Shown in pieces: positions 1-41,404 of a DNA stretch of 41,404 bases (its first letter is position 1; the number at the start of each line of letters is the position of its first letter). Made by a program: the position numbers and the translations under genes. Source of the DNA: Sneathiella sp. (GTDB taxonomy: Bacteria > Pseudomonadota > Alphaproteobacteria > Sneathiellales > Sneathiellaceae); NCBI GenBank assembly GCA_021741195.1, contig JAIOYL010000008.1, positions 1-41,404 of the forward strand, given 5' to 3'. The notes under the pieces are model-generated. The model was given only the letters and a program-made list of their open reading frames with translations. It did no database searches and was not told where the DNA came from.

Positions 1-49
1 TTATTTTCGACCACTATATATTAAATGCCGAGGGCGCGATCAAGGCAAA

Positions 50-910
50 TCAGGAACCATACTGCCGTCGATAGGCATTCATTGGATAAACGCCGAGAAT
101 TTTGAGCTTGGCCGAAAAGAACTGCAGCTCCTCAATCGCGCGGGCAACCCTGGCTTCATTGGGGTGCCCTTCAATATCGATGTAAAATTGCGCCGCTTCG
201 AAACTGGCGTCCGTAATATAGCTTTCCAGTTTCGTCACATTGATACCGTTGGTCGCGAACCCGCCGAGCGCCTTGTAAAGAGCCGCAGGCTGACTGCGGA
301 CCTGAAACACGAAACTCATCATGCAGCTGCCGCTTTTTGGATCCGGATCCTGCCGCTGGCGGGACATGATGATGAAACGCGTCGTATTACCAATGCGATC
401 CTCCACACGATCGCGAAGAACGTCAAGGCCATAGATCTCACCCGCCAGACTGGACGCGATGGAGGCCTGCGTCTTATCGCCAAGCTCCGCGATCATTTTC
501 GCCGAGCCGGCGGTATCCGCATGGATAATCGGTTCGATCTTGAGATCACGGATCAGGCCACGGCATTGCGACAGCGCCTGTTCATGGCTGTGCACAGCCT
601 TCACATCGCCAAGCGTCGTTCCGGTCACACCAAGCAACTGGTGCTTAACCGGCTGGAAATGCTCACCGATGATATACAGGCCGGATTCAGGAAGAAGATG
701 ATGAATATCCGCGACCCGTCCGCCCAGAGAATTTTCGACGGGAATCATGGCGAGCCCCGCGTCCCCGTCCCGCACCATTGAGAGCGCATCGGCAAACGTA
801 TCGCAGGCAACCGCCTCCATTTCCGGATAGACAGTACTGCAGGATAAATGGCCATAGGCGCCCGGAACACCCTGAAAGGCAATACGGTTGTCGGGGTCGA
901 TGTCAGACAT
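50..910 (-). CDS. pheA: Prephenate dehydratase with C-terminal ACT domain
   Basis: IAFQGVPGAYGHLS N-terminus, 'IGNTTRFIIMSR' motif, and an ACT-like C-terminus (ALGGFATNGINVTKLESYI, FYIDIEGH). Confidence 0.95.
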   Translation of the reverse strand: MSDIDPDNRIAFQGVPGAYGHLSCSTVYPEMEAVACDTFADALSMVRDGDAGLAMIPVENSLGGRVADIHHLLPESGLYIIGEHFQPVKHQLLGVTGTTLGDVKAVHSHEQALSQCRGLIRDLKIEPIIHADTAGSAKMIAELGDKTQASIASSLAGEIYGLDVLRDRVEDRIGNTTRFIIMSRQRQDPDPKSGSCMMSFVFQVRSQPAALYKALGGFATNGINVTKLESYITDASFEAAQFYIDIEGHPNEARVARAIEELQFFSAKLKILGVYPMNAYRRQYGS

Positions 911-927
911 AATCAGGTTCCATAGTT

Positions 928-1674
928 TCAGGAGGTGACAAACAAGCGGCGGATACGCGCCAAATCGAGCGGAGTATCAACACCAAGCGGCACCGTGTCA
1001 ACGATGGCTGCATCTATTCTCATACCGTTTTCAAGCGCGCGGAGTTGCTCAAGCCGTTCCCGCTGTTCGAGCGGTGCCGGAGGGAGGATGACAAAGCGCT
1101 TAAGCGCCGCCCGGCGATAGGCATATATGCCAATGTGATGATAGTGAGGCCCCGCGCCCCACGGCGATTTCAACCGGCTGAACCAAAGGGCGCGCCCAAT
1201 GCGCGCGCCTTGCTCAAGGCTGATAACCGCCTTGACGGCATTTTCATCTTCAAGTTCTTCCAAATCTTTGATTTCCGCCGCCAAGGTCGCAATATCCACC
1301 TCTCCATTGGCGAGAGGCCGAAAGACGGCCGACACAGCCGTCGGATCGAGGGCTGGCAAATCTCCCTGCAAATTGACGACGGCGTCGAACTTGCCGTCGG
1401 GATCAAATGTCTCGACAGCCTCAAACACCCGATCAGAACCCGACGGATGATCGGGACGGGTCAGAATAGCCGTTCCGCCCTCGGCCCGCACTGCGGCAGC
1501 GATTTCCTCCTCGGCGCAGGCGACAATGGCGGGGCCAATGTCCGCCTCTTGCGCACGCTTGAGAACCTGAACAATCATGGGCAGGCCGGCGATGTCCGCC
1601 AGGGGTTTCCCGGGCAGTCGGCTCGAAGCCATGCGCGCCGGTATGACGATTATCGGTTTTTCGGGTAAACTCAA
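928..1674 (-). CDS. kdsB: 3-deoxy-manno-octulosonate cytidylyltransferase (CMP-KDO synthetase)
   Basis: IIVIPARMASSRLPGKPLADIAGLPMIVQV, VNLQGDLPALDP, HHIGIYAYRRAAL and EQLRALENGMRI motifs. Confidence 0.95.
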   Translation of the reverse strand: MSLPEKPIIVIPARMASSRLPGKPLADIAGLPMIVQVLKRAQEADIGPAIVACAEEEIAAAVRAEGGTAILTRPDHPSGSDRVFEAVETFDPDGKFDAVVNLQGDLPALDPTAVSAVFRPLANGEVDIATLAAEIKDLEELEDENAVKAVISLEQGARIGRALWFSRLKSPWGAGPHYHHIGIYAYRRAALKRFVILPPAPLEQRERLEQLRALENGMRIDAAIVDTVPLGVDTPLDLARIRRLFVTS

Positions 1675-1839
1675 TTACTTCACGCCTTAAAATTGTTTCC
1701 TCTGGCTCACATAAATGTGCGTCACTACTGAAGGTATTTATACGTGTTGCATTCGAACAGAGAAAGCCGTTAATTTCCCCTCGCTTTTTTTTACCACGGC
1801 TGGTAAATGTACCGGCAGGTTTGATAGCTGAGGTCAGCA

Positions 1840-2385
1840 ATGAATATTTTTGAGTTCAATAAAATCGCCGGCGCTGTTCTGGCAGGCGCCCTTTTCATCA
1901 TGGTAATCAACGAAGTTGCGCATATTGCCGTGCACCCGACCTTTCCGGAAACGAATGCATATGCCATCGATACCGGCAATGTCGCCTCGTCCGAGGTTGC
2001 CGCTAATGATAAGGATGTCGGGCCTTCCCTCGGTGCCCTGCTTGCCTCTGCGGACGCAGAGAAGGGCGCAAAAATATTCAAGAAATGCGGTGCCTGCCAT
2101 ACAGCAGAAGAAGGCGGATCCAACAAAATCGGTCCTAATCTACATGGCATCCTGAAGCGTCCAAAAGGATCGCATGAAGGTTTCAGCTATTCCAGCGGCT
2201 TGACGGAAAAAGGCGGAAATTGGGGTTATGATGATCTCGACATCTTCCTGAAGAAGCCAAGCGACTATATCAAGGGTACGAAAATGTCCTTTGCCGGCAT
2301 CAAGAAAGCGGAGGATCGTGCGGACCTGATCGCCTATCTCAGAACCCTCGGCACCAGCGACGTTCCACTGCCCCCTGCAAACTAA
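1840..2385 (+). CDS. Membrane-anchored class I c-type cytochrome (CycM / cytochrome c552-like)
   Basis: N-terminal hydrophobic anchor, CGACH haem motif (CxxCH), IGPNLHGI, and a distal TKMSF Met-ligand motif. Confidence 0.92.
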   Translation: MNIFEFNKIAGAVLAGALFIMVINEVAHIAVHPTFPETNAYAIDTGNVASSEVAANDKDVGPSLGALLASADAEKGAKIFKKCGACHTAEEGGSNKIGPNLHGILKRPKGSHEGFSYSSGLTEKGGNWGYDDLDIFLKKPSDYIKGTKMSFAGIKKAEDRADLIAYLRTLGTSDVPLPPAN

Positions 2386-2402
2386 CATTGGCAGGGGCTT
2401 TC

Positions 2403-3176
2403 GTGGCTGAGGAATGCCCGCAGGAATTTATTGATCTCGCTCACCGGTTGGCAGACGCCGCCGGTGAGGTTATCCGCCCCTATTTCAGGAAAAAAATAGA
2501 TATCATCGGCAAGGAAGACAAAAGCCCGGTCACGATCGCCGATCGTAACGCCGAGGCGGCAATGCGCCTGCTCATTGAGAAAGCCTATCCAGAACATGGG
2601 ATCTTCGGTGAAGAGCATGGCAAGGTCCGGACGGACGCCGAATATGTCTGGGTTCTGGATCCGATCGACGGCACCCTTTCCTTCATCTCCGGCAGTCCGA
2701 CCTTCGGCTGTCTGATTAGCCTGACGCGAAACGGCGTTCCGATCATGGGCATTCTAGATCAGGCCATTTCCGGCGAACGCTGGATCGGCGCCAATGGAGA
2801 GGCAACGCTCAATGGCACAGCGATCCATACCCGTGATTGCTCCATGCTTTCGGAGGCGACGTTGTTTGCATGGGGAGTGGAGCTTATGGAGGGGGATCAT
2901 GAAGATAATTTCCGGCAGCTCTACAGGGTGATAAAGCGCAAGCGTTTCGGCTATGACTGTTACGCCTATGGTCTGCTTGCGCTCGGTTTTGTCGATATTA
3001 TTGCCGATTGCGACATGAAACCCTACGACTATTGCGCCCTCGTTCCCATCGTCGAAAATGCGGGTGGAAAAATAACGGACTGGGCCGGACAGCCCCTTAC
3101 CCTGACAAATCCCGGATATGTCCTGGCGACGGGAGATCCTGAGCTGCATCGACAAGCCGTTGAAATATTGGCGTAA
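2403..3176 (+). CDS. hisN: Inositol-monophosphatase-family protein, HisN-type histidinol-phosphatase
   Basis: IFGEEHG, VWVLDPIDGTLSFISGSPTFGCLISL and YDYCALVPIVENAGGKITDW motifs. The ORF track starts at TTG 2388; I prefer GTG 2403 because it follows a GCAGGGG stretch. Confidence 0.85.
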   Translation: MAEECPQEFIDLAHRLADAAGEVIRPYFRKKIDIIGKEDKSPVTIADRNAEAAMRLLIEKAYPEHGIFGEEHGKVRTDAEYVWVLDPIDGTLSFISGSPTFGCLISLTRNGVPIMGILDQAISGERWIGANGEATLNGTAIHTRDCSMLSEATLFAWGVELMEGDHEDNFRQLYRVIKRKRFGYDCYAYGLLALGFVDIIADCDMKPYDYCALVPIVENAGGKITDWAGQPLTLTNPGYVLATGDPELHRQAVEILA

Positions 3177-3276
3177 ATAGAACAATTGTATTTTGCAGTT
3201 TTTGTCCTTGATGTCGCCAAATTAATCTCCCATGTTGGCTAGGTGTGCATGTAAGATTGGTAAAGTGAGGATGTAA

Positions 3277-5127
3277 ATGCGATTCTTGAAACCCGCCGTC
3301 GCCGTGATTGTTTTTCTGGGAGCCATCTTTCCTGCGATTGCCGATGAGGTAAAAACGGTCAAAAGCCATGCTCTATCCCTGGCGGGCCCGCCCAAATACG
3401 GACCGGATTTCAAACATCTAGACTACGTCAATCCCGACGCTCCGAAGGGTGGAAACGTCAAGCTGTCAGCAACCGGAGGGTTCGATAACCTCAATCCCTA
3501 TATTTCAAAGGGACAGGCTGCAAACGGGCTTGGTTTGACGTTCGAAACATTGATGACAGAATCGAGTGATGATCCAAGCGCTGAATACGGTCTTGTCGCC
3601 GAAAGTGTTGAAGTGGCCGAAGATCTGAGCTTTGCAATTTTCAACATGCGCCCCGAAGCTCATTTTCATGACGGCACGCCCATTACCGCGGATGACGTCA
3701 TTTTCAGCCTGAAGGCAGTCAAAGAAAAAGGAACGCCTCTGTTCCGTTACTACTATGCCAATGTAAAATCGGCGGAAAAACTGAATGACCGCCGGGTTAA
3801 ATTTCATTTTTCCGGACCACCTAATCGCGAATTACCGCAAATCGTCGGTCAATTGCTACCGATGCTGTCGAAAAAATACTTCGAAACCCACATATTCGAG
3901 GAAACCACCCTTACACCGATCCTCGGATCCGGCCCCTATCGGATAAGGGAGTTCGAAGCCAATCGCTATATTACCTATGAGCGCGTCCCGGACTATTGGG
4001 GCGAGAAACTGCCGATCAATGTGGGACGCAATAATTTCGATACGGTCCGCTACGACTTTTACCGTGATACTGCCGTGCTGCTGGAAGCCTTCAAGGCAGG
4101 GGAATATGATTACCGCACCGAAAACAGCGCCAAGAACTGGGCGACGGGCTATGATTTTCCCGCCGTGAAAGCGGGGCTGGTTATTCTGGAAGAGATCCCC
4201 AACAAACGCTCTGCCGGAATGCAGGGTTATGCGTTCAATCTTCGCCGTGAAAAATTCCAGGACCCGGCGCTGCGGGAAGCGCTTAGTTATGCCTTCGATT
4301 TCGAATGGCTGAACAAGAATATTTTTTACGATCAATATACCCGCACAAATAGCTATTTTGAAAACTCCGTGATGGCCCCCAAGGGCCAGCCAACGGAAGC
4401 CGAGCTCACGATCCTGGAGCCCTATCGGGATAAGCTGCCCGCGCGTGTTTTTGGGGAAGCCTACAAGGCCCCTGTAACGGATGGAACCGGTCGCGACCGA
4501 GAGCCCCTCCGCATTGCGCAAGAAATTCTCGCCAAGGCTGGCTGGGAAATCAAAGATGGCAAGCTTATTGACCCAAAGACAGGAAAACCGCTCACCATAG
4601 AATTCCTGATGTATGATCCGAACAGCCTCCGCATCACCGGTCCCTTCATCAAGAACCTGAAAAAGCTCGGTATCGATGCCTCATCGCGGGTTGTCGACAC
4701 CGCGCAATATACGGAGCGGGTGCGCAACTATGATTTCGATATCACGACGGCAGGTTTTGGGCAATCCATTAGTCCGGGCAATGAACAACGCGAATTCTGG
4801 GGCAGCGCCGCCGGAAAGCGACCCGGAAGCCGGAACCTCATGGGAATAAATGATCCAGTGATTGATGCATTGATCGAAAACCTGATCGCCGCGCCGACCT
4901 ATGAAAAGCTGATTCCCGCCGTACGGGCTCTTGATCGGGTTCTCACCTGGAATTTCTTCGTCATTCCGCAGTTTCACGCCGCCTATGACCGCATCGCCTA
5001 TTGGAATAAATTCGGCCATACGGACGTCAATCCATCACAAGGACCGGATATCCTGAGCTGGTGGGTGGACGAGAAAAAAGAAAAGGAATTGCAGGAAGGC
5101 CTCAAGAACATCCGCCAAAATAACTAG
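3277..5127 (+). CDS. yejA: ABC transporter substrate-binding protein, family 5 (YejA-like), first copy
   Basis: Signal-peptide-like N-terminus; HALSLAGPPKYGPDFKHLDYVNPDAPKGG; RPEAHFHDGTPITADDVIFSLKAV; directly precedes yejA2-yejB-yejE-yejF. Confidence 0.92.
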   Translation: MRFLKPAVAVIVFLGAIFPAIADEVKTVKSHALSLAGPPKYGPDFKHLDYVNPDAPKGGNVKLSATGGFDNLNPYISKGQAANGLGLTFETLMTESSDDPSAEYGLVAESVEVAEDLSFAIFNMRPEAHFHDGTPITADDVIFSLKAVKEKGTPLFRYYYANVKSAEKLNDRRVKFHFSGPPNRELPQIVGQLLPMLSKKYFETHIFEETTLTPILGSGPYRIREFEANRYITYERVPDYWGEKLPINVGRNNFDTVRYDFYRDTAVLLEAFKAGEYDYRTENSAKNWATGYDFPAVKAGLVILEEIPNKRSAGMQGYAFNLRREKFQDPALREALSYAFDFEWLNKNIFYDQYTRTNSYFENSVMAPKGQPTEAELTILEPYRDKLPARVFGEAYKAPVTDGTGRDREPLRIAQEILAKAGWEIKDGKLIDPKTGKPLTIEFLMYDPNSLRITGPFIKNLKKLGIDASSRVVDTAQYTERVRNYDFDITTAGFGQSISPGNEQREFWGSAAGKRPGSRNLMGINDPVIDALIENLIAAPTYEKLIPAVRALDRVLTWNFFVIPQFHAAYDRIAYWNKFGHTDVNPSQGPDILSWWVDEKKEKELQEGLKNIRQNN

Positions 5128-5157
5128 AGCGCCAATGTCTGTCGGGAGGATGGATGT

Positions 5158-7008
5158 ATGAAATGGATTTATGCACCATTACTCATGGCTGGCCTGTTAA
5201 GCGCCGCGAATGCGGTCGCCGAACCAACGACAAGCTACGGCCTCTCGATTTTTGGTGATCTGAAATACGGGCCGGATTTCAAGCATTTTGACTATGTCAA
5301 TTCGGAGGCGCCGAAGGGAGGGACGATCAAGCTTCGCGATGTCGGCACCTTCGATACAGTCAATCCATTTCTCCTCAAGGGCAATGCCGCCATTGTCAAT
5401 GGCGACAAAGGTGGTGATTTGTATTTCAACTTTACCCAGTTGATGACCCCCTCCTTTGACGAACCGGACGGGGTTTACGGCCTGCTCGCGGAAACGATAA
5501 CAGTTGATGACAAGGGGCAATGGGTAGAATTCAAGATTCGCCCTGAAGCGCGCTTTCACGACGACACGCCAATCACCGCCGAAGATGTCGCTTTCACTTT
5601 TAATATTCTGAAAAAGGAAGGGCATCCTCGATACCGGGTTCTTTACCAGGATATTGTTGAAGCGAAAATTCTCGGTCCCGAGCATATCCGCTTTAATTTC
5701 AGGGAAGGCGCGCTTACGCGCGATCTGCCCTATCAGGTCGCTGTAATGCCGATCCTGTCGAAAGCCTCTTTCGCGACACGCGATTTCGCCGTCACCACGA
5801 TGGAGCCGCTGCTCGGTTCCGGCCCCTACAAGCTGGCGAAGGTCTCGCCCGGCCGCTCGATTACCTATGAGCGGGTAAAAAATCACTGGGCGAAAAATCT
5901 GCCGGTTCGCAAGGGCAGGTTTAATTTTGACACTATCCAGGTGGACTATTATCGCGACCGGACCATTGCGCTTGAGGCTTTTTTTGCCGGTGTCTACGAT
6001 TTTCGCGAGGAATTCACCTCCCGAAGCTGGGCGACGGAATATGAAGACAAGCCCGCGGTTAAGGCTGGATATATCAAACGCGAAACTCTTCAGGATGAAT
6101 CTCTGACGGGATTGCAGGCGTTTTTTATGAACACCCGCCGCGAACCGTTCGAGAATATCAAGGTTCGCAAGGCGTTTGGGCTGCTGTTCGACTTTGAATG
6201 GACGAACCAGAATCTTTTCTACGGGCTGTATGACCGGCTCGGGTCGGTATTTGAAAACTCGGCCATGAAGGCGACCGGTCTGCCCTCGCCCGCGGAACTC
6301 GAGCTTTTAACCCCCTGGAAAAATATTCTCCCCAAAGAGGTTTTCACCAGTGAATTCACGTCCGCGAAAACCAACGGGTCGGGCAATATCCGAAAACAGA
6401 CCCGCGAAGCCCTTGAGCTATTTAAAGAAGCGGGCTGGACGGTTCAGAACAAAAAGCTCATCAATTCGGCGGGCGAGCAGATGAAAGTCGAATTTCTACT
6501 GTATGAGCAATCATTTACCCGAGTGGTCAATCCCTTTGTTCTCAATCTTAAAAGAGCAGGCATCGATGCCACCATCCGCGTCATTGACAGTGCGAGCTGG
6601 CAGAACCGGGTTCGCGCCTTTGATTTCGATATTGTCGTCCGCCGGTTTCCCCAACCGCAAATTCCCGGTGTGGAACAGCGCGACTGGTGGGGCTCGAAGG
6701 CGGCGGATATCGACGGCGGACTTAATATAGCTGGCGTGAAAAACCCGGCGGTGGATGCATTGATCGAAAGATTAATCCAGGCAAAGACCCGTCAGGACCT
6801 GGTCACGGCCGCGCGCGCACTCGACCGCGTGCTGATATGGAATTACTATTTTATTCCGCAATGGTACAAGAATACGCATTTTATTGCCTTCTGGGATAAG
6901 TTTGGCCAGCCGGAGACAAAAAAGCCCGGTTTTGACCGTGCGGTTCTGCAAAGCTGGTGGTATGATCAGGCAAAAGCCGATGATCTGGCCGCACGACGGG
7001 GCAAGTAA
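5158..7008 (+). CDS. yejA: ABC transporter substrate-binding protein, family 5 (YejA-like), second tandem copy
   Basis: Same length (616 aa) and motif order as the upstream copy: YGPDFKHFDYVNSEAPKGGTIKL, RPEARFHDDTPITAEDVAFTF, ALDRVLIWNYYFIPQWY. Confidence 0.92.
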   Translation: MKWIYAPLLMAGLLSAANAVAEPTTSYGLSIFGDLKYGPDFKHFDYVNSEAPKGGTIKLRDVGTFDTVNPFLLKGNAAIVNGDKGGDLYFNFTQLMTPSFDEPDGVYGLLAETITVDDKGQWVEFKIRPEARFHDDTPITAEDVAFTFNILKKEGHPRYRVLYQDIVEAKILGPEHIRFNFREGALTRDLPYQVAVMPILSKASFATRDFAVTTMEPLLGSGPYKLAKVSPGRSITYERVKNHWAKNLPVRKGRFNFDTIQVDYYRDRTIALEAFFAGVYDFREEFTSRSWATEYEDKPAVKAGYIKRETLQDESLTGLQAFFMNTRREPFENIKVRKAFGLLFDFEWTNQNLFYGLYDRLGSVFENSAMKATGLPSPAELELLTPWKNILPKEVFTSEFTSAKTNGSGNIRKQTREALELFKEAGWTVQNKKLINSAGEQMKVEFLLYEQSFTRVVNPFVLNLKRAGIDATIRVIDSASWQNRVRAFDFDIVVRRFPQPQIPGVEQRDWWGSKAADIDGGLNIAGVKNPAVDALIERLIQAKTRQDLVTAARALDRVLIWNYYFIPQWYKNTHFIAFWDKFGQPETKKPGFDRAVLQSWWYDQAKADDLAARRGK

Positions 7009-7038
7009 GTCCGAAATCGAAGGACAAAGGAGTAGTCG

Positions 7039-8148
7039 TTGTTTGCCTATATACTGAGACGTATCCTGCTCATGATACCGACGTTATTTGGCATCATGGT
7101 TCTCAATTTCGTGGTCATCCAGTTCGCTCCCGGCGGACCTATTGAACAGATTATCGCGGAAATCCAGGGCACCGCCGTCGGCGCCACCGCGCGCATTGGT
7201 GGAAGCGCAGGCGGCGATACCTCTTCCGGGGGTCAATCTACATCAGCCGGACTTGGCTCAGAAAGTTCCTATCGCGGCGCGCAAGGGCTTGATCCAGCCT
7301 TCATCAAGGAGCTTGAGGTTCAGTTCGGCTTCGACAAACCCGCTTATGAGCGCTTTTTCCTAATGATGAAGAATTACCTGATGTTCGATTTTGGCACCAG
7401 TTACTTCCGCGATGAAACCGTCGTCAATCTGGTCATTGAGAAGCTCCCCGTCTCGATTTCGATCGGGCTCTGGACAACCTTGCTGGTCTACCTGATCTCC
7501 ATCCCGCTCGGGATCGCCAAGGCGGTTCGCGACGGCACGAAATTCGATGTCTGGACCAGCAGTCTGGTGATTATCGGCAACGCGATCCCGAGCTTCCTTT
7601 TTGCCGTGGCGCTGATCGTTCTTTTCGCGGGCGGTTCATACTACAACTGGTTTCCACTTCGAGGACTGACCTCGGATAACTGGGACCAGCTCAGCATGTT
7701 CGGCAAGGTGACGGACTATCTCTGGCATATTGCGTTGCCCGTCACGGCGCTGGTTATCGGCGGATTTGCTGCCCTCACACAGCTCACCAAAAACTCCTTT
7801 CTCGACCAGATCAGCCAGCAATATGTTCTGACGGCGCGGGCCAAGGGGTTGAGTGAACGGCGCGTTCTCTATGGTCATGTTTTCCGCAATGCCATGCTGA
7901 TTGTCATCGCTGGATTTCCAAGCGCCTTTATCGGCATTCTGTTTACAGGATCCCTGTTGATCGAGGTTATTTTCAGTCTGGACGGATTGGGCTTGCTGGG
8001 CTTCGAAGCTGCCATCAACCGGGACTATCCGGTGATATTTGCCACCGTATATGTCTTTGCGCTGCTCGGCCTCATCATGAACCTTGTCGGCGATCTCACC
8101 TATACGCTCGTTGATCCGCGGATCGACTTTGAAGCGCGGGAGGCCTGA
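7039..8148 (+). CDS. yejB: Microcin C/peptide ABC transporter permease YejB
   Basis: [63 protein letters not shown] permease (EAA-type) motif. GTG/TTG-type start from the ORF track. Confidence 0.95.
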
Positions 8149-8151
8149 ACG

Positions 8152-9177
8152 TTGACATTGTCCGCCATCAATCGACGTCGGCTTAATAATTTTAAAGCCA
8201 ACCGGCGCGGCTATTGGTCGATGATCTTTTTCATTGGATTGTTCGTGATTTCCCTGTTCGCGGAAGTAATTGCCAATGACAAACCATTGGTTGTTTCCTA
8301 CAACGACCAGCTGTATTTCCCTTTTCTGGTCGCCTATCCGGAAACCGCTTTTGGCGGTGACTTCGAAACCGAGGCAGACTACCGCGATCCTTTCGTTGCC
8401 GACTTGATCAACGAGAAAGGCTGGGAGGTCTGGCCGCTCATCCACTACAGCTATACAACAATCAACTACGACCTCACGTCGCCTGCGCCATCGCCACCGG
8501 ATGCGGAGAACTGGCTGGGAACGGACGATCAGGGACGCGATGTACTGGCCCGCGTCATCTACGGGTATCGCATATCAGTTGCCTTCGGAGTGATCCTGAC
8601 GATTTTCAGCTCCCTTATCGGTGTTACAGCGGGGGCCGTGCAGGGATATTTCGGTGGCTGGGTGGATTTGATCTTCCAGCGGTTCCTCGAAATCTGGGGT
8701 GGCATGCCGAGCCTTTATATCCTGATTATCCTTGCCGCTCTGATCGAACCGACCTTCCTCATCCTTCTCGTGCTGCTGTTGTTGTTCAGCTGGCCCAGTC
8801 TTGTCGGTGTCGTGCGCGCGGAATTCCTGCGCTCACGTAATTTCGACTATGTGCGGGCAGCAAGAGCGCTGGGCGTGCGCGATAGCGTCATCATGTTCAA
8901 GCATTTGCTCCCCAATTCCATGGTTTCGGCGCTCACCTTCCTGCCCTTTATCTTGACCGGCTCCATTGTCAGCCTGACATCGCTCGATTTCCTCGGGCTC
9001 GGGCTACCGCCCGGCTCTCCGTCGCTTGGCGAGCTGCTGGCTCAGGGCAAAGCCAATCTTCAGGCCCCCTGGCTCGGCATCACCGCCTTTTTGACGCTGT
9101 CTGTGATGCTGACCCTCGCCTTCTTTATGCAGGAAGGCATCCGCGATGCCTTTGATCCCAGAAAGACCTTTCAGTAA
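8152..9177 (+). CDS. yejE: Microcin C/peptide ABC transporter permease YejE
   Basis: GTDDQGRDVLARVIYGYRISVAFG; DYVRAARALGVRDSVIMFKHLLPNS; the ORF begins 3 bp after yejB ends. Confidence 0.95.
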   Translation: MTLSAINRRRLNNFKANRRGYWSMIFFIGLFVISLFAEVIANDKPLVVSYNDQLYFPFLVAYPETAFGGDFETEADYRDPFVADLINEKGWEVWPLIHYSYTTINYDLTSPAPSPPDAENWLGTDDQGRDVLARVIYGYRISVAFGVILTIFSSLIGVTAGAVQGYFGGWVDLIFQRFLEIWGGMPSLYILIILAALIEPTFLILLVLLLLFSWPSLVGVVRAEFLRSRNFDYVRAARALGVRDSVIMFKHLLPNSMVSALTFLPFILTGSIVSLTSLDFLGLGLPPGSPSLGELLAQGKANLQAPWLGITAFLTLSVMLTLAFFMQEGIRDAFDPRKTFQ

Positions 9178-10799
9178 TGGCGTTGGTGGAGATCAAGGAC
9201 CTCTGGGTCACCTTCAAGTCGAACGGCAAGGATGTTCCTGCCGTCAAGGGTGTCTCTTTCAATATCGAAAAAGGTGAAACACTTGCGCTCGTTGGCGAGA
9301 GTGGTTCCGGCAAATCCGTGACCGCGCTCAGCATCCTGCAGCTTCTCCCCTATCCCCTTGCCAAGCACCCGAAGGGGTCGATCAAGGTGAACGGCATGGA
9401 GGTCGTGGGAACCCCGCAAAAAGACATGCGCAAAATCCGCGGCAATCATGTGTCCATGATATTCCAGGAACCCATGACCTCTCTCAATCCGCTGCATACC
9501 ATTGAGAAACAGATCAACGAAACATTGCTGGTGCATAAGGGTATGAGCCAGAGCCAAGCGGCCGCCCGCGTCCGCGAACTTCTTGAATTGGTTGGTCTCG
9601 ATGAGATTGACGAACGACTTGGTGCCTATCCGCACCAACTCTCGGGCGGTCAGCGCCAACGTGTGATGATTGCCATGGCGCTCGCGAATGAACCGGACTT
9701 GCTGATCGCCGACGAACCCACAACCGCTCTCGACGTGACCATCCAGGCCCAGATACTTGAGCTGTTGCTGGATTTGCAAAAGCGCCTTGGCATGGCCATT
9801 CTGCTGATCACCCACGATCTTGGCATCGTCCGCAAAATGGCGAAAGACGTCTGCGTGATGACGGATGGTGAAATCGTTGAGGCCAATTCCGCAAAAGAGC
9901 TGTTCCGGAATCCGCGGCATGAATATACCCGAATGCTGCTTGAGGCCGAACCCAAAGGACTTCCGGTGCGCAAAAACGATGCCCTGCCCGAAGTCATGAG
10001 CTGCCAGAATCTCAAGGTCTATTTCCCGATCAAAAAGGGCCTGCTCAAGCGCACCGTGGACTATGTGCGCGCGGTCGATGATATCTCCCTGACGGTGAAG
10101 CAGGGCCATACGGTCGGCATCGTCGGTGAAAGCGGTTCGGGAAAATCGACCCTTGGCCTTGCGCTATTGCGGCTGATTTCTTCGGAGGGGGGCATTCTGT
10201 TTGACGGCAAGTCAATTCAGCACACAAGCTGGAAGGCCCTGCGCCCGTTGCGGGCGCAAATGCAGGTTGTCTTCCAGGACCCCTATTCCAGCCTGAGCCC
10301 GCGTTTATCAATCGCCCAGATTATTGAAGAAGGCGTTATCGTTCACGAGGGGCGTGGCAACCGGCTGGAGCGGCGGGACCGGATTTCGGATATCCTGAGG
10401 GAAGTCGGGATTTCTCCCGACGCCCAGGACAGGTACCCGCACGAATTTTCAGGCGGCCAGCGGCAACGCGTCGCCATCGCCCGCGCCCTGATCCTGAAGC
10501 CGAAATTTATTGTTCTTGATGAACCGACGTCGGCGCTCGATATGTCTGTGCAGGCGCAAATCGTCGATCTATTGCGCGATCTGCAAAACCGCCACAACCT
10601 GACGTATCTGTTCATCAGCCACGACCTTAAAGTTGTCCGCGCAATGGCTGACAGCGTCATTGTCATGCGCAACGGAAAAATCGTCGAGCAGGGTCATTCC
10701 GCACAAATCTTTGACAATCCGCAAACAGACTATACAAAGGCACTCATGAAGGCGGCGTTCGATTTGCAGACCGCCGCCGCAGGTGTTGTAAATAGCTAA
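9177..10799 (+). CDS. yejF: Duplicated-domain peptide ABC transporter ATPase YejF
   Basis: Two Walker A motifs (GESGSGKS, twice), two signatures (LSGGQRQRV and FSGGQRQRV) and two Walker B motifs; 1-bp overlap with yejE. Confidence 0.96.
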
Positions 10800-10829
10800 G
10801 GTATCTCAAAAAGATACTGGAGATGAAGA

Positions 10830-11759
10830 ATGGCCCTTTTGTTTAAAAGCAATATCGATCGTCCCGACTGGTGGCGGCGTGAACTCAACAAATATATCCC
10901 CGATCTGGAGGTCAGGATCTGGCCGGAAATCGGCGACCCCGACGAGATAAAATATGCCCTCTGCTGGAAAATGCCGCATGGGGAGCTTGCCAAGTTCAAG
11001 AACTTGCAGGCCGTCTATTCCCTCGGCGCCGGCGTCGATCATCTTCTTGCTGACCCCGATTTTCCCCGGCACCTGCCATTCTCGCGCGTGGTCGATCCCA
11101 ATCTTACCGGAAGAATGAGTGAATATGTCGTGCAGCATGTGCTGAACCATCACCGGTTTCAGGCCACATATGACGCGCAGCAGAAAGATCATCTTTGGAA
11201 GGAACAGTTCGCTCCCTTCGCGTCGGAACGAAAAGTCGGCATTCTCGGTATGGGCGAGCTTGGAAGTGGCGCCGCGCGAGCGCTTCATTTCATGAAATTT
11301 GACGTTGCTGGATGGAGCCGGTCGGAGAAAAAAATCGAGGGCATCGAGAGCTTCTTTGGGGATGACCAACTCGACGCCTTCCTTTCACGCACGGAAATCC
11401 TGGTCTGCCTTCTGCCATTGACGATGCATACGGAGAATATCCTGAACGCCGATCTATTCGCAAAATTGCCAAAGGGCGCCAGCATTATCAATGCGGGGCG
11501 TGGTCCGCATTTGGTGGAAGAGGATCTTATTCCAGCGCTCGACAGCGGTCATATCGATTCAGCGACGCTGGATGTGTTCCACGTCGAGCCGTTGCCCAAG
11601 GATCACCCGTTCTGGGATCACCCGAAAATTCGCATCACGCCACATGTCGCCAGTATTTCCGATCCGGCCAGCGTCGCGAAACTGGTTGCCCAGAATATCA
11701 TTCGCACTGAAAAAGGCGAAGAACTACTGCATGCGGTAGATGTCAACAAAGGCTATTAG
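10830..11759 (+). CDS. ghrA: Glyoxylate/hydroxypyruvate reductase A-like D-2-hydroxyacid dehydrogenase
   Basis: VGILGMGELGSGAARAL Rossmann motif; LVCLLPLTMHTENILNADLFAKLPKGASIINAGRGPHLVEEDLI; LDVFHVEPLPKDHPFWDHPKIRITPHVA. Confidence 0.92.
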   Translation: MALLFKSNIDRPDWWRRELNKYIPDLEVRIWPEIGDPDEIKYALCWKMPHGELAKFKNLQAVYSLGAGVDHLLADPDFPRHLPFSRVVDPNLTGRMSEYVVQHVLNHHRFQATYDAQQKDHLWKEQFAPFASERKVGILGMGELGSGAARALHFMKFDVAGWSRSEKKIEGIESFFGDDQLDAFLSRTEILVCLLPLTMHTENILNADLFAKLPKGASIINAGRGPHLVEEDLIPALDSGHIDSATLDVFHVEPLPKDHPFWDHPKIRITPHVASISDPASVAKLVAQNIIRTEKGEELLHAVDVNKGY

Positions 11760-11789
11760 ACTACCGTCGGAAATGAACGGCCGAAACCA

Positions 11790-12401
11790 ATGAACGTCGA
11801 ATTTCTTCTCACTACCCTGATCGTTGTCATCGCACCCGGCACAGGCGTTCTCTATACATTGGCCACTGGTATTTCAGGCGGTGCCAAGGCAAGTGTCGCA
11901 GCTGCCTTTGGCTGCACCCTCGGTATTGTGCCAAGTATAGCCGCCTGCATATTCGGGGTCGCAGCAATTTTGCATACCAGCGCAACGGCCTTTCAGGTTC
12001 TGAAATATGTGGGAGTTATTTATCTTCTTTACCTCGCGTACCAGACAATTCGCCAATCACGCAATCTGGTTATCGGCAAAAGTGGCGATACCCAAAAATA
12101 CTGTTGGATTATTCGCAGAGGCTTATTGATCAATATTCTCAACCCCAAGCTGACTATCTTCTTTTTGGCCTTTTTGCCGCAATTCATTCCGGCAAATGTT
12201 AAAAATCCATCGTTAACAATCGCCGGTCTCGGTGCCGTATTTATGGCAATTACGTTTATTGTCTTTGTTCTCTATGGCCTTTTCGCATCCAAAATACGCG
12301 AAAAGCTGCTCAGCAAGCCCAAGATCATAGCCTGGATACAATATGGAGTTGCCGGAACATTTACAGGCCTTGGATTGAAGCTGGCCCTTACCGAACAGTA
12401 A
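11790..12401 (+). CDS. LysE/RhtB family amino-acid exporter
   Basis: PGTGVLYTLATGISGGAKASVAAAFGCTLGI; GLLINILNPKLTIFFLAFLPQFI; multiple hydrophobic segments. Confidence 0.93.
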   Translation: MNVEFLLTTLIVVIAPGTGVLYTLATGISGGAKASVAAAFGCTLGIVPSIAACIFGVAAILHTSATAFQVLKYVGVIYLLYLAYQTIRQSRNLVIGKSGDTQKYCWIIRRGLLINILNPKLTIFFLAFLPQFIPANVKNPSLTIAGLGAVFMAITFIVFVLYGLFASKIREKLLSKPKIIAWIQYGVAGTFTGLGLKLALTEQ

Positions 12402-12406
12402 GATAA

Positions 12407-13789
12407 TCAGTGCCGACCATACCGTTCCTGAAGCAGGACAAACAAGGCTCTAATGGCAAAGGCTTCGCCGCCTATAGGACGGCCGGGGCGGCTGCGGATA
12501 TTATAGGCCATGATATCGAAGTGAACCCAGCTTTTCGCATTCTCGACAAATTCCTTCAGGAACAGTCCGGCAGTGATGGCCCCGCCATAGCCGCCCGATG
12601 CCGAATTATTGATATCGGCAATTTTACTGTCCAGCAGATGGCGGTAGTCACCCCATAACGGCAACCGCCAGATCGGATCCTTTTCGCTTGCGCTATGCGC
12701 TGCAAGTTTGGCGAAAAGCTCTTCATCATCCGTGAACGTCGCGGCGATTTCCGTGCCGACCGAAACACGCGCCGCGCCGGTCAGCGTCGCGATATCGATC
12801 AGCAGGTCCGGGGCCTCCTCATCCGCCGCCGTGAGGGCGTCCGCGAGAATAAGGCGGCCCTCCGCATCGGTATTCCCGATCTCCACCGTTTTTCCCTTAC
12901 GACTGGTCAGCACATCGCCCGGATGGTAGGCGTTACCAGAAATCGAATTTTCAACCGCCGGGATCAGGACGCGCAGGCGCACCGGGAGGTTGGCATCCAT
13001 AATCATATGCGCAAGCCCGAGAACTGTCGCAGCGCCGCCCATATCCTTTTTCATCATCAGCATTCCGGCAGCCGACTTGATATCAAGGCCACCCGTGTCA
13101 AAACAGACGCCCTTACCAACAAGGGTCACCTTGGGAGCATTCTTGTCCCCCCAGACAATGTCAATGAGACGGGGCGCATCAGCCGCCGCGCGGCCAACGG
13201 CATGAACCATTGGAAAATGATAGGTCAGCAGGTCATTACCAACAATGTTCCCCTGCTGAGCATCAAATTCTCCTGCCACCTGCGAAGCCGCAGCCTCAAG
13301 GGCCGAAGGCCCAAGGTCACCTGCGGGTAAATTAATCAGGTCACGTACCAGCGTTACAGCGTGAACCGTGCGCGCGACCATTGCCTTGTCCGCGCCTTGC
13401 GGCAGCATGAGTGTTGCAAATTCCGTTTCGTTCTTCTTGAAACGCTCGAAGGCATAGGTTGCGAGAGACCAGCCGGTCGCGACATCCGTCGCCTGTTTAG
13501 GTGTGAGATCGGCTTCGATCGTATAGTGTCCTTTGGGCAACCGGGCCGGCAGGTCCGCCAGCGACCAGATATCCCAATCAGCATCCCTGATAAAAAGGAC
13601 AGCCTCAAATCCGTCAGCGCCCCCCGGAAGCAGCAGAGACTTGCCATCGGCGGGTTTGAAATTTTGCGAGATTATCCAGTTTTTATGCGCTTCGGACTGC
13701 CCGGCGAGCCAATCAGCAAAACCTGTTTTTTCAACAATCAGGATCGGACGGGAACCGGCTTTTGACGCGGCCACAACAAATGGGATCAC
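12407..13789 (-). CDS. M17 leucyl aminopeptidase family protein
   Basis: VGKGVCFDTGGLDIKSAAGMLMMKKDMGGAA; NTDAEGRLILADAL, the canonical M17 motif. Confidence 0.95.
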   Translation of the reverse strand: MIPFVVAASKAGSRPILIVEKTGFADWLAGQSEAHKNWIISQNFKPADGKSLLLPGGADGFEAVLFIRDADWDIWSLADLPARLPKGHYTIEADLTPKQATDVATGWSLATYAFERFKKNETEFATLMLPQGADKAMVARTVHAVTLVRDLINLPAGDLGPSALEAAASQVAGEFDAQQGNIVGNDLLTYHFPMVHAVGRAAADAPRLIDIVWGDKNAPKVTLVGKGVCFDTGGLDIKSAAGMLMMKKDMGGAATVLGLAHMIMDANLPVRLRVLIPAVENSISGNAYHPGDVLTSRKGKTVEIGNTDAEGRLILADALTAADEEAPDLLIDIATLTGAARVSVGTEIAATFTDDEELFAKLAAHSASEKDPIWRLPLWGDYRHLLDSKIADINNSASGGYGGAITAGLFLKEFVENAKSWVHFDIMAYNIRSRPGRPIGGEAFAIRALFVLLQERYGRH

Positions 13790-13894
13790 ATTGAACTCCT
13801 TTAATTTCCGGCGACCATATCAAAGCCGCAGTTGAGCGACAACTGCTATCGGGACACGCCTTAAAGCGAGACTATAAAAAATCGGCCTGCCATC

Positions 13895-14902
13895 CTAGTC
13901 CGTAAGAATACCTATCTCCCGGTAGTACCGGGCTGCGCCGGGGTGCAAGGGCGTGGAAACTCCGTCCAGAGCCGTCTCGAGACGAATAAGCTTACCCTTG
14001 GCATGCCCGTGATCAAGCAAATGCCGGTTTCTCGGGTGCCAGAGCGCACGGGTAATCTCATATACGAGTTCTTCATCCATATTCGCATTAACAATCCATT
14101 GCGTGCTGACAGCGAGCGTCGGCACGGCATCGAGCCCCTTATAGGTGCCCGCAGGAATATTGCTCACGGAATAATATTTGTGGTTCGCGACAAATTTCTG
14201 CGCAATATCGCCACTGATCGGCAGCAAATCAATTTTCCCGGCATCCGCAAGTTCCGATACGGCCGTGACAGGATATCCGGCGACAAAGAAAAAGGCATCC
14301 AGTTTGTCGTCCAGCATCAGGGAAACGGCCTTGTCCGCATTGACGGAGACGGCGTTGATATCATTTTCAGAAAGTCCGTAAGACTTCATAATCTGTTTGG
14401 CATTTTCACGGGTACCGGACCCAGGCACATCAATCGAAACCTTCTTACCCTTCAAGTCCTTTATCGTCTTGATGCCAGCACCGCGGCGAACGACGAGGTG
14501 AACATCCTCAGGATACAGATTTGCTATGACACGCAATTCGGGAACGGGCTTTTTGTTCTTGTACACGCCTGTCCCTGCATAGGCCGCCTGCACCATATCC
14601 GATTGCGCAAGGCCGGTCTCAAGGTCACCGTCATTAACGCCTTTGATATTGGCAATAGAACCGCGTGTTGTCTGCGCTGTCGCGATAAGGCCTGGCACAC
14701 CGCAAGAACCGCCTTCGTCACAAGCGCGGCTCCCCGGGGGATTTGAAATGACGGAGGCAATCAGCGTTCCAATAGGATAATAGGTACCCGCAGTGGATCC
14801 TGTACCGATGCGAAAAAACGAAACGTCCTGCGCGTTTCCAGAGATCGTAAAAAACGCTGTAAGGAGACAGAATGAAAGGATCAATCCGGATTGCTTCAGC
14901 AC
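13895..14902 (-). CDS. TAXI-family TRAP transporter solute-binding protein (orphan)
   Basis: Signal peptide; FRIGTGSTAGTYYPIGTLIASVIS; SGTRENAKQIMKSYGLSENDI; no TRAP membrane component nearby. Confidence 0.9.
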   Translation of the reverse strand: MLKQSGLILSFCLLTAFFTISGNAQDVSFFRIGTGSTAGTYYPIGTLIASVISNPPGSRACDEGGSCGVPGLIATAQTTRGSIANIKGVNDGDLETGLAQSDMVQAAYAGTGVYKNKKPVPELRVIANLYPEDVHLVVRRGAGIKTIKDLKGKKVSIDVPGSGTRENAKQIMKSYGLSENDINAVSVNADKAVSLMLDDKLDAFFFVAGYPVTAVSELADAGKIDLLPISGDIAQKFVANHKYYSVSNIPAGTYKGLDAVPTLAVSTQWIVNANMDEELVYEITRALWHPRNRHLLDHGHAKGKLIRLETALDGVSTPLHPGAARYYREIGILTD

Positions 14903-14955
14903 CTTCCCATCTCCATTTTCCAGATCTCCTTAAAAATATATATCTCAATAGATAG

Positions 14956-15939
14956 TCACAGATTTCCCGGAACAAAGTCCCTTTCTTGATGGGAGAATTC
15001 GATTCTTGACTTTTTTTCCCTTAATTGCGCCGATATATCACGAATGTCAAAAACCAGCGCGGCAGAATTATGCACCTCGAGGCATCCTTTGTGAATGGCT
15101 AAAGGGATTTGCATCAGCAATTCACGCTCCCGATCCTTTAGAGACTCCTTTGACTGGCCAATATTATCAAGCAGGTCATTCAACCCGCCGCAAAGAGAAG
15201 AAAGATGGCCGAGCGCTGTTTCCTCCACACGCCCGGCGAGGCGTTTATTGATTGCCCGCATGGCACTTATAACACCTTCGCGGTCTTCGACTTTGTCGAA
15301 GCCGGAAAGGAGAAGGACCGCTGACGAAAGGCGTATCAGTTGCTCGGTATAGATCGATATTTTACGCTCATTCACCGCTTTCATGGCAAGATTTATTGCT
15401 TCTGGCGTCGCCAGGAGTTCAGGCTTGCTCTCAACTTTCGCCTGCAGGGAATTCGGCACAACCAAGGATGATCCGACAGGATAGCTGCGGGAAATCAGAC
15501 GCCGGTCCGGTCCGATATAGTCCGTTGTGACGACAAAAGGTTTTCGCGCCTGAACCAGGCGAAGTATCCGCTCGAAAATCTGGGTTCTCGACATCGGGCG
15601 GGAAATCAGATCATCCGCCCCGGAATTTATGCCGTCGCTAACAGCTTCCGGCGCGGCATTCCAGAGCGAAAGGACGACATTCACGAAAGGATTGCTACCA
15701 ATTCTATGCCGGCGAATCCTCCGGACGATTTCGAGAATATTTGCGTCTGGGGTTCCGGTTTCCGCCAGAATGAGATCGAATTCGCCCGTATTCGCGCATT
15801 CCAGAAAATCATTTATTTCAGCGCAAGCGACGACGTCCCCAAAGCCAATATTCAAAAGAGCGCTGCGGGTATTATGCCGCATCGCAGGCTCTGGATCAAA
15901 CAACAGAACCGTCGCAGGCTGAAAGTGGGAATTGGTCAT
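14956..15939 (-). CDS. Receiver-domain-like (CheY-fold) protein with degenerate phosphorylation site and a C-terminal region of unknown function
   Basis: VLLFDPEPAMR, DLILAETGTPD and NSGADDLISRP align by eye with receiver motifs; a 'TDYIGPDRR' linker follows. Confidence 0.8.
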   Translation of the reverse strand: MTNSHFQPATVLLFDPEPAMRHNTRSALLNIGFGDVVACAEINDFLECANTGEFDLILAETGTPDANILEIVRRIRRHRIGSNPFVNVVLSLWNAAPEAVSDGINSGADDLISRPMSRTQIFERILRLVQARKPFVVTTDYIGPDRRLISRSYPVGSSLVVPNSLQAKVESKPELLATPEAINLAMKAVNERKISIYTEQLIRLSSAVLLLSGFDKVEDREGVISAMRAINKRLAGRVEETALGHLSSLCGGLNDLLDNIGQSKESLKDRERELLMQIPLAIHKGCLEVHNSAALVFDIRDISAQLREKKSRIEFSHQERDFVPGNL

Positions 15940-16403
15940 TAGGGAGTGGTGTTATCGAATTCCGGTATGAATTCCTGGAGCTTTTCAAGGATCTTCTTGG
16001 GGTCTTCCGAAAATTGCAGACCGATCTTATTTCCGCGCCGCCACACCAGATCACATCTTACCGCACCAAGATTCGGAATATTCAGCAGAAGGTTATTTTT
16101 TTCGAAAAACAAGCCATTCACGTCTATTCTTGCGCCGTTGGCTGATATGTCCTTGATAATTCCAGTGACTTCACGTTCTTCCTCGTGCAAGCAGGCATGG
16201 CCGCGTTCCGCCTGTATTGTTGCCGGCCACATAACCTCGGCCCGGCGGTATTTCCGATCCTTGGCACTGCCCGTCTTTTTGTGGTCGCTCTCGACATCGA
16301 GAGCCCGAAGCATTTTCTTGATATCTTTGGCAATGATCATGTCAGTTCTCTGTTTCGCAATGACTGAATTCTCAGCACAAACAAGGCGTTCATAAACGCT
16401 CAT
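15939..16403 (-). CDS. PilZ-domain protein
   Basis: RKYRR (RxxxR) and DISANGARI (DxSxxG) motifs; stop/start overlap (TAATG) with the downstream receiver-like gene. Confidence 0.85.
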   Translation of the reverse strand: MSVYERLVCAENSVIAKQRTDMIIAKDIKKMLRALDVESDHKKTGSAKDRKYRRAEVMWPATIQAERGHACLHEEEREVTGIIKDISANGARIDVNGLFFEKNNLLLNIPNLGAVRCDLVWRRGNKIGLQFSEDPKKILEKLQEFIPEFDNTTP

Positions 16404-16454
16404 TAGATTAAATCAAGAAATTGTTAATAATTTGCAAATGCGGATATGGAGGGC

Positions 16455-17201
16455 TCACCAATCGTCACATTTTGCCTGCGTTGCCGCATAGGAGTCACGC
16501 GTATCGATTACATCATTTGCCTTCTTCCGGGCCTCATTGAACTCGGTCAACACGGGATCAAGCTCAAAGAGAAGTCGATTGACGATTGATTTCCCTGCGT
16601 CTTTCGGATGCTTCGTGAAAAAAGGTCTTATGGCGGCCGCCCGCTCAGTCAATACTTCAGTTATTTTCGGCAAATACTCGTCGATCATTTTTTTGTTGAT
16701 CCTGACGTGTTCTTCTTCATGCTCCAGAATGGCCTGATAAGCACAAGTATCATTCCGGTATTTCCGGTCAATATATATGTCCGTCTTGCGCGCGCCGAAA
16801 GTCAGTTTCACCGTTTCCAGCCGCAGACAATATTGTCCGGACTTCAACTGCTTGTATTTTGTTGAAGCCCCGATACTCGGGCCGATTGACGAATGGGTCA
16901 GACCCAACAAACTTGCATGCCTGGAAGACTTCGCATATCCGCTTTTCTTGGCAATCCTCTCTATCTGGTGCGAAGAATTACCTCGGTCAATGGTTGGGGT
17001 GGCAAATATGACATTGATGCTGATATTGGGTTGCGTCCAGATTGCAAGACAATTTTTGTCTGTATCCGCGTAAGAATTGCCACTACCCCACAAAATACTG
17101 ATGAGTGAAACAATCTGTCCTGTGGCCGAACGCCAAGGCAGTCCGATCAGGCGGAAAAGTGGCTGCTTTCGCCTTCCTGCCAATTTAACCGAACATCGCA
17201 T
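16455..17201 (-). CDS. Conserved-type hypothetical, probably exported protein with an HExxH (HEEEH) motif
   Basis: Hydrophobic N-terminus ending ..SYAD; YQAILEHEEEHVRINKKMIDEYLPKI. Possible zinc metalloprotease-like fold, not proven. Confidence 0.6.
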   Translation of the reverse strand: MRCSVKLAGRRKQPLFRLIGLPWRSATGQIVSLISILWGSGNSYADTDKNCLAIWTQPNISINVIFATPTIDRGNSSHQIERIAKKSGYAKSSRHASLLGLTHSSIGPSIGASTKYKQLKSGQYCLRLETVKLTFGARKTDIYIDRKYRNDTCAYQAILEHEEEHVRINKKMIDEYLPKITEVLTERAAAIRPFFTKHPKDAGKSIVNRLLFELDPVLTEFNEARKKANDVIDTRDSYAATQAKCDDW

Positions 17202-17718
17202 CTATATCTTCCTGATCGAATGTGACCTCTTCATTATCCTGCTCTTCACCGGTCGAGTGGGCACAATCTGTCAGGTTCTGACCATTTATAATGCTTCCCG
17301 CGCGATCAATAAGCTGACGTATCAAGTGACATCGTCCGACAGCAAACTCTGCATTTTGTTGTTCTTCGCCATCGGACCCAACGGTAGACATTCTTTCTTG
17401 TAACGTACAGATTTCCACATCGAGCTGCTCTGTTGTTGTCTCAAATGGCAGCTTATATTCTGGAGGTGAAAAATCATATGCCTCAATAGCCAGATCCCGA
17501 TCGGCAATTCCGCTTTCGCGAAAATGATTTTTGTAAGAGTTAGGGGACCAGGCGACAAAATCGTCGAGCATATCCGGCATATCAATCACCAGTTCAGCAA
17601 GCATCAAAGCTTCGTTGAAATGATTCAGATAGTCAGTCGCCAGGAGGGTGACATCATTGACATTAGTACTTCGCGCACGGTCGCGAAACTCCTCCAGCGT
17701 GCTCAAATCTTTACTCAT
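17185..17718 (-). CDS. Hypothetical cytoplasmic protein with C-terminal FDQEDIDAMFG motif
   Basis: Complete 177-aa ORF with plausible composition; overlaps the start of the downstream ORF by 17 bp; C-terminus resembles FliM/CheZ-type CheY-binding peptides. Confidence 0.65.
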   Translation of the reverse strand: MSKDLSTLEEFRDRARSTNVNDVTLLATDYLNHFNEALMLAELVIDMPDMLDDFVAWSPNSYKNHFRESGIADRDLAIEAYDFSPPEYKLPFETTTEQLDVEICTLQERMSTVGSDGEEQQNAEFAVGRCHLIRQLIDRAGSIINGQNLTDCAHSTGEEQDNEEVTFDQEDIDAMFG

Positions 17719-17855
17719 AAATGTCGCTGTCCGCCGTTATCATTCCAAAAACCAGTCAGATCGAGAGTAAAACCTAACAGTTATTTCATTAAGGAATTGT
17801 TTTCAGGTGCCAAAATTCGCAGTTATTGTTGGTTTTCCGCGCGATATATATAGCT

Positions 17856-18038
17856 TCAGTCCAAAAAAGCCGTCTTTTGATCCAACGTCACCCGGAAGTC
17901 ATCCTTCGGCGTTTCCTGCATGAAAAAGGCAGCCGAAAGAAGGAAAGTCAGCAGGAATACGGCAGAAGAAAAAAGAAACTTCGAATAGCAGCTTTTAACG
18001 GAAAGCGCCTTGTTCAAGTTCCCCAGTATCAGTCCCAT
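17856..18038 (-). CDS. Predicted 60-aa single-pass membrane protein
   Basis: MGLILGNLNKALSVKSCYSKFLFSSAVFLLTFLLSAAFFMQETPKDD.. preceded by AAGGGAGAGGAT. The ORF-track start at 18122 is probably too far upstream. Confidence 0.45.
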   Translation of the reverse strand: MGLILGNLNKALSVKSCYSKFLFSSAVFLLTFLLSAAFFMQETPKDDFRVTLDQKTAFLD

Positions 18039-18412
18039 ATCCTCTCCCTTCATCTGCGGCAATCGGCCTGTCCGACTTTCCGCTTTGTCGATATGAGAAG
18101 TATATGAAACATACCGCACCAAAACCAGCGCTTTGGTTGCTGAGTATTTTTTTTATGCACTTTTTAGTAACCTATAATTCAATCTGCCAATTTTGCGAAG
18201 CTTGTCCACAAGATATAGATTGCGCGCCCGCCGCAGATCCCGAAACATTATTAGCACATTGCTGGATCATTCGACTTGTCCTCCGAATTCAGCGAATCAA
18301 AACCTATATTCCGGTATATCGGTAGACTCCCATATTACCCCCGTAAATCCGATTTTTCTGCCTGCTAGAGAAAGCAGCGTTTCTGGATAGCACAGGCGCA
18401 GACTTTCCGGTT

Positions 18413-18880
18413 TTAAATAATTTCGTGAAACCGCTTTAGCAGATTTATCAGCAAAGCATGATCCGAAGCACCCAGGCCCGCGACGACTTTCGCCTCGATC
18501 TCTTTTACTTTGATTTCCAGCGCAACCAATTCGTGGCGGCCTTTCTTTGTCAGTCTGACCGCATAAGCGCGCCTGTCTCCGGCGACAGCTTCGCGCACGA
18601 TCAGACCGTCCTTTTCAAACTGATTGAGAATAGGCACCAGTGAGGAGCGGTCGAGGCCGGCAGCTTCGGCGATGGCTGTCTGGGTTCGGCCCGGATTTTC
18701 GTCAATGATGGCCATGACAGAATATTGACCGGTCATGAGCTTTTTGCCCGCCGCCGTCGAGAATGTGCTTTGCGCCCTGAGAATTGCCTTTCGCATATGA
18801 AAGCCGACAATTCCATCAAGCGCAGACATGCTCATTTCACCGGGCTTATTCTTCCCCTTCTTGGATTTACTCCCTGCCAT
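18413..18880 (-). CDS. MarR-family transcriptional regulator
   Basis: Winged-helix region: GRTQTAIAEAAGLDRSSLVPILNQFEKDGLIVREAVAGDRRAYAVRLTKKG. Confidence 0.93.
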   Translation of the reverse strand: MAGSKSKKGKNKPGEMSMSALDGIVGFHMRKAILRAQSTFSTAAGKKLMTGQYSVMAIIDENPGRTQTAIAEAAGLDRSSLVPILNQFEKDGLIVREAVAGDRRAYAVRLTKKGRHELVALEIKVKEIEAKVVAGLGASDHALLINLLKRFHEII

Positions 18881-18984
18881 ATTCGCGAACCCGGACCCCC
18901 TGCTCCGATACCGCGACGGGCAGTCGCAGCTTCACAGTAGTTGTTATAGTCGCAGATGCCGCTTTAGTTCAATAGAGGGAAATT

Positions 18985-19410
18985 TTATTCGATTGCCTGA
19001 TAGAAGCGTTTGAGACCGGCCTCGGCGCATTCCATGTCCTGTGCCGGCGTTCCCGAACTCAAGCCGATCCCGCCAACAACCTCGCCTTTCACGATCACGG
19101 GTAGTCCGCCGCCGACCGTCGAAATCCTGCCGCCAACTTCTGTATGTATGCCAAAAGCTAGGTTGCCCGGTATATTCACGGCGTTGTATTCATGCGTCGC
19201 TTTGCGGGCGGCGGCGGCTGTATAGGCCTTGTCCGCCGAGACCGTAATGCTGGTAACTTTACCACCGTCCATGCGCTCGAAAGCGATGAGATTGCCGGAT
19301 TCATCGACGATGGAGATGCACATTGGGACACCAATCTCCCTGGATTTTTCCCGTGCGCCGTGGATAAGAACGAGTGCATCTTCGTGCGATAGTCTATTAA
19401 TAGTAAGCAT
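18985..19410 (-). CDS. GlcG/HbpS (heme-binding-like, DUF336) family protein
   Basis: CISIVDESGNLIAFERMDG; FGIHTEVGGRISTVGGGLPVIVKGEVVGGIGLSSGTPAQDMECAEAGL. Confidence 0.92.
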   Translation of the reverse strand: MLTINRLSHEDALVLIHGAREKSREIGVPMCISIVDESGNLIAFERMDGGKVTSITVSADKAYTAAAARKATHEYNAVNIPGNLAFGIHTEVGGRISTVGGGLPVIVKGEVVGGIGLSSGTPAQDMECAEAGLKRFYQAIE

Positions 19411-19468
19411 TCAATACTCCAACCTGTTTGAAAAATAATTGTCCTGTCAAACGCGCGGGAAAGTTCTT

Positions 19469-21661
19469 TTATCCTGCTTTCGCTTCCATCCGGCGGGCGT
19501 GAAGGATTGGCTCAGTATAGCCGTTCGGTTGTATCCTGCCCCTGAACACCAAGTCGCAAGCTGCCTTGAAGGCGACGGAGGTATCGAAATGTCCCGCCAT
19601 TGGTTTATAATGAGGATCCCCGGCGTTCTGACCATCGACGATTGCAGCCATACGTTCCATCGTTTCCATCACTTGCTTCTGCGAACAAATCCCATGGTGA
19701 AGCCAGTTGGCGATATGCTGGCTTGAAATGCGTAACGTCGCCCTGTCCTCCATCAGCCCGACATTATTGATGTCCGGCACTTTCGAGCAACCGACTCCCT
19801 GATCTACCCAGCGGACCACATAGCCAAGAATCCCTTGCGCATTATTGTCAAGCTCCGCACGGATTTCATCACTCGATAGATTCTGTCCTTTCAGCAATGG
19901 CGGCGTCAAAATGCTGTCGAGGCTAGCGCGACCACGAGAGGTGATTTCCTTTTGCCGGTCCTTGACCGAAATCTGGTGATAATGAAGAGCATGAAGCGTC
20001 GCCGCCGTAGGCGAAGGCACCCAGGCGCAATTTGCACCAGCTTTCGGATGGCCGATCTTCGCCGCCATCATCTTTGCCATTTCGTCCGGCATCGCCCACA
20101 TTCCCTTGCCAATCTGGGCATGGCCGGGCAGCCCCGTTTCAAGCCCGATGTCGACATTCCAGTCCTCATAGGCGGATATCCACGGCTCACCCTTTGCATC
20201 CTCCTTACGCATGAACGGTCCGGCTTCCATGCTGGTATGGATTTCATCCCCGGTCCGATCCAGAAAGCCGGTATTAATGAAGAAAAGACGTTCCGAAACG
20301 GCGCGGATACATTCCTTGAGATTAATGGTTGTCCGCCGTTCCTCGTCCATGACGCCGATTTTCAGCGTATTACGGGGAAGGTTGAGACCATCCTCAACTG
20401 CAGCAAAAAGATCATTGGTGAAGGCAACTTCTTCCGGTCCATGCATCTTCGGCTTTACGATATACATGCTTCCCGCGCGGCTGTTGCGATGCCTGCCGAT
20501 CCCTTTCAGGTCATGAAGGGCGCAAAGAGTTGTCATCACCGCATCTAGAATACCTTCCGGAATTTCATTTCCGTCCGCGTCAAGAACCGCATTCGTTGTC
20601 ATCAGATGACCAACGTTCCGCACCAGAAGCAGGCTACGGCCATGCAGGGTAATTTTGCCGCCATCAGGCCCCGTGTAGACGCGGTCCGGATTCAGTGTCC
20701 GGGTCATCATTTTCCCGCCCTTTTCGAACCTGTCCTCTAGATCACCCTTCATCAGGCCAAGCCAGTTCCGATAGATGAGCGCCTTGTCTTCCGCATCGAT
20801 GGCAGCAACAGAATCTTCACAATCCTGGATGGTCGAAAGCGCCGACTCCATGACAATATCCTTGACGCCTGCTGGATGATCCTTGCCGACGGCGTGGTTC
20901 GGATCGGTCTGGATATCGAGATGGAGGCCGTTCTTGACCAGCAGAATTGACGTGAGAGTTGTCTCTTCAAGATATCCAGCGAACTGGTCCGGGTTTTTGA
21001 GGTTCGTCACCGTCCCGTCTTGCAACTCGACTTCAAGGGTTTTCCGCGCACCGTCAGCTTTCAGACGGTACTTCCGCGCCATTCCATGCCCACCTTTTTT
21101 AAGCGGCGCGGCCTGATCCAACACATTGGAGCCATAGTCAATGACGGCCTTGCCCCGCAGGGGATTATAGCTGCCGCTTTTTTCCCGGCCGTCCGCTTCG
21201 GAAATGACGTCTGTTCCATAAAGCGCATCATACAGACTGCCCCAACGGGCATTGGCCGCATTCAGGGCGTAGCGCGCATTCATCACCGGCACAACAAGCT
21301 GCGGTCCGGCAACGTCGGAAATCTCAGGATCAACATTTGCTGTCGCAACCTTGAACGCCGGTCCTTCGGGGACCAGATAGCCTATTTCCTGCAAAAAGGA
21401 TTTATAGGCGGGCGCGTCATGAGGTTGGCCTTTACGGGCTAGGTGCCAGCCGTCTATTTTTTCCTGCAATTCATCGCGTTTCACAAGTAGCTGCCGGTTT
21501 AGCGGCGCAAATTTTTCGACGAGGTCACCGAGTACCGTCCAAACTCTATCCGCCTCGATATCCAGGCCCGGCAGAATTTCCTTTTGTACCAGATCGACGA
21601 TTTCCGTTGCGATCCGTAACTTGCCCTTTGTGATACGCGTATTCATTCTGACAATTCTCAT
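19469..21661 (-). CDS. glcB: Malate synthase G
   Basis: 730 aa; [97 protein letters not shown]. Confidence 0.97.
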
Positions 21662-21759
21662 TCCTGTTTTTTAGAGATTAGCGTTAGCAGGTCATCGACC
21701 TTTTTCACACAAATTTTCGAACCGATATTGACAGACGGCGCGAAGGGAATAAACTAAAA

Positions 21760-21774
21760 TGGAATTATTTTCAC
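21760..21774. promoter_or_regulatory. Possible IclR-type operator half-palindrome
   Basis: TGGAATTATTTTCAC resembles the IclR-like pattern TGGAAATNATTTCCA imperfectly; located in the glcB/iclR divergent region. Confidence 0.3.
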
Positions 21775-21777
21775 AAT

Positions 21778-22608
21778 ATGGAAAAATCTGGCACGATGCA
21801 AAGCACCCTTCAGGCGGATTTGGTTAAGACCTCGGTGTCCCGAACCGGACAGGTTCAATCCCTGACACGTGCCTTATCAATTCTCAATTTGATCGCCGAA
21901 AACCCCCCTGGCCTGTCCCTAACTGTAATTGCCAAGTCCCTCAAGCTGGCCCCATCCACAACACATCGTCTCCTGACGACACTGCAGGAGGAACGCTATG
22001 TTCAATACGATCGGGACGCCAGCCGCTGGCAAATTGCCATGCAGGCCTTTGTAACCGGTAACGGCTTTTTAACCTCCCGTGACCTCGCGACCGTCGCCCG
22101 TCCCTACATGCGCCGACTGATGGAAATCAGCGGTGAGACGGTCAATCTCGCCGTCGCAGATCAAGACAATGCCATTTACCTCGCGCAAGTCGAAAGCCGC
22201 GAGATGATGCGGGTTTTCTCGAAGCCGGGAAACCGCGTTCCCATGCATTGTTCCGGCGTCGGCAAAGCAATGCTGATGGCCATGTCCGACAAGGAAGTTC
22301 AGCATATCATTGATACGCAAGGGCTCGTTCGGCTTACCGACAAAACAATAGTGGAGCCAAAGGCTTTATTTCAGGAGCTCACGGAATGCCGCGTGCAGGG
22401 CTTCGCGCTCGATGATGAAGAACATGCGATCGGTCTTCGCTGTGTCGCAACCCTGATTTATGATGAACATGCCGAACCGCTTGCCAGCCTTTCCATTTCC
22501 GGACCGGCGGCCCGTATCTCCAGGGAGCGACTGATGGAGCTGGGCATGACCGCGCTCGGCATCGCGGCAGAAGTTACAGCGGCCCTTGGCGGTAGGCTAC
22601 CGACTTAA
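21778..22608 (+). CDS. IclR-family transcriptional regulator
   Basis: RALSILNLIAENPPGLSLTVIAKSLKLAPSTTHRLLTTLQEERYVQYD HTH, and an IclR effector domain (PMHCSGVGKAMLMAM). The start could instead be the ATG at 21796. Confidence 0.94.
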   Translation: MEKSGTMQSTLQADLVKTSVSRTGQVQSLTRALSILNLIAENPPGLSLTVIAKSLKLAPSTTHRLLTTLQEERYVQYDRDASRWQIAMQAFVTGNGFLTSRDLATVARPYMRRLMEISGETVNLAVADQDNAIYLAQVESREMMRVFSKPGNRVPMHCSGVGKAMLMAMSDKEVQHIIDTQGLVRLTDKTIVEPKALFQELTECRVQGFALDDEEHAIGLRCVATLIYDEHAEPLASLSISGPAARISRERLMELGMTALGIAAEVTAALGGRLPT

Positions 22609-23942
22609 AATCCGGTGAATTGCCCGGCGCGGTTGTCCGCATCCTTCGCGTAGACCTTTTCTCCCGCCACATAGGTGGCCTTTACCGCCCTGTCATCACC
22701 AAGCATCATCAGCGCGAACAGTAGTTCTTCCAGAGAGTTGGCATATTGGAGCCGGTAACTGAGAAGGGGTGTTGCCTGCAGATCAAGAACGACGAGATCG
22801 GCTTCTAATCCCGGGCCGATACTTCCGATCTTACCTTCGAGGTAAAGCGCCTCTGCCGCGCCGCGGGTCGCGAGATAGAACGCCCGATGAGCATTCAGCG
22901 CAAACCCTGCGAGTTGGGCAATCTTGTAGGCTTCATTCATGCTCGCAAGCTGCGAAAAGCTGGTCCCGGCGCCAAGGTCAGTCGCCAGGCCGGTCCGTAC
23001 CGGATGCGCGCCCGTCATCGCTGTTTCAATGCTGAACAATCCACTTCCTAGAAAGAGATTTGACGTCGGGCAATGGGCAAGCGCCGTTCCCGTATCGGAG
23101 AAGGTACGAAAATCACTTTCCGTAAAATGCACGCCGTGGCCGTAAATGGCGCGCGGGCCCAGTTGTCCGTAATGCTGATAGACGTCGACATAACTCTTCC
23201 TGTCAGGAAAGAGCTCGCGGACCCATTCGATCTCCGCCCTGTTTTCCGAGATATGCGATTGCAGGTAAGTGCCCGGATGCTCGTTCCAGACAGCACCGGT
23301 CATTTCCATCTGCTCCGGTGTGCTTGTCGCGGCAAAGCGCGGTGTCACGCTATAGAGTGACCGGCCCTTGCCATGCCATTTTTCAATAAGCTTTTTTGTC
23401 TGGTCATATCCTGATTGCGCCGTGTCCATCAGTTTCGGCGGCGCATTGCGGTCCATCAGGACTTTCCCGGCAATATTGCGCATGTTGATTTTTTCGGATT
23501 GCTCGAAGAACGCGTCGACGGATATGGGATCAACGGTGCAAAAAACGGAAGCGGTCGTTGTTCCAGCGCGCAAACACTCTTTCAGGAAAACCTCGGCCGT
23601 CGCGAGGGCATAGTCCTTATTGGCAAATTTCTGTTCCGCGACGAATGTATATTTGTTCAGCCAGTCAATCAGCTGCTTGCCGTAGGCCCCGATCATCTCG
23701 GTTTGCGGATAATGAACATGACAATCGATAAAGCCCGGGCAAATGAGAGCGTTGTCGTGGCGGGTGATCGGGACATTCCGTTCAAGTCCGGGCATTAATG
23801 CGGATGCGGGACCAAAGGCAGTTATGTGGCCGCCTTCCATAACGACGAGACCGTCTTCCTCATAGACGAGGCACTCCTCCAGTGGCTTTACAAAAGGGTT
23901 ATTCCGGTAGGAAAGGCATTGGCCCCTAATCGCTTTTGTCAT
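22605..23942 (-). CDS. guaD: Guanine deaminase
   Basis: CPGFIDCHVHYPQTEMIGAYGKQLIDWLNKYTF; YLQSHISEN; YGHGVHFTESDF; HCPTSNLFLGSGLF; ATDLGAGTSFS. Confidence 0.95.
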   Translation of the reverse strand: MTKAIRGQCLSYRNNPFVKPLEECLVYEEDGLVVMEGGHITAFGPASALMPGLERNVPITRHDNALICPGFIDCHVHYPQTEMIGAYGKQLIDWLNKYTFVAEQKFANKDYALATAEVFLKECLRAGTTTASVFCTVDPISVDAFFEQSEKINMRNIAGKVLMDRNAPPKLMDTAQSGYDQTKKLIEKWHGKGRSLYSVTPRFAATSTPEQMEMTGAVWNEHPGTYLQSHISENRAEIEWVRELFPDRKSYVDVYQHYGQLGPRAIYGHGVHFTESDFRTFSDTGTALAHCPTSNLFLGSGLFSIETAMTGAHPVRTGLATDLGAGTSFSQLASMNEAYKIAQLAGFALNAHRAFYLATRGAAEALYLEGKIGSIGPGLEADLVVLDLQATPLLSYRLQYANSLEELLFALMMLGDDRAVKATYVAGEKVYAKDADNRAGQFTGF

Positions 23943-23950
23943 GACTACAC

Positions 23951-24436
23951 TTACTTTCCTAAACCATCCGGCATATGCAAGGTGACGTCATCTTTCACGA
24001 CTTCCATTACCACGTAGGTATGGGTTTGCAAGACGCTCGGCAATTGCGAAATTACATTTCCGAGAAGTTCGCGGTACGCGGTAATGTCCTTTGTTCGCAC
24101 CTTCAGAAGATAATCAAAGCCCCCCGCGACCATCATGCAGGACTGTATTTGCGGAATACGACAGACCGCGGCATTGAAGGCCTCAAGTTCCGCGGCTGTT
24201 GTCCCGGAAAGTTGCACCTGCACCATTACTACATGCGCCGCCGCGACCGCCTTTGGATCAAGTTTTGCAAAATAACCTCCAATCACGCCTGACTTTTCGA
24301 GCCGCTTTACCCGTTCGGCGCAAGGTGTTTTTGTCAGATTAACGCGCTTGGATAACTCAACTGTCGAAATGCGGCCATTCGCCTGAATTTCGCGAAGAAT
24401 GCGATAATCCGTTCTATCCAACTCGTGAGATTCCAT
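23951..24436 (-). CDS. Lrp/AsnC-family transcriptional regulator
   Basis: LDRTDYRILREIQANGRISTVELSKRVNLTKTPCAERVKRLEKSGVIGGYFAKLDPKAV; RAM domain; 8 bp from guaD on the same strand. Confidence 0.95.
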   Translation of the reverse strand: MESHELDRTDYRILREIQANGRISTVELSKRVNLTKTPCAERVKRLEKSGVIGGYFAKLDPKAVAAAHVVMVQVQLSGTTAAELEAFNAAVCRIPQIQSCMMVAGGFDYLLKVRTKDITAYRELLGNVISQLPSVLQTHTYVVMEVVKDDVTLHMPDGLGK

Positions 24437-24674
24437 CCTGAAACACCCTTTTTTAAAGAACTTTAGATGTAAAGCCTAAACTTAAGCGAAGACGCAACCT
24501 AAAACCTAGTAAATTCCACCCGGCTTCCAAAGCAGATAGCGCCCCGCATATGATCTCGAAAAGTTGTAGAAATTTGACCATTTTTCCAAAGACTTGGCAT
24601 GGTCAATTGAATAGGATAGGCGACGCATTCGTGACGATCTGTAAATTTTTAGATGCTTTGAGGATCCGGGATAG

Positions 24675-25919
24675 ATGATAAACCATCCGCTTACTGCCAC
24701 CACAGAATGGGCTCGCCGCGTCTTTTTCGCCGCAGTATTTATAGCCCTGTCACCAGCATTGGCGAACGCCGATAACCTGGGTTTAAAAAACTGGAGCGAG
24801 GTTGTCGCTGAGGCCAAGGGCGGAACGGTGAACTGGTTCATGTGGGGCGGCGCAGACAATATCAACCAGTATGTCTCAGATTGGGTTGGTGGTGAGCTGA
24901 AAAAGCGATATGGCATTACACTTCACCGGGTTGGCATCAATGACACGGCGGAGGCGGTTAATATCGTGCTGGGGGAAAAACAAGCCGGGATCATTGATAA
25001 CGGGACCGTCGATCTGATCTGGATAAATGGCGGGAATTTCCGCACCATGAAACAGGGCAAGCTTCTCTATTGCGGCTATCTTGATTTGCTGCGGAATAAC
25101 AACCTGATTAACTGGCAGGACGCGTCTGTCGCAAATGATTTTGGATTGCCGGTTGACGGCTGTGAGGTGCCCTGGAACCGCGCTCAGTTCGCTTTCGCCT
25201 ATGATCAGGCCCGCACCCCAAACCCACCCCGCAGCATCGCCGATCTCATCAAATGGGTGAAGGAAAATCCCGGCCAGTTTACCTATCCGGCCGCGACCGA
25301 CTTCAACGGCAGCGTCTTTATCCGCCATGTCTTCTATTATGCGGCCGGAGGCCCCGAGAAACTTCTAGGCGATTTCGATCAGGCAAAATTCGATGCCATT
25401 GCGCCAAAGGCCTGGGTTATCCTCAATAACATGAAACCTTATCTCTGGCGGGAGGGGAAAACCTATCCCAACGCCATCGCAACTCTCGCACAGCTATACG
25501 CCAACAAGGAAGTTGCGCTTTATTTTGATTATGATCCGGCTATTTTCGGGATCAATGTTGAAAACGGTACTTTCCCGGCAACGACCAGATCCTACGGCCT
25601 CGAAGATGGGACCATCGGCAATACCAACTATGTGGCCATTCCCTTTAACTCGCCGAACAAGGCGGCGGCGATGGTCACGGCCAATCTTCTCTTGTCCTTC
25701 GATGCCCAGTATGAAAAAGCAAAACCCGCGGTTTGGGGAACGGCGCCCGCCATTGATCTTTCAAAGCTGGACGCCGGGAACAAGGCCGCATTTAAAAATT
25801 TGCCGAGAAATCCCGCTGTGATAGCGCCTGAAGAGCTCGCCCGGCATGCGCTTCCCGAATTGCACCCTGACTGGATAAGCGCGATCGAGAAAGGCTGGCA
25901 GGAAAATGTCGCGAAATGA
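24675..25919 (+). CDS. ABC transporter substrate-binding protein, YnjB-like
   Basis: Signal peptide; WSEVVAEAKGGTVNWFMWGGADNINQYVSDWVGGELKKRYGI; IDNGTVDLIWINGGNFRTMKQGKLLYC; followed by permeases and an ATPase. Confidence 0.88.
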   Translation: MINHPLTATTEWARRVFFAAVFIALSPALANADNLGLKNWSEVVAEAKGGTVNWFMWGGADNINQYVSDWVGGELKKRYGITLHRVGINDTAEAVNIVLGEKQAGIIDNGTVDLIWINGGNFRTMKQGKLLYCGYLDLLRNNNLINWQDASVANDFGLPVDGCEVPWNRAQFAFAYDQARTPNPPRSIADLIKWVKENPGQFTYPAATDFNGSVFIRHVFYYAAGGPEKLLGDFDQAKFDAIAPKAWVILNNMKPYLWREGKTYPNAIATLAQLYANKEVALYFDYDPAIFGINVENGTFPATTRSYGLEDGTIGNTNYVAIPFNSPNKAAAMVTANLLLSFDAQYEKAKPAVWGTAPAIDLSKLDAGNKAAFKNLPRNPAVIAPEELARHALPELHPDWISAIEKGWQENVAK

Positions 25920-25974
25920 GGCAGCAATTCTGCCAGTTTCCCTGGAACCGACTTGTTGATACAGAAAGGGGTTG

Positions 25975-26832
25975 ATGTCTGACCGGTGGAAAATTTTCCT
26001 GCTGCTGTCGCCCGCCCTGCTGGTAATCGGCGGTCTTTTTCTGGGCGGATTGATCCTGGGGCTGGTGGGAAGCTTTGGGTATATGCCACAGATCGGCCTC
26101 GATGACGTAAATTTCGATGCTTACCGCACCATTTTGACGTCGAAAAGCTTTTATCTCTCCTTCCTGCTGACCTTTCATATTGCCTTTACCTCGACCGTAC
26201 TTGCCTCGGTGCTGGCAGTCGGCACGGCGTTGATCCTCCGGCAAAGCTTTGCCGGCCGGGCTGTCATCAATTTCCTGTTTCAGATAAACCTGACCGTACC
26301 GCATCTGGTAGGCGCTGTCGGTATTCTCTATCTCTTCTCACAATCCGGATTTTTCGCGCGGCTCGCCTATGAATTTGAGCTGATTGCGAAACCATCTGAA
26401 TTCCCGGCAATGATCTATGATCCGCTCGCTATCGGAATCATCTTGCAATATGTCTGGAAGGAAGTGCCGTTTATCGGGATTATTCTGCTTGCCAATATGC
26501 AGACAATGGGCCTGAATTATGAAGCCGTGGCCCGCTCCCTTGGCGCGAACCAATGGCAGAGTTTTCGCCATGTCCTTCTGCCGATGATTACGCCCGGCCT
26601 CCTCGCGGCGGCCATGATCGTGTTCGCCTTTACCTTCGGCGCTTATGAAATACCGGCGTTGCTTGGGCAGAATTATCCGGCTGCCCTGCCGGTCCTCGCC
26701 TATCACGCCTTTACCAATGTTGACCTTAACACACGGCCTGAGGCGCTGGCCATGGCGATGATTATTTCACTATTGAGTGTCATCATGATCTTTGGCTATG
26801 TCCGCCTCGCGCGCCGACATTTGCGCGCCTGA
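25975..26832 (+). CDS. ABC transporter permease (YnjC N-terminal-half-like)
   Basis: LSPALLVIGGLFLGGLILGLVGS; EAVARSLGANQWQSFRHVLLPMITPGLLAA, an EAA motif. ATG 25975 is preferred to TTG 25972. Confidence 0.88.
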   Translation: MSDRWKIFLLLSPALLVIGGLFLGGLILGLVGSFGYMPQIGLDDVNFDAYRTILTSKSFYLSFLLTFHIAFTSTVLASVLAVGTALILRQSFAGRAVINFLFQINLTVPHLVGAVGILYLFSQSGFFARLAYEFELIAKPSEFPAMIYDPLAIGIILQYVWKEVPFIGIILLANMQTMGLNYEAVARSLGANQWQSFRHVLLPMITPGLLAAAMIVFAFTFGAYEIPALLGQNYPAALPVLAYHAFTNVDLNTRPEALAMAMIISLLSVIMIFGYVRLARRHLRA

Positions 26833-26842
26833 GGAAAAGAGG

Positions 26843-27679
26843 ATGAGCCTGACGCACCCGTCAAACTCTGAAAAAGGACTGTCTACCCTACTCCGGCTTT
26901 CCGTCGCCGTCCTTGTTGTCTGGCTGATCCTTCCCCTCGTCCCGCTCGCGGTATGGTCTGTCAGTCGAAGCTGGTACTTTCCTGACCTGCTTCCCGCCGA
27001 ATACAGCCTGCGCGCCTGGAAATACAGCCTTTCCGAGACGTCAGGTGTTCCGGGCGCCCTCGGTCTCACCTCGGCAATTGCTCTTTGCACGACCCTCATC
27101 TCCGTCCTGATTGGGGTGCCCGCCGGACGGGCACTCGGCCTTTACCGGTTCAAAGGCAAAGCAGTGGTTGAACTGCTTGTCCTCGCGCCAACCATTGTTC
27201 CCGGCATCGCCGCTGCGCTCGGCCTGCATGTGGTATTTCTGAAACTTGGCCTCGCGGGTTCTGTTGCGGGCGTCATAATTGTCCATCTCATTCCGACACT
27301 CCCCTATATGATCCTCGTGATGGCCGGGGTGTTTGCTAATTACAATCCAGCCACCGAAGCGCAGGCCCGAAGTCTTGGCGCCACCGCCTTGAAAACATTC
27401 TGGTATGTAACGTTGCCTGCCGTATTACCGGGCCTCCTGATTGGTTCGCTGTTTGCGTTTCTTGTCTCCTGGAGCCAGTATATTCTCACTTTATTGATCG
27501 GCGGCGGCCGCGTTATCACGCTGCCGCTCCTGCTCTTTAATTTCGCAAGCACAGGGCGGAACGATATTACCGGTGCCATCGGCATGATATATATTTTACC
27601 GGGCATCCTCATTCTGCTTATTGGGGGCCGGCACCTGACCGGTCGAAGCCGGGCCACCGGCACTTTAGGGCAGATATGA
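26843..27679 (+). CDS. ABC transporter permease (YnjC C-terminal-half-like)
   Basis: TEAQARSLGATALKTFWYVTLPAVLPGLLIGSLFAFLVSWSQYILTLLIGGGRVITLPLL. Start placed at the ATG after GAGGAAAAGAGG; the ORF track starts at 26792. Confidence 0.88.
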   Translation: MSLTHPSNSEKGLSTLLRLSVAVLVVWLILPLVPLAVWSVSRSWYFPDLLPAEYSLRAWKYSLSETSGVPGALGLTSAIALCTTLISVLIGVPAGRALGLYRFKGKAVVELLVLAPTIVPGIAAALGLHVVFLKLGLAGSVAGVIIVHLIPTLPYMILVMAGVFANYNPATEAQARSLGATALKTFWYVTLPAVLPGLLIGSLFAFLVSWSQYILTLLIGGGRVITLPLLLFNFASTGRNDITGAIGMIYILPGILILLIGGRHLTGRSRATGTLGQI

Positions 27680-28716
27680 CAGACGTCGCCATAAAATACC
27701 TGACCAAGACCTATCCGGGATCAATCAACCCGGCGGTTGATGGTGTGTCCCTAGACATCGGGAGTGGATCATTGACGGCACTGTTAGGGCCATCGGGCTG
27801 CGGCAAGTCAACGGTTTTGAAAATGATCGCCGGGCTGCTGGCGCCCACATCAGGCGATATCCTGTTCGCGGGTGCGTCGGTCCGGCGCCAACCGCCGGAG
27901 CGGCGCGATGCGGTTATGGTTTTTCAGGACCCTCTCCTCTTTCCCTACATGCCGATTGCGGAAAACATTGGCTTTGGCCTGAAAATGCGCAAAATGAAAA
28001 AGCCGGAAATCACGAAACTGGTGGCGCAGATGATGGCGCTTGTCCAGCTGGACGGACTGGGCATGCGGAAACCCGAAGAACTTTCCGGCGGTCAGCAACA
28101 GCGCGCCGCCCTTGCTCGCGCCCTGGTCTTGAGGCCGAAAATTCTTTTGCTCGATGAGCCCTTTTCAAACTTGGATGCAAATTTACGGATTGAGATGCGG
28201 GATCTCCTCAAATCGTTGCAAAGGGAAACGGGGACAACCATGCTTTTCGTAACCCATGACCAGGAGGAGGCCGTTGTTCTTGCCGACCGGATCGCCTTGA
28301 TGTTGCAGGGAAAACTCAAGCAAGTGGACAATGCATCAGCGTTCTATGCCCGTCCCCAGGATCAGGAAGTGGCGCGATTTTTTGGCGGCAAGAATTTCAT
28401 TTTCGGAACGAGCCGCAACGGCCGCTTCACTTGCGCGTTGGGGACGCTGGAAATTCCTGACCACTGCATATCTGGCAAGGGAACACTCACTTTCCGGCCG
28501 GAGAGCGTCCAGATTGGCGGTGAATTGACGGCTGAAAACAGTTTTCGCGCCCGTCTCCGTTCAAAAACATTCCTCGGTGTTCAAACCCGCCTCAGGTTGA
28601 CCACTGCGAGCGAGGAGTTCGAGGCGCTTGTCAATCCGGCGCTCGCACAAGGGCTCGCGGAAAATACGGAAGTATCTGTATATCTCCCGAAACAGGCTCT
28701 GTGGACTTTAGCGTAA
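27676..28716 (+). CDS. ABC transporter ATP-binding protein (YnjD/PotA-like)
   Basis: LLGPSGCGKSTVLKMIAGLL Walker A; LSGGQQQRAALARAL signature; ILLLDEPFSNLD Walker B; ATGA overlap with the upstream permease. Confidence 0.93.
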   Translation: MTDVAIKYLTKTYPGSINPAVDGVSLDIGSGSLTALLGPSGCGKSTVLKMIAGLLAPTSGDILFAGASVRRQPPERRDAVMVFQDPLLFPYMPIAENIGFGLKMRKMKKPEITKLVAQMMALVQLDGLGMRKPEELSGGQQQRAALARALVLRPKILLLDEPFSNLDANLRIEMRDLLKSLQRETGTTMLFVTHDQEEAVVLADRIALMLQGKLKQVDNASAFYARPQDQEVARFFGGKNFIFGTSRNGRFTCALGTLEIPDHCISGKGTLTFRPESVQIGGELTAENSFRARLRSKTFLGVQTRLRLTTASEEFEALVNPALAQGLAENTEVSVYLPKQALWTLA

Positions 28717-29583
28717 CATCTCCAGATATCTGGAAATCGTTTTTGCCGCTTTGTCCGGCGCCACGTTTGACGTCCGGATCAATCCGTCGAAATGCGCGGT
28801 AAAGGCCCGGATATGCTCGACTGAATTGATCACCAGGTACATATTACCGATATAGATTGCCGCACGGAGTGGGCCAAACAGGGTGTAGGCGGCCGAGTAT
28901 GTCTTGCGGGCATCGAACAGGAACAGCCGGAAGGTCGGATACAACTCACCGACCAGTTTGATCATATTCTCGAGTTGCTCCCGCCTGACGGTAACCGGCA
29001 CCTGTTTCCAGATCCCTTCGCCTTTTGCCACCTGGGCGATGACCTGCAGCGGCATACAGACCTCAATATCGGTTTCCGGACGCCGCGAATAGTTGAGCTG
29101 GTCCTGCATCCGTCGCTCCCGCGCCTGCACCTGCCCCGGCGTATAATCCCCAAACTCGTATTTGCTGACCTGTTCCGTCCGCAGCAGGTCCGGCAGGGTA
29201 CTTGGAACATAGCGTATTTTATAGCCCATTGCCTCCTGGTGCCATTCCGCCATCTTGACACTGGCTGACGTCTCGGATATCCGCTCGATTTCCAGCATGG
29301 GGACCGCTTCGCTGGAAGTTTCGTCATTGGCGATCAGGCCCATCAGCCAGTCAACCGAGACACCATAGGTTCTGGCAATGGTGCAAAGCGTTTCCGCCCG
29401 CGGCAATCTGGTGGATCCCGGTGCGAGAAACTGGCTCAATGCCGATCGATCAATTCCGACACTGTCTGCAAACTGGCTGAGATTAAAACCTTTACGGGCG
29501 AGCAGAAGCGCCATACGGTCGCGAAAGATCTCCGCAAGATCCCGTTTATCAACGGATTCCGCCTCAAACTGTTGTGTATTCAC
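28708..29583 (-). CDS. XRE-family HTH transcriptional regulator with a large C-terminal domain resembling DUF5753
   Basis: N-terminal HTH (FNLSQFADSVGIDRSALSQFLAPGSTRLPRAETLCTIARTYGVSVDWLMGL); C-terminal IRYVPSTLPDLLRTEQVSKYEF..RERRMQDQL region. Confidence 0.82.
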   Translation of the reverse strand: MNTQQFEAESVDKRDLAEIFRDRMALLLARKGFNLSQFADSVGIDRSALSQFLAPGSTRLPRAETLCTIARTYGVSVDWLMGLIANDETSSEAVPMLEIERISETSASVKMAEWHQEAMGYKIRYVPSTLPDLLRTEQVSKYEFGDYTPGQVQARERRMQDQLNYSRRPETDIEVCMPLQVIAQVAKGEGIWKQVPVTVRREQLENMIKLVGELYPTFRLFLFDARKTYSAAYTLFGPLRAAIYIGNMYLVINSVEHIRAFTAHFDGLIRTSNVAPDKAAKTISRYLEMLR

Positions 29584-29715
29584 ATCATTTTCTCACAAAG
29601 ATAACAGAAATAAATATAACCATCATATTATCATAAAAATTAGCGGATTGTACCATTGTATCTTACGTCACAAAAGCGACATAATTTGTTTGTGTAGATG
29701 AAGGAGGTAAAAGGA

Positions 29716-30609
29716 TTGTTGTTGCGTGAATGGTTAGAAGGAAAGACTCTGGCGCTGATTTGCCTGTGTTATGGCGTATGGGTGTTTCTTTTATTCGGAC
29801 CGGCTGTATTGCCGGTTTGGGCGACGGTTATCTTGCTTGTTCCATTAATAGCTTTTCATTCCTCCCTTCAACATGAATGTATTCACGGCCATCCCTTCAC
29901 AAATACAGGACTGAATGATCTGATTGCTGTTGCGCCGCTTGGTGTTTTCCTGCCCTATCCCCGATACAAGGAAAATCACCTCATTCACCACCAGAAGGCA
30001 AGTATCAGTGATCCGGTTGAAGATCCGGAAAGCTGGTATGTCACCCGGGAAAAATGGTCCCGGACGCCGTACTGGTTCAGAGCCATCTTGACCGCCAACA
30101 ACACCCTGATCGGCCGGTTGATATTGGGGCCGATTATCGGAATAACTGCCGTGATCCAGTCCGACATACAGAAATTCCGGGCCGGACGTCATGGGCTTTT
30201 CGCGACCTGGGCAATCCACATCCTCCTTTGCTCTGCGCTTTTGTTTACGATCGCAACAAACGGCACGATTTCCATCGCGGTTTATCTCGCTTGCGCTTAC
30301 TTCGGTATGTCGATATTGATGCTCCGTACATTCCTGGAACATCAGGCACATAAGGACATGCGGGGCCGCTCTGTCCTGATTGAGGAAGCAGGTCCACTAA
30401 GACTTTTGTTCCTGAACAACAATCTTCATGCGGTTCATCACGCGTATCCCTCGCTCGCCTGGTACCGTCTACCCGTCATTTTCAAGCTCCACCGGGACCG
30501 GTTCCTGCAAATGAACAAGGGTTACCACTATCGCAGTTACGTTGATATTTTCCGAAAATTTGCCATTTCGCGAAAAGAACCCGTAGTCTTCCCGCTTGAT
30601 AGATACTGA
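29716..30609 (+). CDS. Membrane fatty acid desaturase-family protein
   Basis: Three histidine boxes: HECIHG, HLIHHQ, HAVHH; several hydrophobic segments. The ORF track starts at ATG 29698, but an AAGGAGGT lies 8 nt before in-frame TTG 29716. Confidence 0.88.
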   Translation: MLLREWLEGKTLALICLCYGVWVFLLFGPAVLPVWATVILLVPLIAFHSSLQHECIHGHPFTNTGLNDLIAVAPLGVFLPYPRYKENHLIHHQKASISDPVEDPESWYVTREKWSRTPYWFRAILTANNTLIGRLILGPIIGITAVIQSDIQKFRAGRHGLFATWAIHILLCSALLFTIATNGTISIAVYLACAYFGMSILMLRTFLEHQAHKDMRGRSVLIEEAGPLRLLFLNNNLHAVHHAYPSLAWYRLPVIFKLHRDRFLQMNKGYHYRSYVDIFRKFAISRKEPVVFPLDRY

Positions 30610-30629
30610 CCTCGCCTGCGATTGATATT

Positions 30630-31415
30630 ATGATAAAACCCGTGGCAACTTTGCCAATGTATGACTGGCCAGAAATACGTCCAGCCACAGATATTTACTG
30701 GAACGCACTAAGTGAAAGCCTCAGTGATCGAGGTTTCCTGGCTCCCGCCGCTCTTACGCGAACGGAAGATCCGGTTCCGCTATGGCAGAACCCAGCCCTC
30801 ATCCTCGGACAGACCTGTGGTCTTCCCTTTGTCGAGATACTGCGGCACCAGGTATCCATCATTGGCACGCCAGCCTATGATATCTGTTGCGGCGCAGGAT
30901 CATATTTTAGTGTCATCGTCGTGCGGGAGGAAAGTGACTTCCGATCATTGCATGATTTGGCGGGTGCAAGGTTCGGATTTAATGATCCTCTTTCTCAGTC
31001 TGGATATGCCGCCTTCCTTTACCAGTTGAAATCCGAAGGATTGCCGCCGGATTTTATAAAGCGGCAAAAAACAACAGGCTCGCATCGGAAATCCATCCAA
31101 TCTGTTGCCAGCGGTGAGGTTGATGTCGCAGCAATAGATGCCGTCACTTGGGAACTTGCCAGGCGACATGAACCAGCCGCAGCCGCGAGGCTTCGGGTCA
31201 TCAAACATACGGATCCGACAGCGGGACTTCCCTATATCACCGCAAAACGTCCCCGGAGGGACATTGACAGAATTCATAGGGCAGTCGTCGACGCGATGGC
31301 GTCACTCGACGAAGGTGTTCGGGAGGAATTGTTGTTGATGGGGTTCGCCGCAACGACAGATGATGACTACCGGATCATCAAGACAAGATACGACAGTCTC
31401 ATGCCGATTCGATGA
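30630..31415 (+). CDS. PhnD-like (phosphate/phosphonate SBP family) protein without an evident signal peptide
   Basis: ILGQTCGLPFVE; SYFSVIVVREESDFRSLHDLAGARFGFNDPLSQSGYAAFLYQL; HRKSIQSVASGEVDVAAIDAVTWEL. Confidence 0.85.
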   Translation: MIKPVATLPMYDWPEIRPATDIYWNALSESLSDRGFLAPAALTRTEDPVPLWQNPALILGQTCGLPFVEILRHQVSIIGTPAYDICCGAGSYFSVIVVREESDFRSLHDLAGARFGFNDPLSQSGYAAFLYQLKSEGLPPDFIKRQKTTGSHRKSIQSVASGEVDVAAIDAVTWELARRHEPAAAARLRVIKHTDPTAGLPYITAKRPRRDIDRIHRAVVDAMASLDEGVREELLLMGFAATTDDDYRIIKTRYDSLMPIR

Positions 31416-31446
31416 TCGATCGCTCAAGAAATTTAGCGTGTTGAAT

Positions 31447-31480
31447 AAAAAAAGCCCCGGGAGAACAATCTCCCGGGGCT
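31447..31480 (-). terminator. Rho-independent terminator for the liv operon
   Basis: Perfect 12-bp stem AGCCCCGGGAGA / TCTCCCGGGGCT with a 4-nt loop; A-tract on the + strand, i.e. U-tract for minus-strand transcripts, just after the end of livK. Confidence 0.92.
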
Positions 31481-31502
31481 CGATTCTCGCGATTACGACT
31501 GA

Positions 31503-32606
31503 TTATTTATAGTCGTACTTGCCGTTTTTCCATTCGTACCAGACATAGCCTGGCAGAGTGACATCGCCCTTCTCGTCGAAGGATAACGTTCCAAGAACTG
31601 TGTCGAACTTGCCTGCATGAAGCGCCTTGATCACAGCGCCTTCATCTACGGATTTCGCCGCTTTGGCGGCGTCCGCCCATGCCTGAACAGCAGCATAAGT
31701 GTAAAGGACGTAGCCTTCAGGCTCGACGCCTTTGGCCCGGAATTTTGCGACCAATTCAGCAACGCCCGGATTTTTGCGGGGGTCCGGAGAGAAGGTCATC
31801 AGGGTACCTTCGCCGGCGTCACCGGTGATCGACCAATATTCGTCAGTCACCAGCGCGTCGCCGGAAACCAGTTGGGTCTTCATGCCCTGATCGCGCATCT
31901 GGCGAACGATCAAACCGGCTTCCGTGTGATAGCCACCTACGTAAGCGATATCGATATTTTCCTGCTTCATTTTAGAAACAAGTGCCGTGTAGTCTTTTTC
32001 ACCCGCTGTATAGGCTTCATACATGGTTGCTTTACCGCCATCAGCTTCCATTGAAGCTTTGGTTTCATCGGCAAGACCTTTACCGTAGGCCGTCTTGTCG
32101 TGCAGGATGGCGATCTTTTTGCCTGCTTTGCTTTCGTCGGCGAGATAGGCACCGGCAACCTTGCCTTGCTGGTCATCGCGGCCGCAAACTCGGAAGACGT
32201 TCGGTCCACCTTCGTCCGTCAGCTTCGGGTTTGTCGAAGCAGGAGAAATCTGGACAATCCCTTCTTCCTCATAAACTGCAGACGCCGGAATGGAAGAACC
32301 GGAGCAAAAATGACCCGCCATGAAGACAACGCCTTTTGACACCATCTGGTTAGCCACTGCCACAGCCTGTTTTGGATCACAGGCATCGTCGCCTATTTCA
32401 AGGCTCAGCATTTCACCGTTCACACCGCCTGCCGCATTGATATCGGCAACCGCTTGCTCGGCACCCGCTTTCATCTGCTGACCAAAGCTTGCATACTGGC
32501 CGGTCATCGGACCCGCCGTCGCAATTTTTATATCTGCCCAGGCGGCGCCTGAACCGAGCATCATGCCCATCGACAATGCCGATACAGCAAGAAGAATCTT
32601 TTTCAT
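31503..32606 (-). CDS. livK: Branched-chain amino-acid ABC transporter substrate-binding protein
   Basis: Signal peptide; IKIATAGPMTGQYASFGQQMKAGAEQAVADINAAGGVNGE; adjacent to livFGMH. Confidence 0.95.
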   Translation of the reverse strand: MKKILLAVSALSMGMMLGSGAAWADIKIATAGPMTGQYASFGQQMKAGAEQAVADINAAGGVNGEMLSLEIGDDACDPKQAVAVANQMVSKGVVFMAGHFCSGSSIPASAVYEEEGIVQISPASTNPKLTDEGGPNVFRVCGRDDQQGKVAGAYLADESKAGKKIAILHDKTAYGKGLADETKASMEADGGKATMYEAYTAGEKDYTALVSKMKQENIDIAYVGGYHTEAGLIVRQMRDQGMKTQLVSGDALVTDEYWSITGDAGEGTLMTFSPDPRKNPGVAELVAKFRAKGVEPEGYVLYTYAAVQAWADAAKAAKSVDEGAVIKALHAGKFDTVLGTLSFDEKGDVTLPGYVWYEWKNGKYDYK

Positions 32607-32714
32607 CTGAAGTACTCCCAGTTGAGTTGTGTAATTCCAATAACTTACGCTGATTTTCCCGCAATTATATCAGACTTGTAAAGATATTTTAGTGCGGTTT
32701 AAAACATTGACGCG

Positions 32715-33068
32715 TCAGGCTCCGGTGCCCTTCTTTTCGCGCCAGGCAAACGGGCCCGATCGTTCATAAAGCCAGCGGTATTGAGTTACCATTTGCCGCA
32801 CACGCGTCAGGCGGTAACCCAATAATGAAATGCCGACCAACACCAGCGTGTCGACGACATAATACTGTAAAGACAGCAAGGTTCCATCAAATAAAGCAAA
32901 GTGGAAAAACCGTACTGCTATTCCTAGTAGCAACATAAAGAACAATAGTTGCGGAATGGGGCGCCATTTTGACGCCAATGCCCGACCCGCGAGAAATCCT
33001 GCACCGCCACCGATGATCACGGTCACAAAAACAAAGGTCGTGAAGCTGTTTTCCCAGAGAATACCCAT
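32715..33068 (-). CDS. Small membrane protein of the liv operon (DUF6867-like)
   Basis: Several TM segments; FHFALFDGTLLSLQYYVVDTLVLVGISLLGYRLTRVRQMVTQYRWLYERSGPFAWREK; adjoins livF. Confidence 0.8.
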   Translation of the reverse strand: MGILWENSFTTFVFVTVIIGGGAGFLAGRALASKWRPIPQLLFFMLLLGIAVRFFHFALFDGTLLSLQYYVVDTLVLVGISLLGYRLTRVRQMVTQYRWLYERSGPFAWREKKGTGA

Positions 33069-33796
33069 TAATGCGCTCCTCCTTCAAGATACGCTGCTCT
33101 CACCTCTTCGCTGGCCAGCAGTTCCTTTCCGGTTCCGCTGATCGTGATCTCGCCATTGACCATGACATGGCCGCGATCGGCGAGCTTGAGCGCATGATAG
33201 GCGTTTTGCTCAACAAGAAAGACTGTCAGACCATCTTTCGCGTTCAATTCCTTGATGACTTCGAAAATCTGCTTCACCACAAGCGGCGCTAATCCGAGGG
33301 ACGGTTCATCCAGCAAGAGCAGCCGTGGCCTGGCCATCAGCGCCCGGGCGATAGCCAGCATTTGCTGTTCGCCCCCCGACAAGGTACCGCCCCGCTGGTC
33401 CTTGCGTTCTTTCAGGCGCGGAAAGAGTTTGAAAACATGCGCCAAATCCTCGTCATAATAGGCCGGGTCGGACGTTATCGCCCCCATCATCAGGTTTTCC
33501 GTAACCGTCATACGGCCAAAAATGCGGCGACCTTCGGGTGACTGCGCGATGTTCAACCGCGTAATTTCATGGGTGGGCATATTCGTAATGTCCTGACCGC
33601 CAAAAATGATCTGGCCGGACGCCGCGCGAGGATCGCCGCAGATGGTCATCATCAACGTCGATTTTCCAGCCCCATTGGCGCCAATGAGCGTCACAATCTC
33701 GCCTTCGTTCACCTCCAGCGTGACCCCTTTCAGGGCCTGGATTTTGCCATAGAAAGTTTCGACATTTCTGATTTCGAGAAGAGGTTGCTTGGTCAT
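33068..33796 (-). CDS. livF: Branched-chain amino-acid ABC transporter ATP-binding protein LivF
   Basis: IGANGAGKSTLMMTICG; RIFGRMTVTENLMMGA; LSGGEQQMLAIARALMARPRLLLLDEPSLGLAPLVV. Confidence 0.96.
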   Translation of the reverse strand: MTKQPLLEIRNVETFYGKIQALKGVTLEVNEGEIVTLIGANGAGKSTLMMTICGDPRAASGQIIFGGQDITNMPTHEITRLNIAQSPEGRRIFGRMTVTENLMMGAITSDPAYYDEDLAHVFKLFPRLKERKDQRGGTLSGGEQQMLAIARALMARPRLLLLDEPSLGLAPLVVKQIFEVIKELNAKDGLTVFLVEQNAYHALKLADRGHVMVNGEITISGTGKELLASEEVRAAYLEGGAH

Positions 33797-34650
33797 GAGG
33801 ATACTCCTTCCTCAATTTCCTGTTCGACCGTTTCGATTTCCTCATCATCCACGCCTAGATAGGCGGCGATGACCTTCGGATCGCTGCGAATCTCTTCCGG
33901 TGTGCCATCGGCGATTTTCTTGCCGTAATCAAGCACGACAATATGATCGGATATTCCCATTACCACATTCATGTCATGCTCGATCAGCAAAATACCGGTT
34001 TCGCGTTCCTTACGAATAAACATTAGTAGCTTATTCAGATCTTCGGATTCGCGGGGATTGAGCCCGGCAGCCGGTTCATCGAGGCAGAGCAGTTTTGGGT
34101 TGGTGCACATCGCCCGGGCAATTTCCAGCTTTCGTTGATCACCATACGGGAGGTCTCCGGCCGCATCGTCGGCGCGCGCAGTAAGCCGAGTCTGATCCAT
34201 CCAGTATTTCGCTAAATCCATCGCCTTTTTTTCTGCGGTCTTATAGGTCTTGAGACCAAAGATACCGCCAAACGTATAATTGGAGGCAACCATCAATGGG
34301 TTATGTTGACCTACCATCAGGTTTTCGAGAACGGTCATCCCACTGAACAGACGGATATTCTGAAAGGTGCGTGCGACCTTCGCAATCTTCGGTATCTTGA
34401 AATCATCCATCCGTTCGAGCAGAAATTTTTTCCCATCTTCATGATGGGTCGTAATCCGCCCTTCCGTTGGCTTATAAAATCCGGTGATGCAGTTAAAAAC
34501 TGTGGTTTTGCCGGCACCATTTGGCCCGATCAGGGCGGTGATATCCTTGCGGCCGACGTCAAAGGAGAGGTTATCAACTGCGAGCAGTCCGCCAAAGCGC
34601 ATATTGAGATGTTCGACGGTCAGGACTGCATCGTCAATTTTCGCTATCAT
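33793..34650 (-). CDS. livG: Branched-chain amino-acid ABC transporter ATP-binding protein LivG
   Basis: LNMRFGGLLAVDNLSFDVGRKDITALIGPNGAGKTTVFNCITGFYKPTEG; RTFQNIRLFSGMTVLENLMVGQH; LDEPAAGLNPRE. Confidence 0.96.
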   Translation of the reverse strand: MIAKIDDAVLTVEHLNMRFGGLLAVDNLSFDVGRKDITALIGPNGAGKTTVFNCITGFYKPTEGRITTHHEDGKKFLLERMDDFKIPKIAKVARTFQNIRLFSGMTVLENLMVGQHNPLMVASNYTFGGIFGLKTYKTAEKKAMDLAKYWMDQTRLTARADDAAGDLPYGDQRKLEIARAMCTNPKLLCLDEPAAGLNPRESEDLNKLLMFIRKERETGILLIEHDMNVVMGISDHIVVLDYGKKIADGTPEEIRSDPKVIAAYLGVDDEEIETVEQEIEEGVSS

Positions 34651-34651
34651 C

Positions 34652-35989
34652 TCAGTGGCCCTCCCCTTGCGAAACCATATCCGAGGAGACAGCTTTTTTT
34701 TCTTTCAGGAAGATCGAGGGAATGCGCGTCGAGATCAGGCCGCGCGGCCGCCAGATCATGATGAACACCATGGCCAAGCCGAATATCAACATACGGTACT
34801 GCTCCGCTTCGCGGAAGATTTCGAAGCCACCGATCATGACGATAGCCGCTATAACCACTCCAATCTGCGAACCCATCCCGCCGAGAACAACAATGGCGAG
34901 GATGAGGGCCGATTCGATAAAGGTGAAGCTTTCCGGAGAAATAAAGCCCTGCCGCGTCGCGAAGAATGATCCAGCGAAGCCCGCGAACATACCGCCCGTT
35001 GCGAATGCCGTCAGCTTGACGGTCGTCGTGTTCAAGCCCAACGACCGGCAGGCAATCTCGTCTTCGCGCAATGCCTCCCACGCCCGACCAATCGGTAGCC
35101 TGCGTAACCGGTTTGTGACGAAATTTGTGAGCAGCGCAAGTGCGAGAATCAGGAAATACAAAAAGACAATTCGGTGGCTGGAGGAATACTCCAGCCCAAA
35201 AATATGCGCAAATCCACTTTCACTGCGATTAAAGTCTATCCCAAAAAAACTCGGCCGCGGAATTCCGGACAGTCCATCCGGTCCGCCGGTGAACCAGTAC
35301 CAGTTGAGCAAAACAACACGAATGATCTCGCCAAAGGCAAGTGTGACGATCGCAAGATAGTCCCCTCGCAACCTGAGGACCGGAAAGCCCAGAATAATCC
35401 CCCAGAACGCTGCAAGAATACCGGCGAGCGGCAAACATATCCAAAAAGACAGCCCGAAATATTGCGCCAGCAGCGCGTAGGAATAAGCACCGATTGCATA
35501 AAAAGCCACATATCCAAGGTCGAGCAGTCCGGCGAGGCCGACGACAATATTAAGGCCCCAGCCAAGCATGACATAGGTCAGGACCAGAATGCCGAGATCG
35601 AGAAGATACCGGTCGGTAAAGGGTAGAAACGGAAAGACAAGGGCAATGAGAAGCATTGTCGTCGCGAACCCCTTGCCGATTTTCGTTGTAAGGAAGGCAA
35701 TACTGGCCTTCATATTGGCCGGCATGACGGGCGAACGATGACCCGAAGGCCGACTCCAGACCGCCAGCCACAAAATCAGCCGTCCAACGACAACTGCCGC
35801 AATGATATAAAATGCGATATCGTAACGGGTTTCCAGCGCCAGTCCACCCTCCGCCGATACAGTCTTGTAGGCAATGGTGGAGCCAAAAATTGCAGTGGCC
35901 AGCAACGCGGTTACAACGAGATCCTTTGCGACTTTCCCCGCATCAAGATGCCAGCCGGGGTTCGCCTCTTTAATGGTTTCGTCCGTCAT
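34652..35989 (-). CDS. livM: Branched-chain amino-acid ABC transporter permease LivM
   Basis: [85 protein letters not shown]. Confidence 0.96.
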
Positions 35990-36924
35990 TATACTTTCTC
36001 GACCTCCGGCTTACCGAGCAAGCCTTGCGGCAGAAAGATCAAAACAATTGCCAACATGGAAAAAGCCGCCACATCCTTATATTCAATGGAGAAATAGGCG
36101 GACCAGAATGTTTCTATCAGGCCAATAACCAGCCCTCCGAGCATCGCCCCGGGGAGCGAGCCGATCCCGCCCAAGACGGCGGCGGTAAAGGCTTTCACGC
36201 CAGCGACGAAGCCAATGAAAAAATCAATCACCCCATAATAAAGGAGGAACATCAGACCCGCGACGGCGGCCAGCGCCGCACCCATCACGAACGTCATCGA
36301 GATCGTCCGGTCGACATTGATCCCGAGCAGCGACGCCATCTTCCGGTCCTGCTCGCAGGCGCGTTGCGCGCGGCCGAGCGAGGTCTTGGCGATAATCAGC
36401 GAGAAAATTGTCATCAGGATCACCGTGACGACAATAATCATGATCTGCATGTTGGAGATTTGAACCGCAAATTCGCCGTTGGTATCCACCCGCGTCATGA
36501 TCGTATAGCCGCCAGAAATGATCGGCTGCAGCGGTTTCACGCGAGCGCCTTGGGTAATCTGGATGTAATTTTGTAGCACAATCGAAATGCCGATTGCGGT
36601 GATCAGCGGTGCCAGACGGAAGGACCCACGTAAAGGACGATAGGCCATCCGCTCAATCGTCCAGCCAAATACCGACGCGATGACCATGGCCGTCACCAGA
36701 ACCAGAATAAGCGCCAGTATGGTAAGCCCGAGCCCTGTCGATATGGTCAGCCCCAGCGCAGTTATGACGATAAGGGCGACAAAAGAGCCAACCATGAAAA
36801 TATCGCCATGCGCGAAATTGATCATCCCGATGATCCCGTACACCATCGTATAGCCAATCGCAATCAGCCCGTAAATTGATCCAAGTGTAATCCCGTTGAT
36901 CAATTGCTGTAGAAAATACTCCAT
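35989..36924 (-). CDS. livH: Branched-chain amino-acid ABC transporter permease LivH
   Basis: [46 protein letters not shown]. True start placed at 36924; the ORF track extends to 37029. Confidence 0.95.
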
Positions 36925-37055
36925 CAAGCTCCCCCTTGAGAATACTGTCCCAATGCAACCTGCATCCGTCAAAAAATCATTATCTAGGCACGTCGTGCCG
37001 ATTTCTAAAGCCAGACAGCGTCCTTCCACAGCGCGATCCGGCAGAATAATTTATG

Positions 37056-37088
37056 TTACCGTATTACAGTTTTATTACCGTATGACAG
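37056..37088. repeat. Short direct repeat, candidate operator
   Basis: TTACCGTATTACAG (37056-37069) and TTACCGTATGACAG (37075-37088), 13/14 identical, 19-bp period. Confidence 0.5.
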
Positions 37089-37173
37089 ACCCTTACAGTA
37101 AGCAAGAGAGATTAAATGGTGCGAGCCCGGCAAAAATATACCCTTTTCCGACAAACAGCGTATTCGACGCTGT

Positions 37174-37281
37174 TCATGGCATAAGAAAAAGCCGGATTAT
37201 AAAGGCGACTGTTCCAATAACCATCACACCCATGATCCAGAGCGCAATGAACCATAACGACTGCCGCAAGAGCGGGGGCAT
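37174..37281 (-). CDS. 35-aa CydX/DUF2474-like small subunit of the bd-type oxidase
   Basis: MPPLLRQSLWFIALWIMGVMVIGTVAFIIRLFLMP; its start codon overlaps the cydB stop (TGATG); single TM helix. The ORF track shows it only as the tail of a longer out-of-frame ORF. Confidence 0.8.
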   Translation of the reverse strand: MPPLLRQSLWFIALWIMGVMVIGTVAFIIRLFLMP

Positions 37282-38291
37282 CAATGATATCCTCCCGACT
37301 CGTCGACCTTTCCCCGGAACACCCAATAACTGTAGATCGTATAGGCAAGAATGATCGGCACCAGAAAGACTGTCCCGACAAGCAGGAAGTGAAGACTCTT
37401 GTCCGGCGCCGCCGCCGCCCATATGGTCAGGTCAGGTGGCACCATGCGCGGATAAAAGCTGATGCCTATACCAATATAACAAAGCAGGAATATTCCATGA
37501 GCCGCAAAAAACGGACGGATATCATGATGCCGCTTCAATCCCAGAAACAGAACCCCTGCACAGATCGTGAGCAGGAAGGGGACAATTATGCTGAAGATCA
37601 GATTCCCGCCCTCGAACCAGCGATGGTGATATTCGGCATCGAGGAAAGGGGTTGCCAGGCTGACCACGCCGATGAGCGCAAGCGTCAATATTCCTGAAAT
37701 CATGGCGAACTTCCGGGCGAACGTCTGCAACTCGCCCTCTGTCTTCATCACAAGCCAGGTAGACCCCAGAAGTACGTAACCAACTACCAGCGAAATTCCC
37801 GTCAGAATCGAAAACGGCGTCAACCAGTCAAGACGCCCGCCAGCGTAACTGCGATCGGCAACCTCTATTCCCTGAATCAATGCCCCAAGACAAATGCCTT
37901 GCGCAAAAGCCGCCAGAAGCGAGCCAAAAGCAAAGGAACGGTCCCACCAGATGCGCCTTTCCTCCGATGCACGCCAGCGAAATTCGAAGGCAACGCCGCG
38001 GAATATCAGCCCGAGCAGCATCGCGATAATCGGGACATATAAAGCGGGCAGGACGACGGCATAGGCCAGCGGAAATACCGCCAGTAACCCGCCGCCTCCG
38101 AGAACGAGCCATGTTTCATTGCCGTCCCATATCGGCGCAACCGAATTCATCATCGCATCGCGGTGGCCTGATTTTTCAGGCATGAAAGGAAACATGATCC
38201 CGACACCAAGATCGAACCCATCGAGCGAGACATAGGCGAGGATGGCGAAAGCAATGATAGCGGCCCAAATGAGCGGTAAATCAAATTCCAT
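37281..38291 (-). CDS. cydB: Cytochrome bd-type (CioAB-like) ubiquinol oxidase subunit II
   Basis: DLPLIWAAIIAFAILAYVSLDGFDLGVGIMFPF; PIWDGNETWLVLGGGGLLAVFPLAYA. Confidence 0.95.
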   Translation of the reverse strand: MEFDLPLIWAAIIAFAILAYVSLDGFDLGVGIMFPFMPEKSGHRDAMMNSVAPIWDGNETWLVLGGGGLLAVFPLAYAVVLPALYVPIIAMLLGLIFRGVAFEFRWRASEERRIWWDRSFAFGSLLAAFAQGICLGALIQGIEVADRSYAGGRLDWLTPFSILTGISLVVGYVLLGSTWLVMKTEGELQTFARKFAMISGILTLALIGVVSLATPFLDAEYHHRWFEGGNLIFSIIVPFLLTICAGVLFLGLKRHHDIRPFFAAHGIFLLCYIGIGISFYPRMVPPDLTIWAAAAPDKSLHFLLVGTVFLVPIILAYTIYSYWVFRGKVDESGGYH

Positions 38292-38307
38292 TGTTCATCT
38301 CCTCACC

Positions 38308-39705
38308 CTAATTGTCCAACCGATCAAGAGTTGACGGCGCTCCAGTCATGCCCGATGCCCGCTTGAAACTGGTCGTCTGATCTTCTGTACCGATCAGGGG
38401 CGGCTTTGCCATCAATTTCAGCATATAATAGACGCCCGTCCCGAATAGCGTGAAATAGACGACGATAAAGGCCAGCAGAGTTCCACCGACCTCAACACCG
38501 TTCAAGGGCGACGCGCTCTCCGCGGTGCGCAACAGTCCGTATATTGTCCAGGGCTGTCGTCCGGCTTCCGTCGTGATCCAGCCACAGAGGACCGCGACAA
38601 ATCCTGCAGGACCGACAGCAACCGCGGCGCGCGCCAGCCAGGGATCATCATAAAGTCTTTCCTGGAAACGCCGCATCAGGCTCCACAGCCCGACGATGAG
38701 CATAATCACGCCCATGCCTACCATAATCCGGAATGACCAGAAAATCAGGAAGGTGTTTGGCCAGTCTTCTTTAGGAAAGGCGTTGAGCCCTTGCAGTTCT
38801 CCATCCCAGGTATGTGTCAGGATCAAAGATCCCAGCCTCGGGATTTCGATCGAGTATAGAAGCTCTCCCGTTTCGTTATCCGGAATGCCGAACAGGACGA
38901 GTGGCGCGCCGGTGACATTATTGTAATGTCCCTCAATCGCCGCGATTTTTGCCGGCTGATGCTCAAGGGTATTCAGTCCCTGCTGATCACCGGCAACCAT
39001 CTGGATCGGCGTGACGATAGCAGCCATCCACATTGCCATGGAAAACATCAGCCGCGCATTCTTGTTTGTTTTGTCTTTCAACAGGTGAAAGGCGCCGACG
39101 GCGCCGACAACGAATGCTGTCGTCAGATAGGCCGCCAGAACCATATGCACAAAGCGATAAGGGAAAGACGGATTGAAAATGACATTGAACCAGACGTCCG
39201 GAACGAATTGCCCGGCTGCGTTTATGGTATGACCGGTCGGCGTCTGCATCCAGGAATTCACTGAAAGGATCCAAAACGCCGAGAAAAGCGTTCCGGCAGC
39301 CACCATCAGGGTCGCAAAAAAATGCAGCCTGGGGCCAACCCGCTTCTGGCCGAACAGCATAACGCCAAGAAATCCGGCTTCCAGGAAAAAGGCGGACATG
39401 ACCTCATAGCCCATCAGCGGCCCAATCACGGGACCCGCCTTGTCGGAAAATACGGACCAGTTCGTGCCGAACTGATAGGCCATGACGATACCGGATACGA
39501 CGCCCATGCCGAATCCAACCGCGAAGATCACTTTCCAGTAATTGAACACCTGCATGTAGGTGTCGTCTTTTTTCAGCAGCCATAGACCTTCGAGCACGGC
39601 AAGAAAGCTTGCAAGACCGATGGAGAACGCCGGAAATATGATGTGGAATGACACCGTAAAAGCGAATTGCATCCGGGCCAGATCTAAAGCGCTAATATCG
39701 AACAT
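38308..39705 (-). CDS. cydA: Cytochrome bd-type (CioAB-like) ubiquinol oxidase subunit I
   Basis: LDLARMQFAFTVSFHIIFPAFSIGLA; GYEVMSAFFLEAGFLGVMLFG; TEAGRQPWTIYGLLRT. Length of 465 aa is compatible with a short-Q-loop CioA type. Confidence 0.95.
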   Translation of the reverse strand: MFDISALDLARMQFAFTVSFHIIFPAFSIGLASFLAVLEGLWLLKKDDTYMQVFNYWKVIFAVGFGMGVVSGIVMAYQFGTNWSVFSDKAGPVIGPLMGYEVMSAFFLEAGFLGVMLFGQKRVGPRLHFFATLMVAAGTLFSAFWILSVNSWMQTPTGHTINAAGQFVPDVWFNVIFNPSFPYRFVHMVLAAYLTTAFVVGAVGAFHLLKDKTNKNARLMFSMAMWMAAIVTPIQMVAGDQQGLNTLEHQPAKIAAIEGHYNNVTGAPLVLFGIPDNETGELLYSIEIPRLGSLILTHTWDGELQGLNAFPKEDWPNTFLIFWSFRIMVGMGVIMLIVGLWSLMRRFQERLYDDPWLARAAVAVGPAGFVAVLCGWITTEAGRQPWTIYGLLRTAESASPLNGVEVGGTLLAFIVVYFTLFGTGVYYMLKLMAKPPLIGTEDQTTSFKRASGMTGAPSTLDRLDN

Positions 39706-39814
39706 ACTGACGTACCCCGCTTCATTTAAACCGGAGGTAGCTTAGCATTTATTCGGAGAATGTCATTTATTTTCATGGATCTGCGATAATATGCGGCCCA
39801 TTTTTCAATCAAAG

Positions 39815-39904
39815 TGGCGGTCGGTGAGAGATTCGAACTCTCGAAGGGCATTCACCCTTACCGGTTTTCGAGACCGGCGCATTCAACCACTCTGCCAACC
39901 GACC
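39815..39904 (-). tRNA. tRNA-Ser (anticodon CGA)
   Basis: Minus strand GGTCGGTTGGCAGAGTGGTTGAATGCGCCGGTCTCGAAAACCGGTAAGGGTGAATGCCCTTCGAGAGTTCGAATCTCTCACCGACCGCCA: 7-bp acceptor stem, CCGGT-CTCGAAA-ACCGG anticodon arm, long variable arm, encoded CCA. Confidence 0.97.
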
Positions 39905-40143
39905 GCAGTCAAGATATCGCTTAAAAGACCCAATTTGGCTCCGGCGGTATCTCAATTTCTTTGGAAACCGGCTTGTAGCGCATGGTATTTGGCGGCGCAA
40001 GCGGAGAATGGGCCAAAAACTTCAAAAGTGCGCCTGAATCCTGTTGACTTCGTCCGGCCCATAGATATATTGCGCCCTTCAATTGTGGTGCGCTAAGAAA
40101 TCGGTCTTGGCGGCCAATTCATTATGTTTGAAACGGATCAGCT

Positions 40144-40638
40144 ATGTTTGCAGTGATCAAAACCGGCGGCAAGCAATATAAAGTCGCCAAGGACGATGTT
40201 ATCAAGGTGGAACGCCTCGCAGGTGAGGCCGGTGATAACGTACAGCTGGACCAGGTTCTGGCTATCACAGGTGAAGACGGAGCATTGTCCATCGGCGCCC
40301 CGCTCCTGGAAGGGGCTTTTGTCTCGGCAACACTTCTGGAACAGGCCCGTGCCGACAAGATAGTCGTCTTCAAGAAAAAGCGCCGGCAGAACTACCGTCG
40401 CAAGGCCGGTCATCGTCAGGACCTCACGGTTCTTCGCATAACTGATATCGCCGCGAAGGGTGCAAAGAAAGCCGCACCAAAGAAAGCTGCAGAGCCAAAG
40501 GCTGAAGCTGCGCCGAAATCCGAGAAAGCAGAAGCCGCGACAAAAAAGGCGGCTCCTAAAAAAGCAGCCGCGCCTAAAACAGAAACAGCAAAGAAAGCTG
40601 CGCCAGAAGAGGCTGCGGCGAAGAAAACCGAGGAGTAG
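40144..40638 (+). CDS. rplU: 50S ribosomal protein L21 with Lys/Ala-rich C-terminal extension
   Basis: [54 protein letters not shown], followed by about 60 aa of K/A/P/E-rich sequence. Confidence 0.97.
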
Positions 40639-40643
40639 GTTAG

Positions 40644-40901
40644 ATGGCACATAAGAAAGCTGGTGGTTCATCCCGTAACGGTCGCGACTCCGCGGGTCGC
40701 CGCCTCGGCATCAAGAAATATGGTGGCGAAAAGGTTATCCCGGGCAATATCATTCTGCGCCAGCGCGGCACCAAATGGCACCCGGGCGTGAATGTGGGCA
40801 TTGGCAAGGATCACACCATCTTCGCCGTTACCGATGGTAATGTTAAATTTACCAAGAAAAGTGGCGGAAAGATCTATGTATCCGTAGAGCAGCAGGCATA
40901 A
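40644..40901 (+). CDS. rpmA: 50S ribosomal protein L27
   Basis: [48 protein letters not shown]. Confidence 0.98.
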
Positions 40902-40931
40902 CGCCCGCCTCCAACGGTTAAGAGATTGAAG

Positions 40932-40963
40932 AAGGGGAATGGTCCGGCCATTCCCCTTTTTTT
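40932..40963 (+). terminator. Rho-independent terminator after rpmA
   Basis: AAGGGGAATGG-TCCGG-CCATTCCCCTT (11-bp perfect stem) followed by a T-tract. Confidence 0.92.
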
Positions 40964-41020
40964 GTTTGAACGCAGGCCTGTGAGAAAATCCCTGGCCGCG
41001 CAGGATTAGGCAGCAGATTT

Positions 41021-41404
41021 ATGAAATTTTTGGATCAAGCCAAGGTATATCTTCGCTCAGGTAACGGCGGACCCGGCGCCCTCAGTTTCCGGCGGGAGAA
41101 ATTTATCGAGTTCGGCGGCCCCAACGGCGGCGACGGCGGACGCGGCGGCTCGGTCGTGATCGAATGCGTAGATGGCCTCAATACCCTGATCGATTTCCGC
41201 TATCAACAGCATTTTAAGGCCAAAAGCGGTGGCCATGGCATGGGCCAGGATCGCACAGGCGCCGCAGCCGACGACATGGTGATGAGAGTCCCGGTTGGCA
41301 CGCAGGTGTTCGAGGAAGACAATGAAACCCTGATCGCCGACTTTACGGAGGTCGGGCAGCGCGTGACAATATGCAAGGGTGGGGATGGCGGTCGTGGCAA
41401 CGCC
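41021..41404 (+). CDS. obgE: GTPase Obg/CgtA, N-terminal part (truncated by window end)
   Basis: ATGAAATTTTTGGATCAAGCC.. translates to [48 protein letters not shown], the Gly-rich Obg fold; open at the window end. Confidence 0.95.

Follow-up and report, generated by a model that had tools for sequence, protein, structure and literature searches.

In E. coli, to our knowledge, the CheY docking peptide is used by FliM and CheZ. The two proteins use one common face of CheY (PMC3774744), and the alpha4-beta5-alpha5 surface is the one that binds FliM-N (PMC11528121). Dephosphorylation of CheY relies on an acid together with Gln147 in CheZ, and on an acid together with Asn in CheC/CheX/FliY (PMC3035606).

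Here we describe a gene in a 41,404-nucleotide stretch of Sneathiella DNA (the window, by which we mean the whole stretch analyzed; it is the entire contig C133 of its own genome, G000). The open reading frame begins with ATG and specifies a protein of 177 aa ending in VTFDQEDIDAMFG (Table 1). To judge from its sequence, this protein carries a docking peptide of a known kind on a body that is new, in a family that has no name.

Table 1. Parts of the 177-aa protein gene and their positions in the window
Feature	Position	Strand	Basis
177-aa protein gene with CheZ-type C-terminal tail	17185..17718	-	ORF and orthologues
Helical body, residues 1-145	17284..17718	-	AlphaFold2 and conservation
Invariant body motif T-D29-Y-L-N32-H, residues 28-33	17620..17637	-	64-sequence alignment
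Acidic low-confidence linker, residues 146-168	17215..17283	-	pLDDT and alignment
Tail FDQEDIDAMFG plus stop codon, CheY-docking type	17185..17220	-	Likeness to CheZ C termini and FliM peptide; predicted helix 169-175

The C-terminal tail is of the CheZ type

The motif tested was Q-x-x-[IV]-[DN]-x-[LM]-[FL], an amphipathic helix at the end of a protein behind a disordered segment. A stop-anchored six-frame search of G000 for the tail returned three matches, namely the gene of the 177-aa protein and two CheZ C termini, and the reversed pattern returned none in the same search. Across 25 genomes of the genus, 60 stop-anchored matches were obtained, comprising 42 in CheZ, 17 in the family described here and 1 other, and the reversed-pattern control again yielded 0. 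The two CheZ paralogues of G000 end in ...NKAQDEIDALFD (contig C163, adjoining CheY) and ...HEISQDEIDSLFD (contig C60), their last residues being QDEIDALFD* and QDEIDSLFD*, and CheZ proteins of other taxonomic families end in SQDDIDALFD or similar. One CheZ of the genus could be aligned with the E. coli CheZ structure 1KMI, including its C-terminal docking segment SQDQVDDLLD. FliM of the genus carries RVLNQDEIDSLLGFD within its N-terminal part; this peptide (LNQDEIDSLLG) belongs to the same motif class as FDQEDIDAMFG of the 177-aa protein, but it sits N-terminally on a C-ring protein, whereas the latter is C-terminal on a small helical protein.

Among the 76 family members found in a survey of the class (see below), 70 possess the tail motif, and one further tail, LDQVEIDSLIG, is one residue off the pattern. 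Outside the tails the motif occurred once in 14,277 aa of family sequence, giving about 0.003 expected per 40-aa segment, and a chance match is excluded. The initial annotation had likened the tail to the CheY-binding peptides of FliM and CheZ, and this likeness held, as the tail shares both its sequence class and its extreme C-terminal position with the two CheZ tails of G000, and the family also co-occurs with CheZ.

In the CheZ encoded on contig C163 (L067, 2755-3381), one docking-like motif, GVDQQYIDTIFDEE, is followed by another, the terminal AQDEIDALFD; such tandem tails were also seen in CheZ of other taxonomic families and in some members of the 177-aa protein family.

Distribution and conservation of the family

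Twenty-one other genomes of the genus were found to carry an orthologue, as were genomes of other alphaproteobacterial families. In the class survey, which covered 387 alphaproteobacterial genomes of at least 90% completeness, the gene was found in 76, about a fifth, and in single copy except in G377. A survey of the phylum (329 genomes) located the family in 31, every one of them within the same class. Members also occur in species of Azospirillum, a model of chemotaxis, and the annotated records label them "hypothetical protein."

Seven body residues, L26, T28, D29, Y30, N32, W57 and Y62, were invariant in an alignment of 64 members. The initial annotation had asked whether conservation is highest in the tail. 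This was not the case, since the body motif L-x-T-D-Y-x-N...W...Y is more strongly conserved than the C-terminal tail. The linker between body and tail varied strongly in length and sequence among orthologues, and behind it the tail consensus LDQ-x-[DE]-I-[DN]-A-[LM]-F-[DG] was kept. That the tail has been retained in 70 of the 76 class-survey members while the linker diverged indicates selection on the tail.

Predicted structure and searches for relatives

As the initial annotation had stated, the body matches no family that can be named, and we found no relative of it in Pfam, NCBIfam or the PDB. Scanning of the 177-aa protein gave 0 Pfam families and a sole, negligible NCBIfam match (E 0.08), and no family recurred when 64 divergent members were scanned singly against the same two collections. 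The CheZ profile (PF04344) did not appear in the list of the 25 best families for these 64 members at E ≤ 1, and none of the CheC/CheX/FliY profiles was among the matches listed for the 177-aa protein or the 64 members. Comparison of the family profile with all PDB sequences gave weak helical matches only, the best being a designed helical bundle (E 0.0017). Searches of openly licensed full text found no literature on the family, nor any on other proteins with FliM-like tails.

Two AlphaFold2 runs, with 30 and 64 homologues, gave mean pLDDT values of 85.8 and 90.0, respectively. The predicted body is all-helical, with block pLDDT values mostly of 90 to 98, about 80 over the first ten residues and 75 to 81 at the hairpin turn; compact N-terminal helices (residues 28-46, 48-56, 62-68 and 74-81) are followed by a long hairpin (86-112/119-144). 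The linker is predicted to be disordered (pLDDT <50 at residues 152-167), and the tail forms a short terminal helix, residues 169-175, in both models. Foldseek searches with the two models returned no match with E <0.15 and no solved relative, the best matches being generic helical bundles. FAT-type four-helix bundles (focal adhesion targeting domain) were near neighbors with TM scores of about 0.4 to 0.58, but their E values were no better than 0.2, and the likeness is that of generic bundles only.

CheZ (PF04344) likewise consists of a helical body and a flexible linker, with the same docking peptide at its extreme C terminus. Nevertheless, the two proteins have no sequence match, their helices are arranged differently, and CheZ was absent among the Foldseek matches listed. 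The catalytic motif of CheZ, FQD(I/L)TGQ, which reads FQDITGQ and FQDVTGQ in the G000 proteins, is likewise absent from the sequence and alignment of the family.

The family co-occurs with CheZ

As part of the class survey, the presence of CheZ was compared between genomes with and without the family. CheZ was present in 70 of the 76 family-positive genomes versus 81 of the 311 others (Fisher, 3 × 10−27) and, among FliM-positive genomes, in 64/66 with the family versus 74/152 without it (1 × 10−13). When genomes were collapsed to taxonomic families (about 159), which is a rough correction for relatedness, the corresponding figures were 35 of 38 and 44 of 121 (4 × 10−10). Outside the genus, the neighbors of the family gene include no recurrent chemotaxis, flagellar or receiver gene, and the family gene does not lie in chemotaxis or flagellar operons. 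G000 has an E. coli-like CheY (E about 1 × 10−41), whose docking face keeps Tyr106, Lys109, Phe111 and Lys119, as read from the alignment. FliM was undetected in the G000 assembly, though relatives carry it; as this assembly is 92% complete, the absent FliM is probably missing sequence.

Since the tail is the same peptide by which CheZ and FliM grip CheY, the family is probably an overlooked CheY partner, and its tail most likely docks on (phospho-)CheY. We consider it likely that the protein combines a small helical domain in the cytoplasm with a linker-tethered CheY-docking helix and acts as an accessory CheY partner alongside CheZ. The tail would bind the alpha4-beta5-alpha5 face of CheY, presumably more strongly when CheY is phosphorylated, as is the case for FliM and CheZ. 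Docking would bring CheY-P and the conserved body together, whichever of the two is recruited to the other, and the body would then execute or receive a second output of CheY-P. On balance, the family is probably an unrecognized alphaproteobacterial partner of CheY-P, either as a new class of phosphatase, with an invariant D-x-x-N helix and a CheZ-type tether, or as a second, non-motor output. If so, it would be a third carrier of the CheY peptide and a widespread one, present in about 20% of the sampled Alphaproteobacteria, Azospirillum included, and would mark an unstudied branch of the CheY signal, that is, a further way of ending the signal or a further site of its action.

Loss and decay of the tail

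Orthologues lacking the tail had been named in the initial annotation as a finding that would count against a docking role. Most members keep the tail, as described above, but it has been lost in some lineages, and in a second sample, 21 family members from the phylum survey, the motif was recognizable in only 7. Nine of these 21 belong to one taxonomic family (f154) in which the Gln was lost and the tails had decayed to forms like EADVDTIMAN, while CheZ read from the f154 genomes still has QDDIDALF or a near form at its end. In another (f65), CheZ was not found in any of the four members, of which three have lost the tail and the fourth retains a loose match. The tail was lost in G090, G169, G462 and G553, all without CheZ. 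Two genomes depart from this trend: G128, in which CheZ, FliM and CheW were not found, keeps the tail, and G052 keeps it with no detectable CheZ or CheW and a weak FliM match only. Disappearance of the tail together with chemotaxis was therefore rejected as a rule, given its retention in G128 and G052 and its decay in f154 despite an intact CheZ; the tail is strongly but not invariably linked to chemotaxis. Most members without the tail still have the D-Y-x-N core of the body, as do members from genomes that lack CheZ. Because the body is kept where the tail is gone, it must have a value without the tail.

Possible roles of the body

D29-x-x-N32 lies on one helix, the first conserved one of the body, and resembles the acid and amide pair of CheZ and of CheC/CheX/FliY, the latter with Asn as in the family, so a phosphatase is possible. 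The protein would then represent a new type of CheY-P phosphatase in which the tail tethers CheY-P and Asp29 and Asn32 enter the CheY active site, the acid of Asp29 being directed to the active-site Lys and the amide of Asn32 orienting the water. Such a role would suit the invariance of D29 and N32 in the 64 aligned members, the use of acid plus amide chemistry by CheZ and CheC/CheX/FliY (PMC3035606), and a plan as in CheZ, running from helical body through flexible linker to docking tail; one FliM-positive genome, G103, has a family member and no CheZ match. However, the family accompanies CheZ and does not replace it, and the motif resemblance is weak on its own. No fold relative was found by Foldseek among known phosphatases, and CheC/CheX/FliY match the family, which has a C-terminal CheZ-type tail, in neither sequence nor fold. 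Moreover, the D-Y-x-N core outlasts both the tail and CheZ in most of the cases described above. We therefore regard the phosphatase as a tentative proposal that is less than probable. We slightly prefer a second, regulated output of CheY-P, because the body persists in tail-less members; in general terms, an accessory CheY-P partner with such an output has the better support.

Alternatively, the job of the body may be independent of chemotaxis, the tail being only an add-on or a relic by which some lineages couple it to chemotaxis. In keeping with this, f65 (no CheZ), f154, G169, G450 and G493 have retained the body despite loss or decay of the tail. On the other hand, retention of the tail behind a diverged linker in 70 of 76 class-survey members implies selection, and the association with CheZ survives the collapse to taxonomic families, so we consider this explanation unlikely.

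The neighboring receiver is a weak candidate partner

The initial annotation had pointed to the receiver protein encoded at 14956-15939 (minus strand) as a possible partner of the tail. The tail would in that case bind this neighboring degenerate receiver, in a genus-specific module that includes a PilZ protein, and the gene order (177-aa protein, DUF922-like protein, PilZ protein, receiver) is indeed fixed in every readable genome of the genus. But the genes flanking this block are equally syntenic, and the adjacency of the 177-aa protein and receiver genes therefore carries no signal. Outside the genus, the receiver was not seen next to the family gene, although the tail is kept there, and a "response regulator" neighbor of the family gene in Azospirillum is unrelated to the 14956-15939 protein.

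The receiver sequence itself speaks against the pairing. It has Glu for Asp57 (DLILAE) and Arg for Lys109 (SRP), and no equivalent of Tyr106 of the CheY docking face was found in it. Across the genus, the phospho-Asp site is Glu in about half of the receivers and Asp in the others, and the active-site Lys is Arg throughout, wherever the motif was readable. The true CheY of G000, unlike this receiver, retains the docking and active-site residues. Thus, the suggestion that the 14956-15939 receiver is the partner was not supported; it appears to be a weak, poor candidate for a CheY-type tail, and we hold such binding to be very doubtful.

The tail could finally be another C-terminal hook that is merely CheY-peptide-like, such as a sliding-clamp-type QxxI..LF peptide, since clamp-binding motifs have a Q-x-x-I-x-x-L/M-F-like pattern that is superficially similar, but in the genus the stop-anchored motif occurs elsewhere on CheZ only, one stray match apart, and an association with CheZ is unexpected for a universal clamp, which makes this reading highly improbable.

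Additional features of the locus and the family

The 14956-15939 protein is response-regulator-like, with a degenerate receiver and a C-terminal part containing a YIGPDRR motif, and is conserved in the genus. The minus-strand ORF at 16455-17201 overlaps the 3′ end of the 177-aa protein gene by 17 bases; its product has an apparent signal peptide and a metalloprotease-like HEEEH (HExxH) motif, and its DUF922 similarity is weak (E 0.04). One family member (L105, 3963-4319) is a frame without the long hairpin, reflecting either an internal deletion or an assembly or frame error, and its terminal DQESVDALLDL tail is kept.
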